Positions 1 to 64,000 of a stretch of 64,000 nucleotides of DNA are shown here, one piece after another. The notes beneath the pieces were generated by a model. It was not told the origin of the DNA, ran no database searches, and saw only the letters and a list, made by a program, of their open reading frames with translations. Both the position numbers and the translations under genes were made by a program. Every line of letters begins with the position of its first letter. The first letter of the stretch is position 1. Source of the DNA: Pelagibius litoralis (GTDB lineage Bacteria > Pseudomonadota > Alphaproteobacteria > Kiloniellales > DSM-21159); the NCBI GenBank assembly GCA_029287455.1, contig JARFRB010000141.1, positions 1 through 64,000 of the forward strand, in the 5' to 3' direction.

Positions 1-70
1 CTACGACGGCCGCTATAACCAGGACATCGTCGATCAGGCGCTCACCGTCGGGCTGCGCCTCGAGTTCTAG
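1..70 (+). CDS. 3' end of a probable outer-membrane beta-barrel protein gene (partial)
   Basis: The frame opening at base 2 encodes 22 residues and ends in TAG at 68-70. The last strand alternates polar and hydrophobic residues and finishes with ...VGLRLEF, with phenylalanine as the final residue. A terminal Phe closing an amphipathic strand is the usual BAM-recognition signature of outer-membrane beta-barrels. Only the C-terminal tail is present, so the family (porin, efflux channel or autotransporter) cannot be told. It converges with the 3-hydroxybutyryl-CoA dehydrogenase gene. Confidence 0.55.
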   Translation, partial: YDGRYNQDIVDQALTVGLRLEF

Positions 71-87
71 CTGAACGCCAAGACGCT

Positions 88-109
88 GCTAACGGGCCGG
101 AGAGTTAGC
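88..109. terminator. weak inverted repeat between convergent genes
   Basis: GCTAAC and GTTAGC form 6-bp arms around a 10-nt loop, lying over the stop codon of the minus-strand dehydrogenase gene and 17 bases past the stop of the plus-strand gene. There is no clear T-run on either side, so it is at best a weak terminator. Confidence 0.25.
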
Positions 110-1013
110 GGGTGGGGACCGGCGTCTCGCCGCCGTAGTCGTAGAAGCCACGGCCGGCCTTGCGGCCAACCCAGCCCGCCTCCACGTACTTCACCAGCAG
201 GGGACAGGGACGGTACTTGCTGTCCGCCAGACCCTCGTAAAGCACGTGCATGACGGACAGGCAGGTGTCCAGACCTATGAAGTCCGCAAGTTCCAGCGGG
301 CCCATGGGATGATTGGCGCCCAGCTTCATGGCGGTGTCGATCGCCTCCACCGAGCCCACGCCTTCATAGAGGGTGTAAACCGCCTCGTTGATCATCGGCA
401 GCAAGATGCGGTTGACGATGAAGGCCGGGAAATCTTCGGCCGCTACAGGCGTCTTGCCGAGCTTCACCGTGAGTTCGCGGATGGCGTTGAAGGTGGCGTC
501 CCCAGTCGCGATCCCGCGGATCAATTCGACCAGCTGCATGACCGGAACAGGGTTCATGAAATGCATGCCCATGAAGCGTTCCGGCCGGTCCGTGATCGCC
601 GCCAGGCGGGTCACGGAGATCGAGGAGGTGTTGGTGCAGATCACCGTCTCCTCCTTGATCAAGGGGCACAAAGCCTGGAGTATTTCGCGCTTGACCGCTT
701 CGTTCTCAATCGCCGCCTCGATCACAAGATCGCAGTCGGCGAAGAGCGCCATCTCGGTGCCGCTGGAAATCCGGGCCAACGCCGACGCCTTCTCATCCTC
801 AGAGATGAGCTGCTTCTTGATCTGCCGGGCCAAGTTACGCTCGATCCCCTCGGCCGCCTTGGCGAGCTGGGCTTCCTGCAGGTCCTGCAGGATTACGTCA
901 AAACCGGCAAGAGCGCAGACGTGCGCAATTCCGCTGCCCATCTGACCGGCCCCGATGATGCCGACCGACTTGATTTCAATTGGAGGTCCGTCGCTGGCGT
1001 TGTTTTGAGGCAT
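105..1013 (-). CDS. hbd: 3-hydroxybutyryl-CoA dehydrogenase
   Basis: 302-residue NAD(P)-dependent dehydrogenase that interconverts acetoacetyl-CoA and (S)-3-hydroxybutyryl-CoA in the cytoplasm. The N-terminal Rossmann fold has GAGQMG at residues 21-26. The catalytic histidine lies in MGMHFMNPVP at about residue 151, and the C-terminal helical domain carries the usual NHPMGPLELADFIGLD segment. The ATG at 1013 is chosen because GGAG lies 9 bases upstream; a GTG at 1049 would extend the protein by 12 poorly conserved residues and almost touch etfA. It is the last gene of a minus-strand run with etfB and etfA, which fits fatty-acid or polyhydroxybutyrate-linked metabolism. With the crotonase at 36.2 kb it could feed crotonyl-CoA to Ccr (inference). 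Confidence 0.93.
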   Translation of the reverse strand: MPQNNASDGPPIEIKSVGIIGAGQMGSGIAHVCALAGFDVILQDLQEAQLAKAAEGIERNLARQIKKQLISEDEKASALARISSGTEMALFADCDLVIEAAIENEAVKREILQALCPLIKEETVICTNTSSISVTRLAAITDRPERFMGMHFMNPVPVMQLVELIRGIATGDATFNAIRELTVKLGKTPVAAEDFPAFIVNRILLPMINEAVYTLYEGVGSVEAIDTAMKLGANHPMGPLELADFIGLDTCLSVMHVLYEGLADSKYRPCPLLVKYVEAGWVGRKAGRGFYDYGGETPVPTR

Positions 1014-1050
1014 GCTGCGAAACTCCGAGCTGGGACGGGGGCGCGCCACG

Positions 1051-2007
1051 TTAGGGCGCCTGCTTTTCGAGTTCGCTTTCCAACGCCGGCACGGCCTCGA
1101 AGAGGTCCGCCACCAGGCCGTAGTCGGCCACCTGGAAGATCGGCGCTTCCTCGTCCTTGTTGATGGCGACGATGACCTTGGAGTCCTTCATGCCGGCCAA
1201 ATGCTGGATGGCGCCGGAAATGCCGACGGCAATATAGAGGTCGGGGGCCACCACCTTGCCGGTTTGCCCGACCTGATAGTCGTTCGGCACGTAGCCGGCA
1301 TCGACAGCCGCGCGACTAGCACCGACCGCCGCACCGAGACGATCAGCGACTTTCTCGAGGAGATGAAAATTCTCGCCGCTCTGCATTCCGCGCCCGCCGG
1401 AGATCACGACGCGCGCGGTGGTGAGCTCCGGCCGCTCCGACTTGGTGAGTTCCTGGCCGACAAAGCTGGAAAGGCCCGCGTCCTCGGCAGCCGCGATATC
1501 CTCCACAGCCGCGGAACCGCCCTCGGCGGCCACGGGCTCGAAGGCGGTGGCGCGGGTGGTGATTAGCTTGATCGCGTCGCTCGACTGTACCGTCGCCATG
1601 ACGTTGCCCGCGTGTATCGGACGCACGAACGTATCGACACTTTCGATGCCCGAAATATCCGAGATCTGCTGCACGTCCAAGAGAGCCGCGATCCGGGGCA
1701 GGACGTTCTTTCCGAAGGTCGTGGCCGGGGCCAGGATGTGGCTGTAGGCCGGTGCCAGGCCAACCACCAAGGGGGCCAGGTTCTCCGCAACCGAATACGC
1801 ATAGTAAGGGGCGTCGGCTTTGAGAACCTTGGCCACGCCTGGAACCGCGGCGGCGGCAGCAGCGGCACCCGCGCAGTCGGAGCCCGCGACCAGCACGTGA
1901 ACATCTCCAGCACCCAGGCCAGCCAGCGCTTCGCCGGCCGCGATACAGTTGTAGGTCGCGGCGCGCAGTTCCGCGTCACTGTGGTCCACGAGGATCAATA
2001 CCGTCAT
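1051..2007 (-). CDS. etfA: electron transfer flavoprotein subunit alpha
   Basis: 318 residues, the usual length. EtfA binds the redox FAD of the ETF heterodimer, which takes electrons from acyl-CoA dehydrogenases and passes them to ETF:ubiquinone oxidoreductase. The C-terminal FAD domain is unmistakable: [10 protein letters not shown] at about residue 200, then [20 protein letters not shown] and a GAIQHLAGM...[10 protein letters not shown] stretch. It starts 1 base after the etfB stop, so translation is probably coupled. The nearby methylsuccinyl-CoA dehydrogenase is a plausible electron donor. Confidence 0.97.
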
Positions 2008-2008
2008 T

Positions 2009-2758
2009 TCAAATCACCTTGGCTTCGGATTTGAGCTTCGTCACCAACTCCGCGACATTGGCCACCTTGACACCGGCCTGCCGGGCGGGCGGCTCGGTAA
2101 CCTTGATCACTTTGAGGCGGGGCGTTACGTCGACGCCAAGCTCGTCCGGGGTAAGGGTGTCGATCGGCTTCTTCTTGGCCTTCATGATGTTCGGCAAGGA
2201 GGCATAGCGCGGCTCGTTAAGGCGCAGGTCGGCGGTCACCACGGCGGGCAGCTTGACCTCCAAGGTTTCCAAGCCTCCGTCGATTTCGCGGGTGACCCGC
2301 AGCATGCCGTCTTCCTTGATCACCTTCGAGGCGAAGGTCGCCTGGCTCCAGCCCAGAAGCGCAGCCAGCATCTGGCCCGTCTGGTTGAAGTCGCTGTCAA
2401 CAGCTTGCTTGCCCAAAAGAACGACCTCCGGGCTCTCCTTCTCCACCACGGCCTTTAGCAGTTTCGCGATGGCCAGCGGCTGCAAGACCTCGTCGCTCTG
2501 CACCAGGATGCCGCGATCGGCCCCCATGGCCAGCGCCGTGCGCAGGGTTTCCTGGCTCGACTGCGCGCCGCAGGAAACCGCCACGATCTCCGTCGCCACG
2601 CCGGCTTCCTTCATGCGAACCGCCTCTTCCACGGCGATTTCGCAGAAAGGGTTCATGGACATCTTCACGTTCTGCGTTTCGACGCCCGAGCCGTCGGCTT
2701 TGACCCGGACCTTCACATAGGCGTCGATGACGCGCTTGACGGCGACAAGTACCTTCAT
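2009..2758 (-). CDS. etfB: electron transfer flavoprotein subunit beta
   Basis: 249 residues, exactly the family's usual length when started at ATG 2758 ([20 protein letters not shown]). The frame stays open a further 41 codons upstream, but that part is Arg-rich and looks non-coding. EtfB binds AMP and docks acyl-CoA dehydrogenases; the recognition-loop region ([20 protein letters not shown]) is present at about residues 185-205. It is the first gene of etfB-etfA-hbd. A weak Shine-Dalgarno-like GAAAGG lies about 12 bases upstream. The 245-base region in front carries the palindrome listed separately. Confidence 0.96.
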
Positions 2759-2865
2759 GGGCGTTGGTTGACCTTTCTCGTCCGCTCTTCCGTGCCCCGT
2801 GGGAGCTTGGCGCTCGGCCAGGACGGAGCCGCGAAGCGCCGCACCTCGGCGGCGTCTTAACGTTT

Positions 2866-2881
2866 TTGTGCGCGTGCACAA
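2866..2881. promoter_or_regulatory. 16-bp imperfect palindrome upstream of etfB (candidate operator)
   Basis: TTGTGCGCGTGCACAA pairs at 7 of 8 positions about its centre and lies about 108-123 bases before the etfB start. Size, symmetry and position fit a dimeric repressor site. The cognate regulator cannot be named from the sequence. The rest of the 2759-3003 gap shows no gene and no clear promoter. Confidence 0.35.
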
Positions 2882-3003
2882 TAAGAAGATGACGGAAGGG
2901 TGTCAATCGAGACGAATTGCCGCGTTTTCCCGGCGTTTTCCGAGGGTTTTCTAGGGGTTTTATAGCGGTTCTCAGGAGGCGTCCCGAGGGAATTTCCGGC
3001 GTT

Positions 3004-3567
3004 TCAGCGATGCTTCCCCGGCACCCAGAGAACGTCCTTTCGCCCTTTATCGTTCACCCAGCGCGCCAAGACGAAGAGCAGGTCCGAGAGCCGGTTGAGA
3101 TAACGGACCGCTTCGCCGTTTATGGTCTCCTGCTCGGCCAGCAAGGTTCCGTCGCGCTCGGCCCGCCGAACCACTGTCCGGGCCAGATGCAGATGCGCCG
3201 CGGCCGGGCTTCCCCCGGGCAGAATAAAGGAATTCAGGGGCTCGAGTTCAGCGTTCAGCTTGTCGATCTCCTGCTCCAGCCGCTCCACCTGGGCGCTCAA
3301 GATCCGCAAGGGCGGATACTCCGGATTCTCGCTCAAGGGTGTGGCCAGATCGGCGCCCAGATCGAAGAGGTCGTTCTGAATTCGCCCGAGGATCTCGTCG
3401 GTCTCGCCGTCGCAGTGCAGCCGCGCGATGCCGATCACGGAGTTGGCTTCGTCCACCGTGCCATAAGCGATCACGCGCGCATGATGCTTGGACACCCTCG
3501 TGCCGTCCGACAGCGAGGTTTTTCCCTTGTCGCCACCCTTGGTGTAGATCCGGGTCAATTGCACCAT
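3004..3567 (-). CDS. pduO: ATP:cob(I)alamin adenosyltransferase, PduO type
   Basis: 187-residue enzyme that transfers the adenosyl group of ATP to cob(I)alamin, making coenzyme B12. Family landmarks are the N-terminal IYTKGGDKGKTSL ATP-binding motif, then AYGTVDEANSVIG, FILPGG and the arginine-rich RTVVRRAER helix at about residues 130-140. ATG 3567 is chosen because the protein then begins MVQLTRIYTKGGD as in homologues. It starts 13 bases after the HIG1-type gene. Its position between mcd and etf fits a role in loading ethylmalonyl-CoA mutase; methylmalonyl-CoA mutase and the NrdJ in this window would also need its product. Confidence 0.93.
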   Translation of the reverse strand: MVQLTRIYTKGGDKGKTSLSDGTRVSKHHARVIAYGTVDEANSVIGIARLHCDGETDEILGRIQNDLFDLGADLATPLSENPEYPPLRILSAQVERLEQEIDKLNAELEPLNSFILPGGSPAAAHLHLARTVVRRAERDGTLLAEQETINGEAVRYLNRLSDLLFVLARWVNDKGRKDVLWVPGKHR

Positions 3568-3580
3568 GTGGGGACTATCC

Positions 3581-3772
3581 TTATCCGGCCAGCAGCGCGA
3601 TCGCGAAGAGCGCCAAGGCGACACCCTGCATGATCACGCGCCAGCGCATCAGCTTATTGCCGTACTTGGCGTTGAATTCCCCGCCGCGCGCCATGGAGAA
3701 TAATCCGGCGAAGAGCACTCCCAGCGTGATCAGCATCGCGATCACCACAAGGATCATGATGGTTCCGTTCAT
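3581..3772 (-). CDS. small twin-transmembrane HIG1-domain protein
   Basis: 63 residues with two membrane helices (about 5-26 and 45-62) joined by a short basic loop, SMARGGEFNAKYGNKLMRWR. This N-x-(K/R)-x-N-K-L-M-R-x-R pattern is the HIG1 signature. In mitochondria HIG1 proteins act as respiratory-supercomplex assembly factors; alphaproteobacterial versions are mostly uncharacterised and often sit next to the cobalamin adenosyltransferase gene. The frame is open further upstream, but ATG 3772 gives the expected family length. Probably co-transcribed with the adenosyltransferase gene 13 bases downstream. Confidence 0.85.
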   Translation of the reverse strand: MNGTIMILVVIAMLITLGVLFAGLFSMARGGEFNAKYGNKLMRWRVIMQGVALALFAIALLAG

Positions 3773-3861
3773 GCCAAGACCATATAGAAGCCCTAACCAA
3801 CTCCGCCAGGGGCGAGGTCCAAGTGGGCGAGTTCGGGCCGGGGCCGGACGCCAAGGCGCCC

Positions 3862-5559
3862 TTAATTCCGGCCCGGCGAGAGCAGGCCGCGGGCGATCAC
3901 GTTGGCTTGGATTTCCGCCGCGCCCTCGAAGATGTTCAGGATGCGTGCATCGCAAAGCACGCGGGAGATCTTGTACTCCATCGCGTAGCCGTTGCCGCCG
4001 TGGACCTGCAGGGCGTTGTCGGCGTTGGCCCAGGCGACCCGCGCCGCCAGCAGCTTGGCCATGCCGGCCTCGATGTCGCAACGCCGGCCGCTGTCCTTTT
4101 CGCGCGCGGCAAAAAGGGTGATCTGACGGGCCAGCATGGTTTCCACCGCCATCCAGGCAAGCTTGCCCGCCACACGCGGGAAGGCCAGGATCGCCTTGCC
4201 GAATTGCTGGCGGTCGCGCGCGTAGCCAAGGCCAAGCTCCAGCGCGTTCTGCGCCACGCCGACCGCCCGCGCGGCGGTCTGAATGCGCGCCGATTCAAAG
4301 GTCGCCATGAGCTGCTTGAAGCCCTCGCCCTCGACCCCGCCCAGCAGGTTGGCGGCCGGCACCTCGAAGCCGTCGAAGGCCAGCTCGTATTCCTTCATGC
4401 CCCGGTAGCCCAGGACAGGAATCTCGCCTCCGCTCATGCCGGGGGCCGGGAAGGGGTCGGCATCGGTTCCACGCGGCTTCTCGGCGATGAACATGGACAA
4501 GCCCCGGTAACCCTTCTCGTCCGGATCGGTGCGAGCCAGCAGGGTCATGATGTCGCTGCGGGCAGCGTGAGTGATCCAGGTCTTGTTCCCGGTAATGCGA
4601 TAGACCTCGCCATCCCGCACCGCGCGGGTGCGCAAGCTGCCAAGGTCGGAGCCGGTGTTGGGCTCGGTGAAGACGGCGGTGGGCATGATTTCGCCCGCCG
4701 CGATGCCAGGCAGCCAGCGCGCTTTCTGTTCCTCCGTGCCGCCTAGGCGGATCAGCTCCGCGGCGATTTCCGAGCGCGTGCCTAGCGAGCCGAGGCCAAT
4801 ATAGCCGCGCGCGAGTTCCTCGGTGACGACGCACATCGCGGTCTTGCCCATGTCGAGCCCGCCCCAATCTTCCGGGATCGACAGGCCGAACACACCCAGT
4901 TCAGCAAGCTGCTCGATCACCTCCATCGGGATCAGTTCATCGTCCAGGTGCCATTGGTGAGCGGCGTCGGCGTGAGAATCGGCGACCTTGCGAAACTGCT
5001 CGGCGATCATCACCTCGGTTTCGTCCAAGCCGCGGTCGCCGAAGCGCCCCTCAACGATAAGTTCCGCGATGCGCATCCGTGTGCGCGTGTCATTGCCCTT
5101 CGCGATGAGGTCCCGAACTGCCGGGTGCTCGCGAAACGCCGCCGCCGCGGAGTCGGAAACCCCAAGATCGGCGGGGCGCGCCGTTTCCACCTGGCTGAGC
5201 GCGATGCCGCCAGCGAGCTGGGCCAGATACTCGCCGAACCCGGCCCGCAGGATCAGGGTTTCGAGTTCGCCCAGGCGCTCTTGCGCGCGCAGGGCCTCGG
5301 CCCAATGCAACGTTTCCCGCAAGGCGGCAACATAAGTCGCCTGCCAGGCGAAGCCGTGGGCGGCGAACTGCTCGCGCTCCAGCAAGACAGGATCGACCCG
5401 GCCCTCCGGCGCGAGCGTCTTCATCAAGGCGCGCCGCGCGGATTCGGCCAGCGCCTCGGCGGCGCCGAGAGCCCCGGCGCAGGCGGCGAAAAGACCTTCG
5501 CTTGCCGTGCCTTCGGCCGGAGGGACTTCGCGGGCGAGAGCGTCACTCATGATTTCCAT
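3862..5559 (-). CDS. mcd: (2S)-methylsuccinyl-CoA dehydrogenase (ethylmalonyl-CoA pathway)
   Basis: 565-residue FAD-dependent acyl-CoA dehydrogenase. Residues from about 190 onward form the standard dehydrogenase core: PEDWGGLDMGKTAMCVVTEE, TEPNTGSDLGSLRTRA with the FAD/substrate loop, and C-terminal QVHGGNGYAMEY followed by RILNIFEGAAEIQ. An extra N-terminal helical domain of about 150-190 residues is typical of Mcd and absent from ordinary 380-residue family members. Mcd oxidises methylsuccinyl-CoA to mesaconyl-CoA and passes electrons to ETF. It lies 100 bases downstream of ccr on the same strand, which strongly supports the assignment. ATG 5550 is an alternative start with AGGATGGA 6 bases before it. 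Confidence 0.93.
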   Translation of the reverse strand: MEIMSDALAREVPPAEGTASEGLFAACAGALGAAEALAESARRALMKTLAPEGRVDPVLLEREQFAAHGFAWQATYVAALRETLHWAEALRAQERLGELETLILRAGFGEYLAQLAGGIALSQVETARPADLGVSDSAAAAFREHPAVRDLIAKGNDTRTRMRIAELIVEGRFGDRGLDETEVMIAEQFRKVADSHADAAHQWHLDDELIPMEVIEQLAELGVFGLSIPEDWGGLDMGKTAMCVVTEELARGYIGLGSLGTRSEIAAELIRLGGTEEQKARWLPGIAAGEIMPTAVFTEPNTGSDLGSLRTRAVRDGEVYRITGNKTWITHAARSDIMTLLARTDPDEKGYRGLSMFIAEKPRGTDADPFPAPGMSGGEIPVLGYRGMKEYELAFDGFEVPAANLLGGVEGEGFKQLMATFESARIQTAARAVGVAQNALELGLGYARDRQQFGKAILAFPRVAGKLAWMAVETMLARQITLFAAREKDSGRRCDIEAGMAKLLAARVAWANADNALQVHGGNGYAMEYKISRVLCDARILNIFEGAAEIQANVIARGLLSPGRN

Positions 5560-5592
5560 CCTATGGGGCCCAAGGCGCCGCCGGTGAGAGGG

Positions 5593-5620
5593 CGAGGGCC
5601 GCCTTCAAAGGCGGCCCTCG
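5593..5620. promoter_or_regulatory. perfect 11-bp stem-loop between ccr and mcd
   Basis: CGAGGGCCGCC (5593-5603) pairs perfectly with GGCGGCCCTCG (5610-5620) around TTCAAA, and two of the loop positions could extend the stem. On the minus-strand transcript it lies between the ccr stop (5660) and mcd start (5559). No U-tract follows on that strand, so it looks more like a processing, stabilising or attenuating element than a full intrinsic terminator. Confidence 0.6.
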
Positions 5621-5659
5621 GACGTCTCCATGGGCTTCCTCGAACCCTTAGTCCAAGCC

Positions 5660-6949
5660 TTAGCTGCCCATCGCCTCGATCGCGTCGTCGAGGGTCCGCA
5701 TACCGGGCCGCTTGGCTTGCACGAGCACAGCCATGTTTCCTGGCTTGTGCTGGTTCTTCATCATCTTGGTGTGCGCGCGCGGGATGTCCTCCCAAGAGAA
5801 GACCTCGCTCATGCATGGGTCGATGCGCCGCTCGATCACCAGGGTGTTGGCCTGGCTGGCCTGCATCAGGTTGGCGAAGTGGCTGCCCTGAATGCGCTTC
5901 TGGCGCATCCAGACGAAGCGGGCGTCGAAGGTGATGTTGTAGCCGGTCGTGCCTGCGCAGAACACCACCATGCCGCCACGCTTGACCACGAAGCAGGATA
6001 CCGGGAAGGTCTGCTCGCCGGGGTGCTCGAAGACGAAATCCACGTCGTTGCCCTTGCCGGTGATATCCCAGATCGCCTTGCCGAACTTCTTGCATTCTTT
6101 CATGTAGGCCCCGAATTCCGGGCCGTTCACGTCTGGCAGGCGCCCCCAGCAGTTGTAGTCCTTGCGGTTGATCACGCCGCGCGCGCCCAAGGACATCACG
6201 AAGTCGTCCTTGCTGCCGTCGGAGATCACGCCGATGGCGTTGGCGCCGGCGGTGGCGATGAGCTGGATCGCCATGGAGCCCAGGCCGCCCGAGGCGCCCC
6301 AGACCAGAACGTTGTGCCCCGGCCGAAGAATGTGCGGGCGATGGCCGAAGAGCATGCGGTAGGCAGTGGCCAACGTCAGGGTGTAGCAGCCGCTCTCTTC
6401 CCAGGTCAGGTGCAGGGGGCGGCGCATCAGCTGACGGTCCTGCACCCGGCAGAATTGGGCGAAGGAGCCGTCCGGCGTTTCGTAGCCCCAGATGCGCTGG
6501 CTGGTGGAGAACATCGGATCCCCGCCGTTGCACTCCTCGTCGTCGCCGTCGTCCTGGTTACAGTGAATTACGACCTCGTCTCCCACTTTCCAGCGCTTAA
6601 CCGCCGAGCCGACCGCCCAAACGATGCCCGAGGCATCGGAGCCGGCGATGTGGTAAGGCTGCTTGTGCACGTCGAACACAGAGATCGGCAGGCCCTTGCT
6701 GGCCCAAACGCCGTTGTAGTTGACGCCGGCCGCCATCACCATCACCAGGACGTCATGGCTGTCGAGGGTGGGAGTGTCCAAAACCTCGCACTGCATGGCG
6801 GTTTCCGGCTCACCCTCGCGCTCGCGGCGGATGGCCCAGGCATACATGCGCTTCGGCACATGCCCGAGCGGCGGAATCTCTCCGATCTCGTAAAGATCCT
6901 TCTGCACCTGCCCGGGGCGCAGCTCGATCACCTCAGCGGCTTCAGTCAT
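5660..6949 (-). CDS. ccr: crotonyl-CoA carboxylase/reductase
   Basis: 429-residue medium-chain dehydrogenase/reductase enzyme that reductively carboxylates crotonyl-CoA with CO2 and NADPH to ethylmalonyl-CoA, the key step of the ethylmalonyl-CoA pathway. Diagnostic segments are AAGVNYNGVWASKGLPISVF, the Ccr-specific HCNQDDGDDEECNGGDPM insertion, the cofactor loop WGASGGLGSMAIQL and the HPGEQTFPVSCFVVKRGGMV region. ATG 6949 is chosen because GAGGAG lies 12 bases upstream and the length matches characterised Ccr proteins (about 430); a TTG at 6982 is the only longer option. It diverges from ecm, and the 241-base gap must hold both promoters. Confidence 0.97.
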   Translation of the reverse strand: MTEAAEVIELRPGQVQKDLYEIGEIPPLGHVPKRMYAWAIRREREGEPETAMQCEVLDTPTLDSHDVLVMVMAAGVNYNGVWASKGLPISVFDVHKQPYHIAGSDASGIVWAVGSAVKRWKVGDEVVIHCNQDDGDDEECNGGDPMFSTSQRIWGYETPDGSFAQFCRVQDRQLMRRPLHLTWEESGCYTLTLATAYRMLFGHRPHILRPGHNVLVWGASGGLGSMAIQLIATAGANAIGVISDGSKDDFVMSLGARGVINRKDYNCWGRLPDVNGPEFGAYMKECKKFGKAIWDITGKGNDVDFVFEHPGEQTFPVSCFVVKRGGMVVFCAGTTGYNITFDARFVWMRQKRIQGSHFANLMQASQANTLVIERRIDPCMSEVFSWEDIPRAHTKMMKNQHKPGNMAVLVQAKRPGMRTLDDAIEAMGS

Positions 6950-7190
6950 GGTCGGATAGAGCTCCTCAATAGTTCTCGCCAAAAGCTATTTGGCACATGA
7001 AGTTAGGGTGCCGTCCCGGGCGTTTTTCTCCTCCGGGCTATCCGCCCGAGGTGCTTGACTTTTACCGGGCGGTGATGTCTTTTGCAATGCACAAATGACA
7101 GTTTGTTGCAGAAGGGGCCTGTTAAGAGAAATTTTAATGCGCTAATCCCTCTGTGGCATTCCGAAGATAACCCTTTAAGGGGGGTTGACG
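6950..7190. promoter_or_regulatory. divergent ccr/ecm promoter region with TTTGCA-type motif
   Basis: The gap between ccr and ecm contains TTTGCAATGCACAAA at 7081-7095, a partial palindrome, and a second TTTG element at 7102. TTTGCAAA-like half-sites are recognised by RamB/ScfR-family regulators such as PccR, which control short-chain acyl-CoA genes in alphaproteobacteria; the match here is partial. On the ccr strand, TTGCAA and TAAAAG are separated by 17 bases and could be a promoter. On the ecm strand TTGACT occurs at 7055-7060 without a convincing -10. No gene is visible in the gap. Confidence 0.4.
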
Positions 7191-9209
7191 GTGACGATAC
7201 ACAAGGTTCCTGCCGCGCCGCAACACGAGCGCGAGAAAGACAAGCCCTGGCTCATCCGCACCTACGCGGGCCATTCCTCCGCCAAGGCCTCCAACGCGCT
7301 TTACCGGCGCAATCTCGCCAAGGGCCAGACCGGCCTCTCCGTCGCCTTCGATCTGCCGACCCAGACCGGCTACGACAGCGACCATCCGTTGGCGCGCGGA
7401 GAGGTCGGCAAAGTGGGCGTTCCGGTGGGCCATATCGGCGACATGCGCGCGCTCTTCGACGGCATCCCCTTGGAGCGCATGAACACCTCCATGACGATCA
7501 ACGCCACGGCCCCTTGGCTGCTGGCCCTCTACATCGCCTGCGCCGAGGAGCAAGGCGTGGCGCGCGAGGCGCTTTCGGGCACGGTCCAGAACGATATCGT
7601 CAAGGAATACCTGTCGCGCGGAACCTATATCTTCCCGCCAAAGCCCTCCATCCGGCTCATCACCGACGTGGTCGCGTTCACTTACCGCGAGGTGCCGCGC
7701 TGGAATCCGACGAACGTCTGCAGCTATCACCTGCAAGAGGCCGGGGCCACGCCGGTGCAGGAACTTGCCTTCGCGCTTGCCACGGCCACGGCCGTGCTGG
7801 ACGCGATCAGCGAGAGCGGCCAGGTCCCGCCGGAAGATTTCCCGAAGGCGGTCGGCCGAATCTCTTTCTTCGTTAACGCCGGGGTACGCTTCGTCACCGA
7901 GATGTGCAAGATGCGCGCGTTCGTCCGCCTTTGGGATGAGATTTGCCGCGAGCGCTACGGTGTCGCCGAGGATAAATACCGCCGCTTCCGCTATGGCGTG
8001 CAGGTGAACTCCCTGGGCTTGACGGAGCAGCAGCCGGAAAACAACGTCTACCGCATTCTGCTGGAGATGCTCGCGGTGGTCCTTTCAAAGGATGCCCGCG
8101 CGCGCGCCGTGCAGCTGCCCGCCTGGAACGAAGCGCTCGGCCTGCCGCGCCCCTGGGACCAGCAGTGGTCCTTGCGCCTGCAGCAGATCCTGGCCTTCGA
8201 GACGGACCTCCTGGAATACGGCGACCTCTTCACGGGCAATCCGGCCGTGGAAGCCAAGGTGGAGGAGCTTTGCGCCGCCGCCCGGGAAGAGCTGGCACGC
8301 ATCGATGCCCTGGGCGGGGCCATCGCCGCGGTAGAGTCGAGCTATATGAAAGAGCGTCTGGTGGCCAGTGCCGTTGAGCGCTTCGCCGCCATCGAAGCCG
8401 GCGATATGACAGTGGTCGGCGTCAATAAGTTCACCGAAACCGAACCCTCGCCGCTCACCGCCGAAGCGGACGGCGGCTTCATGGCGCCGGACGAGGAGGC
8501 CGAAGCCCGACAGCTGGAAAGCCTGCATGCCTGGCGCGAGAGCCGCGACCCCGAAGCGGTGGCCCAAGCCCTGGCCGGCCTGGAAGCGGCGGCGCGGGAC
8601 GGCACGAACATTATGGAGCCCTCCATCGCCGCGGCGCACGCCGGCGTCACCACGGGCGAGTGGGCCGACATTCTGCGCAAGGCCTTTGGGGAGTATCGCG
8701 CCCCGACCGGCGTCGGCAAATCCTCGGTCCGCGTCGAAGAGGCAGAGGCGCTGGAGACCTTGCGCGCACGCGTCGCCGGCCTGTCCGAGCGGCTTGGCCG
8801 CCGGGTCAAGATCCTGGTCGGCAAGCCGGGCTTGGACGGCCACTCCAACGGGGCGGAGCAGGTCGCCGTGCGCGCGCGCGACGCGGGCTTCGAAGTGGTC
8901 TATGAGGGCATCCGGCTCACCCCGGCCCAGATCGCCAACGCGGCTTTGGAGGAGGGCGTGCATGTCATTGGCCTCTCCATCCTGTCGGGGAGCCACATGC
9001 CTCTGGTCACCGATACACTCGCGCGCCTCAAATCCCTTGGACTGGGCGATCTGCCCGTCGTGGTGGGCGGCATCATCCCGCCGGAGGACGCGAAAGCCAT
9101 GTGCGAGGCGGGCGTCTCGGCGGTCTACACGCCGAAGGACTACGACCTCAACGCCACGCTATCGGACATCCTGACCATCCTGGAGCGCGGCTTCGACGAG
9201 GCGGCCTGA
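7191..9209 (+). CDS. ecm: ethylmalonyl-CoA mutase (B12-dependent)
   Basis: 672-residue adenosylcobalamin-dependent mutase that rearranges (2R)-ethylmalonyl-CoA to methylsuccinyl-CoA, the substrate of Mcd. The N-terminal TIM-barrel domain begins RTYAGHSSAKASNALYRRNL and contains QTGYDSDHPLARGEVGKVG. The C-terminal B12-binding domain carries the base-off DxHxxG motif in KPGLDGHSNG at about residue 549, then LSGSH and VVVGGIIP. Fused mutases of this length (Ecm, formerly MeaA) are distinguished from methylmalonyl-CoA mutase mainly by context, and ccr and mcd next door support Ecm. GTG 7191 is preferred because AGGGG lies about 8 bases upstream; TTG 7185 sits almost on top of that Shine-Dalgarno sequence. 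Confidence 0.94.
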   Translation: MTIHKVPAAPQHEREKDKPWLIRTYAGHSSAKASNALYRRNLAKGQTGLSVAFDLPTQTGYDSDHPLARGEVGKVGVPVGHIGDMRALFDGIPLERMNTSMTINATAPWLLALYIACAEEQGVAREALSGTVQNDIVKEYLSRGTYIFPPKPSIRLITDVVAFTYREVPRWNPTNVCSYHLQEAGATPVQELAFALATATAVLDAISESGQVPPEDFPKAVGRISFFVNAGVRFVTEMCKMRAFVRLWDEICRERYGVAEDKYRRFRYGVQVNSLGLTEQQPENNVYRILLEMLAVVLSKDARARAVQLPAWNEALGLPRPWDQQWSLRLQQILAFETDLLEYGDLFTGNPAVEAKVEELCAAAREELARIDALGGAIAAVESSYMKERLVASAVERFAAIEAGDMTVVGVNKFTETEPSPLTAEADGGFMAPDEEAEARQLESLHAWRESRDPEAVAQALAGLEAAARDGTNIMEPSIAAAHAGVTTGEWADILRKAFGEYRAPTGVGKSSVRVEEAEALETLRARVAGLSERLGRRVKILVGKPGLDGHSNGAEQVAVRARDAGFEVVYEGIRLTPAQIANAALEEGVHVIGLSILSGSHMPLVTDTLARLKSLGLGDLPVVVGGIIPPEDAKAMCEAGVSAVYTPKDYDLNATLSDILTILERGFDEAA

Positions 9210-9337
9210 CCGCCGGTTTGGAGACAATCTCTCCGGATCGTGAACGCTTTGTTTCCCAGCGGAGCCTTATCTGTGTTTGGGCCGACCCTAGATAGGAGTC
9301 GAGGCGCGGGAATGCGCGCCCGCATGGGAGAGGTCGG

Positions 9338-9886
9338 ATGGCGGATGTTGACTCGTTCGAGCGCTATGACGGCGTGGCCAAGGCGTTTCACTGGAGCATC
9401 GCGGCTCTGATTATCGCGGTCTTCGGGCTTGCTTGGTTCATGGACGCGCTTCCCCTGGGTCCGCTCAAGGCGGACATGTACAATCTTCACAAGTCCATTG
9501 GCTTGACGATCCTGGCCTTGGCGGCACTTCGGCTCGCCTGGCGGATGACCCACCGCCCCCCGCCCTTGCCCTTGGACACGCCCGGCTGGGAGCGGCTGGC
9601 GGCCCACAGCGGACATGCCGCCCTCTACGTGTTTTTGTTCCTGCAGCCGCTCTTGGGCCTCGGGATCGCTTTCTATTCCAGCTTTCCGACACGGATTTAC
9701 GGGCTCTTCAACCTGCCCAGCCCCGTGGCGCCCGACAAGGCCGTCATGGATTTCATGGCCGAAACCCACGAGCTGGTTGGCACCCTGCTTCTGATAACGG
9801 TCGGCGTGCACGTCGCCGCGGCCCTGCGCCACCACTTCATCCTGAAGAACAATATTCTTCGCCGCATGCTTCCGGGAGCCCGCTGA
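9338..9886 (+). CDS. cytochrome b561 family protein (YceJ/CybB-like)
   Basis: 182-residue four-helix inner-membrane protein with two expected haem b groups. The candidate axial histidines H18 (AFHWS), H51 (NLHKS), H144 (ETHEL) and H158 (GVHVA) are spaced as in bacterial CybB-type b561 proteins. These exchange electrons between membrane quinol and other acceptors, including superoxide in E. coli CybB. The ATG is preceded by GGAGAGG. Its stop overlaps the ATG of the first YceI gene (ATGA), a pairing (YceJ-YceI) known in other proteobacteria. The 128 bases upstream show no obvious promoter. Confidence 0.9.
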   Translation: MADVDSFERYDGVAKAFHWSIAALIIAVFGLAWFMDALPLGPLKADMYNLHKSIGLTILALAALRLAWRMTHRPPPLPLDTPGWERLAAHSGHAALYVFLFLQPLLGLGIAFYSSFPTRIYGLFNLPSPVAPDKAVMDFMAETHELVGTLLLITVGVHVAAALRHHFILKNNILRRMLPGAR

Positions 9887-10461
9887 TGCACCGCTTATTT
9901 CCCGCGTTCGCGCTGGCTCTTCTGGGGCTTGCCGCGAACCCAATCCTCGCCCAGGCCGAAGCGCCCGAGTGGCTGACCGACACGGAGAAGAGCGAGATCG
10001 TCTTCGTCGCCACGCAGTCCGGCGCCCCGGTCGAGGGCCGCTTCAAGGCCTTCGAGGCCGACATCCGTTTCGACCCGGCCGCCCCCGAGGCGGGCCGCGC
10101 GGAAGTCCTGATCGAGATCGCCAGCGTGGACTCAGGTGCCACCGACCGCGACCAAGCAATCACCTCAGAAGGCTTGTTGAACGCCGGGGCCTTCCCGCAA
10201 GGCCGCTTCGTCGCCGAACGTTTCCGGCATCTGGAGGGAGACAGCTATGAAGCCGAGGGAACACTGACACTTCGGGATGTGACCCTGCCGGTCGTGCTGC
10301 CCTTCACTCTGGCGATCGACGGAGATACCGCCCAGGCCAAGGGGGAACTTCGGGTCCAGCGCCTCGACTACGGCGTCGGCCAGGGCCAGTGGGCGGACAC
10401 CTCAATGGTGGGGCCCGAGGTGGCGATCCGCATCGACATCCTGGCACGGCGGCCGAACTAA
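9886..10461 (+). CDS. periplasmic YceI family lipocalin-like protein (first copy)
   Basis: 191 residues with a signal peptide (hydrophobic 4-20, probable cleavage after AQA near residue 24). The mature part is the single YceI beta-barrel domain: EIVFVATQSGAPVEGRFKAF at the start, then a TLRDVTLPVVLPF strand. YceI proteins bind polyisoprenoid chains such as ubiquinone in the barrel. The ATG overlaps the cytochrome b561 stop, so the two are translationally coupled and may form a functional pair. It differs clearly from the second YceI protein downstream, so the duplication is not recent. Confidence 0.9.
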   Translation: MHRLFPAFALALLGLAANPILAQAEAPEWLTDTEKSEIVFVATQSGAPVEGRFKAFEADIRFDPAAPEAGRAEVLIEIASVDSGATDRDQAITSEGLLNAGAFPQGRFVAERFRHLEGDSYEAEGTLTLRDVTLPVVLPFTLAIDGDTAQAKGELRVQRLDYGVGQGQWADTSMVGPEVAIRIDILARRPN

Positions 10462-10529
10462 AGCCGCGCATCCACATCACCTCAAAGCTTCACAACTCCC
10501 TTTCACCCTCATCTAAGGAGTGTCAGTCC

Positions 10530-11141
10530 ATGAGCACCTCTATCCTTTTCCGTTCATCCGCTCTCGCCGCCGCCTTTGGCGTGGTGATGGCCGTCTCCCT
10601 TGCCGTCCCCGCCCAGGCCAACGAGCCTTTCGTTCTGGATGAAACACACGCCGACGTCGGCTTTCGCGTCAGCCACTTCGGCCTGTCCGATACCCTGGGG
10701 CGCTTCAACGACGTCGAGGGCGTGGTCCTGATCGACCGGGACAACCCGGCGGGGAGCAGCGTCGACGTCACCATCGCCACGGCCAGCTTGGACACCAACC
10801 ACGGGAAGCGCGATGAGCATCTGCGCGGCGGCGATTTCTTCAACGTTGCAGAACACCCCACCATCACCTTCAAGAGCACCTCGGTCGAACTGACCGGGAC
10901 AGATACCGCCAAGGTCACCGGAGACTTCACCATGCTGGGCGTGACCAAGCCGGTGGTGCTGGACGTCAAGTTGAACGCCCTGATGCCACACCCCTTGCCC
11001 CAAATGAACGGCCGGGAGGTCGCCGGGTTCTCCGCGACCACTACAATCAAACGCAGCGAATTCGGGATGGACACCTTCGTGCCGGCGATCGGCGACGATG
11101 TGGAGGTCACCCTGGAAGTCGAGGCCTTGAAGCAGCAGTAA
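10530..11141 (+). CDS. periplasmic YceI family protein (second copy)
   Basis: 203 residues. The signal peptide ends in VPAQA at residue 30. The mature domain starts ETHADVGFRVSHFGLSDTLG and includes TASLDTNHGKRDEHLRGGDF and TMLGVTKPVVLDVKL, the canonical YceI motifs, which are closer to consensus than in the first copy. AAGGAG lies 9 bases before the ATG. A 68-base gap without a terminator separates it from the first YceI gene, so one transcript with the cytochrome gene is likely. Predicted to bind or carry an isoprenoid quinone in the periplasm (family knowledge). Confidence 0.93.
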   Translation: MSTSILFRSSALAAAFGVVMAVSLAVPAQANEPFVLDETHADVGFRVSHFGLSDTLGRFNDVEGVVLIDRDNPAGSSVDVTIATASLDTNHGKRDEHLRGGDFFNVAEHPTITFKSTSVELTGTDTAKVTGDFTMLGVTKPVVLDVKLNALMPHPLPQMNGREVAGFSATTTIKRSEFGMDTFVPAIGDDVEVTLEVEALKQQ

Positions 11142-11339
11142 CCGCTTCCGGCCACACGGCCGCTGGCGCTTGACGATAAAGCGGGCGGGGCCGTAAGCTC
11201 CGCCTGTTGTCTTGTGAAGAGGTGGCCGGTCCCATGGGGACGACCCTGAAGCTCGTTCGGCGAATTAGCGGCCGGGCGCTCATCGAGCGTCCGGAGTTTT
11301 CCGCTTTCCCGAAGCTTGCCGATCAGGAGTTCGACCGCC

Positions 11340-11654
11340 ATGACCCTTCCCCGCACCGCTAACGCGGCCCTTCCATCCCCGCCCTTCAAAACAGCAGCCC
11401 GCGCCCAACCTGTCTTCTGCTACGCCGTCAGCGCCGAGGCGTCCCCCGGCTTGCTGCCGCGCGTCATCGGCCTCTTCGCCAAGCGCGATCTGGTGCCCCG
11501 GCGCTGTCATGCCGCCACCGGCGGCGCGGACGGCAGCGATCTTGAAATCGATCTGCAGGTGACCGGCCTGGACCGCGCGACGGCCGATTTGGTCGCGCGC
11601 GGCCTGCGGCAGATCTTTGGCGTCCACACGGTCTTGCTCTCCGAGAAGATCTAG
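11340..11654 (+). CDS. stand-alone ACT-domain protein, acetolactate synthase small-subunit-like
   Basis: 104 residues forming one ACT domain: FCYAVSAEASPGLLPRVIGL then FAKRDLVPRRCHAA, a middle DLEIDLQVTGLD strand, and a C-terminal helix-strand ending GVHTVLLSEKI. The order resembles the short IlvM/IlvN-type regulatory subunit. No large subunit is nearby, so a partner cannot be named. ATG 11340 begins MTLPRTANAAL; earlier in-frame starts add only a few residues. A possible -35 (TTGACG) lies in the 198-base upstream gap. It may instead be a free-standing amino-acid sensor. Confidence 0.75.
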   Translation: MTLPRTANAALPSPPFKTAARAQPVFCYAVSAEASPGLLPRVIGLFAKRDLVPRRCHAATGGADGSDLEIDLQVTGLDRATADLVARGLRQIFGVHTVLLSEKI

Positions 11655-11703
11655 CGGCCGCTTGCCCCTAGGCCCCGGCGGCGGCGCCCGCTATATCATT
11701 CTC

Positions 11704-12216
11704 ATGGAGATGCTCGATCCCACGGCGGGCCGGTTTCCCGCGGCGCTCGCCGCGCTTGCCGCTGGCGCTGCCTTGGCCATCGCTTTCACTGCCCAGTTCG
11801 CATTTGGCCTGCTGCCTTGCGAGCTTTGCATCTGGCAGCGCTGGCCCTTGGCGGCGGCCGGCGCACTGGGCCTTCTGGCGCTGATCCTGGGGCCCCGCGG
11901 CTTGTTCAGGCCGCTATGCCTGCTGGCAGCCTTGGCATTCCTCGCGACCGCGGCCATCGCTGGGTTCCATGTAGGCGTGGAGCAAAAATGGTGGAGCGGA
12001 ACCGCGAGCTGCGCGCCACCCGCGCTTGGCGCCGGCGCCACCTTGGACGAGTTGCGCGAAAGCATTCTTGGGCAGCCGGTGGTGCGCTGCGACGAGCCGG
12101 CCTGGACGCTCTTCGGGATCTCCATGGCCGGCTACAACTTCCTTTTTTCCTTGAGCATGGGCGGGTTGCTGATCTGGCTTCTGCGTCCGGCCAAACACCC
12201 AGGTACCGCACGATGA
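11704..12216 (+). CDS. dsbB: disulfide bond formation protein B
   Basis: 170-residue inner-membrane protein with four predicted helices. It reoxidises periplasmic DsbA and passes the electrons to ubiquinone. Both functional cysteine pairs are present: C39/C42 in LLPCELCIWQRWP (first periplasmic loop) and C103/C129 in the second loop. The invariant Q-R-W after the CxxC is kept. Its stop overlaps the ATG of coq7 by ATGA, so the quinone consumer and a quinone-biosynthesis gene are translationally coupled. ATG 11704 is chosen because it gives the normal length; the frame is open further upstream. Confidence 0.92.
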   Translation: MEMLDPTAGRFPAALAALAAGAALAIAFTAQFAFGLLPCELCIWQRWPLAAAGALGLLALILGPRGLFRPLCLLAALAFLATAAIAGFHVGVEQKWWSGTASCAPPALGAGATLDELRESILGQPVVRCDEPAWTLFGISMAGYNFLFSLSMGGLLIWLLRPAKHPGTAR

Positions 12217-12797
12217 CCACGTCCAAATCGACATCCAAACCCACCCCCAAACCCAAGATGCGCCGCCCCGGCGACCCCAGCCGGGAGGAGGCCCTGGAGC
12301 GTATGCTGCGGGTCGATCACGCGGGCGAATACGGCGCGCGCCGGATTTACGAGGGCCAACTCGCCGTCCTGGGCCGTGGCCCTTCGGCACCCGTCATCCG
12401 CCACATGTGGGAGCAGGAAGCCAAGCATCTGGAGCATTTCGAGAAGCTGCTTCCGGAACGGCGGGTGCGGCCGACCCTGCTGCAGCCCATCTGGCACGTA
12501 GCGGGTTTTGCCCTTGGGGCGGCAACGGCACTGATGGGCGAGCGCGCGGCCATGGCCTGCACCGTGGCAGTGGAGGAAGTCATCGACGAACACTACGCCA
12601 AGCAAGTCGAAAGCCTGGCCGAGGAGCCGGCCGAGGCGGAGCTGCGCGCAACCCTGGAGGAGTTCAGGGCCGATGAGCTAGAGCACCGGGACACCGGTCT
12701 GGCCCACGAGGCGGAGCTGGCCACGGGCTACGAGCCCTTAACGCAGGTGATCAAGCGCGGTTCGCGCCTTGCCATCTGGCTCAGCGAGCGGATCTGA
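12213..12797 (+). CDS. coq7: demethoxyubiquinone hydroxylase (Coq7 family)
   Basis: 194-residue diiron monooxygenase that performs the C6 hydroxylation of demethoxyubiquinol late in ubiquinone synthesis. The four-helix iron-binding repeats are visible: LRVDHAGEYGARRIYEGQ, EQEAKHLEHF, AVEEVIDEHY and ADELEHRDTGL, giving the expected Glu and ExxH ligands. The first 20 residues are Lys/Pro/Thr-rich (SKSTSKPTPKPKMRRPGD), a low-complexity extension. The start overlaps the dsbB stop by 4 bases. Many bacteria use flavin-dependent UbiF instead, so this organism relies on the diiron route. Confidence 0.95.
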   Translation: MTTSKSTSKPTPKPKMRRPGDPSREEALERMLRVDHAGEYGARRIYEGQLAVLGRGPSAPVIRHMWEQEAKHLEHFEKLLPERRVRPTLLQPIWHVAGFALGAATALMGERAAMACTVAVEEVIDEHYAKQVESLAEEPAEAELRATLEEFRADELEHRDTGLAHEAELATGYEPLTQVIKRGSRLAIWLSERI

Positions 12798-12810
12798 GTC
12801 GGCCCCCGCG

Positions 12811-13467
12811 ATGGGCGATGTGGCGCGCACCCGGGTAGAGGCCGCCGAGGCCGGCACGGCCTTGCTGTGGGTGCGCGGACTCACCCGCGCCGGTCTGGAG
12901 CCAGCGGACCTGGAGCTTGCCAGCGGCGAGCTGCTGCTGATTTCCGGCCCCTCGGGTGCCGGCAAGAGCCTTTTGCTCCGGGCGCTGGCGGACCTCGATC
13001 CTAACAGCGGCGAGATCTTCCTCAAAGGCGAGCCCCGGAACCGCTTTCCGGCACCGCAATGGCGGCGGCTGGTCACATATCTCTCGGCCACTCCCGGCTG
13101 GTGGGCGCCGACGGTCCAGGAACACTTTCGCCCGGAGGACAAGGACATCGCCGCGGGCATGCTGGCGCGCCTGGGCCTGCCACCGCAAGCCATGGAGTGG
13201 GATGTGGACCGGCTGTCCACCGGCGAAAGCCAGCGGCTTGCCTTGCTGCGGGCCCTGGTCCAGTGCCCGGCGGTGCTTCTGCTAGACGAGCCGACCGGTG
13301 CGCTTGACGCCAAGAGCACCGCGCAGGTCGAGGATTTCCTGCGTGAGCGTCTGGCCAACGGCCTGGCCGTCATCCTGGTCAGTCACGACCGCGCGCAAGG
13401 CAGGCGCCTGGCCAAGCGGAGCCTCGTGATGGCGAAGGGCGGAAAGCTGAGCGAGGGCCCGCCGTGA
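12811..13467 (+). CDS. fetA: ABC transporter ATP-binding protein, FetA/YbbL type
   Basis: 218 residues. Walker A is GPSGAGKS, the signature is LSTGESQRLALLRAL, Walker B is VLLLDEPTGALD, and the switch His is in VILVSHD. It pairs with the permease at 13464 (GTGA overlap), which belongs to the FetB/UPF0014 family. In E. coli FetAB exports iron and protects from oxidative stress. ATG 12811 is chosen because it follows the coq7 stop by 13 bases; an earlier in-frame ATG would overlap coq7. Confidence 0.85.
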   Translation: MGDVARTRVEAAEAGTALLWVRGLTRAGLEPADLELASGELLLISGPSGAGKSLLLRALADLDPNSGEIFLKGEPRNRFPAPQWRRLVTYLSATPGWWAPTVQEHFRPEDKDIAAGMLARLGLPPQAMEWDVDRLSTGESQRLALLRALVQCPAVLLLDEPTGALDAKSTAQVEDFLRERLANGLAVILVSHDRAQGRRLAKRSLVMAKGGKLSEGPP

Positions 13468-14264
13468 CCTTCGTCGAGCTGACCTATTGGGACATCGCCC
13501 TCGCCGCCTTGCTGCTGACGGTGAACGCCGGCTTGTCGATCTGGCTGCGCCTGGGCATGGAGCGGCAGCTTGCCATCGCCGCGATCCGCATGGTCGTGCA
13601 GTTGACGCTGGTCGGCTTGGTCTTGAAGGCGCTCTTCGCCACGGTTTCGCCCTGGCTCACGGGCGCGGTGGCCCTGGTGATGATCGGTTTCGCGGGCTAC
13701 GAGGCCACCGCGCGCCAAGCGCGGCGCCTCTCGGGGCCTTGGGGATACGGCCTGGGCACCATGGCCATCCTGTTCGCGTGCACGCTGGTGACCGCCTTCG
13801 CGCTCACCACGCAGATCCAGCCGGACCCCTGGTACTCGCCGCAATTTGCGATCCCCTTGCTGGGGATGATTCTGGGCAATTGCATGACCGGCGTTTCCTT
13901 GGGCCTCAACCAGCTCTTCGGGCGCGCTGGCAAGGAGCGTCTGGCCATCGAGGCCATGCTGGCCCTGGGCTATACCCGCCAGGAGGCCCTGAAGCCGTTG
14001 GTGCGGGAGTCCGTCCGGTCCGGCCTGATCCCCATCGTGAATTCCATGGCGGCCACCGGCCTGGTGGCCTTGCCGGGAATGATGACGGGGCAAATCCTGG
14101 CCGGCGTGGATCCGGTGCAGGCGGTAAAGTATCAGATGCTGATCATGTTCTTGATCGCCGGCGGCACGGCAATCGGCGTGCTGGTGGCCGTGGTCGCGGG
14201 AAGCGGGCGGCTTAGCGACGAGCGGCACCGACTGCGCCTCGATCGCCTGACGCCGATCAAATGA
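13464..14264 (+). CDS. fetB: ABC transporter permease, FetB/UPF0014 family (iron export)
   Basis: 266-residue membrane protein with about seven hydrophobic helices. Family landmarks are RMVVQLTLVGLVLKALF, GMILGNCMTGVSLGLNQL and the cytoplasmic GYTRQEALKPLVRESVRSGL segment, followed by GLVALPGMMTGQILAGVDPVQAV. The GTG start overlaps the stop of the ATPase gene, so the two are coupled. The substrate in E. coli is iron; homologues have also been annotated as metal-resistance or amino-acid exporters, so the substrate here is inferred. Confidence 0.87.
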   Translation: MTFVELTYWDIALAALLLTVNAGLSIWLRLGMERQLAIAAIRMVVQLTLVGLVLKALFATVSPWLTGAVALVMIGFAGYEATARQARRLSGPWGYGLGTMAILFACTLVTAFALTTQIQPDPWYSPQFAIPLLGMILGNCMTGVSLGLNQLFGRAGKERLAIEAMLALGYTRQEALKPLVRESVRSGLIPIVNSMAATGLVALPGMMTGQILAGVDPVQAVKYQMLIMFLIAGGTAIGVLVAVVAGSGRLSDERHRLRLDRLTPIK

Positions 14265-14336
14265 ACTTTCCATAAATCCAATATTAAGTTTCGACGTCTA
14301 TGCTTCTTGCTGACTCTATCCGGGAGGATGGCCAGG

Positions 14337-14540
14337 ATGGCGAGAGCTTCGGTCGGCAGTGCGGCGATCATTCCAAGCGCACCCCCTTGGGTGAGCCGCT
14401 CCCTTCGGGTGTTGCGCCGGGTTCTGCTTGGCCCCGAGCAGACGGCCGCAGGCGGGGCCACGGCCGCGCGCGCCACCCCCACCGTGACCATCGAGGCGGC
14501 CCAGGCGGGAAAGATTTCCGACTGGCTGCGCTTGGATTGA
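14337..14540 (+). CDS. small hypothetical protein (67 residues)
   Basis: A short open frame starting at the ATG that follows GGGAGG by 9 bases. The product is Ala/Arg-rich, with a basic amphipathic stretch (WVSRSLRVLRRVLLG) and the end QAGKISDWLRLD. An AT-rich stretch at 14266-14300 could hold a promoter. The composition fits a small basic protein, but I recognise no family, and chance reading frames of this length are common at this GC content. Confidence 0.4.
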   Translation: MARASVGSAAIIPSAPPWVSRSLRVLRRVLLGPEQTAAGGATAARATPTVTIEAAQAGKISDWLRLD

Positions 14541-14585
14541 CCCCCACACTATCCCTGGCGGCGCGCCATCTGTAGTCTCGGCGCC

Positions 14586-14897
14586 ATGACCGATTCGCCG
14601 AGCCCCGACACAGCATCTTCCGACCCGATTGTCGATGTCATCCTCGAGCTGGTGCACGAGCGCGGCGCCGGAAAATCGATCTGCCCCAGCGACGCGGCGC
14701 GGTGCTTCGCGGAGCGGCGGGCACGGCCCGGCGACCCGCCGGACCTTTGGCGCAAGTATCTGCCGGCGGCGCGCCAGCAGGCCCTCGCCTTGGCCCGAGC
14801 AGGCCGGATCGTCATCCTGCGGCGCGGCAAGCCCCAAGACCCCAACAAACCCATCAAGGGCGTGATCCGGCTGGCCTTGCCCCCGGAAAATTCTTAG
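14586..14897 (+). CDS. DUF3253 family protein
   Basis: 103 residues with a winged-helix-like layout: helix DPIVDVILELVHERG, the motif KSICPSDAARCF, then WRKYLPAARQQALALARAGRIVILRRGKP and a short strand GVIRLALP. This matches the DUF3253 family; biochemical function is unknown. The stop codon lies inside the first unit of the 16-bp tandem repeat at 14886-14949. Convergent with folD. Confidence 0.8.
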   Translation: MTDSPSPDTASSDPIVDVILELVHERGAGKSICPSDAARCFAERRARPGDPPDLWRKYLPAARQQALALARAGRIVILRRGKPQDPNKPIKGVIRLALPPENS

Positions 14898-14949
14898 ATC
14901 GGAAAACTCTTAGATCGGAAAATTCTTAGATCGGACAATCCTTAGAGCA
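14886..14949. repeat. four tandem copies of a 16-bp repeat over a stop codon
   Basis: The unit GAAAATTCTTAGATCG occurs at 14886, is repeated at 14902 with one change (C for T), repeated exactly at 14918, and a degenerate fourth copy (GACAATCCTTAGAGCA) follows at 14934. Unit 1 contains the TAG stop of the DUF3253 gene. The array ends 8 bases before the folD stop on the other strand. Confidence 0.9.
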
Positions 14950-14957
14950 GGGAGCGT

Positions 14958-15875
14958 CTAGAGAAGCTCGGGCTCCGGCAGCCCACGGCGGCGGCAAGCA
15001 GCGACCAAGGTGTTGGCGAGCAGGCAGGCGATGGTCATGGGGCCGACGCCGCCGGGGACCGGGGTGATGGCCCCCGCGACCTTGGCCGCCTCCTCGAAAT
15101 CCACATCGCCGACCAAGCGCCCCTTACCCCCGGGCTCTCCAGGGGGAGCACTTGGGGGCAGGCGGTTGATGCCGACGTCGATCACCGTGGCACCCGGCTT
15201 GATCCAGTCCCCCTTGACCATCTCGGGACGGCCGACCGCCGCCACCAGGATATCCGCGCGGCCGCACTCGCCGGGCAGGTCCTTGGTGCGGGAGTGGGCA
15301 AGGGTCACCGTGCAGTTCTGCCCCAAAAGCAGCTGAGCCATGGGCTTGCCGACAATGTTGGAGCGCCCCAGAACCACCGCGCGCAAGCCCGAGAGATCGC
15401 CGAGGCGGTCCTTCAAGAGCATCAGGCACCCCAGGGGAGTACAGGGCACCATGGCCGGCTGTCCGGTAGCCAGCCGCCCCGCGTTGATGACGTGAAAGCC
15501 GTCCACGTCCTTCGCCGGATCGATCGCGTTGATCACCGCCGTGGAGTCGATCTGCTTGGGCAGGGGAAGCTGCACCAGAATCCCGTCTACCTCCGGATCG
15601 TCGTTGAGACGGGCAACCAGGTCCAAGACCGCCGCCTCGCTGGTGTCTTCGGGCAAGCGATGCTCGAAGGAGGCCATGCCCGCCTCCACGGTCTGCCGGC
15701 CCTTGCTGCCCACGTAGACCTGGCTCGCCGGGTCCTCCCCGACCAGCACGACCGCCAGGCCGGGCTTGAAGTCGAGGCCGGCGACCTCCTGAGCGATCCT
15801 TTCGCGCAAACCAGCCGCGAAGGCCTTGCCGTCGATCAAATCCGCCGTGCCGGCGGCCGCGTCAACCTGGGCCAT
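14958..15875 (-). CDS. folD: bifunctional methylenetetrahydrofolate dehydrogenase/cyclohydrolase
   Basis: 305-residue FolD, interconverting methylene-THF, methenyl-THF and 10-formyl-THF with NADP. Key segments are the catalytic YVGSKGR (Tyr/Lys) near residue 60, [10 protein letters not shown] and the NADP-binding [17 protein letters not shown], followed by the C-terminal [22 protein letters not shown] 15875 gives [17 protein letters not shown] as expected; upstream codons are non-conserved. The 160 bases between folD and the next gene show no clear regulatory signal. Confidence 0.96.
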
Positions 15876-16035
15876 GCCTGTGTCGATCCCCGACAGTGTC
15901 CATTTCCAACGGCCAGCATAATGAGCGCGGGCCAATCCGGAAGCCTTTGCCGAAACCGCCGCATTTGCGACTTTCGCCGACCTCCAAGGCCATGCTGGCG
16001 CGGCCGCGCGCGCGCCTAGGGGCGCCTGGGCGCCC

Positions 16036-16614
16036 CTAGAGCCCACCCAAGTCGAGGATCAGCGGCGGATGATCGGTGGCATCGTAGAACTTCAGCAAAT
16101 CCGCGGTTGCCAAGGCGGTGGTGCGGTCGTTCGATAGGGGGTGCACGTTCACCCGGTCGTAGGCCAGCAGGCCCTCGTCCAGCACCGCCTCCACCGCGCC
16201 GGCGCTGTCGTTGATCACCGCCAGGGCCGTGACCGCGCCGGGGGTCACCCCCAGATGGGCCATCAGCCGCTCCGCGCTGCCGAAGGAAAAGCGCCCGCCC
16301 CCCAGCCGCTCGGCCAGGGCCTTGAGGTCGATCTGGCGGTCCTCCAGGCAGGTGACCAGCCACATCCGCCCCTTCTTGTTGCGCAGGAACAGGTTCTTGG
16401 TGTGCCCGCCGGATAGCTGTCCGCGCAGGGCCTTGGCCTCTTCCACCGTGAAGACCGGCGGGTGCGACACGGTTTCGGCCGCGATGCCAAGCCGCGCCAA
16501 GTAGGCCAGCACCTCGTCCGGTGTCATCGGCGCCGAGCCATCGGCCAGGCGCGGAGCCTCGGCTGGCGTCTCGGGCGGGGTCTCACTGGCGCTTTGGGGG
16601 TCGGTCTCGCTCAT
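16036..16614 (-). CDS. prolyl-tRNA editing protein ProX/YbaK-type deacylase
   Basis: 192 residues with a single YbaK/aminoacyl-tRNA-associated domain after a Pro/Glu-rich N-terminus of about 30 residues. Landmarks are [33 protein letters not shown] with the conserved catalytic Lys, and [15 protein letters not shown]. The family hydrolyses mischarged aminoacyl-tRNA, and this longer form resembles PrdX/ProX, which clears Ala-tRNA(Pro). ATG 16614 starts [10 protein letters not shown]; the open frame upstream is not conserved. It diverges from tRNA-Gly. Confidence 0.87.
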
Positions 16615-16762
16615 GGCGGCGGGGAGCCTAGAGCAATTCCCGCCCCAAGCAAGCCCCATCGGGCGGCCCGCGACGCGCCGATCCGCCTCGCCCGGCGGCG
16701 CCGCGCCAGTTCCCCCTTGCATTCGCCCGCCTTTGCAGCTACATCGACGGCCTTACCACGAC

Positions 16763-16837
16763 GCGGGCGTAGCTCAGGGGTAGAGCACAACCTTGCCAAG
16801 GTTGGGGTCGTGAGTTCGAATCTCATCGCCCGCTCCA
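16763..16837 (+). tRNA. tRNA-Gly (anticodon GCC)
   Basis: The acceptor stem GCGGGCG pairs with CGCCCGC (16827-16833). The D-arm is GCTCAGGGGTAGAGC, the anticodon arm has CTTGCCAAG with GCC in the loop, and the T-arm contains GTTCGAATC. The discriminator T is followed by an encoded CCA. No paired tRNA lies nearby. Confidence 0.97.
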
Positions 16838-16903
16838 AATTTTCCACCATTTGGATCGATTTCGGCCGTCCTTGCACGCGGGCCGGTGGCAATGTTTCCT
16901 TCA

Positions 16904-17010
16904 GTCATTGCGAGCGAAGCGAGGCAATCCAGAGGTATTTGATACCTCCCGCCGTCTGGCATCGCCCTTTAGCCACAAACTCTGGATTGCCACGCTTCGC
17001 TCGCAATGAC
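16904..17010. repeat. paired palindromic (REP-like) element, 31-bp inverted arms
   Basis: The left arm (16904-16934, GTCATTGCGAGCGAAGCGAG...) and the right arm (16980-17010) are inverted copies matching at 30 of 31 positions, separated by 45 bases that include a small GGTAT/ATACC hairpin. This element and flanking sequence fill most of the 320-base gap between tRNA-Gly and the cyclase gene. No transposase is associated. CATTGCGAGCGAAGCGAGGC-type sequences are dispersed in many bacterial genomes. Confidence 0.85.
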
Positions 17011-17157
17011 GAAGAGACGCAGCCAATCCTTCGGCTCGTGAATACAAGAAGAAGGCGGCTCGCGAGGACGGGTCTCGACGGATGCGCATGGCGTTTGCCG
17101 TCCTCACCATCCTAAACTCCTACCCAGCCAACTCGCCCCAACCGGAGCCGCTCGCCC

Positions 17158-18459
17158 ATGACCGCTTTCCCCCTCGATCCCGCGCCGCGCAGCTATCCCA
17201 CGGCGGTGACCTTGTTGCGGCGGGCCAGGCGGGGGGCGGCGGCGGCGCCGGAGGGGACCAGTCTCGCGGAGACCGAGGCTTGGCTCCTGGGTCCGGCGGC
17301 GGGCGAGGACGATCTGCTGGCGCTCTTCGAATCGCTGGTGTGGCGGCTGGCCGCGTCCGGGCTGCCGCTCGACCGGGCGAGCCTGAGCATAGGCACCTTG
17401 CATCCGCAGATCTTCGGCTTCGCCTGGAACTGGGAGCGGGCCGACGGCTTTTGCGACGAGGTCAAGGTGGACGAGGCGAGCCTTCGCACCGACAGCTACC
17501 GCCGCAACCCCATCTCCCAGGTGATCGAGCGCGGCGAGGCCTTTCGCGGCCGCGCGGACGATCCAGTGCTGGCGGAGCGCCACCCCCTCTTGAAGGAACT
17601 CGCCGCCCAAGGCTTCACCGAGTACCTGGCGCTGCCGATCCGCGCGGGCGGCGCCTACCACAACACGGTCACCTTCGCGACCAAGCGGCCGGCCGGGTTT
17701 TCCGACAAGGACCTGGCCGCGCTGGAACGGCTGCTGGCGCTCTTCGGCTTGCATGTGGAGCGGCACATCGCGCTGCGCATCGCCGGCAACGTGCTCGACA
17801 CCTATCTGGGCGGACTGGCCGGGCGGCGGGTGCTGGAGGGCAGCATCAAGCGCGGCACGGGCGAGGCGGTGCGCGCGGTGATCTGGGTCTCGGACCTGCG
17901 CGGCTTCACCGGCCTGACGGACCGCCTGAGTGGGCGGGAAGTGACCCTGGTGCTGAACGCCTACTTCGACGGCCTGGCCGGCGCGGTCCTGAGCCAGGGC
18001 GGCGAGATCCTGAAGTTCATCGGCGACGGCCTGTTGGCTGCCTTTCCCTTCGAGCGCGGCTATCCGGACGACAGGGGCGCGGCGGAAGCGGCGTTGACCG
18101 CCGCCGAGGAAGCGCTGCAAGCCATCGCGGCCATCAACGACAGCCCGCCCGAAGCGCTGCGGGGCATCCAGGGCTGGGCGCCCTTGCGCAGCGGCATCGC
18201 GCTCCATGAAGGCGAGGTCTTCTTCGGCAACGTGGGCGCGCCCGAACGCCTCGACTTCACGGTGATCGGCCGGGCGGTCAACGAGGCCAGCCGGGTGGAG
18301 GCGCTGTGCAAATCCCTGAACCGCGAAATCCTGATCACCGAACCCGTCGCCCGCCGCCTCACCCGCCCCCCCGATAGCCCACTGGAGGACCTGGGCCGGC
18401 ACGACCTGCGCGGCGTCGCCGAAGCCATGGGGATCTTCGCGCCGAAGGCGGCGGATTGA
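17158..18459 (+). CDS. class III adenylate/guanylate cyclase with N-terminal sensor-like domain
   Basis: 433 residues. The N-terminal half (about 45-205) has a GAF-like pattern with no recognised ligand motif. The catalytic domain spans about 235-430 and keeps the class III residues: metal ligands D246 (VSDLRGFTGLTD) and D290 (KFIGDG), purine-specifying K286 and D366, and transition-state N375 and R379 (GRAVNEASRVE). The Lys/Asp pair suggests ATP, so cAMP is the likely product. No transmembrane helix is visible, so it is probably cytoplasmic. It lies between REP-like repeats and seems to be a single-gene unit. Confidence 0.88.
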   Translation: MTAFPLDPAPRSYPTAVTLLRRARRGAAAAPEGTSLAETEAWLLGPAAGEDDLLALFESLVWRLAASGLPLDRASLSIGTLHPQIFGFAWNWERADGFCDEVKVDEASLRTDSYRRNPISQVIERGEAFRGRADDPVLAERHPLLKELAAQGFTEYLALPIRAGGAYHNTVTFATKRPAGFSDKDLAALERLLALFGLHVERHIALRIAGNVLDTYLGGLAGRRVLEGSIKRGTGEAVRAVIWVSDLRGFTGLTDRLSGREVTLVLNAYFDGLAGAVLSQGGEILKFIGDGLLAAFPFERGYPDDRGAAEAALTAAEEALQAIAAINDSPPEALRGIQGWAPLRSGIALHEGEVFFGNVGAPERLDFTVIGRAVNEASRVEALCKSLNREILITEPVARRLTRPPDSPLEDLGRHDLRGVAEAMGIFAPKAAD

Positions 18460-18506
18460 GGGGAGCCTCACAACTAACCCCACGCCCCATCATTGATCCA
18501 TGGCCT

Positions 18507-18534
18507 GTCATTGCGAGCGCAGCGTGGCAATCCA
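18507..18534. repeat. third copy of the REP-like repeat (single arm)
   Basis: GTCATTGCGAGCGCAGCGTG... repeats the 31-bp arm found at 16904 and, inverted, at 16980, with only a few differences. It lies between the cyclase stop and the PhyH gene, so the cyclase gene is bracketed by copies of the same repeat. Confidence 0.8.
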
Positions 18535-18615
18535 CCCCATACCCACGTGCTCTCCCCATCAACGTCGCCAGGTGCTAAACTCTCGCCAAAAGCAGAATTC
18601 GCGGAGGAAAGGCTC

Positions 18616-19410
18616 ATGCGGTTGAGCGAGGAGCAGCTTCAGGCTTTCGACGAAGAGGGCTACGTCTTCCTGCCCGAAGTGTTTTCGCCGGAAGAGGTCA
18701 CCTTGCTGCGCGGGGAGGCGACTAAAATTTACGCCATGGAGCGCGACGAGGTTTGGCGCGAATCCACCGGCGTGGCGCGCACGGCCTTCGCGGCCCATAC
18801 CTACAACGAGGCCTATCGGCGGCTTGGCGCCCATCCGCGCCTGGTGGAGCCGGTGACGCAGCTGCTCGACGGGCCGGTCTACATGCATCAGTTCAAGATC
18901 AACGCCAAGGCCGCCTTCGACGGCGACGTCTGGCAGTGGCACCAAGACTACGGCACCTGGGCGCGCGACGACGCCATGCCGGAGCCGCGCGCAATGAACA
19001 TCGCGCTCTTCCTGGACGATGTCAGCGCTGTCAACGGGCCCCTGATGTTCATCCCCAAGAGCCATAAGGCGGGCAAGCTGGAGGCCGGACACGACCTCAA
19101 CACTACCTCCTACCCGCTCTGGACCCTGGACCGGGCCACGGTGACGCGCTTGGCGGAAGAAGGCGGGGTGGTGGCACCGACCGGGCCGGCCGGCTCGGTC
19201 CTCATGTTCCACTGCAACCTGGTGCACGCCAGCCCGTCGAACATCAGCCCTTGGGACCGGCGTATCGTCTATCTCAGCCTCTGCCACGTGGACAATCACA
19301 TCCGCCAGTTCAAGCGGGCCGAATGGATCGCCCACAGGGACTTCACGCCCATTGAACCGCTAAGCGACGACTGCCTGAAGGACCTGATCCGCCCCGAAGC
19401 GGCCGAGTAA
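18616..19410 (+). CDS. phytanoyl-CoA dioxygenase (PhyH) family Fe(II)/2-oxoglutarate oxygenase, EctD-related
   Basis: 264-residue non-haem iron oxygenase. The iron triad is H109 and D111 (WQWHQDYGTW) plus H204 (NLVHASP); R215, eleven residues after H204, fits the 2-oxoglutarate-binding arginine. The layout and the motifs INAKAAFDG, GPLMFIPKSH and the W four residues after D111 resemble ectoine hydroxylase EctD, but the protein is shorter than EctD (about 300), and no ectABC genes are near. ATG 18616 follows GGAGGAAAGG. The next gene begins 22 bases later, so the substrate is probably shared with that dehydrogenase. The substrate is unknown. Confidence 0.85.
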   Translation: MRLSEEQLQAFDEEGYVFLPEVFSPEEVTLLRGEATKIYAMERDEVWRESTGVARTAFAAHTYNEAYRRLGAHPRLVEPVTQLLDGPVYMHQFKINAKAAFDGDVWQWHQDYGTWARDDAMPEPRAMNIALFLDDVSAVNGPLMFIPKSHKAGKLEAGHDLNTTSYPLWTLDRATVTRLAEEGGVVAPTGPAGSVLMFHCNLVHASPSNISPWDRRIVYLSLCHVDNHIRQFKRAEWIAHRDFTPIEPLSDDCLKDLIRPEAAE

Positions 19411-19432
19411 CGCAAAGGATACGAAACCTCTC

Positions 19433-20758
19433 ATGAATCTCTTCTCCATGCTGCAAGAGCGCCGCGACCAGGGGCGCCCCGTCCGGGTCGCCCTGATCGG
19501 CGCCGGGAAGTTCGGCTCCATGTTCCTGAGCCAAGTGCCCACCACGCCGGGGCTTGAGGTCCTTGGCATCGCCGAGCTGGACGTGGAGCGGGCACGCAAG
19601 GCCTGCGCCACGGTGGGCTGGGACGAGGACCGCATCGCCGCGACCCGTTTCACCGAGGATGCCAAGGCCCTGATCGCCGACGAGGCAGTCGATGTGGTGG
19701 TGGAGGCGACCGGCCATCCGCCCGCCGGCATCGCCCACGCTCTGGCGGCCATCGCGGCGGGCAAGCACATCGTCATGGTGAACGTGGAAGCGGATTGCCT
19801 GGCAGGCCCGCTCCTGGCCCGCAAGGCGCGCGCCGCAGGCGTGGTTTACAGCCTGGCCTACGGCGACCAGCCGGCCATGGTCTGCGAGATGGTGGACTGG
19901 GCCTGCTCCTGCGGTTTCGAGGTGGTGGCGGCGGGCAAGGGCACCAAGTATTTGCCCTCTTATCACAGCCTGACTCCGGACACGGTCTGGGATCACTTCG
20001 GGCTCTCGGCGGAAGAGGCGGCCGAGGCAGGCATGAACTCCCAGATGTTCAACTCCTTCATGGACGGCACCAAGTCAGGCATCGAGATGGCCGCCATCGC
20101 CAACGCCACCGGGCTGGCGGCACCGCCGGACGGCTTGGCCTTTCCGCCCTGCGGCGCCGAGGAGCTGCCCATTATCCTGCGGCCCCAAGCGGAAGGCGGC
20201 ATCCTCAGGCGGAACGGGCAGGTGGAGGTGATTTCCTCCCAGAACCTGGACGGCAGCGACGTGGATCGGCACCTGCGCTGGGGCGTCTACGTGGTCTTCC
20301 GCGCGCCCAATTCTTACGCCGCCAGTTGCTTCGCCCAATACGGCATGGTCACCGATCCCTCCGGCGAGGTGACCGCCCTCTACAAGCCCTATCACCTGAT
20401 CGGGCTGGAGCTCAACATCTCGATCCTCTCCGCTGCCCTGCGCGGGGAGCCTACGGGTGCGCCGGTGGCCTTCAACGCGGATGTTGTGGCCACAGCCAAG
20501 CGCGATCTCGCGCCGGGCGAGGTGCTGGACGGCGAAGGCGGCTACCGGGTCTGGGGCAAGATCCAGCCGGCCGAGGCGAGCCTGGCCGCGGGTGCGCTGC
20601 CCCTGGGCCTCGCCAAGGACCTCAAGCTCGCGCGCGCGGTCAAGGCGGGCCAGGCGCTTTCCTGGGCGGACGTGGAACTGGACGAGCAAGACCCCACCTA
20701 CCGCTTCCGCCGCGACATGGAAGCGGCCTTCGCCCCGGCGAAGCGGGCGGCGGAGTAG
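19433..20758 (+). CDS. NAD(P)-dependent oxidoreductase with C-terminal SAF domain (homoserine-dehydrogenase-like)
   Basis: 441 residues. The Rossmann motif GAGKFG sits at residues 23-28, followed by EATGHPP and KHIVMVNVEADCLAGPLL, which resemble the NAD-binding half of homoserine dehydrogenase. A catalytic-like middle region (about 150-320) contains GDQPAMVCEMVDWA and KGTKYLPSYH. The C-terminal 90 residues (RDLAPGEVLDGEGGYRVWGK onward) form a SAF fold, found in sugar-acid dehydratases and antifreeze-like proteins. Related proteins occur in carbohydrate-acid catabolic loci. It forms a two-gene unit with the PhyH oxygenase. I cannot assign a reaction. Confidence 0.8.
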   Translation: MNLFSMLQERRDQGRPVRVALIGAGKFGSMFLSQVPTTPGLEVLGIAELDVERARKACATVGWDEDRIAATRFTEDAKALIADEAVDVVVEATGHPPAGIAHALAAIAAGKHIVMVNVEADCLAGPLLARKARAAGVVYSLAYGDQPAMVCEMVDWACSCGFEVVAAGKGTKYLPSYHSLTPDTVWDHFGLSAEEAAEAGMNSQMFNSFMDGTKSGIEMAAIANATGLAAPPDGLAFPPCGAEELPIILRPQAEGGILRRNGQVEVISSQNLDGSDVDRHLRWGVYVVFRAPNSYAASCFAQYGMVTDPSGEVTALYKPYHLIGLELNISILSAALRGEPTGAPVAFNADVVATAKRDLAPGEVLDGEGGYRVWGKIQPAEASLAAGALPLGLAKDLKLARAVKAGQALSWADVELDEQDPTYRFRRDMEAAFAPAKRAAE

Positions 20759-20782
20759 CCTCCCGCCTTTTGGCGAGCGCTG

Positions 20783-21673
20783 CTAGTCCCCCGCCTCCAA
20801 GGTCAGCAGGCGTTCCTTGCGCGACAGGCCCCAGCGGTAGCCGCTGAGGCCGCCGTCGCCCCGGATTGCGCGGTGGCAGGGGATGACGAGCGACACCGGG
20901 TTGGTGGCGCAGGCGCGGCCGACGGCCCGCTGGCCTTTCGGCAGGCCCAGCAGTTCGGCGATTTCCTGGTAGCTGCGGGTTTCGCCATAGGGAATGGCGA
21001 TCAGCTCGTTCCAAACCCGGCGCTGGAAGGCGGTGGCGCGCACGTCGAGAGGCAGATCCAGGTGCGGCGTCTCGCCAACGAGATAGGCCATTAGCACATC
21101 CAGCGAATCCTGGATCGCCCGATCGTCCCGCTCAATGGAGTCCGCGGCCGGAAACTCCGCCTTCAATTCCTCGATCAGGACCCCATCGTCCTCGCCCAGA
21201 GCCAGAAAGCAGAGCCCAGCCGCGGTCGCGGCCACCAAGAGGCGGCCGAGTGGGGAATCGGCGAGGGAGAACACGATGCGCGCACCCTTGCCACCCTTTG
21301 CGTAGGTCGCCGGCGTCATGCCAAGGCGGCGCGCAGAATCCTCGTAGACCCGGCTGGAGGAGCCGTATCCGGCGCCGTAGGTCGCCTCGGCCACCCGGCC
21401 GTGGGCCCTTAGCTCCGCCTTGAATCGCTCGGCCCGACGCGCCTCGGCGTAGTCGCGCGGGGAGACACCGGTAACCTTGCGGAAGACCCGCTGCAGATGC
21501 CAGGGGCTCATGCCGACGGCGCGCGCCAAGTCGGCCAGGGTGAGGCGTTCGCCCTCGGCCGCGTCCAGAAGCGCGCAAGCGCATTCGACCGCGTCCAGGT
21601 GCCGCGGCCGCGTGCTTGGCTTGGCTTGGTCGGCCAACAGGGGGGCGTCCCGTTCCATGGTATCTACCTGCAT
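20783..21673 (-). CDS. ada: Ada-type AraC regulator/O6-methylguanine-DNA methyltransferase lacking the N-terminal Ada domain
   Basis: 296 residues. An AraC-type helix-turn-helix pair occupies about 25-125 (LTLADLARAVGMSPWHLQRVFRKVTG). The methyltransferase half runs from about 130 to the end with the acceptor cysteine C266 in IPCHR and the following GLSGYRWG. The zinc-binding methylphosphotriester domain with its Cys38-type sensor (about 80 residues in E. coli Ada) is absent. Such proteins repair O6-methylguanine, but how the regulatory half would be activated is unclear. Convergent with the SAF dehydrogenase gene. ATG 21658 is an alternative start. Confidence 0.92.
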   Translation of the reverse strand: MQVDTMERDAPLLADQAKPSTRPRHLDAVECACALLDAAEGERLTLADLARAVGMSPWHLQRVFRKVTGVSPRDYAEARRAERFKAELRAHGRVAEATYGAGYGSSSRVYEDSARRLGMTPATYAKGGKGARIVFSLADSPLGRLLVAATAAGLCFLALGEDDGVLIEELKAEFPAADSIERDDRAIQDSLDVLMAYLVGETPHLDLPLDVRATAFQRRVWNELIAIPYGETRSYQEIAELLGLPKGQRAVGRACATNPVSLVIPCHRAIRGDGGLSGYRWGLSRKERLLTLEAGD

Positions 21674-21773
21674 TGTTCCGCTGCCTTTCTCTCAGTAGCT
21701 ATTAGCACCGGTTTTATCCTGCTCTCTAGCGGCCATCTATCCGAAGCTTGCGGCCGCGTCGCGATCTACGGCG

Positions 21774-21965
21774 CTATAATCCCAAAACGCGCCGCACGTC
21801 GTCGAAGTCCACCAGCAACAAGACGAGACCCAGCACGATCAACCCCCCAAGGATCGGCGTGTACCAGGGCAGCGGGATGGGGTTCGACTCCCCGCAAGTC
21901 TGACAAATGTCGTCGTCGACCCCCAGGGGTGTCTTGCATTTGCGGCAGAGGCGGGTCTTGGCCAC
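21774..21965 (-). CDS. small zinc-ribbon membrane protein downstream of nrdJ
   Basis: 63 residues from GTG 21965. Two CxxC knuckles (LCRKCKTP and ICQTCGES) are followed by one hydrophobic helix (about 34-51) and a short tail, DFDDVRRVLGL. It starts 4 bases after the nrdJ stop, so it is almost certainly co-transcribed with the reductase. The frame continues open upstream into nrdJ, but the zinc-ribbon part is the only conserved-looking segment. Function unknown; a zinc ribbon tethered to the membrane could be a redox or metal-sensing partner. Confidence 0.65.
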   Translation of the reverse strand: MAKTRLCRKCKTPLGVDDDICQTCGESNPIPLPWYTPILGGLIVLGLVLLLVDFDDVRRVLGL

Positions 21966-21969
21966 CGGC

Positions 21970-24303
21970 TCACAGACACTTCGAATGGCCGCAGGAGGTG
22001 CAGAGATCGCAGCCTTCCTGATGCACAAGAGAGAACGCGCCGCACTTGGGGCACTGTCTGAGCGGGCTCGCCGGGCCGCCCGAGGGAAGGTTCGCAACTT
22101 TGCGCCTTGCCTCGCTGGGCAGGTGATCCAGGCCGACCGAACCGGAGAGGAATCCAATATCGATCATGTGCCGCTCGATCACCTCGCCGATCGCGGCCAG
22201 CAGCGAGGGCACGTAGCGCCCGGACATCCAGGCACCGCCGCGCGGATCGAAAACCGCCTTCAGCTCCTCCACTACAAAGGCCACGTCGCCACCCCGCCGG
22301 AAAACCGCCGAGATCATGCGCGTCAAGGCCACGGTCCAGGCGTAGTGGTCCATGTTCTTCGAGTTGATGAAGACCTCGAAGGGCCTGCGGCGGCCATCCT
22401 GCACGATATCGTTGATGGTGATGTAGATGGCGTGATCGCTTTCCGGCCACTTCAGCTTATAGGTCCGGCCCGGCAGGGCCTGCGGGCGGTCCAAGGGCTC
22501 GCTCATGTAGACGACGTCTTCCGCCGGCTCCAGCGGCGCCGCGGCGACCAGGGCACCGCCAGCTCCCCCCGCTTCCGTTTCCGGCTCTTGGGCTTCCGGC
22601 GCTTCGGCTTTGGGCGCTTCCAGCACGGCGCCGCGCAGGGCACTTGGGCGATAGGTCGTACAGCCCTTGCAGCCGGAGTCGTAGGCTTCGTCATAGACCG
22701 TGCGGAAAGACTCGAAGTCGATCTCCGCGGGCAGATTGATGGTCTTCGAAACCGAGGCGTCGACGTATTTCTGCACGGCAGCCTGCATCGCCAGGTGCGC
22801 CTCCGGCGAGAGGCGCTGGGCATCGACGAAGGCCTCCGGCAAGGGAGCGTCCTCGCCGAAGCGCGCCCGGAACAGGCGGTAGGCATGGTCCTGCACGCTT
22901 TCCGGCCGGCGGCTGCCGTCCGGCTGAGTCACCTGGCGGGTGTATTCGAAGGCGAAAACCGGCTCGAGGCCCGAGGAGACGTTGTCGGCCAAGAGCGAGA
23001 TTGTCCCGGTGGGTGCGATCGAAGTGACCAGCCCGTTGCGCATCCCCTTCTCGGCGATCGCCCCGCGAATGTCCTCGTCGAGTTCGCCGACCGTCTCGCC
23101 CGAGAGAAAGGCCTCCCGATCGAACAGCGGGAAGGCCCCCTTCTCCGCCGCCAAGTCGGCGGAGGCGAGATAGGCCGCGCGCCGCAACCGGGCCATCCAG
23201 CGCTCGGCCGCCTCCACCGCCGCCCCGCTGCCGTAGACCAAACCGCAGAGGATCAGGGCATCGCCCAGGCCGGTGAGCCCGAGCCCGATGCGCCGTTTGG
23301 CCATGGCCTCCGCACGCTGCGCATCCAAAGGAAAGCGCGATACGTCGATGGCATTATCCAGCATACGCACGGCCACGCGCACCACCCGGTCGAGTTCCTC
23401 CTCGTCCAAGCGGGCGTCTTGCGTAAAACCGTCGCACACCAGGCTCGCCAGATTGATTGAGCCCAGCAAACAGGCCCCATAGGGCGGCAGGGGCTGCTCG
23501 CCGCAAGGATTGGTCGCGGCGATGGTTTCGCAGTAGGCGAGGTTGTTGCGCCGGTTGATCCGGTCGATGAAGATCACCCCCGGCTCGGAAGCGGCATAGG
23601 TCGCCTCGAGGATCTTGTCCCAGAGCTCGCGCGCCGGCAGGACCCGGTAGGTGGTGCCGCCGAAACTCAGCTCCCAGGAGGCATCCTTGCCCACCGCCTC
23701 CATAAAGGGGTCGGTCACCAGCACCGAGAGATTGAAGTTGGTGAGGTGCCCCGGCTGTTGCTTCGCGGTCACGAAGTCCTCGATATCTGGGTGATCGCAG
23801 CGCAGGGTGGCCATCATGGCGCCGCGCCGGCTGCCCGCGGACATAATGGTCCGGCACATGGCGTCCCAGACCTCCATAAAGCTCAGCGGCCCGGAAGCGT
23901 CGGCGCCGACCCCCGCCACTGGCGCCCCTTTCGGCCGCAAGGTGGAGAAGTCGTAGCCAATGCCCCCGCCTTGCTGCAGGGTGAGTGCCGCCTCGCGCAG
24001 GCCGGAGAAAATGCCGCTCATGTCGTCGGGGACCGTGCCCATGACGAAGCAATTGAACAGCGTCACGTTGCGGCCGCTGCCCGCCCCCGCCAAGATGCGC
24101 CCGGCGGGCATGAACTTGAACCCCTCCATTGCCTCGTAAAAGGCGTCTTCCCAGACTTCGGGTTGCGCTTCCGCGCGCGCAAGCGCTTTCGCGACGCGGC
24201 GCCAGCTGTCCTCGATCGTGCGGTCCAAGGGCCGCCCGTCCAGACCGCGCAGCCGGTACTTCATATCCCAGACTTGTTGAGAAATGGCGGATTCCAGCGT
24301 CAC
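21970..24303 (-). CDS. nrdJ: adenosylcobalamin-dependent (class II) ribonucleoside-diphosphate reductase
   Basis: 777-residue class II reductase that makes deoxyribonucleotides using coenzyme B12. The active site NPCGEQ is at 265-270, with C267 the thiyl-radical cysteine. The redox pair is C85 and C278 (GACLLGS); C278 is 11 residues past C267 as in Thermotoga NrdJ. The C-terminus is a Cys-rich tail (CPKCGAF...CDLCTSCGHSKC) that shuttles electrons from thioredoxin. GTG 24303 follows GAGGA by 6 bases. The promoter and LexA box upstream suggest DNA-damage control. It makes this cell's dNTP supply, at least in part, B12-dependent. Confidence 0.95.
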   Translation of the reverse strand: MTLESAISQQVWDMKYRLRGLDGRPLDRTIEDSWRRVAKALARAEAQPEVWEDAFYEAMEGFKFMPAGRILAGAGSGRNVTLFNCFVMGTVPDDMSGIFSGLREAALTLQQGGGIGYDFSTLRPKGAPVAGVGADASGPLSFMEVWDAMCRTIMSAGSRRGAMMATLRCDHPDIEDFVTAKQQPGHLTNFNLSVLVTDPFMEAVGKDASWELSFGGTTYRVLPARELWDKILEATYAASEPGVIFIDRINRRNNLAYCETIAATNPCGEQPLPPYGACLLGSINLASLVCDGFTQDARLDEEELDRVVRVAVRMLDNAIDVSRFPLDAQRAEAMAKRRIGLGLTGLGDALILCGLVYGSGAAVEAAERWMARLRRAAYLASADLAAEKGAFPLFDREAFLSGETVGELDEDIRGAIAEKGMRNGLVTSIAPTGTISLLADNVSSGLEPVFAFEYTRQVTQPDGSRRPESVQDHAYRLFRARFGEDAPLPEAFVDAQRLSPEAHLAMQAAVQKYVDASVSKTINLPAEIDFESFRTVYDEAYDSGCKGCTTYRPSALRGAVLEAPKAEAPEAQEPETEAGGAGGALVAAAPLEPAEDVVYMSEPLDRPQALPGRTYKLKWPESDHAIYITINDIVQDGRRRPFEVFINSKNMDHYAWTVALTRMISAVFRRGGDVAFVVEELKAVFDPRGGAWMSGRYVPSLLAAIGEVIERHMIDIGFLSGSVGLDHLPSEARRKVANLPSGGPASPLRQCPKCGAFSLVHQEGCDLCTSCGHSKCL

Positions 24304-24357
24304 AACCGTCCTCGAATCGAAAGTCAGCGCCTGATGGTGGGCCTGCCCGCCCCCTCG

Positions 24358-24386
24358 AAAATAAGAGCCAGGGCCGCGCTGGTCAA
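24358..24386 (-). promoter_or_regulatory. sigma-70-type promoter of nrdJ
   Basis: On the minus strand TTGACC (24386-24381) is followed after exactly 17 bases by TATTTT (24363-24358). Both are good matches to housekeeping consensus hexamers, and the nrdJ GTG lies about 55 bases past the -10, leaving a normal leader. Confidence 0.7.
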
Positions 24387-24392
24387 GAATTT

Positions 24393-24407
24393 GTTCTCTT
24401 AACGTTC
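24393..24407. promoter_or_regulatory. alphaproteobacterial LexA (SOS) box upstream of nrdJ
   Basis: GTTC at 24393-24396 and GTTC at 24404-24407 are separated by 7 bases, exactly the GTTC-N7-GTTC (equivalently GAAC-N7-GAAC) LexA motif of alphaproteobacteria. It lies 6 bases upstream of the nrdJ -35 element in a 120-base intergenic gap. Confidence 0.6.
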
Positions 24408-24423
24408 TTGTCCGCCGGCCAGG

Positions 24424-25146
24424 TTATTGCTTGCCTGCAGCTTCTTGGGTGAGCGTCACGCTTGCTGTCTCGATCGTGTCGCGCAAGCGGTTCAGGAACG
24501 CGCGGCGGTCCAGGCCTGGCGGTATCGGCGGGAGGAATTGCACCACGATCCTTCCAGGCCGCTTCGCGAAGGCCCGGCGGTACCAATAGGAGCCGGAGTT
24601 GACCGCCACCGGCACGATCGGCACTTCAAGCGCTTGATAGAGCGCCGCGACACCCGGGTGATAACGCCCCCCTTCGCCTGGCGTCACACGGGTGCCTTCG
24701 GGAAAGATCACGATCGTGCGGCCCTCGGCGAGCCTCGCGCGGGCCTCGGCGACCATATGGCGCAGAGCTTTCGCCCCACCGGAGCGATCGACCGCCACAT
24801 TCCCCGCCGCCGCGAGATACCAGCCGAACAAGGGCACGCGGAGCAGCTCCCGCTTCAGCACGAAGATGGCGTCGTGAATCACCACGGGAAAAACCAGCGT
24901 CTCGAAGGCCGACTCGTGCTTGCTCGCCACCACGCAGGGGCCACCAGGCATATACTCGCGCCCCCTCACCTCGTAGGACAAACCGCAGACGACGCGCAGC
25001 AGGACCAGCAAGCCCCGCGACCACAGCCGCGAGATCGGAAGAACCCACCTGGCCCCCAAGAGCACGCTGGGAAGCAGCAGTAACATCACCCCCACATTCC
25101 AAATCAGCGCGAGAATGTTGAAGCAAAAGGACCGGAACCAGATCAT
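24424..25146 (-). CDS. plsC: 1-acyl-sn-glycerol-3-phosphate acyltransferase
   Basis: 240-residue membrane-associated enzyme that acylates lysophosphatidic acid to phosphatidic acid. An N-terminal hydrophobic segment (8-35) anchors it. Acyltransferase motif I is SKHESAFET at 76-83, where the usual HX4D aspartate is a glutamate (H77...E82). Motif III FPEGTR and motif IV VPIVPVAVNSG are intact. Its start overlaps the stop of the YdcF-type gene by 4 bases; the run ftsE-ftsX-ydcF-plsC is a familiar alphaproteobacterial order. Confidence 0.93.
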   Translation of the reverse strand: MIWFRSFCFNILALIWNVGVMLLLLPSVLLGARWVLPISRLWSRGLLVLLRVVCGLSYEVRGREYMPGGPCVVASKHESAFETLVFPVVIHDAIFVLKRELLRVPLFGWYLAAAGNVAVDRSGGAKALRHMVAEARARLAEGRTIVIFPEGTRVTPGEGGRYHPGVAALYQALEVPIVPVAVNSGSYWYRRAFAKRPGRIVVQFLPPIPPGLDRRAFLNRLRDTIETASVTLTQEAAGKQ

Positions 25147-25793
25147 TGCGTCACGCCCTCATCCCCGCGCCGAGGCGGCGCCCCCCGGATCGCGGCCAAG
25201 AGGTATTTAGCGCACTCGCGGGCAAGCAGGCTGATGGAGCGGGATGAGCGCCACCAGGCGTCATGCCGGAAACCGGGCGGAAACACCGGATGGGGCAGGA
25301 TCCGCTTATCCGGCATGGCGCGCTGAAATTCGAGCAGACTGCGCGGCATGTGGTAGACAGCGGTGACCAAGCGCAGGGAGTCGAAACCTTCCGCGCGCAT
25401 CCACTCGGCGGTCTCCAACGCGTTCCCGCGCGTGTCGTCAGCTTCGTATCCAAGGGCGATGCAGCATTCCAGATTTTCCGGGTCCCGCTGCGATAGGCTG
25501 AGCAGTTCCCCCACCTCGACGCCGCGGTACACGCCCGACACGAACAGCTTGGGGGCCGCCCCTTGGGCCAGCAAGTCGAGGCCGCTGGTTAGGCGGTCCT
25601 GCCCACCCGTCAACACCACGATGGCGTCGGTCGGTTCCTCGGCGCTGGGCGCTGCCGCGGGAAGCTTGGCGGCAAACCAGAGCAGGCCGGCGGCGGGAAC
25701 GGTCAGGCCAAGTGCTAGGATGATGAGCCAGCGCGCCAGGCCCCAACGACCCCCGCGATGGCGCCCCTCATCATGGCGCCCCGCGGCCTTCAT
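25143..25793 (-). CDS. YdcF/SanA-like DUF218 membrane protein
   Basis: 216 residues with one N-terminal transmembrane helix (about 20-43) and a DUF218 domain: DAIVVLTGGQDRLTSGLDLLAQG, KLFVSGVYRGV, DDTRGNALETAEWM and LVTAVYHMPRSLLEF. DUF218 proteins such as SanA and ElyC affect envelope permeability and peptidoglycan or lipid-carrier metabolism; the exact reaction is unknown. Overlaps plsC by 4 bases and follows ftsX by 13 bases, consistent with an envelope operon. Confidence 0.88.
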   Translation of the reverse strand: MKAAGRHDEGRHRGGRWGLARWLIILALGLTVPAAGLLWFAAKLPAAAPSAEEPTDAIVVLTGGQDRLTSGLDLLAQGAAPKLFVSGVYRGVEVGELLSLSQRDPENLECCIALGYEADDTRGNALETAEWMRAEGFDSLRLVTAVYHMPRSLLEFQRAMPDKRILPHPVFPPGFRHDAWWRSSRSISLLARECAKYLLAAIRGAPPRRGDEGVTQ

Positions 25794-25806
25794 ATGCTTC
25801 TCGCGC

Positions 25807-26775
25807 TCATGAGAGGCGCGACAGGGTGCGCAAGACGGTCCAGCGCGCGCTCACCATGGCCAAGAGCGCCGTGGCCGGAGGCAGCAGCGCCAAGGGAATC
25901 CAATCGGACAGACTCAAACTGAAGGGCAAAACCTCCCGCCCCGTTTCCCCGAGCAGCAGGCGCGTCGCCAGGGCGGCCGGAATCAGCAGCGCGACACCGA
26001 TCAGCCCACCCTTCAGGCCGAGATGCAGGGCATGGGTCTGAAACTGGCGCGCGATATAGCGGTCCCGCGCGCCGATCAAGTGCAGCAGCTCGATCACCTG
26101 CCTGTGGATCGAAAGGCCGGTGCGGGTGACGAACACGACACTCACGGCGGCCGCGGCCCCCACCAAGGCAACCACCATGAGGGCCAAGAGCTCCAAGGAT
26201 TGGGTCAGGGACAAGACGTTGCTAAGCCAGAGCTGGTGGTCGTCGACCCGCGCTTCCGGCACCGCCGCCGCCAGCCGCTCGGCAAGTTCGGCGGCGGCTC
26301 CCTCGGCGGGATTGGTCAGGGTGACCGCGATCACGTCGGGTAGCGGAAGCCGCGCGGCGAGATCGGGATCGTCAAGCCAAGGACGGAGCATCTCCAGCAC
26401 TTCCGGCCGCTGCAAGACCTCCGCGCCGCGCACCCCCGCCGTGCCGATGATCACCGACACCGCGTTGTCGAGCCTCCCAGCGGCCTGGCCCGCCGCCTGG
26501 CCAGCAGAGGGCCCTGCTTCGCGCGGAATCTGCACCGTCAAGCGCCCGGCCAACCCGGCTTCCCAGCGCGACGCGGCGTTATTGGCGAGCGCCGCCCCCA
26601 GCATCGCCAGACCGGCCAGAAATACCATGAAGCCAATCAGCCACGGCAGGAACCGGGCCGCCGCGTCTTGGCTGAGGGGCAAGGCCGTCTTTGGCTTGCG
26701 GGCCAGCCGCTCTTTCCACGACCGCCGCCGCTCAGGCATCTTGTAGTCGGGCATGGCGTCATCTGGCACCCTCAT
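25807..26775 (-). CDS. ftsX: cell division protein FtsX
   Basis: 322-residue permease-like subunit of FtsEX, which couples ATP binding at the septum to activation of peptidoglycan hydrolases. Four membrane helices are visible (about 43-63, 205-230, 258-282 and 292-312). The large periplasmic loop contains the expected LPDVIAVTL segment, and VIELLHLIGARDRYIARQFQ is the conserved cytoplasmic region. The ATG overlaps the ftsE stop (ATGA). ATG 26754 is an alternative start. Confidence 0.92.
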   Translation of the reverse strand: MRVPDDAMPDYKMPERRRSWKERLARKPKTALPLSQDAAARFLPWLIGFMVFLAGLAMLGAALANNAASRWEAGLAGRLTVQIPREAGPSAGQAAGQAAGRLDNAVSVIIGTAGVRGAEVLQRPEVLEMLRPWLDDPDLAARLPLPDVIAVTLTNPAEGAAAELAERLAAAVPEARVDDHQLWLSNVLSLTQSLELLALMVVALVGAAAAVSVVFVTRTGLSIHRQVIELLHLIGARDRYIARQFQTHALHLGLKGGLIGVALLIPAALATRLLLGETGREVLPFSLSLSDWIPLALLPPATALLAMVSARWTVLRTLSRLS

Positions 26776-27470
26776 AGGCGGTCGTCCCGCAGGGCGGCGG
26801 TTTCAGGCTGCGCCGGCTCCATGGCAATGTGGCCAGCTTCCAGCCGCAAACAGGGCTGCTTGAAGCGCCGCATGAAGGCCTCGCTGTGGGTCGCGATCAG
26901 CACCGTGGTTCCGGTGCGGTGCAGCTCCTGGAAGAGGAACAGAAGCCTCATGGCGATGCGGTCGTCCACATTGCCGGTGGGCTCGTCGGCGAGCAGCAGG
27001 CTTGGCCGCCCAATGACCGCCCGGGCGATCGCGACGCGCTGCTGCTGACCACCGGAAAGGGTGGGCGGATAGGCATCCATGCAGTCCGCCAGCCCGACCC
27101 AGGTCAGCAATTCCCTGACCTTTTCCTGGGCTTTGGCCTCCGGCTCGCCGGAGACCGTTAGGGGCAGGGCCACGTTCTGCAGCGCCGTCAGATGATCGAT
27201 AAGGTGAAAATCCTGAAAAACAACGCCGATACGCCGCCGCATCAGGGCCCGGTCCTCGCGGGTCAGGGTGGAAACATCCCGCCCGAACAGGCTGATCCGT
27301 CCCGAGGAGGGCTGCTGTCCGAGATAGAGGCACTTCAAAAGAGACGACTTGCCCGCGCCACTTGCCCCAAGCAAAAAATGGAACGATCCCGGCTCCAGGC
27401 GGAAGGAAACGCCGCTCAGGATGTCGGGGCCTTGACCATAGTGCAAGGAGACGTTTTCTAGCCGAACCAA
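26772..27470 (-). CDS. ftsE: cell division ATP-binding protein FtsE
   Basis: 232-residue ABC ATPase partner of FtsX. Walker A is GASGAGKSS, the Q-loop is FQDFHLIDHL, the signature is [14 protein letters not shown], Walker B is LLLADEPTGNVD and the switch is ATHSE. The TTG at 27470 (protein MVRLENVSLHYG) is preferred: it gives normal FtsE length and GGGAGG lies 11 bases upstream. An ATG at 27569 would add 33 unconserved residues and lies inside a perfect TATAAT -10 box on the same strand, so it is unlikely to be transcribed from that promoter. Confidence 0.9.
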   Translation of the reverse strand: MVRLENVSLHYGQGPDILSGVSFRLEPGSFHFLLGASGAGKSSLLKCLYLGQQPSSGRISLFGRDVSTLTREDRALMRRRIGVVFQDFHLIDHLTALQNVALPLTVSGEPEAKAQEKVRELLTWVGLADCMDAYPPTLSGGQQQRVAIARAVIGRPSLLLADEPTGNVDDRIAMRLLFLFQELHRTGTTVLIATHSEAFMRRFKQPCLRLEAGHIAMEPAQPETAALRDDRL

Positions 27471-27567
27471 TGGGTTGCCGATCCTCCCGAAGCCTCGCGG
27501 CTGAAGATGGCACGGCCCAGGCCCGCCGTAAAGACTCGCGCTGGCTTGCCTTCGACTGTACTGCGCC

Positions 27568-27596
27568 ATTATAACGTGAGAAACTGCTGTTATACT
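27568..27596. promoter_or_regulatory. overlapping divergent -10 elements of ftsE and the zinc-ribbon gene
   Basis: On the plus strand an extended -10, TGTTATACT, ends at 27596, 15 bases before the zinc-ribbon gene start. On the minus strand a perfect TATAAT lies at 27573-27568, facing ftsE. The two -10 boxes are only 17 bases apart, so polymerase binding at one should hinder the other. Confidence 0.5.
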
Positions 27597-27611
27597 TTCG
27601 GTGCGAGTTCA

Positions 27612-28337
27612 ATGGAGTTAATTTGCCCAGCCTGCCAAGCCCGCTTCCGGGTGGACGCTTCCCGGATCGGCCCTACCGGCCGAAAGGTGCGCTGCGGCCG
27701 CTGCCAGCATGAGTGGGTTCAGCACCGGCCCGAGGAAGGCCCGGTGCTTGCCGCGGCCGGCGCGGGTGGAATGGCCGCCGGGGCATTGGGCGCGGCCGTT
27801 CCGGCCTTGGAAACGGGCGCCAGCTCCGACTCTCCGCTGGCGATGAAGGCTTTCGCGCCGGGCACCGGGTCCTTGCGCCTGGGGGACGACGGCGCGGGCG
27901 CCGGGTCTCTGCTTGCCGGATGGCTGCTGTTCTTCCTGGTGGCGGGCGCGATCTTGCTTGGGGCCTGGTACAAGAGAGAGTGGATCGTCGAGAATGCCCC
28001 CGCGGCCGCGCAAATCTACGCCTTGATGGGTATCGAGGTCGGACCGCCCCTCGAAGCATTGCAACTTTACGACGTGACCTCGGTGCGGCGCACGGTGGAG
28101 GGCCAGCGCCTTCTGGTGGTCGAGGGCAAAATTCTGAACACCTCCGAGCAAACCCTGGCGGTTCCGGAGCTGCAGGCCGAGATTAGCGCACCGGACGGAG
28201 AGGTCCTGGTGGAATGGCGCTTCGTCGTTGACGAGGGAGAGTTGCTTCCCGGCGCCAGCGCCACCTTCGAAACCTCGACTCAGAACCCGCCGCGCGAAGG
28301 CAATCTGGCAATCGTGTTTGTCGGCGCGCCGTCTTAG
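27612..28337 (+). CDS. MJ0042-type zinc-ribbon membrane protein
   Basis: 241 residues. The N-terminal zinc ribbon has the MJ0042 pattern: ICPACQARFRVDASRIGPTG then VRCGRCQHEW. A Gly/Ala-rich linker (40-95) leads to one transmembrane helix (about 102-120). The C-terminal domain (about 140-241) resembles DUF3426-like beta-sandwich domains (LLVVEGKILNTSEQTLAVPEL, NLAIVFVG). Such proteins are membrane-anchored with the zinc ribbon in the cytoplasm and are often next to ftsEX in alphaproteobacteria. Function unknown. Confidence 0.88.
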   Translation: MELICPACQARFRVDASRIGPTGRKVRCGRCQHEWVQHRPEEGPVLAAAGAGGMAAGALGAAVPALETGASSDSPLAMKAFAPGTGSLRLGDDGAGAGSLLAGWLLFFLVAGAILLGAWYKREWIVENAPAAAQIYALMGIEVGPPLEALQLYDVTSVRRTVEGQRLLVVEGKILNTSEQTLAVPELQAEISAPDGEVLVEWRFVVDEGELLPGASATFETSTQNPPREGNLAIVFVGAPS

Positions 28338-28447
28338 TTTCGCCTTTTTCCCTTTACCGCTTGTTAAATCCGCTTGTGCTATCACACCCCCGCGCAGGTA
28401 GGGGCTGGGCGCAACGGATAACGGCAGCAGGATGGCTAGAGGCTTCG

Positions 28448-28828
28448 ATGGCGAGAATCCTAATCGCGGAAGACGACCTGGCAGTGCGAACCTTCGTGAC
28501 CCGCGCCCTCACTCACCGTGGCTTTCACGTAACAGCGGTCCATGACGGCGCCGGCGCGCTCGAAATGCTGGAGAGCGAGAACTTCGACCTGCTGGTCAGC
28601 GACGTGGTGATGCCTGGTCTGGACGGCATCGGGCTGGCCCTCAAGGTTACAGTGGACCGGCCGGACTTGCCGGTGCTGCTGATGACCGGGTTCTCCGCCG
28701 AGCGGCAGCGGGCGCACAATCTCGACGAGCTGATTTGCGCCGTCCTCGTCAAACCCTTCACGCTGAAACAGGTCTGCGAGGTTGTCGAGGACACCCTGGG
28801 CCTTTCGTCGGTCCAACGGCTCAGTTGA
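28448..28828 (+). CDS. cpdR: CpdR-like single-domain response regulator
   Basis: 126 residues containing only a receiver domain: acidic pocket E8/D9/D10, phosphorylation site D52 (VSDVVMPGLDG), T80 (LLMTGFS) and K102 (VLVKPF). In Caulobacter, CpdR, when unphosphorylated, delivers substrates to ClpXP and thereby controls CtrA and other cell-cycle proteins. Length and the LLMTGFSAERQRAHNLDEL region match CpdR. No histidine kinase is adjacent, as expected, since the phosphorelay (CckA-ChpT) is encoded elsewhere. ATG 28448 is preferred; the frame is open further upstream but unconserved. Confidence 0.85.
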   Translation: MARILIAEDDLAVRTFVTRALTHRGFHVTAVHDGAGALEMLESENFDLLVSDVVMPGLDGIGLALKVTVDRPDLPVLLMTGFSAERQRAHNLDELICAVLVKPFTLKQVCEVVEDTLGLSSVQRLS

Positions 28829-28864
28829 GCCCCCGTCCCTAAACCCCAAACCAGGGGGGTGAGG

Positions 28865-30487
28865 CTAGAACAAACTGCCTTGCTTGCCCGGCCCCGGGGC
28901 CTTGGACCCTTTCGGCGAACCCGCGCGTTCGCGCGCGCCCGGTCCAGCCGTTCCGCCAGCTCCGGAACCCCTGCCCGCTTCGGCACCCTTGCCCAACGCG
29001 GCTTCGCGCGCCGCCACTTCGGCCGGGACCGCGCCATCCTGAAAACGGATTTCAAGATACCGGGCGAGCCGAGCCTGGTCGGCGCTGGTCACGAGGCCCG
29101 TTGGGCCGTGCACCACGGCAAACCCCCGTTTGAGCGTCGCCTGATATGAAACAGACTCAAGCACGCGCGCCTGTCCCATGAGATCAGTGGCACGGTCGCG
29201 CAGTGACCGATTCACGGCAGGCCCCAGCCGCCCGGACCAGGTCCTCAATTCTTCCGTCTCGTGCCGCAAGATCCCTAGCGGCGGCCGCGGGCGCAGCCCC
29301 AGCAGATCCCTCCGCCCTTGACGCAACACCGCCGCCGCGCGGATGCCGAGCTGCTTGCTCCGTTCCGCCAGCGCAAGGCCCGCCCGCTCCACCTGCTGGC
29401 GCGGATGCGGCAGGCGCGCCGCCAGACCGCCAAGCTGCTCCGTCTGACGCCGGAAAAGCCCCTTGATGCCGATTTCCAGACGCTCCGCGCGATCGTCGAG
29501 CTGTTGCGCCCGCTCGCCCAGCAGCCGGCGTGCATCCGGCAAGCCGCGCGCAAGCCCCGCCACGCGCTCGCGCCGCTCGGCCAGGGTGCGCCCGCCAGCG
29601 GCCACCAGGCGCCGGCCAAGATCGAGCGTGACCGTCAGAAGCTCACCGCGAACCGGCACCGCCATCTCCGCCGCTGCGGTCGGCGTGGGCGCCCTGCGGT
29701 CCGCGGCGAAGTCAACCAGGGTCGTATCCGTCTCGTGACCCACCGCGGAGATGAGAGGTATCTCACTCGCGGCCGCCGCGCGGGCCACGATCTCCTCGTT
29801 GAAGGCCCACAGGTCCTCCAGCGAACCGCCCCCGCGCGCGACGATCAAGAGGTCGGGCCTGGGCGTGCTGCCCCCCGTAGGCAGGGCGTTGAAGCCCCGG
29901 ATGGCGGCGGCCACTTGCTCGGCCGCGCCCTCGCCTTGCACCAAGACAGGCCAGACCAGCACATGGCGCGGGAAGCGCTCGGCCAAGCGGTGCAGGATAT
30001 CGCGGATCACGGCACCGGTCGGCGAGGTGACAACGCCGATGACCTCGGGCAGGAAGGGCAGCTTGCGTTTGCGCTCCTCGGCGAAGAGACCCTCGGCGGC
30101 GAGCTTCAACCGCCGCTCCTCCAAGAGCTTGAGCAGCGCGCCCTCGCCTGCCAACTCGATGGCCTCGATCACCATCTGGTATTTGGAGCGGCCGGCATAG
30201 GTGGTGATGCGCCCGACCGCGATCACCTCCATCCCATCCTCCGGCTTGATCCCGAGACGTCCCGCCGTGCCCCGCCAGCACACCCCATCGAGCACCGCGT
30301 CCGCATCCTTCAAGGCCATGTAAAGGTGACCCGACGCGGCGCGCTTGAAGCCGGAGACCTCGCCACGCACCCGCACCCGGTCGAATCCGCTTTCCAGGGT
30401 GCGCTTGATCGCGCCGCTGATCGCGCCGACCGTATATTCCGGCAGATTGCTTCCAGCACTGGCCGGTGTGCGCTTGTCGTCGCTCAT
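28865..30487 (-). CDS. xseA: exodeoxyribonuclease VII large subunit
   Basis: 540-residue nuclease subunit that degrades single-stranded DNA together with XseB. The N-terminal OB fold (about 10-110) begins [19 protein letters not shown]. The catalytic core has [35 protein letters not shown] and [23 protein letters not shown] in order. A long coiled-coil (about 280-420) follows, and a Gly/Ala/Lys-rich low-complexity tail of about 50 residues ends the protein. ATG 30487 ([10 protein letters not shown]) is preferred, with GGGACGAAAG just upstream. Confidence 0.95.
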
Positions 30488-30507
30488 CTTTCGTCCCAAG
30501 GCGCGGC

Positions 30508-30551
30508 GAAAGCCGCCTTTGGAGGGGGCCGCGTTGGACGGGGCGGCTTTC
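30508..30551. repeat. 10-bp inverted repeat in the xseA/purD divergent region
   Basis: GAAAGCCGCC (30508-30517) and GGCGGCTTTC (30542-30551) are perfect inverted copies 24 bases apart, just upstream of xseA on its leader side. A smaller GCGGC-GAAA-GCCGC hairpin overlaps the left arm. It may be an mRNA leader structure or a binding site; the purD start lies 56 bases beyond it. Confidence 0.4.
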
Positions 30552-30607
30552 TCTGCTATCTAGGCTAAAACAATTCGCGACTCGTGGGCAGGGGAAAGGC
30601 ACGGCAC

Positions 30608-31885
30608 ATGAAAGTCTTGGTGGTCGGCGGCGGGGGCCGGGAACACGCCTTGTGCTGGGCGATCGCCGCCTCTCCTCTATGTGAAGCGCTCTACTGTGCC
30701 CCCGGCAACGCGGGCATCGCCAAGGAGGCGACCTGCGTGCCGATCCCGGCCGAGGATGTCGAGGGGCTGCTGGCCTTCGCCCGCGCCGAGGCCATTGATT
30801 TCGTGGTGGTGGGGCCGGAAGCGCCCCTGGTCGCCGGCTTGATCGATCGCTTGAGCGACGCGGGCATCAAGGCTTTCGGGCCAAGCGCGGCCGCCGCCGA
30901 GCTCGAGGGCTCCAAGGGCTTCATGAAGGACCTTTGCGCCGCCAACGGCATCCCCACCGCCCGCTACCGGCGCTTCACCGAGCCTGAAGCCGCCAAGGCC
31001 TTCGCGCGGGAGTTGGGCGCACCTGTGGTCGTCAAGGCGGACGGGCTGGCCGCCGGCAAGGGGGTGACGGTCTGCCCGGATCTCGAAACGGCCGAGGGCG
31101 CGATCGACGAGGCGCTGGTGGGCGGGCGCTTCGGCGCCGCCGGGGCGGAAGTGGTCGTCGAGGACTTCCTGGATGGCGAGGAGGTGAGCTTCTTTGCCCT
31201 GGTCGACGGCACCACGGCCCTGCCGCTCGCCTCGGCCCAGGACCACAAAGCGGCTTTCGACGGCGACCGAGGACCCAACACCGGCGGCATGGGCGCCTAC
31301 TCCCCCGCGCCCATCGTGACGCCGGAACTGGAAGCCCGGATCATGGCGGAAATCGTGGGGCCGACGGCCGAAGCCCTGCAGGCCATGGGGCGGCCCTATC
31401 GGGGCGTCCTCTTCGCCGGGCTGATGATCTCGCCCGAGGGTGATCCCAAGGTGGTGGAGTTCAACGTGCGCTTCGGCGATCCCGAGTGCGAGGTTCTGGT
31501 CACCCGCCTCATGAGCGACCTGCTGCCAGCCCTGGTCGCCACCGCCGAGGGCCAGCTTTCCCACCTCACCCTGCGCTGGCTGGACAGTGCCGCCATCAGC
31601 GTGGTTGTGGCGACCAAGGGCTATCCCGGCGCCTACGAGAAGGACAGCGTCATCCGCGGCTTGGACACCGCCGGAGCCGACGAGAATGTCGAGATCTTCC
31701 ACGCCGGCACCGCCAGCAACGAAGCCGGAGAAACCCTCGCCACCGGCGGCCGCGTGCTCGCCGTCACCGCCACCGCCCCCAGCCTCGCCGAGGCCCAAAC
31801 CAAGGCCTACACGGCCATCGACCTCCTCGACTGGCCCGAAGGCTTCTGCCGCCGCGACATCGGCTGGCGGGCGCTGGGGGGGTAG
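30608..31885 (+). CDS. purD: phosphoribosylamine-glycine ligase
   Basis: 425-residue ATP-grasp enzyme, second step of de novo purine synthesis (GAR synthetase). The N-terminus is MKVLVVGGGGREHAL. The ATP-grasp core includes PVVVKADGLAAGKGVTVC, AQDHKAAFDGDRGPNTGGMG and FNVRFGDPECE. ATG 30608 follows GGGGAAAGG and is preferred to a GTG-type start 24 bases upstream. Divergent from xseA. Confidence 0.97.
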   Translation: MKVLVVGGGGREHALCWAIAASPLCEALYCAPGNAGIAKEATCVPIPAEDVEGLLAFARAEAIDFVVVGPEAPLVAGLIDRLSDAGIKAFGPSAAAAELEGSKGFMKDLCAANGIPTARYRRFTEPEAAKAFARELGAPVVVKADGLAAGKGVTVCPDLETAEGAIDEALVGGRFGAAGAEVVVEDFLDGEEVSFFALVDGTTALPLASAQDHKAAFDGDRGPNTGGMGAYSPAPIVTPELEARIMAEIVGPTAEALQAMGRPYRGVLFAGLMISPEGDPKVVEFNVRFGDPECEVLVTRLMSDLLPALVATAEGQLSHLTLRWLDSAAISVVVATKGYPGAYEKDSVIRGLDTAGADENVEIFHAGTASNEAGETLATGGRVLAVTATAPSLAEAQTKAYTAIDLLDWPEGFCRRDIGWRALGG

Positions 31886-31916
31886 ATAGGCGACACAGCG
31901 AACTTGTAGGCAAGGT

Positions 31917-32338
31917 ATGCCGATTCACTATCATCCCCGGCGCGGGCTGGTTTTGCGCGCGAACTTTGCTGGCTTCAAGGCGCCAGAGATGGTGAAGCTC
32001 CGGCCGGTGGTTATCCTAAACGAACAGCCGAAGCGAAAGACCGGCCTTTGTCTGGTCGTCGCCTTAAGCACCACGGCGCCTAAACCAGAAATGCCTTACC
32101 ATGCGAAAATCGATCTGCGCCCACATCTTCCTGGAGGCTTACGAAGCGATGGAGTTTGGGTGAGGGGCGATATGGTCTACGCGCTTCGGTTCGGGCGGCT
32201 TGATTTCTATAGGCATGATCGCCATGGTTCTGGCCGCAGGTCGTATCATTTGGAACCGTTGGAGTCGGAAGTCATGTCGCACGTCGAACGTTGCGTTCTT
32301 CACGCGCTCGAACTGTCGAACTTGACAAAAGTCTCTAA
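31917..32338 (+). CDS. PemK/MazF-like toxin-family protein, own stop codon lost
   Basis: About 140 residues of a MazF/PemK-type fold: RRGLVLRANFAGF, KLRPVVILNEQPKRKTGLCLVVALSTTAP and VWVRGDMVYAL. MazF-family proteins are usually mRNA interferases. The frame has no stop: it stays open to 32807, through the intrinsic terminator at 32440-32464 and antisense across tadA. A TAA at 32336-32338 would end the protein as ...LTKSL if one more A were present in the AAAA run at 32327-32330, so a one-base deletion (or sequencing error) is the simplest explanation. No antitoxin gene is adjacent; purD ends 31 bases upstream. Confidence 0.7.
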
Positions 32339-32439
32339 CGCAGCATCTCTAGAGCGTTGCGGCTCTGCTCTTGTCATCCGCTTTAAAGACCTCGCAAGAG
32401 GCCACCGGCTTTCGCAACGACACGCTCTTGTCGGTGCAG

Positions 32440-32464
32440 AAAACCCCGCTCCGGCGGGGTTTTT
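32440..32464. terminator. bidirectional intrinsic terminator between the MazF-like gene and tadA
   Basis: The stem ACCCCGC/GCGGGGT with a TCCG loop is flanked by AAAA on the left and TTTTT on the right, so it can end transcripts from both directions. It lies 23 bases past the tadA stop on the minus strand and about 100 bases past the MazF domain on the plus strand. Confidence 0.88.
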
Positions 32465-32487
32465 CATTGCGGGACCGATGGGCTGCC

Positions 32488-32958
32488 TCACCGCCGCGCC
32501 CGGAAGAAATCCTTCAGGAGCGTACTACTCGTCTCCGCCAGGAGGCCGCCGGAGATCTCCGGCCTGTGATGGCAGGTGGGTTGGGAAAAGATGCGGGGTC
32601 CGTGTTCGACGCCGCCGCCCTTGGCATCGCGGGCACCGAAGTGGAGGCGGCGGACACGGGCGAAGGAGATGGCCTGGGCGCACATTGGGCAGGGCTCGAG
32701 CGTCACGTAGAGGTCGCAGCCCACCAGACGCGGCACGGACAAGGCCCGGCCGGCGGCGCGCAAGACGAGCACCTCCGCATGGGCCGTTGGGTCGCTGTCG
32801 GCGATGACCCGGTTATGGGCGCGCGCCAGGACCTCGCCGCCCGGATCGACCAAAACAGCGCCGACCGGCACCTCGCCCGCCTCCACGGCCAGTCGCGCCT
32901 GTTCCAGGGCCAACCGCATGTAGCGCTCGAAACCCTCGCCGTCGTTGTCGTCGTTCAT
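32488..32958 (-). CDS. tadA: tRNA-specific adenosine deaminase
   Basis: 156-residue zinc deaminase that converts A34 to inosine in tRNA-Arg(ACG). The zinc site is complete: H and catalytic E in TAHAEVLVLR and the two cysteines in LEPCPMCAQAISFARV. The N-terminus is MRLALEQARLAVEAGEVPVGAVLV. Length is normal. A short acidic run (MNDDNDGEG) precedes the domain. The intrinsic terminator follows the stop. Confidence 0.96.
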   Translation of the reverse strand: MNDDNDGEGFERYMRLALEQARLAVEAGEVPVGAVLVDPGGEVLARAHNRVIADSDPTAHAEVLVLRAAGRALSVPRLVGCDLYVTLEPCPMCAQAISFARVRRLHFGARDAKGGGVEHGPRIFSQPTCHHRPEISGGLLAETSSTLLKDFFRARR

Positions 32959-33075
32959 CGCGTTTTCCTCATTCCCGGGCCCGAGACTGCTCGCGGCGAT
33001 TGCCCCCGGTCAAGGATCGCGGTAAGTGATTCCATCGAAGGGCTGGGGCCTAGGAACGAGGAAGAGGACGCGGCA

Positions 33076-33495
33076 ATGCTGCAGATGGATTCGGATAAGG
33101 TCTGTTTCATCGTCGTCAAGATGCGCGAGTACGAGGAGGAAGACCTGATCGAGGAGGAAGAGCCCAAGCCCCGCGAAGTCGACCTGGCCCACGAAGAGGA
33201 GTTCGAGGAGCTGGACGAGCACGAGCTGGCCGACGATCCCATCAAGGCGGAGTTAGTGGCCTTCATCGACCAGCTCCCCGACGAGGAGCAGGTGGAACTG
33301 GTGTCCCTGGCCTGGCTGGGGCGTGGCGACTACGAGGTCGAAGAGTGGGAGGATATCCTAAAGGCAGCCGAGGAGCGGGCCAACAAGCGAACCGCGCAAT
33401 ACCTCCTGGGAATGCCCCTGCTGGCGGACTATCTGGAAGAAGGGCTCGACGCCTTCGACCTGTCCTGCACGGACTTCGACGAGAGCCGGCTTTAG
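33076..33495 (+). CDS. acidic DUF3775 family protein
   Basis: 139 residues, strongly acidic between about 18 and 58 (EEEDLIEEEEPKPREVDLAH, EEFEELDEHELADDP). The conserved part is LVAFIDQLPDEEQVELVSLAWLGRGDY then WEDILKAAEERANKRTAQYLLGMP and LADYLEEGLDAFD, which matches DUF3775, seen mostly in alphaproteobacteria. No signal peptide or membrane helix. Function unknown. ATG 33076 is chosen because the family begins near here; a long open frame upstream is unconserved. Confidence 0.82.
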   Translation: MLQMDSDKVCFIVVKMREYEEEDLIEEEEPKPREVDLAHEEEFEELDEHELADDPIKAELVAFIDQLPDEEQVELVSLAWLGRGDYEVEEWEDILKAAEERANKRTAQYLLGMPLLADYLEEGLDAFDLSCTDFDESRL

Positions 33496-33549
33496 CCCGG
33501 CCTTCCACTCCATGCCGCCCCCTCGCGGGCAAGAAGGAAACGGCGCTCC

Positions 33550-34452
33550 ATGGCGAAGCCCGCCCCTAGCGAAGAGACACGCCCGCCCGGCGAGCGGGTG
33601 GCAAAGGTGATTGCCCGCAGCGGCCTCTGCTCGCGGCGGGAAGCCGAGGCGCTGGTCGCCCAAGGCCGGGTGGAAATCGACGGCGAGACGCTGACCAGCC
33701 CCGCGGTCAACCTGCAGCCCGGCCAGCGCCTGACCGTGGACGGAGAAGCGCTGCCGGCCCTGGAGCCGGTGCGGCTCTTCCGCTATCACAAGCCGCGCGG
33801 GGTGCTGGTCGCGGCAAGCGATCCCCAAGGCCGTCCCACGATCTATGACCGCCTGCCCGCCGGCTTGCCGCGCCTCATGCCAGTGGGCCGCCTGGACTAT
33901 AACTCCGAGGGGCTGCTGCTGCTCACCAATGACGGCGGCCTGAAGCGCCGGCTCGAGCTGCCCGCCACCGGCTGGCGGCGGCGCTATCGTGTACGCGTAC
34001 ATGGACACCCGAGCACCGAGGATCTCGAAGGCTTGGCCAAGGGCGTACGTGTGGGCGAGGTCGCCTATGGCCCCATCGATGCGCGGCTGGACGAACAGCG
34101 TGGCGCCAACGCTTGGCTGACCTTCGGACTGCGCGAGGGCAAGAACCGCGAGATCAGACGAATTTGCGAGCACCTGGGCCTCTCGGTCAACCGCCTGATC
34201 CGGCTCGCCTACGGCCCCTTCCAGCTTGGCGGTTTGCCGCGCGACGCGGTGGAGGAGGTCCCGGGGAAGGTGCTGCGCGAACAGCTTGGGGAGAGCGGCG
34301 GGCCAAAAGACGGCGGACAAAAGAACGCCGGGCAAAAGAACGCCGGGCGAAAAGAAGGCGGGCGAAAAGAAGGCGGGCCCAGGCGGCGCGCGTCCGTTTC
34401 GCGCGGCGCGGGAGCGAAGACGGGAGAGCGCGATGCGAATCGTAGCGGGTAG
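33550..34452 (+). CDS. rluB: 23S rRNA pseudouridine synthase, RluB/RsuA family
   Basis: 300 residues. An S4 RNA-binding domain (about 15-70: RVAKVIARSGLCSRREAEALVAQGRVEIDG) is followed by the RsuA-type catalytic domain with GRLDYNSEGLLLLTNDG, which carries the catalytic Asp, and EGKNREIRRICEHLGL. The C-terminal 50 residues are a basic, low-complexity tail with pentapeptide repeats (listed separately). AAGGAAAC lies 9 bases before the ATG. It overlaps rsmD by 20 bases, coupling two rRNA-modification genes. Confidence 0.93.
   Translation: MAKPAPSEETRPPGERVAKVIARSGLCSRREAEALVAQGRVEIDGETLTSPAVNLQPGQRLTVDGEALPALEPVRLFRYHKPRGVLVAASDPQGRPTIYDRLPAGLPRLMPVGRLDYNSEGLLLLTNDGGLKRRLELPATGWRRRYRVRVHGHPSTEDLEGLAKGVRVGEVAYGPIDARLDEQRGANAWLTFGLREGKNREIRRICEHLGLSVNRLIRLAYGPFQLGGLPRDAVEEVPGKVLREQLGESGGPKDGGQKNAGQKNAGRKEGGRKEGGPRRRASVSRGAGAKTGERDANRSG
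34299..34378 (+). repeat. 15-bp tandem repeats encoding a basic pentapeptide array in RluB
   Basis: Five consecutive 15-bp units encode GGPKD-GGQKN-AGQKN-AGRKE-GGRKE. The middle and last pairs of units are nearly identical at DNA level (AAAAGAACGCCGGGC and GAAAAGAAGGCGGGC), pointing to recent slippage-type expansion. Confidence 0.85.
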
Positions 34453-34993
34453 GTTCCGGGGCCGCCCCTTGCAGGCACCCGAAGGCACCGCGGTCCGACC
34501 CACCGGCGACCGTACGCGCGAGGCCCTTTTCGGGATCCTGGAAGGCGGGCGGCTCACCGGTGGCGACTCGCCTCTGCCCGGGGCGCTCGTGCTGGACGCT
34601 TTCGCCGGAACCGGCGCCTTGGGATTGGAAGCGCTGTCACGTGGAGCCGGCGAGGTGGTGTTTATCGAGCGCCTGGCCCCGGCCCTCACCGCGCTGCAGG
34701 AAAACATCGCAGTTCTGGGCGCGGAAAAGGAAACGCGGGTGCTCGACCGCGATGCCCTGCACCCGCCACCGGCGGAGCGGCCGGCGGACATCGCCCTGAT
34801 GGATCCGCCCTATCAGCAGGGCCTGGCCCAGCCGGCTCTGGTCGCCTTGCGCGCGGTGGGCTGGATTGGCCCCGACAGCCTGATCGCCCTGGAATTGATG
34901 AAAGCCGAGGACTTCGCCGCGCCGGAAGGCTTCGGAGTGCTGGACGAGCGGGTCTATGGCAAGGCCCGGCTGGTCTTCCTCAAGCCGGCGTGA
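34433..34993 (+). CDS. rsmD: 16S rRNA (guanine(966)-N2)-methyltransferase
   Basis: 186-residue SAM-dependent methyltransferase of the RsmD family. The N-terminus MRIVAGRFRGRPLQAPEG and VRPTGDRTREALFGIL are typical, the SAM motif is VLDAFAGTGALGLEALSRG, and the catalytic motif is MDPPY in place of NPPY. It begins inside the end of rluB (20-base overlap) and converges with the Lrp regulator, overlapping it by 14 bases. Confidence 0.94.
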   Translation: MRIVAGRFRGRPLQAPEGTAVRPTGDRTREALFGILEGGRLTGGDSPLPGALVLDAFAGTGALGLEALSRGAGEVVFIERLAPALTALQENIAVLGAEKETRVLDRDALHPPPAERPADIALMDPPYQQGLAQPALVALRAVGWIGPDSLIALELMKAEDFAAPEGFGVLDERVYGKARLVFLKPA

Positions 34994-35444
34994 CCCCGAG
35001 CGGCAAGGCCGGCGTTTCCTTGGGCGAGGACAGCGCGATCACCGTGTGGGTGCGCGCGACCCCGGGCAGAGCCTTGATGTCTTCGGAAAGCAAGCGCTCC
35101 AGCGCGGCCGGCGAAGCGCTGCGCAGCTTCAAGAAGTAATTGTCGTCGCCGGTCACATGGTGACATTCCAGAACCTCCGGCAAGGCGAGAATGCCGGATA
35201 GGAAAGCGTTGTCGTCGCCCGGCCCCGACAGCCCGACCCGCACGAAGGCGCAGAGCGGCAGATCCACCGCCAGGGGATCTATATCGGCCCGGTAGGCCCG
35301 GATCACGCCGCTGGCCTTCAGCTTTCTGACCCGCTCGTTGACCGCCGAGAGGGAGAGGCCCACCCGCGTGCCAAGCTCCGCGTTGGTCACCTTGCCATCG
35401 GCTTGCAGGAGTGCGAGCAATTGGCGGTCAATCTCGTCAATCAT
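34980..35444 (-). CDS. Lrp/AsnC family transcriptional regulator
   Basis: 154 residues: a winged helix-turn-helix (DEIDRQLLALLQADGKVTNA then VGLSLSAVNERVRKL) and the RAM/AsnC ligand-binding domain (LCAFVRVGLSG, EVLECHHVTGDDNYFLKLR). It is divergent from a LysE-family exporter gene with 74 bases between, the standard layout where an Lrp-type regulator controls an amino-acid exporter. The gap is AT-rich (TTGTATAACTGTCTAATTTC at 35455-35474) and probably holds both promoters. Confidence 0.92.
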   Translation of the reverse strand: MIDEIDRQLLALLQADGKVTNAELGTRVGLSLSAVNERVRKLKASGVIRAYRADIDPLAVDLPLCAFVRVGLSGPGDDNAFLSGILALPEVLECHHVTGDDNYFLKLRSASPAALERLLSEDIKALPGVARTHTVIALSSPKETPALPLGVTPA

Positions 35445-35518
35445 CGTAAGACATCTTGTATAACTGTCTAATTTCGGAGATTTTACGGTCTTTGTGGGAT
35501 TATTAAAAGGTTTTTCCC

Positions 35519-36145
35519 GTGGACGCCCTGCCCCTGCCCCTGCGTGCCTTGGCGATTGGCTTCACCATCGCGGCGGTGATTGGCCCCATTGGTCTGCTTT
35601 GCATCGAGCGGACCTTGCGCGGCGGGTTGCTTGCCGGGCTGTCGACGGGCTTGGGCGTTGCCTTGGCGGATGGGGTCTACGCGCTTTTGGTGGGCCTGGG
35701 TGCTGCCGGGATTTCCGAGGTCCTGCTGGCCCACAGCACAAGCCTGAGGATCGCCGGCGGCCTGGCAATCGCGCTCATCGGCCTCAAGGTTCTGCTGGGT
35801 GCGGCCGGCCAAGCCAGCGCGCGGGCGGAGGAGAAAACATTCCGGGGCGGCGCCTTCGCCTCCGCCTTTCTGCTCACTCTGGCGAACCCCACCACGATCC
35901 TGTCCTTCGTCGCGATCTTCGCCGGATTGGGCCTGGCCACGGGGGCCGCCTCCGCCGGCAAGGCAGCGGTGGTGGTGGCCTGTATCTTTATCGGCTCGCT
36001 GACCTGGTGGGTGCTGCTGAGCTTCGCGGTCGCCGCCATCGGCCACCGCCTCTCTCCCGCCACCGTCGCCTGGATCAACCGCGCCGCCGGCGCGGGCCTG
36101 ATGGCCTTCGGCCTCTGGGCCGGCGCCGGGCCGCTCCTCGTCTAG
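35519..36145 (+). CDS. LysE family amino-acid exporter
   Basis: 208 residues with about six membrane helices. The LysE signature is at the N-terminus: GFTIAAVIGPIGLLCIERTLRGGLLAGLSTGLGVALADGVYAL. The loop EEKTFRGGAFASAFLLTLANPTTI is also typical. GTG start with AAGG 8 bases upstream. Substrate specificity (Lys, Arg, homoserine or threonine) cannot be read from the sequence. The divergent Lrp regulator is the likely controller. Confidence 0.9.
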   Translation: MDALPLPLRALAIGFTIAAVIGPIGLLCIERTLRGGLLAGLSTGLGVALADGVYALLVGLGAAGISEVLLAHSTSLRIAGGLAIALIGLKVLLGAAGQASARAEEKTFRGGAFASAFLLTLANPTTILSFVAIFAGLGLATGAASAGKAAVVVACIFIGSLTWWVLLSFAVAAIGHRLSPATVAWINRAAGAGLMAFGLWAGAGPLLV

Positions 36146-36163
36146 GGTCTGGACCTACAGGCC

Positions 36164-36940
36164 TTACCGGTCACGCCATTCCGGCTTCCGCTTCTCGGCG
36201 AAGGCGGCCATGCCTTCCTTGCGGTCGTCGAGGGCGAAGGTGGCGTGGAAGGTGCGACGTTCGAAGAGCACCCCCCCGGCAAGGGTGGTTTCGTAGGCGC
36301 GGTTGACCGCTTCCTTGCAGACCTTGACCACCGGCTGGGACATGCCGGCGATCAGGCTCGCGACGCGCAGGGCCTCGTTCATCAACTCGTCCGCGGGGAC
36401 CACCTTGGCGACAAGGCCCGCGGTCAGCGCAGTCTCGGCGTCGATCATCTCGCCGGTCAGGCAAAGGTACATCGCCAGCGACTTGCCCACCGCCCGGGTC
36501 AGGCGCTGTGTACCGCCCGAGCCGGGAATGGTGCCGAGCTTGATTTCGGGCTGGCCGAACTTCGCGGTGTCGGCGGCGATAATCATGTCGCACATCATGG
36601 CGACCTCACAACCGCCGCCAAGGGCGAAGCCGGCGACCGCGGCGATGGTGGGTTTGCGGCAGTGGGACACCGCCTCCCAATCGCCGGTAATGAAATCCTC
36701 GTTGAGGACTTCCGCGTAATCCTTGTCCTTCATCTCCTTGATGTCGGCGCCCGCGGCGAAGGCCCGCTCCGAGCCGGTCAGGACGATGCAGCGCACCGCG
36801 TCGTCGGCCTCGAAGTCCGTCAAGGCCTGCTCCATCTCCGCGATCAGCGCGGCGCAGAGGGCGTTGAGCGCTTTGGGCCGGTCGAGAGTGATAATGCCGA
36901 TACCGTTGCGTTTCTCGACGATGATGTTCTCGTAAGCCAT
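36164..36940 (-). CDS. enoyl-CoA hydratase (crotonase)
   Basis: 258 residues. It matches mitochondrial short-chain enoyl-CoA hydratase closely: AFAAGADIKEM (oxyanion hole), FALGGGCEVAMMCD with the first catalytic Glu, and FGQPEIKLGTIPGSGGTQRLTRAVGKS with the second. Both glutamates needed for hydration are therefore present. It can interconvert crotonyl-CoA and (S)-3-hydroxybutyryl-CoA, linking hbd and ccr elsewhere in the window. AAGGAAAG lies upstream of ATG 36940. Commonly annotated ech or fadB1. Confidence 0.94.
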   Translation of the reverse strand: MAYENIIVEKRNGIGIITLDRPKALNALCAALIAEMEQALTDFEADDAVRCIVLTGSERAFAAGADIKEMKDKDYAEVLNEDFITGDWEAVSHCRKPTIAAVAGFALGGGCEVAMMCDMIIAADTAKFGQPEIKLGTIPGSGGTQRLTRAVGKSLAMYLCLTGEMIDAETALTAGLVAKVVPADELMNEALRVASLIAGMSQPVVKVCKEAVNRAYETTLAGGVLFERRTFHATFALDDRKEGMAAFAEKRKPEWRDR

Positions 36941-36994
36941 GGGGATGCTTTCCTTGTTCTGAAGGTGACTATCCGTGGGGCCGGGGCAACCGCC

Positions 36995-37366
36995 TCATTC
37001 GGGCCGCAGGGTGAAGCGCACGGCGAGCGGCGGCGCCTCGGACAAGACGACGATTTCCAGCCTCTCGCCCTCGCGCGAATACACACCCCCGCCGGCGGCA
37101 CGCCAGCCAAGCTGGGGCAAGGTGCTGTCATAAAAGGCCCGCACGCTGTCCGCGCTGACCTCACCTTGGGCATAAAGCTCCACGATGCGTCCGCCGGGCT
37201 TGTCGAAGACCACGCCGGCTCCTTCCACCTCGGTCAGCTCAGCCATCAGGGGCAGGTCCGGCAGTTCCGAAAGATAGCGCGCGGGCTCGTCTGCGCGCGT
37301 TCCGGCGGCCGCCAGAAAGAGCACCGGGAGGAGTGCGAGAAGCAAGAGATATCGCCGCGTGTTCAT
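36995..37366 (-). CDS. small exported hypothetical protein
   Basis: 123 residues with a clear signal peptide (MNTRRYLLLLALLPVLFLAA, likely cleavage after TRA near residue 25). The mature part is about 98 residues with a mixed alpha/beta pattern, including FDKPGGRIVELYAQGEVSAD, VRAFYDSTLPQLGW and EGERLEIVVLSE. This resembles periplasmic proteins found beside crotonase genes in Rhodospirillales, but I cannot name a function. Located between mutM and the crotonase gene on the same strand with short gaps. Confidence 0.75.
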   Translation of the reverse strand: MNTRRYLLLLALLPVLFLAAAGTRADEPARYLSELPDLPLMAELTEVEGAGVVFDKPGGRIVELYAQGEVSADSVRAFYDSTLPQLGWRAAGGGVYSREGERLEIVVLSEAPPLAVRFTLRPE

Positions 37367-37381
37367 GATGCCTTGCTTACC

Positions 37382-38212
37382 TCACCGCTGACGTCGCGCA
37401 CAATAGAAGGTGGACCTTCCGGATTGAACGAATCTTCGGATCGCCTTGCCGCAGTCGCAGCCGGGACAGGCTTCACCCTCGCGGCCATAGACCGCCCAGT
37501 CGTGTTGAAAATACCCGAGTTCGCCGTTGGCCTGGACATAATCGCGCAAACTGCTGCCCCCCGCGGCGATGGCGCGGGTCAGGACGTCGCGCACAGCCTG
37601 GGCCAAACGCTCGGCCCGCGCCGGCCCCACCGTGCGCGCCAGTCGCCTGGGCGACAGGCCCGCGAAGTAGAGCGCCTCGCAGACGTAGATATTTCCCAAA
37701 CCGGCCACCACGCTTTGGTCGAGCAAGGCGGCCTTCAAGGGGGTCGCGCGGCCGGCAAGCGCTTTGGCCAAGACGGGACCGTTGAAGCCGTTTCCCAAGG
37801 GCTCCGGCCCGAGACCGGCAAGATGACGGTTGCTCGACAGCTCCGCCGCCGGGAAGAGATCCATGAAGCCGAAGCGGCGCACGTCGTTGAACCTCACTTG
37901 TGTGCCGGCGTCGCTCGCGAGGATGACATGATCGTGGCGGTCGAGCGGCTCCGTGGGATCGGCCACCAGCAGCATCCGGCCGGACATACCGAGGTGGCAG
38001 AGCAGGACCTCTTCGCTATCGAGATGGATCAGGATGTACTTTGCCCGACGATCGATCCGCTCCACCCGCCGCCCGGTCAATCGCGCAGGCAAGTTCTCCG
38101 GCAGTGGAAAGCGCAAGTCGGGGCGCCGCTGCTCGACCCGCGCCAGACGCCGCCCCTCCAGCACGGGGCGCAGGCCGCGAATCACGGTCTCGACTTCAGG
38201 CAGCTCCGGCAT
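37382..38212 (-). CDS. mutM: formamidopyrimidine-DNA glycosylase with altered zinc finger
   Basis: 276-residue Fpg/MutM, which removes 8-oxoguanine. Catalytic P2 and E3 (MPELPEVET) and K58 (RRAKYILI) are present, as is the helix-two-turns-helix [18 protein letters not shown]. The C-terminal zinc finger is unusual: instead of C-x2-C-x16-C-x2-C it reads CPGCDC ... FYCARRQR, with the expected fourth cysteine replaced by R274 (codon CGT at 37391-37393) and two extra residues at the first knuckle. Four cysteines (C249, C252, C254, C271) remain. ATG 38212 is required for the catalytic proline. Divergent from ubiE. Confidence 0.95.
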
Positions 38213-38351
38213 GATCTCCGCTTCGCAAGGGGCTCCCAAGGGTCTCCCAGAGGGGGCACGCAAGGTGGCAAGGAAGGCCAAACTAGCGAATTCGCGGCCC
38301 GCGCGCTATCTTCCGCCAAGAGGCTCACAAACAAGGGCGATCCAGGCGCGC

Positions 38352-39131
38352 ATGGCCCAGGAATCCACGACTTCGGCAGGCACGACGCACTTTGGATACC
38401 GCGAGGTTCCGGAGGCGGAGAAAGCACCCATGGTGCGTGGGGTCTTCGGGTCGGTGGCCGACAACTACGACCTCATGAACGACCTGATGTCCGGCGGAAT
38501 TCATAGGCTGTGGAAGTCGGCCATGATCGATTGGCTGGCGCCGCGGCCGGGCCTGCGGCTTCTGGACGTGGCCGGGGGCACCGGCGATATCGCCTTCCGG
38601 GTTCTGGAGCGCTGCGGGGGCGACGCCAACATCACGATTCTCGATCTCACACCAGAGATGCTGGAAGTTGGCCGGGACCGCGCGATCGATGATGGCCTGA
38701 TGTCGCTCGAGGCGGCGACTCCCTTGCACTGGGTTTGCGGAGACGCCGAGCGCCTACCGCTTCCCGACCGCTCGGTCGAGGCCTACACCATCGCCTTCGG
38801 CCTGCGCAACGTGACCCGGATCGAGCAAGCGCTTTCAGAGGCCCGGCGGGTGTTGAAGCCCGGCGGACGCTTCCTCTGCCTGGAGTTCAGCCAGGTGGTG
38901 GTACCGCTATTCGACCGGCTCTACGACCTCTATTCCTTCCGGGTGCTGCCGGCGCTTGGGGCCATGGTCGCCAAGGACCGCGAGTCCTACCAGTACCTGG
39001 TGGAATCAATCCGCCGCTTCCCGCCGCAGGAAGAGCTTGCCGCGAAAATTTCGGCCGCCGGCCTCGATCAGGTCCGCTTCCGCAATCTCTCCGGCGGCAT
39101 CGCGGCCCTGCACTCGGCCTGGCGCACGTGA
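38352..39131 (+). CDS. ubiE: bifunctional ubiquinone/menaquinone C-methyltransferase
   Basis: 259-residue SAM methyltransferase for the C-methylation step of ubiquinone synthesis. Typical UbiE landmarks are [19 protein letters not shown] near the N-terminus, the SAM motif [29 protein letters not shown] and the C-terminal [14 protein letters not shown]. First gene of ubiE-ubiB-coaBC-dut. Confidence 0.96.
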
Positions 39132-39165
39132 GGGGAGCAGCCGGGACCATGGCGTCGGCGCGCTG

Positions 39166-40740
39166 ATGTTTTCCACGCCTCTGCTCTTCCTGCGCCTCTT
39201 GGGCGTCGCCAGGGTCTTGGCCCGCCACGATGCGCTCGCGGTCTTGGAGGCCGCCCCCGTGCCGATACCTTTCGCAAGGGCGTTGCGCCGCTTGTTCCGG
39301 CCCCATCCGTTCAAGCGCGCCGCCCTGCCCGGCCGGCCCGGAGAGAAGCTGGCGCGCGCCCTGACCGATCTGGGCCCTAGCTTCATCAAGCTCGGCCAGT
39401 TCCTTTCCACCCGCGCGGATCTGGTCGGTGACGCGGTAGCGGCCGACCTGGCAGAGCTGCAGGACCGCCTGACACCCTTCCCGGCCGAAGAAGCACGGGC
39501 GACGATCGAGGCGGAGTTGGGCGATCCGGTCGAGAGCCTCTTCGAAAGCTTCGACAATTCCCCGGTCTCCGCGGCCTCCATCGCCCAAGTCCACTTCGCC
39601 GTCACCCGCCCGCTCGACGAGGGGGAGGAGGCGCGCGAGGTCGCCGTCAAGGTTCTGCGCCCGGGCATCGAAGCGGCGGTCGGCAAGGACCTGGAACTCT
39701 TCTACTGGCTCGCGGAGACTGCCGAGCGGGTGGAGCCCAAACTGCGCCGCCTGAAGCCGGTGGAGGTGGTGGCCCTCTTCGAACGCACCGTGCGGATTGA
39801 GATGGACTTACGCATGGAGGCCTCCGCCTGCGATGAGCTGGGCCAGAATTTCGCGGGCGACCCCACCTACCGGGTCCCCGACGTGGATTGGGAGCGCACA
39901 GGCCAGAGGGTGATGACTCAGACGCGCCTCTCGGGAATTCGCATGAGCGATCGGAAAGCGCTGGTGGAAGCGGGCCACGATTCTGGGACGATTCTGGCCA
40001 ACGCCGCTGCGATCTTCTTCAATCAGGTGTTCCGCGACGGCTTCTTCCACGGCGACCAGCATCCAGGCAACATGTTCGTCTGCGCCGATGGCGCGATCGG
40101 GGCGGTCGACTTCGGCATCATGGGGCGGCTCGACCGCAAGACCCGATTCTTCCTGGCGGACATGCTGATCGCGACCTTGGCGCGCGACTATGCCAAGCTC
40201 GCCCAAGTGCACGTGGCCGCGGGCTACCTGCCGCCCGACCAGCCAATCGATACCTTCGCCCAGGCCCTGCGCGCGGTGGGCGAACCGATCTTCGGGCGGC
40301 CTCTCGAACGCATTTCCTTCGCCCGTTTGCTTGGGCAATTGCTCAGAGTGACCGAATCCTTCGATATGCCCGTGCAGCCGCAGCTCGTGCTGTTGCAGAA
40401 GAACATGCTGATGGCCGAGGGCGTCAGCCGGCAGATTGACCCCAGCCTGAACATCTGGCTCTTGGCCGAGCCCTTGATCCTGCGATGGATGCACGAAAAC
40501 CGGGGACCCGCCGCGCGGGCCCGTCAGGCTGGTGAGGAGATCTCGGCGGCGGTGGAACGCTTGCCCGGGGTCTTATCGGCCCTGGAGAGCGTGATCGAGA
40601 AAGCGGCTTCGGAGGGGATCCCGGTCCATACGGAAAGCCTGGGGGCCGCCCTCGGTCGGCGACGGCGGCAGGGCTGGGGGTGGCCGATGGCCCTGGCCTG
40701 CGCGGCCTTGGCGCTTGCCCTTGTCGCGCTTGTGACTTGA
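39166..40740 (+). CDS. ubiB: UbiB family protein kinase-like ATPase for ubiquinone biosynthesis
   Basis: 524 residues. Kinase-like landmarks are the KxGQ motif (SFIKLGQFLSTRADL), the A-rich loop AASIAQVHFA, the VAVKVLRPGIE lysine, FHGDQHPGNMF and DFGIMGRLDRKTR. One or two hydrophobic helices at the very C-terminus (about 503-523) anchor it. UbiB is an atypical kinase/ATPase required for ubiquinone synthesis rather than a hydroxylase. 34 bases separate it from ubiE. ATG 39166 is the best start; longer in-frame extensions lie inside ubiE. Confidence 0.95.
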   Translation: MFSTPLLFLRLLGVARVLARHDALAVLEAAPVPIPFARALRRLFRPHPFKRAALPGRPGEKLARALTDLGPSFIKLGQFLSTRADLVGDAVAADLAELQDRLTPFPAEEARATIEAELGDPVESLFESFDNSPVSAASIAQVHFAVTRPLDEGEEAREVAVKVLRPGIEAAVGKDLELFYWLAETAERVEPKLRRLKPVEVVALFERTVRIEMDLRMEASACDELGQNFAGDPTYRVPDVDWERTGQRVMTQTRLSGIRMSDRKALVEAGHDSGTILANAAAIFFNQVFRDGFFHGDQHPGNMFVCADGAIGAVDFGIMGRLDRKTRFFLADMLIATLARDYAKLAQVHVAAGYLPPDQPIDTFAQALRAVGEPIFGRPLERISFARLLGQLLRVTESFDMPVQPQLVLLQKNMLMAEGVSRQIDPSLNIWLLAEPLILRWMHENRGPAARARQAGEEISAAVERLPGVLSALESVIEKAASEGIPVHTESLGAALGRRRRQGWGWPMALACAALALALVALVT

Positions 40741-40841
40741 GTGGGAGCTTTCCACCCACAGTCCCTCAACCAGGTTGAAGTCTTTGGATCTCCGCCTGTA
40801 GACTTATTCCCCAATCGAAAGCGTAAAATATCGGAACTTGT

Positions 40842-42047
40842 ATGTCGCTTTCCGACAAAAGGATCCTTCTCGTGGTCGCGGGTGGGATCGCCGCCTACAA
40901 ATCCTTGGAGCTGGTGCGGCGCCTCCGGGAACGGGGCGCATACGTGCGCTGCGTCTTGACAAACTCGGGCGCCGAGTTCGTCACACCCTTGGCCCTTTCG
41001 GCGCTTAGCGGCGACAAGGTCTATAGCGAGCTCTTCTCGCTCACCGACGAGGCCGAGATGGGGCACATTCAGCTCAGCCGCGAAGCGGATCTGCTGGTGA
41101 TTGCCCCCGCCACCGCCGATCTGCTGGCGCGGATGGCGGGCGGCCAGGCGAACGATCTGGCCACGACCGTCCTGCTCGCCACCGACAAGCCGGTCCTCGC
41201 GGCACCGGCGATGAACGTGCGCATGTGGCTGCACCCGGCCACCCAAGCCAATCTCGCGATCTTAAAGGAACGCGGCGTCGTCTTGCTCGGCCCGGAAGAC
41301 GGCGATATGGCCTGCGGCGAGTTTGGTCCCGGGCGCATGTCGGAACCGATGGAGATCCTGGCCGCCGTCGAGCGGCACTTCGCCAACGGGGGCGTCCTGG
41401 CCGGGCGCCGCGCCTTGGTGACCAGCGGCCCCACCTTAGAGGCGATCGACCCCGTGCGGTTCTTGAGCAACCATTCCTCGGGGCGGCAGGGCCATGCAAT
41501 TGCAGCGGCCCTCGCCGCGGCGGGTGCCCAGACGACCTTGGTGTCCGGCCCGGTCTCCCTCGACGATCCGCCCGGGGTCGAGGTCCAGCGTGTCAATTCA
41601 GCGGACGAGATGCTGGCCGCTTGTCAGGCGGCCTTGCCGGTGGACGTGGCCGTCTGCGCGGCGGCCGTGGCGGATTGGCGGCCGCGCCACTCGCTCGCGG
41701 GGAAGATCAAGAAGGGGGACGGACATGCGCCGGCCATCAAGCTGGTGGAGAATCCCGATATTCTCGCCACGCTCGCCGCTGCCGGACCGGCACGGCCCAC
41801 CTTAGTGATCGGCTTCGCGGCCGAAACCGAGAATGTTATCGAGCAGGCAAGCGCCAAACGCCTCAAGAAGGGCTGCGATTGGATCCTCGCCAATGACGTG
41901 GCACCCGGTACCGGCACCTTTGGCGGGGCGGAAAACCTGGTTCACGTGATCGATGCTCAGGGTGCGGAATCCTGGCCGCGCATGAGCAAGGCGGCGGTGG
42001 CGCAAAAACTCTCGTCGCGCATCGCGGAGGCGCTTGGCGCCGGTTAG
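40842..42047 (+). CDS. coaBC: bifunctional phosphopantothenoylcysteine decarboxylase/phosphopantothenate-cysteine ligase
   Basis: 401 residues. The CoaC flavoprotein half (about 1-185) starts [26 protein letters not shown], carries the active-site His in [18 protein letters not shown] and the catalytic Cys in [11 protein letters not shown]. The CoaB half includes [21 protein letters not shown] and AAVADWRP. Two steps of coenzyme A synthesis. ATG 40842 lies 101 bases after ubiB. Confidence 0.96.
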
Positions 42048-42088
42048 GGCGCCCTGTAGGGAGGGGATGCTGTAATGCTTCATGGGTT

Positions 42089-42610
42089 ATGACGAAAGAA
42101 ACCGGCGGCCCCGTGGCTTCGGATGAAGCTCAAGTTTCAGCGGTGAGCGTCAGCGTACGGCGGCTGGTCCATGGCGCGGATCTGGACCTGCCCGCCTATG
42201 GAAGCGAGCACGCAGCCGGGCTCGATTTGCTGGCTGCGGTGGAGGACTCGCTCACCTTGGAACCAGGAGCTTGGCGATTGGTGCCCACCGGCCTGGCGAT
42301 CGCTCTTCCGCCGGGGACGGAGGCGCAGGTGCGCCCGCGTTCGGGGCTGGCGCTCAAACATGGGATCTCCGTTCTGAACAGTCCGGGCACGATCGACGCG
42401 GACTACCGGGGTGAAGTGGGGGTGATCCTCATCAATCTGGGCCGCGAGCCCTACGTGATCGAGCGCGGCGCGAGGATCGCGCAGCTGGTGGTGGCGCCAT
42501 ACTATCAGGTTGCTTGGCGGCCCGTGGCCGTCCTGCCGGAGTCCGGTCGTGGCGAAGGGGGGTTCGGATCGACCGGTACCGGTGCCAAGTCTCCAACGCC
42601 TGTGCCATAA
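42089..42610 (+). CDS. dut: deoxyuridine 5'-triphosphate nucleotidohydrolase
   Basis: 173-residue trimeric dUTPase, limiting uracil misincorporation. The five motifs are in order: [38 protein letters not shown] with the catalytic Asp, RIAQLVVAP, and the C-terminal P-loop-like [11 protein letters not shown]. An N-terminal extension of about 20 residues is unconserved. Adjacent to coaBC, a very widespread pairing. Confidence 0.96.
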
Positions 42611-42631
42611 GCTTTTGTTCGGAATAGTGCC

Positions 42632-43069
42632 ATGCTCCGTCTTTCCAAGAAGTTGCTGTTCGCGATCGAAGCAGTCGTCGATGTGGCGTACAACGCGGGA
42701 CCCGTCCCCGTGCGTTCGACCGATATCTCCCGCCGTCAGGGAATCCCGCGCCGCTATCTGGAGCAGGTGCTGCAGCAACTCGTGCATCATGGCGTGCTTT
42801 CCGGGCAGCGCGGACCGAGGGGCGGCTACACCCTCGCCCGGGAGAGCACGAAGATCAGCGTCGGCGAGATCGTCCGCATCGTGCGCGGGCTGGAAGGTGC
42901 GGTGGATCCAGCCAGCGAACTTGAGGGCTCGGATATCGGGCTCAAGGTCGTGCGCCCGGTCTGGACGGAGATTCAGAGCGAAATGATGGAAAGGCTGGAC
43001 GCCTTGACGATCGCCGAACTTTGCAGGCGGGCCAATGCCCTTGGCATTGGGACGCCGCGCACACCCTAG
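42632..43069 (+). CDS. Rrf2 family transcriptional regulator without iron-sulfur cysteines
   Basis: 145 residues. The winged helix of the Rrf2 family is clear: LLFAIEAVVDVAYN, STDISRRQGIPRRYLEQVLQQLVHHGVLSGQRGPRGGYTLARE. The cluster-binding region between about 88 and 110, where IscR has three cysteines, contains none; the only cysteine is in the last helix (ELCRRAN). It is therefore unlikely to bind a cluster in the IscR way. 21 bases after dut, so possibly part of that transcript. Target genes unknown. Confidence 0.88.
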   Translation: MLRLSKKLLFAIEAVVDVAYNAGPVPVRSTDISRRQGIPRRYLEQVLQQLVHHGVLSGQRGPRGGYTLARESTKISVGEIVRIVRGLEGAVDPASELEGSDIGLKVVRPVWTEIQSEMMERLDALTIAELCRRANALGIGTPRTP

Positions 43070-43131
43070 AGCGCTTCCTTTCCAACGCCGACGGGCCCAA
43101 CGCCGACGGGTGGTGGAGAGGCGGCGGGAAA

Positions 43132-43824
43132 TTACGCGGCGGGCTGGTCCAAGGCGTAGCCCGCGGAGCGAACGGTGCGGATGAGGTCCGGCTCATCGGG
43201 CATATTGAGGGCCTTGCGCAAGCGGCGGATGTGGACATCGACCGTGCGCGGCTCCACGTAAACGTCCCGGCCCCAGACCGCGTCCAGCAACTGCTCGCGG
43301 CTAAACACCCGCCCGGGGTGCTGCAGCAAATGACGCAGCAGCCGGAACTCGGTCGGCCCAAGATGCACGTCGCGCGGCCCGCGCCGCACCCGGTGGGCGG
43401 CCAGGTCCATGGAGACGGAGTCGAACTCCAGCGTCTCGCTGCTAAGAGCCGGCTGGGCGCGGCGCAAAACCGCCCGAATCCGGGCAACCAGCTCCGCGGG
43501 CGAAAAGGGCTTCGTGATGTAGTCGTCGGCACCGCTGTCGAGGCCGCGCACCTTGTCCGTTTCCTCACCGCGTGCCGTCAGCAAGATGATCGGCACCTGG
43601 CGGGTTTGCTGGGCGCGCCGAAGCTGGCGGCAGACCTCCAAGCCGCTCATCAGCGGCAACATCCAATCCAGCAAGACGAGATCGGGCCGCTCTTCCTTAG
43701 CCAGCATCAGCGCTTCTTCGCCATCGCGCGCATCGACCAGGCGGAACCCTTCGCGTTCCAGATTGTATCGCAGGAGGGTAACCAGCGCCGCTTCGTCCTC
43801 CACAAGAAGGATCAAGGGTTTCAT
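43132..43824 (-). CDS. phoB: phosphate regulon response regulator PhoB
   Basis: 230 residues: receiver domain with D53 (LLDWMLPLMSG) and the K in ITKPFSPAEL, and an OmpR-type winged helix (DVHLGPTEFRLLRHLLQHPG, VDVHIRRLRKAL). It completes the minus-strand block phoR-pstSCAB-phoU-phoB and should bind the PHO boxes upstream of pstS. Last gene in the block, 38 bases after phoU. It converges with the Rrf2 gene; the 62-base gap contains a 15-bp direct repeat but no clear terminator. Confidence 0.96.
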   Translation of the reverse strand: MKPLILLVEDEAALVTLLRYNLEREGFRLVDARDGEEALMLAKEERPDLVLLDWMLPLMSGLEVCRQLRRAQQTRQVPIILLTARGEETDKVRGLDSGADDYITKPFSPAELVARIRAVLRRAQPALSSETLEFDSVSMDLAAHRVRRGPRDVHLGPTEFRLLRHLLQHPGRVFSREQLLDAVWGRDVYVEPRTVDVHIRRLRKALNMPDEPDLIRTVRSAGYALDQPAA

Positions 43825-43862
43825 CGTGACTTAACCTGCATTCTCTCGCTTCACCTCGCCTG

Positions 43863-44615
43863 TTAACCGCCGTTCGCCGGGGCCTCTTCCGCGTTCGGCT
43901 TTGGCTCCATCACCGCGTAGCTCGTCGTATCGCCCTTGGGCCGGCCGCCTTCGATCTGAACGCCTTTGACCAGGAAGTGCACCAACTCTGCGATGTTCGT
44001 GGCATGGTCGCCAATACGCTCGATATTCTTGGCGATGAAAAGGATATGGGTGCAGGGCGTAATATTCCGGGGGTCCTCCATCATGTAGGTGAGCGTCTCG
44101 CGGAACAAGCTCGTGTACATCTCGTCCACTTCGCCGTCGCTATGCCAAACATCCAGCGCCATCTCGGCGTCCTGGGCGATATAGGCATCAAGCACGCGCT
44201 TGATATTGGCCTGCACCAGGCGCGCCATGCGCGGGATCGAAGAGGCCGGCTGCACCGGAGGCACCTGGTTAAGCGCCATGGAGCGCTTGGCCACGTTGGC
44301 CGCGTAGTCGCCGATGCGCTCCAAGTCGCTAGAAATCCGCAAGGCGCTGACCACGGCGCGCAAATCGTTGGCCATGGGCTGGCGCAGCGCCAGCATCTGG
44401 ACCGCCTGCTCGTTGATCTTTTGCTCCAGCAAATCGATCTCGCCGTCGGATTTGACGACCCGGCTGGCGAGCTCGCTGTCCCGGCGCGAAAGCGCCTGTA
44501 TCGCTGTCGCCAGCAGGGATTCGGCAATCCCGCCCATGCGTACGATCGTCTGGTTGAGCTCTTCGAGTTCGGTGTCGAACGACCGAACTATGTGTTCGCC
44601 CTGAGACGTTGACAT
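43863..44615 (-). CDS. phoU: phosphate signalling complex protein PhoU
   Basis: 250 residues made of two PhoU helical repeats with the metal-binding motif repeated: SDLERIGDYAANVAKRS and KNIERIGDHATNIAELV. PhoU links the PstSCAB transporter to PhoR and holds the kinase in its off state when phosphate is sufficient. The N-terminus MSTSQGEHIVRSFDTELEEL is typical of alphaproteobacteria. It lies 68 bases after pstB. Confidence 0.96.
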   Translation of the reverse strand: MSTSQGEHIVRSFDTELEELNQTIVRMGGIAESLLATAIQALSRRDSELASRVVKSDGEIDLLEQKINEQAVQMLALRQPMANDLRAVVSALRISSDLERIGDYAANVAKRSMALNQVPPVQPASSIPRMARLVQANIKRVLDAYIAQDAEMALDVWHSDGEVDEMYTSLFRETLTYMMEDPRNITPCTHILFIAKNIERIGDHATNIAELVHFLVKGVQIEGGRPKGDTTSYAVMEPKPNAEEAPANGG

Positions 44616-44683
44616 GATCGTTGCTCCCGCCGATTGAACACGCGGCGTCCTCTATTCTCTATAACTCGTCTTCCTGGGCCAGC

Positions 44684-45481
44684 TTAGCCGAAGCGGCCCG
44701 TGATGTATCCTTGCGTGCGCTCGTCCCGCGGATTGGTGAAGAGCTCTTGCGTATCCCCCCACTCCACCAAGGTCCCAAGATGGAAGAACGCGGTCTTCTG
44801 CGAGACACGCGCGGCCTGCTGCATCGAGTGGGTCACAATGACGATGGTGAAGTTCTGCCGCAGCTCGTCAATCAACTCCTCGATCTTGGCCGTTGCGATC
44901 GGGTCAAGAGCGGAGCAGGGCTCATCCATCAGAATGACCTCCGGGTTGACCGCGATGGCCCGCGCTATGCAGAGGCGCTGCTGCTGTCCGCCCGATAGGC
45001 CGGTGCCCGGCTTTTCCAGACGGTCCTTCACTTCCTCCCAAAGACCCGCGCGAGAGAGGCTGCTTTCGACGATTTCGTCCATCTCGGACTTGCCGGCGCC
45101 GATTCCATGAATTCGCGGGCCATAGGCGATGTTGTCGTAAACCGATTTCGGGAAGGGGTTGGGCTTCTGGAACACCATGCCGACCCGCGCGCGCAGCTGC
45201 ACCACGTCCAGGGATTTGTCGTAGATGTCTTCGCCGTCGAGGGTGATCTGTCCGGTCACCCGACAACCCTCGATCACGTCATTCATGCGGTTGAGACAGC
45301 GCAGGAAGGTTGACTTGCCGCAGCCGGACGGGCCGATCAGCGAGGTGACCTCGTTGCTTCCAATGTCGAGATCCACATGCTTCAGGGCATGCGCCTCGCC
45401 GTAATAGACGTTCACGTCACGCGCGACGACCTTGTGAAGATCGTGCGCGATTTGAGCTTCCTGAACTTCCACGGCCGACAT
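44684..45481 (-). CDS. pstB: phosphate ABC transporter ATP-binding protein PstB
   Basis: 265 residues. Walker [29 protein letters not shown] (PstB-specific), signature [14 protein letters not shown], Walker [14 protein letters not shown] and the switch VTHSMQQA. Energises high-affinity phosphate import through PstC/PstA. Nine bases after pstA. Confidence 0.97.
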
Positions 45482-45490
45482 GCTGCCCTC

Positions 45491-46795
45491 CTACCAACGC
45501 CGTTCGAAACGCTTGCGCAGCAGCACCGCGACCGCGTTCATAAAAATGAGGAACGTGAGCAAAACCATGATCGCGGCGCTTGTCTTGGCCACGAAGGCGC
45601 GCTCGGGCGCATCCGCCCAAAGGTAAATCTGCACCGGCAGCACCGTCGCCGGATCTGTGAAGCCGCCCGGAATGTCCACGATGAAGGCGACCATGCCAAT
45701 CATCAGCAGCGGCGCGGTCTCGCCCAGGGCTTGCGCCATGCCGATGATCGTGCCCGTCAAGATGCCGGGCATCGCCAGCGGCAGCACGTGATGGGTCACC
45801 GTCTGCAGGCGCGATGCGCCCACACCCAGGGCCGCCTCACGGATCGAGGGGGGCACCGCCTTCAGGGCGGCGCGCGCCGCGATGATGATCGTCGGCAGCG
45901 TCATCAGTGCCAGGACCATGCCCCCGACCAAGGGCGCGGAGCGCGGCATCCCGAGAAAATTCAAGAACACCGCCAGGCCCAGGAGGCCGAAGACGATGGA
46001 CGGCACGGCGGCCAGGTTGTTGATGTTGACCTCGATCAGATCCGTCAAACGGTTCTTCGGCGCGAACTCCTCCAAGTAGACCGCCGCCAGCACGCCGATG
46101 GGGAAACTAAGAAGCAAGGTAATGGTCAGTGTCAGGAACGAGCCGACGGCCGCACCCCAGATACCCGCCTGCTCCGGCTCGCGGCTGTCGCCGGTGGTGA
46201 AGAAGGTCGTATTGAACCGGACATCGACCTGCCCATCCGCTTCGAGCGCGTCGATCCAGGCGATTTCCTGATCCTTGACCCGGCGGTCCGCCTCTGCGAG
46301 GTCCCGGGAGATATGGCCTTTCACGAAGGTGTCGAAGTCGTCGGAAGACTTAAAGGCAACCTCCCGGGTGGTCCCGATCAGGCCAGGGTCCGCCAGCACC
46401 ATATCCCTAAGCTCGATCCCCGCGCTGTTGCCGATCAGGCCGCGCAGGCTGCGCCGCTCCCGGCGCTCCGTCACGTCCGGAAATTGTGCGTAGAGCGCGT
46501 CGTTGACGAGGCCTTGATAGTTGAAGGCGGCCAGCTTCGCCGGGTCGCGGGTCCCGTCGGGATCGATCTTCGCGGCGTCGAAGTTGATCTCCAACTCCAC
46601 GTAAGTCTGGACGAAGGCCGAATAGCCCTTCGAGACGATCGACACCAACAGCAGGCCAAGCATGGCGACCGCGATAAAGATCGCGGTCAGTCCATAGGCG
46701 CGGAATCTCCGCTCGGCGGCATAGCGCCTGGCAACCCTCTTGCCCGAAAGATCCGGACGGCGGATTTCGGTGATGGGTGCGGCGACTTCAGTCAT
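45491..46795 (-). CDS. pstA: phosphate ABC transporter permease PstA
   Basis: 434 residues, longer than E. coli PstA (about 296): a membrane helix near residues 30-50 is followed by a roughly 150-residue periplasmic insertion before the permease core. The core carries the EAA-type loop REAALGVGASRLQTVTHHVLPLAMPGILTG and ALGETAPLLMIGM. The enlarged N-terminal part is known in alphaproteobacterial PstA. ATG 46795 overlaps the pstC end by 8 bases with GAGAGAAAT upstream; an alternative start at 46822 would overlap more. Confidence 0.93.
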   Translation of the reverse strand: MTEVAAPITEIRRPDLSGKRVARRYAAERRFRAYGLTAIFIAVAMLGLLLVSIVSKGYSAFVQTYVELEINFDAAKIDPDGTRDPAKLAAFNYQGLVNDALYAQFPDVTERRERRSLRGLIGNSAGIELRDMVLADPGLIGTTREVAFKSSDDFDTFVKGHISRDLAEADRRVKDQEIAWIDALEADGQVDVRFNTTFFTTGDSREPEQAGIWGAAVGSFLTLTITLLLSFPIGVLAAVYLEEFAPKNRLTDLIEVNINNLAAVPSIVFGLLGLAVFLNFLGMPRSAPLVGGMVLALMTLPTIIIAARAALKAVPPSIREAALGVGASRLQTVTHHVLPLAMPGILTGTIIGMAQALGETAPLLMIGMVAFIVDIPGGFTDPATVLPVQIYLWADAPERAFVAKTSAAIMVLLTFLIFMNAVAVLLRKRFERRW

Positions 46796-48170
46796 ATTTC
46801 TCTCGGTACTTCCGGACGACATTGAGGGCCACCACGTTCAAAGCCAAAGTGGTTGCGAAAAGCACCAAGCCCAAAGCGAAGGCGGCGAGCGTCTTGGCGC
46901 TGTCGAATTCCTGATCCCCGACGAGCAGGGTGACGATTTGCACCGTCACTGTCGTCACCGCCTCGAAGGGATTGGCCGTTAGGTTCGCCGCCAGGCCCGC
47001 CGCCATCACCACGATCATGGTTTCGCCGATGGCGCGGCTGACCGCGAGAAGCACCGCGCCGACGATGCCCGGCAAAGCAGCCGGCACGATGACTTGGCGG
47101 ATGGTTTCGGACTTGGTCGCCCCCAAAGCGTAGGCGCCATCGCGCAGGGTCTGGGGGACCGCGTTCATGACGTCGTCGGACAAGGAGGAGACGAAGGGGA
47201 TGATCATGATGCCCATCACCACGCCCGCGGCCAAGGCCGATTCGCTGGACACGGTCAGGCCCAAGGCCTCGCCGCTGTTGCGGAAGAAGGGTGCCACGGT
47301 CAAGGCGGCGAAGAAGCCGTAGACCACGGTCGGCACGCCGGCCAGGATCTCCAGCGCCGGCTTCGCCAAGGCCCTTAGGCGCGGGCCGGCGTATTCGGAC
47401 ATATAGATAGCGGAGCACAAGCCCACCGGGACCGCAACACATATGGCGATGACGGTGATCAGCAAGGTGCCCGCGAAGAGCGGTATGGCGCCGAAGGCCC
47501 CGGATGCGCCCACCTGGTCGGCGCGCAGCGCGGTCTGCGGGGACCATTTGGTACCGAACAGGAATTCGAAAAAAGGCACCTTTTCAAAGAAGCGTCCGGT
47601 CTCGAACAGCAGCGAGAAGATGATGCCGAGCGTGGTGAGGATCGCGATCGTCGAGGCCAGGATCATGATGCCGGAGGCGATCATCTCGACACCGTTGCGC
47701 GCCCTGTGATCGACGGAGATGCGCCGCCAGGCCCAAGCCGCGCCGGCGAGCAAGAGGGCCAAGACCGCGACGGTCATGCCAAGGCGCCCGGCCCCGCGCA
47801 CCGACGCATAACCATCGGCGGCGGCCTGCAGCGAAGCATCGATCTCGCGGCTGACGATGTTGCCGAGCGCGAGGCTCTTGATGTCGCCCACCAGCAGCCT
47901 GAGAGCGTTGGGATCTTGAGATTGGACCTCCGCCGGCAAGCGCGAGATCAGCACCTGCTCGGCGATGATGGGCTCGACGATGAGCCAGAGGACAAAGAGC
48001 ACAATGGCCGGCAGCAATGCACAAAGGGCGACATAAAAACCATGGTAGCTCGGCAGGGAATGAAGCCTGCGGGCATCGCCCCCGGCTGCGCTGACGGCTT
48101 GTCGTTGGCCGAGCCAGTACCCAATCACCGTCAGCACGACCATGATCAGGCAAAGTAGGATCAAGTTCAT
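46788..48170 (-). CDS. pstC: phosphate ABC transporter permease PstC
   Basis: 460 residues, also with an enlarged N-terminal half containing several helices and a periplasmic loop (about 70-150). The permease core includes FLFGTKWSP, VPVGLCSAIYMSEYAGPRLRALAKPALEILAGVPTVVYGFFA and YALGATKSETIRQVIVPAALPGIVG. ATG 48170 begins MNLILLCLIMVVLTVIGYWLG; upstream codons are unconserved. Overlaps pstA. Separated from pstS by a 163-base gap with a stem-loop. Confidence 0.94.
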   Translation of the reverse strand: MNLILLCLIMVVLTVIGYWLGQRQAVSAAGGDARRLHSLPSYHGFYVALCALLPAIVLFVLWLIVEPIIAEQVLISRLPAEVQSQDPNALRLLVGDIKSLALGNIVSREIDASLQAAADGYASVRGAGRLGMTVAVLALLLAGAAWAWRRISVDHRARNGVEMIASGIMILASTIAILTTLGIIFSLLFETGRFFEKVPFFEFLFGTKWSPQTALRADQVGASGAFGAIPLFAGTLLITVIAICVAVPVGLCSAIYMSEYAGPRLRALAKPALEILAGVPTVVYGFFAALTVAPFFRNSGEALGLTVSSESALAAGVVMGIMIIPFVSSLSDDVMNAVPQTLRDGAYALGATKSETIRQVIVPAALPGIVGAVLLAVSRAIGETMIVVMAAGLAANLTANPFEAVTTVTVQIVTLLVGDQEFDSAKTLAAFALGLVLFATTLALNVVALNVVRKYREKYD

Positions 48171-48277
48171 CTCTCTGCGCCCCAGCGAGATCCGGAAGAA
48201 GGAAAACTCTCTTCGCCGATGGCCCTCCCCGTGGGAAGCCAAACTCAGCCGCGCCAGCGGCCGTATCGCCTAGAAAC

Positions 48278-48326
48278 TTCGGCTCCCGCGGCCCATGCGG
48301 GGTGCTTGGACCGCGGGTAAACCGAA
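48278..48326 (-). promoter_or_regulatory. stem-loop in the pstS-pstC intergenic region
   Basis: A perfect 7-bp stem, CCCGCGG (48285-48291) with CCGCGGG (48311-48317), is extended by TTCGG/CCGAA beyond a small internal loop. It lies directly after the pstS stop on its transcript. No long U-run follows, so partial termination or 3'-end protection of pstS mRNA is more likely than full termination. Confidence 0.5.
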
Positions 48327-48333
48327 AAGCGAA

Positions 48334-49368
48334 CTACATGCTGAGCTTGGCCAGGCCGTTCGCCTGCGACGCCATCTCGGCGCGATCGGCGTCCGGCAAG
48401 GGGATCAGGCCCTTGTCGGCGAGGTAGCCATCGGGGCCCCAAGCTCCTTCGTTGGTGAACTCCGCGATGAACTCGGAGATCCCCGGGATCACACCGACAT
48501 GCTCCTGCTTCACATAGAAGTAGAGCGAGCGGGACACGCCGTACTCACCGTCAGCGATGTTCTCAAAGGTCGGCTCGACGCCGCCGATGATGGAGCCCTG
48601 CACCTTGTCGGAGTTCTGGTCGAGGAACGAGAACCCGAAGATGCCCAGGGCCGCCGGGTTGGCTTCCAGCTTCTGGACGATCAGGTTGTCGTTTTCGCCC
48701 GCTTCGATGAACAGGCCGTCCTCGCGCATGGCGTCGGAGATCGCGCGGAAGGCCTTCTTGTCTTCCTTGCGCAGGGCAGCCAGCGAGTCGAAGGACTTCG
48801 CGCCTTCACGCATCACCAGCTCGACGAAGGCGTCGCGGGTGCCGGAGGTCGGCGGCGGGCCGAGAACTTCGATCTTGGTGTTGGGCAGGGAGGGATCGAT
48901 ATCGCTCCACATCTGGTAGGGGTTGTCGACGAGCTCGCCGTCAACCGGAACCTTCGCCGCCAGAGCCTGGAAGATCTGCTCCTTGGTCAGGCTGTAACGT
49001 TCAGCCGCCTTGGAGTTCGCCAAGACGATGCCGTCGTAGCCCACCTTAACCTCGGTGATGCCGATACCGTTCTTGCTGCAGGTCTCGAACTCGGAGGCCT
49101 TGATGCGGCGCGAGGCATTGGTGATGTCCGGGTGCTCGACACCCACGCCGGCGCAGAACAGCTTCATGCCGCCGCCGCTACCGGTGGACTCGACAACCGG
49201 CGTCTTGAAGCCGCTGGTCTTGCCGAACTGCTCGGCGACCGCGGTGGAGAAGGGAAACACCGTCGAGGAACCGACGATGCGGATCTGATCGCGGGCCTGA
49301 GCGGCGGCGGTGCCAGCCGACAGCGCCATAGCCACCGCGGCCGCGAGGGCGATAGTATTTTTGTTCAC
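48334..49368 (-). CDS. pstS: periplasmic phosphate-binding protein PstS
   Basis: 344 residues. Signal peptide MNKNTIALAAAVAMALSAGTAAAQ. The mature protein starts DQIRIVGSSTVFPFSTAVAE with the phosphate-binding SSTV region, ESTGSGGGMKLFCAG and LGPPPTSGTRDAFVELVM, all typical of the alphaproteobacterial PstS type. GTG 49368 is chosen because GGAG lies 8 bases upstream and the signal peptide begins there. Two tandem PHO boxes lie 110-153 bases upstream, so strong PhoB activation is expected. Confidence 0.96.
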   Translation of the reverse strand: MNKNTIALAAAVAMALSAGTAAAQARDQIRIVGSSTVFPFSTAVAEQFGKTSGFKTPVVESTGSGGGMKLFCAGVGVEHPDITNASRRIKASEFETCSKNGIGITEVKVGYDGIVLANSKAAERYSLTKEQIFQALAAKVPVDGELVDNPYQMWSDIDPSLPNTKIEVLGPPPTSGTRDAFVELVMREGAKSFDSLAALRKEDKKAFRAISDAMREDGLFIEAGENDNLIVQKLEANPAALGIFGFSFLDQNSDKVQGSIIGGVEPTFENIADGEYGVSRSLYFYVKQEHVGVIPGISEFIAEFTNEGAWGPDGYLADKGLIPLPDADRAEMASQANGLAKLSM

Positions 49369-49477
49369 GTGGATGCTCCACTTCTTCGATTTGAGGCTTT
49401 GATCGGTCGGCCGTATTAACCCCGGCCGTGGGGCATTCCTAGACACTCCCCAGCAGGAACCACGACAGGCTACTGTG

Positions 49478-49521
49478 CGGTTACGACCCATTCACGACAG
49501 ATTTGCTACATTTTTATGACG
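49478..49521 (-). promoter_or_regulatory. two tandem PHO boxes upstream of pstS
   Basis: Read on the minus strand, four 11-bp direct repeats follow each other without gaps: CGTCATAAAAA, TGTAGCAAATC, TGTCGTGAATG, GGTCGTAACCG. The 11-bp phase and GTCAT/GTCGT-type heads are those of PhoB binding sites, and two half-site pairs make two PHO boxes. Confidence 0.85.
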
Positions 49522-49591
49522 GCGCATTCGCCTTTGCACATCTGGTGTGGAAGCCGCATAACATGTTGAAGAAAATGTCTATTCCCGGGGC

Positions 49592-51028
49592 TTAACCGGC
49601 TTTGCGCGCCATGTCGTCCAGGCCTTCGTAGGGCTCGGCCAGGGGAAGATAGACCGTGAACACCGAGCCGCGGCCGGTTTCGCTATCGACGGTGAGCTGG
49701 CCGCGATGGCGGTTCACGATATGTTTCACGATTGCCAGCCCCAGGCCCGTCCCGCCCAGTTCGCGTGAGCGCGCGGTATTGATGCGGTAGAACCGCTCGG
49801 TCAAACGCGGCAGGTGCTCACGCGGGATGCCGTCGCCGCTGTCGGTCACCGAAATCGCCGCCGTGGGCCGGGCGATTCGCCGGGCCGCCGGGTCGCTGGC
49901 CGGGTCGGCGAGGCGGGCCGCGACCACGACCCGGCTGTCGGTGCGGCCGTACTTCACGGCGTTGTCGATCAGGTTCTGGAAGACCTGAGCCAACTCGTCC
50001 TGCTCGCCGACCACCGGCGGCAAGTCAGGCAGCGAAAGCTCGATGCGGATGCCCCGCGCGCGCGCCTTCAGCTCCAGGCCGCGGGCGACACTCTCCAAGG
50101 TTCTCTGCAGGCTGGCGCTGCCGGTGGGCGGGGTGTGCTCTTGCATCTCGATCCGCGAGAGACTGAGCAAATCGTCTACCAAACGCGCCATGCGCATGGA
50201 CTGGTCGTGCATGATCACAAGAAAACGCTCTTGCGCCTCGCCATCCTCGCGTGCGGGTCCGCGCAACGTCTCGATGAAGCCGATCAGGCTGGACAGCGGC
50301 GTGCGCAGCTCATGGCTGGCGTTGGCCACGAAATCCGCCCGCATGCGCTCGGCCTGGCGCGCGGCTGTCAGGTCATGCAGGGACAGGATGGCCACGGTGC
50401 CGTCCAGGGCGGGGGTGGTGAGCGGAACCACGCGCGCCGAAAACTCGCGCTCGATCTCGCCGTGCAGGGCGAACTCCACGACTTGACCGCCCTCCCCTGC
50501 GACCGCGGCGTCGGCGGCGGACAGCAGGTTTGGATTGCGCAGGATCGATATCAGATCCCGCCCCATCAGATTACCACCGAACAGCGACTCCGCGGCCGGA
50601 TTGGCGCGCACGATGCGGCGACCGCGGTCCAGCATGATCAAGGGATCGGGCAGATTGGACAGGATTGTCTCGTTGCCAGTTATCGCCGCCTCCAGCTCGC
50701 GGCGGCGGCGCTGGCGCTCGCGGGCGGTCTCGACCACGGTTTCGTCGAGTTCGGGCGCCAGCACCGGCGAGCGCCCGGAGGGCGGCTTGGGGAGCGGATC
50801 GGACGCGCCCGCCGAGCGCAAAGCCTCGATATAGCGCCGTAGGGCCTCGACATGGGTGAAGTGCGGATAGAGGATCGCGAATACCGCCACAACCACAAGC
50901 GCCACACCGGCCAGGGCCCACTCCGCCGCCAAGTGGCCAAGCGCAGCCAAGCCACCCAAGGCAAGCGCGCCGGGGGCAGAAAGCAAAATGACGGCGACGG
51001 GCAGACGCCGGCGCAACGTGGATTTCAT
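49592..51028 (-). CDS. phoR: phosphate regulon sensor histidine kinase PhoR
   Basis: 478 residues. Two N-terminal membrane helices (about 10-30 and 36-55), a PAS domain (about 118-215: ILSNLPDPLIMLDRGRRIVRAN), the HisKA motif with H239 (NASHELRTPLSSLIGF), and an ATPase domain with N-box (NLIDNAVKYG), SDSGDGIP and GGTGLGLAIVKH. Autophosphorylates and activates PhoB when phosphate is scarce. First gene of the block; a 223-base gap containing the PHO boxes separates it from pstS. Confidence 0.95.
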   Translation of the reverse strand: MKSTLRRRLPVAVILLSAPGALALGGLAALGHLAAEWALAGVALVVVAVFAILYPHFTHVEALRRYIEALRSAGASDPLPKPPSGRSPVLAPELDETVVETARERQRRRRELEAAITGNETILSNLPDPLIMLDRGRRIVRANPAAESLFGGNLMGRDLISILRNPNLLSAADAAVAGEGGQVVEFALHGEIEREFSARVVPLTTPALDGTVAILSLHDLTAARQAERMRADFVANASHELRTPLSSLIGFIETLRGPAREDGEAQERFLVIMHDQSMRMARLVDDLLSLSRIEMQEHTPPTGSASLQRTLESVARGLELKARARGIRIELSLPDLPPVVGEQDELAQVFQNLIDNAVKYGRTDSRVVVAARLADPASDPAARRIARPTAAISVTDSGDGIPREHLPRLTERFYRINTARSRELGGTGLGLAIVKHIVNRHRGQLTVDSETGRGSVFTVYLPLAEPYEGLDDMARKAG

Positions 51029-51183
51029 GGCCGAACTATTTCACGAATCAACCACACGGCGCAATCTCCGCCGGATCACGCGCGAACCGTAGCATCAATT
51101 TGTGACGAAACCGCTCACATAAGCGACGGTCTTCACCGGAGTCGCTTGGATTCCTCCCTTTAACCCCCGCCGCGTGCCGCCCG

Positions 51184-53466
51184 CTACCCCTCGGCGATCG
51201 CGGCATGGGCGGCCAAGAGGGCGGAGGTCACGATATCGTTGACCGTCGCCCCCAACCCGACGATTTGCGCGGGCTTAGCCAAACCAATCAAAAGCGGGCC
51301 GATCATCGCGCCCGCGCCCAGGCTCGGGATCATCTTGGTGGTGATGTTCGCCGCATGTAGCGCCGGCATGATCAGAACGTTGGCCGGACCCGACAGACGG
51401 CAGAAGGGATAGAGCTGACGCATCAGATCGTGATTCAAGGCGACATTTGCCTGCATCTCGCCATCGTACTCGAAATCCACCTGGCGCGAATCCAGCACGT
51501 CGATCGCCTCGCGGATGCGCATCGCCTTCTCCCGGGGCGGGTTGCCGAAGTTCGAGAAGCTGAGAAGGGCCACCCTGGGTTCGTGGCCCATCGCCCGCGC
51601 TTGCGCTGCGGTTTGCACTGCGATATCCGCCAGAACCTCCGCGGGCGGCAGCTCGTGGATCTGGGTATCGGCGACGAAAACTGAGCCCCCGCGGTGCAGC
51701 AGGATGTTCATGCCGAAGACGCGCGCGCCAGGCTTGGGGTCCAAGCAGCGGGAGAGGTCCTCGAAGCTGATATTGAACGGGCGGGTCAAACCGGTCACCA
51801 GGCCATCGGCCTCGCCGCAGCCTAGCATGCAGCCGGCGAAGACGTTACGGTTCTGGTTAACCATCCGCTGGCAATCGCGGAACAAGAAGCCTTTGCGCTT
51901 GAGCCGGTTGTAGAGAAACTCCGTGTAGCGCTCACGGTGATTGCCCACCCCGGCGTTAAAGATCTCCGCGAAATCGCCCGTCAGGCCGAGCGCGGCCATG
52001 GTCGCTTCAATGCGCTCGGCCCGGCCGATGAGAATGGGTGTTCCGTAGCCGGCATTAAAGAAGGCCTGGGCCGCGCGGATGGTCTGCTCCTCCTCGCCTT
52101 CCGCGAAGATCACGCGGCCGGGCCGATTTCGCACTTTCTCGACAATCGACTGCAGGCTGGCGCTGGTCGGATCCAGCCGCCCGGAGAGCTGGCGCACATA
52201 TTCGGCCATGTCGTCGATGGGCTTGCGCGCCACGCCGGTCTCGATCGCGGCTTCGGCGACCGCGCGCGGAACCTGTACGATCAGCCGCGGATCGAAGGGT
52301 GCCGGGATGATGTAATCGGCGCCATAGCGCAAGCGCCGTCCCGCGTAGGCACGGTCGACCTCGTCCGGCACGTCCTCGCGCGCCAGGGCCGCCAAGGCAT
52401 GCGCGGCGGCGATCTTCATCTCCATGTTGATGGTCGAGGCGCGCACATCCAAGGCACCCCTGAAAATATAGGGAAAACCCAGGACATTGTTGACCTGGTT
52501 CGGATAATCGGAGCGCCCGGTGGCGACGATGGCGTCAGGACGGACCTCGTGCACTTCTTCCGGCGTGATCTCGGGATCGGGATTGGCCATGGCGAAGATG
52601 ATTGGCTTGTCGGCCATGCTCTTGACCATGTCTTGATCGACGGCGCCCTTGGCGGAAAGGCCGAAGAAGATGTCGGCCCCGTCCAAGGCCTCGCGCAGAT
52701 CACGCGCCTCGGTCTTCACCGCGTGGCCGGACTTCCACTGGTTCATCCCCGCCTCGCGGCCTTGATAGATCACGCCGCGGGTATCGCAGAGCAGGACGTT
52801 CTCGTTTTTGAAGCCCATCGCCTTGACGAGTTCGGCGCAGGCGATGCCGGCCGAGCCGGCGCCGTTGATCACCATCCTGGCGCTCGCCATGTCGCGGCCG
52901 GTCAAATGCAAGGCGTTGATCACGCCGGCCGCGGCGATGATAGCGGTGCCGTGCTGGTCGTCGTGGAAGACCGGAATATCCATCAGCTCCTTGAGGCGCT
53001 GCTCGATGATGAAGCATTCCGGCGCCTTGATGTCCTCCAGGTTGATCCCGCCGAAGGTGCTGCCCAGAAAGCGCACGCAGTTCACGAACTCGTCCACGTC
53101 CTCGGTGGAAACCTCAAGGTCGATGCCGTCGATGTCGGCGAAGCGCTTGAACAGCACCGCCTTGCCTTCCATCACCGGCTTGGAGGCGAGCGCGCCCAGA
53201 TTGCCGAGCCCCAGCACCGCCGTGCCGTTCGAAATCACAGCCACAATGTTGCCCCGCGCCGTGTAATCGTAGCTCAGCGCCGGGTCCTCGGCGATCCGGC
53301 GGCAGGGTTCCGCGACGCCCGGTGAATAGGCCAGCGAAAGATCGCGCTGGGTGGTCAACGGCTTCGTTGGGGCGACCTCCAACTTGCCTGGACGGCCTTG
53401 CGCGTGAAACTCCAGCGCGTCCGCCGCGGCGGTTCGCCCATGCTTGCTATCCATTTCCTTGACCAC
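51184..53466 (-). CDS. maeB: NADP-dependent malic enzyme with C-terminal phosphotransacetylase-like domain
   Basis: 760 residues. The malic enzyme part (about 1-430) contains DLSLAYSPGVAEPCRRIAED, GLGNLGALASKPVMEGKAVLFK, FHDDQHGTAIIAAAGVINAL, VINGAGSAGIACAELVKAMG and FAMANPDPEI. The C-terminal part (about 440-760) is a phosphotransacetylase-like domain (GRVIFAEGEEEQTIRAAQ, GLVTGLTRPF, NILLHRGGSVFVADTQI, VLIMPALHAANI). Oxidatively decarboxylates malate to pyruvate; in related MaeB proteins the PTA-like domain is regulatory, binding acetyl-CoA. GTG 53466 and ATG 53454 are both plausible starts. Confidence 0.95.
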   Translation of the reverse strand: MVKEMDSKHGRTAAADALEFHAQGRPGKLEVAPTKPLTTQRDLSLAYSPGVAEPCRRIAEDPALSYDYTARGNIVAVISNGTAVLGLGNLGALASKPVMEGKAVLFKRFADIDGIDLEVSTEDVDEFVNCVRFLGSTFGGINLEDIKAPECFIIEQRLKELMDIPVFHDDQHGTAIIAAAGVINALHLTGRDMASARMVINGAGSAGIACAELVKAMGFKNENVLLCDTRGVIYQGREAGMNQWKSGHAVKTEARDLREALDGADIFFGLSAKGAVDQDMVKSMADKPIIFAMANPDPEITPEEVHEVRPDAIVATGRSDYPNQVNNVLGFPYIFRGALDVRASTINMEMKIAAAHALAALAREDVPDEVDRAYAGRRLRYGADYIIPAPFDPRLIVQVPRAVAEAAIETGVARKPIDDMAEYVRQLSGRLDPTSASLQSIVEKVRNRPGRVIFAEGEEEQTIRAAQAFFNAGYGTPILIGRAERIEATMAALGLTGDFAEIFNAGVGNHRERYTEFLYNRLKRKGFLFRDCQRMVNQNRNVFAGCMLGCGEADGLVTGLTRPFNISFEDLSRCLDPKPGARVFGMNILLHRGGSVFVADTQIHELPPAEVLADIAVQTAAQARAMGHEPRVALLSFSNFGNPPREKAMRIREAIDVLDSRQVDFEYDGEMQANVALNHDLMRQLYPFCRLSGPANVLIMPALHAANITTKMIPSLGAGAMIGPLLIGLAKPAQIVGLGATVNDIVTSALLAAHAAIAEG

Positions 53467-53590
53467 TTGCCCTCCCCCCGCCGCCCCTGCCGGGCAGCTT
53501 CTTTTTCCAAATTCGCGGCTTGGCCCGCGCGGAGCAGGTTAGCATCCCGCCGAGCACGGGGGCCATGCCAATGCGCCTTGGGTCCAGCCC

Positions 53591-54100
53591 CTAGGCCTGC
53601 CCCACGCTTCGCCGGTGCCGGTGCACATCCTCGGCTCCGTTCGCTTCCAAGATCGCTTCGGCTTCGCGCAAGCGCTCGCCCTCGCCGGCGACCCATAGCA
53701 ACACGGTGCCATTCTCCAGCGCGCGGGCGAAGGCCTCGGTGTGCGGCGTTGCCTCGACCTTCTCCAAGAGATCCCTGAGAGCCGCGCCAGTAAAGCCGGC
53801 TGCCACCGCGGCCGCGATCAGGGCCCCGACCGGCCCGGCCGCCACGGCGATCAAGCCGGCGGTGGTGATAGGGCCCACGTACTTGATCTCCCCCACCATT
53901 CCCGCCAAAGCGTCCCGCCAGGCCTCCCCCGGCTCCCCGGCCGCGTCGATCGACTCGTGCGTGTCGAGCACCGAAAGGTCCGCATGGCCGAAACCGGCGG
54001 CGCGCAGGGCCTCGACGGCCGCGGTAAAGTCTCCGCGCCTGGCGAAGCGGCCGACGATCTCGCTGGGGTCGACGGGCGGGGAGCTTGACGGATCGGACAA
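53591..54100 (-). CDS. hypothetical protein with a glycine-zipper-like membrane segment
   Basis: 169 residues. The N-terminal domain (about 12-75: IVGRFARRGDFTAAVEALRAAGFGHADLSVLD) looks like the YflT/DUF1269-type alpha/beta fold of stress-related proteins. The centre (about 78-108) is a Gly/Ala-rich hydrophobic stretch, TTAGLIAVAAGPVGALIAAA, typical of glycine-zipper insertions. A second alpha/beta unit follows (TEAFARALENGTVLLWVAGEG) with a C-terminal helix and basic tail. I do not recognise a named function. Divergent from mutS, 127 bases away. Confidence 0.75.
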   Translation of the reverse strand: MSDPSSSPPVDPSEIVGRFARRGDFTAAVEALRAAGFGHADLSVLDTHESIDAAGEPGEAWRDALAGMVGEIKYVGPITTAGLIAVAAGPVGALIAAAVAAGFTGAALRDLLEKVEATPHTEAFARALENGTVLLWVAGEGERLREAEAILEANGAEDVHRHRRSVGQA

Positions 54101-54227
54101 GAAGCGACTCCTTTAAAAAACGCCATTCACACTGCTTTTTCGTTACGGCATTGTGCCGCGCCGGGGCGCCCTGTGCTAGCCTTCGCGCGTCCTCCCCTTC
54201 GCAACCCGGATTTGCCCGACCGCGCCC

Positions 54228-56915
54228 GTGCCCGACACGCCACCGCCAGCCCCAGCTCCCGCCACGCCGATGATGGCCCAGTATCTGGGGATCAAGCAGG
54301 CGCACCCGGATTGCCTGCTGTTCTACCGGATGGGCGATTTCTATGAAATGTTCTTCGAGGACGCGGTCGAGGCCGCCGCCGCCCTAGACATCAGGCTAAC
54401 CAAGCGCGGCCAGCACGGCGGCCAGGAAGTACCTATGTGCGGCGTGCCGGTGCACGCGGCCGAAAGCTATCTCTCGCGGCTGATCCGCAAGGGCTTCAAG
54501 GTCGCGATCTGCGAGCAGATGGAAGACCCGGCGGAAGCCAAGAAACGGGGCGGCAAGTCGGTCGTGCGGCGCGACGTGGTCCGCATGGTCACCCCCGGAA
54601 CGCTGACCGAAGAGGAACTGCTCGACGCGCGCGCCCACAACTACCTGACCGCCCTGACCGAGGTGGCGGGCGCCATGGGTCTGGCCTGGCTGGACATTTC
54701 GACCGGGGATTTCGCCGTTGAACCGCTTGAGCTCCCACGGCTGGCGGCAACCCTCGCCCGTCTCGATCCGGGTGAGGTGCTGCTGCCCGACCGCTTGCTG
54801 CGAAGGCCGGATGTTGCGGAAGCCCTAAGCGACTGGAAAGAGCGCCTGACCCCCCTGCCCGGCGCGCGCTTCGACAGCGCGAACGCCGCCAACCGCTTGC
54901 GCGCGGTCTTCCAGGTGGAGGCTCTGGATGCCTTCGGCGCCTTCGGGCGCGCAGAGCTGGCGGCCGCCGGCGCCCTGATCGACTACGTCGAGCTGACCCA
55001 GAAAGGCCGCCTGCCCCGCCTATCGCCGCCACGCCGCCTAGGGCCCGGCGCCCGCATGGAGATCGACGCGGCCACCCGCCGGAATCTGGAACTGACCGAG
55101 AGCCTGTCCGGCGGCCGCAAGGGCAGCTTGCTCGCCACCATCGACCGCACGATCACCGGGGCGGGCGCGCGCCTGCTTGCCGGCCGACTGGCTGCCCCGC
55201 TCACCTCCGTCCCGGACATTCGGGCCCGCCACGACGCGGTGGATTACCTGCTCGACCACGCCGAGCCCCGGACCGACCTGCGCGCCGACCTGCGGGCGGC
55301 GCTGCGCCGCTGCCCGGATGTGGAGCGGGCCCTGTCCCGCCTGTCCCTAGGGCGGGGCGGCCCACGCGACCTGGCTGCTGTTCGCGACGCCCTGACGGTC
55401 GCGGCAGAAATTGCCAGCCGCTTGCAACACGAGACGCTGGAGGCGCCGCCCGCACAGCTCCAAAGCGCCATCGCCGATCTCGGCCCGCATCCAGCCCAGA
55501 TAGACCGCCTGGCCCGGGCGCTGGCGCCGGATCCCCCGCCCCAGACACGCGATGGCGGTTTTATCGCCCCCGGCTTTGCCCCGGAACTGGATGAGCTCAA
55601 GGGCCTAAGGGATGAGAGCCGCCGGCTGATCGCGAACCTCCAGGCCGGCTACGCGGCGGACACCGGCATCGCCTCCCTGAAGATCCGGCACAACAACGTG
55701 CTTGGCTATTTCATCGAAGTTTCGGCCGGCAACGCGGGCAAAATGCCCAGCGGCCCGGAGGCGGGCTACATTCATCGCCAGACCCTCGCCAGCGCCGTTC
55801 GCTACACCACGGTTGAGCTGTCGGAGCTGGAGCAGCGGATCGCCAGTGCCGCGGACAAGGCCCTGGCCCTTGAGCTCTCGATCTTCGAGGAGCTGACGCG
55901 TGACGTGCTGGCTCGCGCCGACGCCGTCGCCGCGGCCGGGCAAGCGCTCGCGGAGATCGACCTGGCGGCCGCCTTGGCGGAGCTGGCCGCCCGGGAGCGC
56001 TGGACGCGCCCAAGTGTCGAGGAGTCCCTTACCTTCTCGGTGACCGGCGGCCGTCATCCGGTGGTCGAGGCCTCCTTGAGGAGCCTCTCCGGCGCGCCTT
56101 TCGTCGCCAACGACTGCGCCTTGGGCGGGGACGACAGGGTTTGGCTGGTGACCGGCCCCAACATGGCGGGCAAGTCGACCTTCTTGCGGCAGAACGCCCT
56201 CGTCGCCCTCTTGGCCCAAGCCGGCGCCTTCGTGCCGGCGGAACGCGCTGTCATCGGCATCGTCGACCGGCTGTTCAGCCGTGTCGGCGCAGCGGACGAT
56301 CTGGCGCGCGGCCGCTCGACCTTCATGGTCGAAATGGTGGAAACGGCGGCCATCCTCAATCAGGCCGGCCCGCGCGCCTTCGTCATCTTGGACGAGATCG
56401 GGCGGGGAACGGCGACCTACGACGGCCTGTCCATCGCCTGGGCCTGCGTCGAGCACCTGCACGAGGTGAACGGCTGCCGCGCCCTGTTCGCCACGCATTA
56501 CCACGAATTGACCAGCCTTGCCGCCAAGCTGCCGGCCTTGTCCTGCCATGCCATGCGCGTCAAGGAATGGGAGAACGAGGTGGTCTTTCTCCACGAGGTC
56601 GTGGCAGGCGCCGCCGACCGCTCCTACGGGATCCACGTGGCGCGCCTCGCGGGCTTGCCGAAGACCGCCCTGGCGCGCGCGGAAGCGGTGCTCGAACTTT
56701 TGGAATCGGGGGAGCAGGCTAGCGCGCTCACCCGGCTCGCAGACGATTTGCCGCTCTTCGCCGCCACGGCCGCGCGGGTTTCGGGGGGAGAGTCGAGCGC
56801 GCCAAGCCCCCTCGCCGAACGATTGTCCGCCGTCGTTCCCGACGCCTTGACCCCTCGCGAGGCCTTGAACCTGATCTACGAGCTTAAGGCGCTGCTTGGC
56901 GACGAAGCGGAGTAG
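54228..56915 (+). CDS. mutS: DNA mismatch repair protein MutS
   Basis: 895 residues. The mismatch-binding F-x-E motif lies in [10 protein letters not shown] near residue 35. The connector, lever and clamp domains follow, and the ATPase core has Walker [10 protein letters not shown] (about 643), the Walker [13 protein letters not shown] and ATHYHEL. Length is normal. GTG 54228 starts [19 protein letters not shown]; the first 13 residues are Pro/Ala-rich. Conserved synteny with maeB and glnD in alphaproteobacteria. Confidence 0.97.
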
Positions 56916-57091
56916 CCCTGCCCCGCCGGAGCGAATATCGCACGAAGGTTGCCGCGCGAAACGGGCCCACAGCCCGGAGGTTAACGAAATATTTCCGAAT
57001 TTCTGGCATCTAGAAGCGGCGGGAGTCCGGGCAGTGCAAAGACCCGGCGGCGCAAAGGAAAGATTTCGGTCCGCAGGAAGGGGACGGGGAC

Positions 57092-57466
57092 ATGTTCGGC
57101 ATCACGAAAGTTTGGCTCACCAGCCGCGAAAGGGACGCGTGCGAAACCGTGACGCGCCTGGTTCTGGAGACGGGCTCCAGAGCCAACAAGCGCATCGCCC
57201 GCCGTCTAGCAAGAACCTGGAAAGCGCGAAGCGGGACCGACAACTACTTCGCAATGAACCAGACCTGGCAAAGCCTGAGCGTTTGGCTCGACCAGTTCAC
57301 GGAGTATCTCAAGACCGTTGAGGGGCAGCTGACCGCGGCCGAGAAGGACCTGCTCCTCTCCGCAAGCGAAGCTCTCTCGCGAATCTCGAGCAGGCGCGGC
57401 GGGCTGCTTCCCTCGATGCCCCGGCTTCCCGAGCTGCCGATCAGGCGGCGCAGCAGGGCTAGATAG
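57092..57466 (+). CDS. hypothetical protein between mutS and glnD
   Basis: 124 residues, mostly helical: TSRERDACETVTRLVLETGS, KRIARRLARTWKARSG, QSLSVWLDQFTEYLKTVEGQLTAAEKDLLLSASEALSRIS, then a Pro/Arg-rich basic tail (LPELPIRRRSRAR). No signal peptide or membrane segment. GGGGACGGGGAC precedes the ATG. The upstream 176-base gap has an AT-rich stretch (GAAATATTTCCGAATTTC near 56985) that could contain a promoter. I do not recognise a family; the composition is consistent with a genuine gene. Confidence 0.6.
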   Translation: MFGITKVWLTSRERDACETVTRLVLETGSRANKRIARRLARTWKARSGTDNYFAMNQTWQSLSVWLDQFTEYLKTVEGQLTAAEKDLLLSASEALSRISSRRGGLLPSMPRLPELPIRRRSRAR

Positions 57467-57618
57467 AGGCCGGGCCGATCCCACGGACGGGTTTCCAGTG
57501 CGCCCCCGCGAAGCTAAAATGGGTGTGAAACCCTCTCGAAACGGGGTATCAACCGTGAGTCGCGCGCGAGGGCCGTTAGCCCCCGCCCGCCTGACCTTGG
57601 GAAGAAAAGCACGACCGC

Positions 57619-60522
57619 ATGACCGCGCCGCTCGCTCTCGTGGACGTCAAGCCGGAAGCCGGCCTGCGCGGCCGCCGCGAGATCATCGACCGCGCCGCCG
57701 TAGAGGCCCGCCTGGCCACCGCTTGGATTCGTGCCTCCAAGCCCGAGCGCGCGCGGGCCGAAATCCTTGAAGTCCTGAAGCTGGCGCTCGCCGACGGGCG
57801 GGCCGAAATCCTGAGCCGTTTCGAGGAGTCCAACGACGGGCGGGCTTGCGCACGCGCCCAGGCCTTTCTGACCGACCAGATCATTCGCCTGATCCACGAC
57901 CATGCGACCCGCGACATCTACCCCTTGGCCAACCCCTCGAAGGCCGAGCGCTTGGCCGTGGTGGCGGTTGGCGGCTACGGCAGGGGGGAGCTAGCACCCT
58001 ACTCCGACGTCGATCTTTTGTTCCTGCTGCCCTACAAGATCACCCCGCGCAGCGAACAGGTCATCGAATCCCTGCTCTATTTCCTGTGGGACCTCGGCTT
58101 CAAGGTCGGCCACGCCACCCGCTCGGTCGACGATTGCCTGCGCCAAGCGGGGGCGGACGTCACCATCATGACCAACCTCTTGGAGAGCCGCTTCCTTTGG
58201 GGCGACCAGCCATTGTTTCTGGAGTTCCGGGGCCGCTACAGGGCAGAGGTGCAATCGGGCAGCGGTCCGCGTTTCATCGAGGCGAAACTCGCCGAGCGGG
58301 ATCGCAGGCACCTGCGCTACGGCGGAGGCTCGCGCTATGTGCTCGAGCCCAACATCAAGGAGAGCAAGGGGGGTTTGCGCGATCTGCACACGCTGTTTTG
58401 GATCGCCAAATTCATCTATCACGTGGACGAGGTCAGAAAGCTGGTGGATCGCGGCGTGCTGACCGGGCCGGAAGCGCGCCGCTTCGACAAGGCCTTGGAC
58501 TTCCTGTGGACCCTGCGCTGCCACATGCACTATTTGACGAACCGGGCCGAAGAACGCCTGACCTTCGACCTGCAGCAGCAGATTGCCCCCTTGATGGGCT
58601 ACAGCGACCACGCTGGCGCACGCGCCGTCGAGCGCTTCATGAAGCACTACTTCATCGTCGCCAAGGACGTGGGCGACCTGACCCGCATCTTCTGCGCCCA
58701 GCTTGAGGCCGAGCACAACCGGCGTTCGCGCTTCCGCCTTCCGGTCCTGGGCCGACGCAAGACCGTGGGTGGCTTCCGCCTGGAAGGGGACCGTCTGCGG
58801 GTCAAAGACCCCGAGGTCTTCGCCCGCAAGCCGATCGAGCTTCTGCGCATCTTCCAAGTCGCCCAGCAGCATGATCTCGACATCCATCCCGAAACCCTGC
58901 GCTGGATTACCCAGAACCTGAAGCTGATCGGCAAGCCCCTGCGCGAGGACCCGAAGGCCAACCAGATCTTCATGGACATCCTGACCAGCCCGCAAGGACC
59001 GGAAACCGCCCTGCGCCGCATGAACGAAGCCGGGGTGTTCGGGCGCTTCCTGCCGGACTTCGGCCGCGTGGTCAGCCAGATGCAGTTCAACATGTATCAC
59101 CACTACACCGTGGACGAGCACACGCTCTTCGCCATCGGCGTGCTGCATGCCATCGAGCAAGGGCAGTTGCAGGAGGAAGCGCCGATTGCCAGCGAGGTGG
59201 TGCATAAAATCCTTTCGCGGCGGGTGCTCTATCTCGCGGTGTTGCTGCACGACATCGCCAAGGGCCGGCCCGGCGACCACTCGGAGGTTGGCGCGGAGAT
59301 CGCCCTCAAAGTGGGCCCGCGCCTGGGCCTGAGCGCGGAAGAGACCCAGACCGTTTCCTGGCTGGTGCTGCACCACCTGAAAATGTCTGACATCGCCTTC
59401 AAGCGCGATATCGACGATCCCCAGACCATCGCGGACTTCGTGGGCTTGGTGCAGTCGCCCGAGCGCTTGCGCCTGCTGCTCGTGCTCACCGTGGCGGATA
59501 TCCGGGCCGTGGGCCCCGGTGTTTGGAATGCCTGGAAAGCAGCCTTGCTCCGAGAGCTCTATTGGCGCGCCGAAGAGGTGCTGTCGGGCGGCCTGACCAC
59601 GGAGGGCCGGGAAAAGCGCGTGGAGGCGGCCAAGCGCGCCCTGGCGGAGGCGCTGCGGGACTGGCCCCAGGAAGAAATCGACGCGCACCTTGCGCGCGGC
59701 TACCCCTCGTATTGGCTGTCGCTGGACGGCGAAACTCACCGGCGCCACGCCTCGCTGGTGCGCGAGGCGGAGCGCGCCGAGCGGCCGCTCACCATCGACA
59801 CCCGGGTGGATCCCTATCGGGAAGTCACCGAGATGACGATCTACGCCGTCGATCACCCGGGCCTCTTCAGCCGCATCGCCGGGGCCTTCGCGGTGGCGGG
59901 TGCGAGCGTGGAGGGGGCGCGCATCTTCACCCTGGCCAACGGCATGGCGCTCGACATTTTCTATATCGTCGACGCCGCGGGGGGGCCTTTCGACCGGCCG
60001 GTGAAGATCGCCAAGGTGACGGCGGCGATCGAGCAAACGCTGTCCGGGCGGCTGCGCCCCATGCAGGAATTGACGCGAAGGACTCCGAAGATTCCCTCGC
60101 GCTTCGCCGTTTTCAAAGTGCCGCCCCGGGTGCTGATCGACAACAAGGCGAGCCGGAATCACACGGTCATCGAGGTCAACGCCCGCGACCGGCCGGGCCT
60201 GCTCTACAACGTGACGCAGGCAATCACGCGCCTCAACCTCATCGTCGACAGCGCCAAGATCACCACCTTCGGCGAGCACGCGGTCGACGTCTTCTACGTG
60301 CACGATGCCCTGGGCTCGAAGGTGGAGAATCCCGCGAAGCTGAAACGCATCCGCGAGCGGTTGCTCGAGGCGCTTGAGCTGCCAGGCTGCAAGCCCGCCC
60401 AGATCGGGCCACAGGGCAAGGCCGGTGCGGCCGACGGGCGCACACCGGCGGCCCGGCCACGCAAGGCAAGTGCCGCCCCAGCCGCGAAGGCACGGAAGGT
60501 CGCGGCCCGTCCGGCTTCCTAA
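57619..60522 (+). CDS. glnD: [protein-PII] uridylyltransferase/uridylyl-removing enzyme
   Basis: 967 residues. The nucleotidyltransferase domain has GGYGRGELAPYSDVDLLFLL near residue 117. The HD phosphohydrolase domain has LLHDIAKGRPGDHS near residue 542. Two ACT domains follow (about 735-800, YAVDHPGLFSRIAGAFA; about 845-920, NARDRPGLLYNVTQAITRL). GlnD senses glutamine and modifies PII proteins to set nitrogen status. The last 45 residues are Ala/Lys/Arg-rich and look unstructured. Start ATG 57619 is followed by MTAPLALVDV. Confidence 0.97.
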   Translation: MTAPLALVDVKPEAGLRGRREIIDRAAVEARLATAWIRASKPERARAEILEVLKLALADGRAEILSRFEESNDGRACARAQAFLTDQIIRLIHDHATRDIYPLANPSKAERLAVVAVGGYGRGELAPYSDVDLLFLLPYKITPRSEQVIESLLYFLWDLGFKVGHATRSVDDCLRQAGADVTIMTNLLESRFLWGDQPLFLEFRGRYRAEVQSGSGPRFIEAKLAERDRRHLRYGGGSRYVLEPNIKESKGGLRDLHTLFWIAKFIYHVDEVRKLVDRGVLTGPEARRFDKALDFLWTLRCHMHYLTNRAEERLTFDLQQQIAPLMGYSDHAGARAVERFMKHYFIVAKDVGDLTRIFCAQLEAEHNRRSRFRLPVLGRRKTVGGFRLEGDRLRVKDPEVFARKPIELLRIFQVAQQHDLDIHPETLRWITQNLKLIGKPLREDPKANQIFMDILTSPQGPETALRRMNEAGVFGRFLPDFGRVVSQMQFNMYHHYTVDEHTLFAIGVLHAIEQGQLQEEAPIASEVVHKILSRRVLYLAVLLHDIAKGRPGDHSEVGAEIALKVGPRLGLSAEETQTVSWLVLHHLKMSDIAFKRDIDDPQTIADFVGLVQSPERLRLLLVLTVADIRAVGPGVWNAWKAALLRELYWRAEEVLSGGLTTEGREKRVEAAKRALAEALRDWPQEEIDAHLARGYPSYWLSLDGETHRRHASLVREAERAERPLTIDTRVDPYREVTEMTIYAVDHPGLFSRIAGAFAVAGASVEGARIFTLANGMALDIFYIVDAAGGPFDRPVKIAKVTAAIEQTLSGRLRPMQELTRRTPKIPSRFAVFKVPPRVLIDNKASRNHTVIEVNARDRPGLLYNVTQAITRLNLIVDSAKITTFGEHAVDVFYVHDALGSKVENPAKLKRIRERLLEALELPGCKPAQIGPQGKAGAADGRTPAARPRKASAAPAAKARKVAARPAS

Positions 60523-60553
60523 ATTCGCCGCAATCGTCTAGACACTGCCGCCT

Positions 60554-62119
60554 ATGGCCCTGTTCAAATCCTTCGCGACAGTCGGCGGCTACACGGCGGC
60601 GAGCCGGGTGCTCGGGTTCCTGCGCGACATCCTGATCGCCGCGGCCATCGGGACCGGGCCGGTTGCCGACGCTTTCTTCGTCGCCTTCCGCTTTCCCAAC
60701 CTCTTTCGCCGGCTCTTCGCCGAAGGCGCGTTCAACGCCGCCTTCGTGCCGCTCTTCGCTGGGCGCTTGGAGGCGGAAGGCCCAGGGGCGGCAAGGGCCT
60801 TCGCCGAGGATGCGCTCTCGGTCATGCTCGCCTGGCTGCTGCTGCTCACCGCCGTGATCCTGGCGGCGATGCCCTGGCTGATGCCCGTGATCGCGCCCGG
60901 TTTCGTGGGCGATCCCGCCCAGCTCGATCTCGCCGTTGAGCTGACGCGGATCTGCTTTCCCTATCTCCTGTTCATGGCGCTGGCTGCCTTGCTCTCGGGG
61001 GTGATGAACTCGCTATACCGCTTCGCCGCGGCGGCGGCGGCACCGATCCTGCTCAACCTCTTCTTCATCGGCGCGCTTACCCTCATCCTGCCGGCCTTCC
61101 GGGACGCGCCCGGGCAGGTGCTCGCCTGGACGGTTGTCGCCGCCGGCCTCGCGCAGTTCCTCTTCCTCTATGTGGCCGCGGCGCGCGCGGGCATGCCGCT
61201 GCGCCTGCCGGCCCCCAGGCTGACGCCCGGCGTGAAGCGCCTTTTCAAGCTCATGGTCCCGGGTTTCCTTTCGGCCGGAGCCATGCAGCTCAATCTCCTG
61301 GTGGGCACGATGATCGCCACGCTGCAGGCAGGGGCCGTTTCCTACCTCTACTACGCAGACCGGATATACCAGCTGCCGCTTGGCTTGATCGGCATCGGGA
61401 TTGGCGTGGTGCTGCTGCCCGATCTTAGCCGCAAGCTCAGAGGCGGCGACGAGGCCGCCGCGATGCACAGCCTGAACCGGGCACTCGAGCTTTCGATGTT
61501 CTTGACCCTGCCCGCAACCGCGGCGCTGATCGCCGTTCCCTTTCCCGTCGTCTCGGTACTTTTCGAGCGCGGCGCCTTCGACGGGGAAGCCAGCGAGGCA
61601 ACCGCCCTGGCGCTGGCCGCCTTCGCGCTAGGCTTGCCCGCCTATGTCCTCGTCAAGGTTTTGCAGCCGGCCTTCTTCGCGCGTGAGAACACGGTGACCC
61701 CCCTGCACTTCGCCCTGGCCAGCGTGGCGGCGAACCTTGTGCTATCGCTCGTCCTCTTTTTCACCATCGGCTTCGTCGGGATCGCCTTGGCGACCGCCTT
61801 GTCGTCCTGGCTGAACACGGGGCTCCTGGCCTGGCGGCTCGCCAAGCAGGATCATTTGGGGTTGGACGCTGGCGCCCGCCGGCGCCTGCCCAGAAGCCTG
61901 CTTGCAAGCGCGCTCCTCGGCCTTGGGCTGCTTGTGGCCGGCTGGCAGCTCGAGCCACTTTGGGCTATGAGCGACGCGATCCGAATCGTCGCGCTCGCGG
62001 GCCTGGTGGCCGGCGGTGTCGCGGCCTACGGCGTCGTTGCCTTGCTCATCAAAGCCGTCGAGCCGGCGGAACTCGCCCGATTGCTGCGCCGGCGCACGAA
62101 GAAATCCCCCGGCTCTTGA
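60554..62119 (+). CDS. murJ: lipid II flippase MurJ
   Basis: 521 residues with about 14 membrane helices. Family landmarks are [52 protein letters not shown] near the N-terminus and [28 protein letters not shown] in the middle. Moves the peptidoglycan precursor lipid II across the inner membrane. 31 bases after glnD. Confidence 0.96.
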
Positions 62120-62175
62120 CCCGCACACCCCGGCTCGGCCATAACCCGCCCGCGCGGCACAGGACTGGCAATGAC

Positions 62176-63204
62176 ATGAAACGCATCTTCTCCGGCGTGC
62201 AGCCCACGGGCAATCTGCACCTTGGCAACTATTTGGGCGCGATCCGCAACTTCGTCGGATTGCAAGAAGAACACGACTGCATCTACTGCGTGGTCGATCT
62301 GCACGCAATCACGGTCTGGCAGGATCCGGCGGAGCTGAAGCAGAACACGCGCGAAGTGACCGCCGCCTATCTGGCGGCCGGCATAAACCCCAAGGCCTCC
62401 ATCATCTTCAACCAGTCCCAAGTGCCCGCGCACGCCGAATTGGCGTGGATCTTCAACTGCGTGGCCCGGCTGGGCTGGCTGGACCGGATGACCCAATTCA
62501 AGGACAAGGCCGGCAAGCACAAGGAACGCGCCAGCGCAGGGCTCTACGTCTATCCAAACCTGATGGCCGCGGACATCCTGGCCTATCAGGCGACACACGT
62601 GCCCGTCGGTGAAGACCAGAAGCAGCACCTGGAGCTGGCGCGGGACATCGCGCAGAAGTTCAATCACGACTACGGCGTAGAGTTCTTCCCGGTGATCGAG
62701 CCCTTGATCCTGGGGTCGGCGACCCGCGTCATGTCGCTGCGTGACGGCACGAAGAAAATGAGCAAGTCCGATGCCTCCGACCTGAGCCGCATCAACATGA
62801 CGGATGACGCGGACGCCATCGCGCGCAAGCTGAAGAAGGCGACCAGCGATCCGGACTTCCTTCCCGGTCCAGAGATCCTCGACGAACAAGGCGCGCTTCC
62901 CGACGCCGAGCGCAAGTCCCGGCCCGAAGCCTTCAACCTCATGGGCATCTACGGAGCGCTTGCCCAAGAGAGCTGGACCGAGGTCCTTACCCGCTTCGAA
63001 GGTCAGGGCTTTGGCGCCTTCAAACCGGCCCTGGCCGAACTCGCGGTCGAGAAGCTGCGACCGATCACCGGGGAGATGCAGCGCTTGATGGACGATCCCG
63101 GCTACGTCGACGCGGTCCTGCGCGACGGCGCCGAGCGCGCGCGGGGGCGCAGTGAGCCCATTTTGCAGGCCTGCTATGACATCGTCGGCTTCCTTCGGCC
63201 GTAG
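62176..63204 (+). CDS. trpS: tryptophan-tRNA ligase
   Basis: 342-residue class I aminoacyl-tRNA synthetase. The HIGH motif appears as [11 protein letters not shown], and the KMSKS motif as [18 protein letters not shown] at the N-terminus and [13 protein letters not shown] are diagnostic for TrpRS. ATG 62176 follows murJ by 56 bases. A GC-rich 6-bp hairpin (GGCCCG/CGGGCC, 63205-63219) right after the stop has no U-tract. Confidence 0.97.
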
Positions 63205-63501
63205 GGCCCGCGGCGGGCCTTCGTAGTCGGCACTGGACGGCTGATAGGCCCAAACAGCCTGAAGTTTCTGGAAATAATCGGCTTTTCCCTCCCTTAACCC
63301 ATTGGAACCGCCGGTCAACACCGTTAAGCTTCGCAGGTGTGAAACCGGGCGCGCTCGCGCCTGGCGGGCGGCCTTTGGCAAAACGCCTATTGGCGGGTGG
63401 GTTCCATGCGCGGCGAAACAGAAGCGATGCGGGTCGGGCAAGGCGACGGCCAAGCCTGCCCAATGCTTCGCGCGCTCCACGGGAATTGAGCCGGCTCCGC
63501 G

Positions 63502-64000
63502 ATGCAGATTTATCTCCCCATCGCGGAAATCTCCTTGGACGTGTTTCTTCTGCTCGGGCTCGGCGGGTTGATCGGATTTCTGTCCGGACTCTTCGGCGTG
63601 GGCGGCGGCTTCCTGATGACGCCGCTGTTGATCTTCATTGGCGTGCCGCCGGCCATCGCCGTCGCGACCCAGGCGAATCACGTGGTGGCCTCCTCGGTCT
63701 CCGGCGTGCTGGGACAATGGCGCCGCGGCAACGTCGATTTCAAGATGGGCGCGGTTCTGCTCGCCGGGGGCTTCGTCGGCTCGACCCTGGGCGTCGCCCT
63801 GTTCTCGCTGCTGCGGGGGCTGGGGCAGATCGACCTGGTGATCAACCTGTCCTACGTCACCTTGCTGGGCATCATCGGCACCTTGCTGATGATGGAAGGG
63901 GGCCGCGCGCTACTGAGGCGCCGGCGCAAGGTCGCACCGCGCAAGGCGCATGTGCATAACTGGGCCCATGGCCTGCCAATGAAGATGCGGTTCAGGAAGT
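63502..64000 (+). CDS. TauE/SafE family sulfite/anion exporter (N-terminal part, cut by window end)
   Basis: At least 166 residues from ATG 63502 to the window edge with no stop. Typical TauE/SafE features: GLGGLIGFLSGLFGVGGGFLMTPLL (GGGG-rich first repeat), IAVATQANHVVASSVSG and FVGSTLGVALF, with four hydrophobic helices visible before a basic cytoplasmic loop (RRRRKVAPRKAHVHNW). Family members export sulfite, sulfoacetate or similar organic anions; specificity cannot be told. The 297-base gap before it shows no gene; it contains AT-rich DNA at about 63270-63330. Confidence 0.9.
   Translation, partial: MQIYLPIAEISLDVFLLLGLGGLIGFLSGLFGVGGGFLMTPLLIFIGVPPAIAVATQANHVVASSVSGVLGQWRRGNVDFKMGAVLLAGGFVGSTLGVALFSLLRGLGQIDLVINLSYVTLLGIIGTLLMMEGGRALLRRRRKVAPRKAHVHNWAHGLPMKMRFRK

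Follow-up and report, generated by a model that had tools for sequence, protein, structure and literature searches.

The supply of dNTPs limits both repair synthesis and translesion mutagenesis. In Marinobacter, class I ribonucleotide reductase genes are named as members of the LexA regulon, and nrdJ is raised alongside repair and stress genes in a list separate from that of the LexA regulon (PMC8233155); the nrd genes of E. coli, in contrast, respond to UV without LexA (PMC1224876, PMC2556686). The remark in the initial annotation of the DNA described here that class I nrd genes are familiar as LexA targets thus needs care. UV also raises the class II nrdJ gene of Halobacterium NRC-1 about 2- to 4-fold (PMC1224876, PMC2556686), likewise a cobalamin-dependent reductase gene raised by damage, and damage induction of nrdJ as such is therefore not new. 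The mechanism must differ, however, because this archaeon has no LexA, whereas in our case a LexA box is the proposed switch.

Replication offers a related precedent: DnaA controls nrdAB in E. coli and is proposed to do so in C. crescentus, and E. coli uvrB and recN are co-regulated by DnaA and LexA (PMC8203912). The class I nrdAB genes, under damage or DnaA control, share with our case the tie of dNTP supply to replication and damage, although here the gene is the B12-dependent nrdJ and its promoter in the window (the whole 64,000-nucleotide stretch of Pelagibius litoralis DNA that was analysed) has no DnaA box. The uvrB and recN cases place two regulators on one SOS promoter, as we propose for nrdJ of relatives, but differ in gene, lineage and LexA motif, and dual control is not seen in the window promoter. 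In Pseudomonas, where ribonucleotide reductases including class II are likewise under transcriptional control, nrdJ answers to AlgR, Dnr and NrdR (PMC5738425, PMC4409342); LexA figures in PMC5738425 as a dinB-binding comparison, and no NrdR box was found at the window's nrdJ.

With the alphaproteobacterial LexA/SOS regulon, for which the Caulobacter LexA box is given as GTTCN7GTTC (PMC9578287, PMC12700426), our locus has in common the direct repeat, its spacing, its place at the promoter and a lexA gene with its own box; what differs is the target, a class II ribonucleotide reductase. The string 'nrd' is absent from the main text of PMC13384398, PMC6473078, PMC9578287, PMC12700426 and PMC1839093, and the literature searched, outside which lie two classic alphaproteobacterial target lists, yielded no report of LexA control of nrdJ. 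Here we argue, from comparison of DNA sequences, that LexA quite probably represses nrdJ in P. litoralis, with repression relieved by RecA-dependent cleavage, and that the box beside the nrdJ promoter is a predicted SOS operator.

The nrdJ promoter and its LexA-type box

The NrdJ protein matches the NrdJ_Z equivalog model TIGR02504 with 573.5 bits (cut-off 399.95, E 5.5e-172) and contains the domains PF02867, PF00317 and TSCPD; as the model was passed above its cut-off, the initial identification of the gene as encoding a B12-type reductase stands. Dependence on adenosylcobalamin is to be expected from the family, from which oxygen independence would follow as well. The GTG start (Table 1) is in line with the start sites of relatives, many of which read MTQVASISQQIW. 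Because the acyltransferase-like gene upstream, similar to a gene present in 54 of 80 relative loci, shares the direction of nrdJ, the 120-bp gap that holds the box lies ahead of nrdJ alone.

A promoter scan of 24280-24700 gave a single match, with 9 of 12 positions matching (shuffles average 0.1), and a pattern scan of the window located an exact GTTC-N7-GTTC direct repeat, GTTCTCTTAACGTTC in plus-strand letters, beside this promoter. On the nrdJ strand the box is separated from the -35 element by the 6 bp AAATTC, so that the arrangement described in the initial annotation – a GTTC-N7-GTTC repeat 6 bases from the TTGACC-17-TATTTT promoter of nrdJ – was recovered in full. The LexA matrix score of the box (17.5, see below) falls inside the range of the training boxes (minimum 15.7, 5th percentile 18.5). 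The promoter stretch has no match among plasmid records, and no cobalamin riboswitch was found in the window, where a tRNA is the only Rfam match at the gathering threshold.

Table 1. Features at the nrdJ locus and elsewhere in the genome (G000). Plain numbers are window positions; L numbers are loci on other contigs.
Feature	Location	Strand	Remarks
LexA-type box	24393..24407	-	nrdJ strand: GAAC-GTTAAGA-GAAC, then A; LexA matrix score 17.5
-35 element TTGACC	24381..24386	-	6 bp from box; promoter scan
-10 element TATTTT	24358..24363	-	spacer 17 bp from -35; promoter scan
nrdJ, class II (adenosylcobalamin-dependent, as expected from its family) ribonucleotide reductase	21970..24303	-	777 aa, GTG start; TIGR02504
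1-acylglycerol-3-phosphate acyltransferase-like neighbour, upstream of nrdJ	24424..25146	-	below curated cut-off
Ada/Ogt-type alkyltransferase	20783..21673	-	directly downstream of nrdJ
Second S24-peptidase/Cro-C1-HTH repressor	L010:1444-2076 (contig C6)	-	partial LexA-model match
LexA box, SRAP/nrdA gap	L163:1504-1518 (contig C123)		between divergent genes
LexA-type box	L157:1510-1524 (contig C8)		226 bp upstream of MraZ-domain frame
GAAC-N7-GAAC	L165:1509-1523 (contig C86)		130 bp before possible chelatase frame

On the same strand, nrdJ is followed directly by an Ada/Ogt-type alkyltransferase gene. An operon of nrdJ with this gene was considered and rejected, as tblastn (1e-5) found no Ada match in 80 relative loci, some of them incomplete.

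The exact pattern is not rare: the window contains it once against 1.47 copies expected, 75 of 100 shuffles had at least one copy, and the whole-genome count is 81, against 232 for a backwards-read control pattern. While a box within a 120-bp gap is improbable for one named gene, the window has many genes. A lone match therefore cannot carry the claim, and its significance has to come from relatives.

The element at nrdJ of relatives

Orthologs of nrdJ were collected from 98 relatives and from named genomes, giving 110 loci; subtraction of two short upstreams and four duplicates left 104, and 20 further upstreams brought the set to 124. One relative, G087 (L156), entered the kinship-sample scoring only, and the orthologs of G019, G022, G033, G044, G067, G076, G085 and G093 stand outside the counts.

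On the coding strand, GAAC-N7-GAAC occurs in 18 of the 104 nrdJ upstreams, against 0-2 for each other spacing from 0 to 15. A strict motif scan of the 98 relatives matched nrdJ of G087 alone, the motif being too strict for the order. When all 256 four-letter words were ranked as spacing-7 direct repeats, AACA (47) and ACAT (21) came out ahead of GAAC (18), and the definition was accordingly broadened to RWAC-N7-GAACA with TTGAC after it. Across 1.50 Mb of strand from 80 loci, this element together with its -35 was found 54 times, namely 51 times at nrdJ and three times elsewhere. Of 92 aligned boxes, 78 have TTG[AC] within the next 14 bp (445 of 5200 for random 14-mers), and the gap from element to TTG[ACT] is 1 to 11 bp among 80 of the 92 elements, with 5 to 8 bp in 59 of these 80. 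The element is more than an alignable region, since columns more than 6 bases before it or past the -35 hold at most 0.28 bits of information, compared with 1 to 2 bits in the half-sites. In 52 of the 92 aligned boxes the first half-site reads AAAC.

After clustering at 80% protein identity, the box is present in 42 of 51 nrdJ clusters, and among kinship-sampled relatives 24 of 51 reach a LexA matrix score of at least 12. Named strains with the element at nrdJ include Magnetospirillum moscoviense BB-1 (L050), Terasakiella sp. PR1 (L070) and BAL199 (L095), the last with a box of the GAAC type. Within the window's own family, 7 of 12 nrdJ upstreams hold the exact repeat, three of them (G003, G006 and G011) in the opposite orientation only, and 5 of 12 hold none. 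The search of relatives for the box that had been proposed with the initial annotation thus came out in favour of the box across the wider set, where the matrix score reaches at least 12 in 85 of 124 upstreams, but not in these five family members.

LexA and other candidate readers of the element

The genome carries a canonical lexA gene (TIGR00498 above cut-off, with LexA_DNA_bind and Peptidase_S24 domains), in whose product we picked by eye what we take to be the Ala-Gly, Ser and Lys of self-cleaving LexA; the gene has a LexA box of its own, GAACATGATTAGAACA. An exact repeat is present in 25 of 31 lexA upstreams of relatives. Among 28 chosen named relatives, all 25 lexA upstreams that were scored reach a matrix score of at least 12, and these 25 lexA boxes, which come from genomes mostly of the AAAC class at nrdJ, all have G at the first half-site position.

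The LexA matrix was trained without nrdJ boxes on 61 boxes, 54 of them distinct, taken from lexA and the nrdA/SRAP gap of relatives and from six own-genome boxes, the latter chosen by visual inspection for AT richness and proximity to plausible genes. Zero counts in its half-sites are imposed, because training required exact half-sites. We left out recA and uvrA because the exact box is patchy there (8 of 26 and 4 of 28, respectively); scoring of these two genes omits four recA and two uvrA loci without an anchor. A score of at least 12 is reached by 85 of 124 nrdJ upstreams, with 83 of the 85 sites in the same orientation, as compared to 4 of 620 shuffles and 13 of 1821 random windows, which are mostly coding (8 of 242 windows under 60% GC reach 12). 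Together with the 51 of 54 composites at nrdJ and the canonical lexA with its box, this count supports the LexA box that the initial annotation had placed at nrdJ.

The spacer offers a further test. With half-sites ignored, its letter order at nrdJ of relatives fits LexA boxes better than 2000 of 2000 permutations in each of three classes (AAAC, n=52; GAAC, n=28; GTAC, n=10), the permutations counting related boxes as independent, while 42 other matches to the half-site pattern in the nrdJ loci display no spacer fit (mean -7.44, permuted -7.36). Of our arguments for LexA, or for a protein sharing its specificity, as the reader of the element, this fit is the strongest. Whereas no permutation in 2000 did better than the relatives' set, the spacer of the window's own box scores -2.29, below the permuted mean of its own letters (-0.37; half-sites again ignored).

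This atypical spacer, the expectation of 1.47 exact repeats per 64 kb and the five family members without an exact repeat would all suit a reading in which the repeat of this organism arose by chance or has decayed, and nrdJ is not SOS-controlled here, though perhaps in relatives. The counts of spacing, matrix and composite lead us to reject chance alone for the relatives' set, though not fully for the single site of the window; that site, however, has the place, the orientation and a similar distance to the -35 as the boxes of relatives, and all but 3 of the 54 composites are at nrdJ. We consider chance or decay unlikely.

Slightly less probable again is that the main protein at the nrdJ site is not LexA but a repressor with similar specificity, for which the genome's second S24-peptidase/Cro-C1-HTH repressor (Table 1) would be an example. 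S24 genes with a partial match to the LexA model recur in relatives, and of their upstreams (~0.8 kb, L344-L361) 10 of 18 score at least 12 and 8 contain an exact repeat; the genome's own copy scores 13.6. A motif upstream of such repressor genes could mean self-control, but in these genomes the lexA promoter bears the motif too, and the boxes at S24 genes are therefore equally well explained by LexA. It also speaks against a second repressor that, of 28 genomes, 17 have exactly one strict AAAC-type element, always at nrdJ, and the other 11 have none. As an observation in its own right, the boxes upstream of S24 repressor genes suggest that a second repressor responds to damage, controlled either by LexA or by itself.

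Least credible of the three is that the AAAC-class element is primarily a DnaA site (TGTGGAAAC, two bases off a perfect DnaA box and overlapping the LexA half-site) or a joint DnaA/LexA site, with LexA secondary or activating as at a Rhodobacter recA promoter: while this precedent counts in its favour, as do the letters GTGG, each of which precedes AAAC in 36-39 of the 52 boxes of this class, and the occurrence of GTTTCCACA in 20 of 104 nrdJ upstreams versus 4 of 1781 windows, the AAAC-class spacers fit LexA boxes, the gap of 1 to 11 bp to the -35 suits a repressor over a phased activator, and a scan of 24300-24750, allowing one mismatch, found no DnaA box at the promoter in the window.

Repression by LexA is the reading that we prefer. 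LexA would bind the direct repeat just upstream of the nrdJ -35 (positions -56 to -42, approximately, relative to the expected start) and when bound would hinder RNA polymerase at the nrdJ promoter; upon DNA damage, activated RecA would trigger self-cleavage of LexA, nrdJ would be derepressed, and the cobalamin enzyme would provide more dNTP for repair. LexA binding, repression rather than activation, induction and a physiological benefit are what we infer from the comparisons above, and the loose gap to the -35 is easier to reconcile with a repressor acting by blockage than with an activator that has to touch the polymerase on one face. The atypical spacer suggests that the window's site is weaker than that of lexA, so that partial repression with basal nrdJ expression is to be expected, and the AAAC-type boxes at nrdJ may either bind LexA more weakly or be joint sites. 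If nrdJ is indeed an SOS gene, dNTP pools could be expanded after damage in low oxygen, given cobalamin, and survival of DNA damage would be tied to vitamin B12 status.

Other reductases, DnaA boxes and further LexA-type sites

The genome encodes three ribonucleotide reductases: a class I enzyme (nrdA and a class I small subunit, contig C123), the short NrdJ of the window and a 1181-aa frame on contig C67, which by its length we take to be of the long NrdJ type. The LexA box in the gap between the divergent SRAP and class I nrdA genes (Table 1) may serve both. Among 40 nrdA upstream stretches of relatives (taken from matches, up to 1.2 kb, with one, L241, of just 210 bases), 31 hold the exact LexA repeat and 23 a perfect DnaA box, and the own nrdA locus has a perfect DnaA box near the start of the listed frame. 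For the long reductase, the 1.5 kb preceding the domain match contained no exact or relaxed LexA box.

A gene for NrdR is present in the genome. We rejected membership of the window's nrdJ in the NrdR regulon because the best upstream site has 6 mismatches to the consensus; against the same consensus, NrdR-like sites with 3-4 mismatches occur in 4 of 104 nrdJ upstreams. In L081, L111 and L120, a palindrome CCACAA-N4-TTGTGG, near the NrdR-like pattern, lies ~30 bp before the box. The CtrA repeat TTAA-N7-TTAA was likewise discarded as a candidate, with 0 of 104 nrdJ upstreams containing it.

The commonest nine-letter word of the 104 nrdJ upstreams is TGTGGATAA, a perfect DnaA box, found within 350 bp in 30 of 104. 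Within 400 bp, a perfect box is present in 31 of 104 (33 over all 124), versus 3 of 1781 random windows; since these windows are mostly coding, other promoters are the fairer control, and there the counts are 3 of 31 for lexA, 0 of 26 for recA and 2 of 28 for uvrA. In the nrdJ upstreams of relatives (L016-L125), 33 of 35 perfect DnaA boxes point in one orientation, and where a LexA-type box was placed they start 57-147 bp ahead of it. With perfect boxes this frequent (31 of 104 upstreams), nrdJ may respond not only to damage but also to the initiation of replication. We tentatively extend this to a scheme that we hold possible but not probable, in which both nrdAB and nrdJ of Alphaproteobacteria would be wired to DnaA (replication initiation) and LexA (damage). 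In many lineages the two sites at nrdJ would overlap, TGTGGAAACATAACAAGAACA combining a near DnaA box with a LexA box; the change from G to A in the first half-site would be the price of the shared bases, and the result a compact competitive switch, of which the window organism would have a pared-down, LexA-only form.

Besides lexA and the SRAP/nrdA gap, LexA boxes of the genome lie at a radical SAM gene, a PNPOx gene and a presumably ImuA-like gene, which has no Pfam match. A GAAC-N7-GAAC repeat on contig C86, probably a chance occurrence, precedes a possible chelatase frame, the start of which resembles a CbiX-type cobalt chelatase. On contig C8, a LexA-type box lies upstream of a frame with an MraZ domain, a gene type with which the division and cell wall cluster usually begins.
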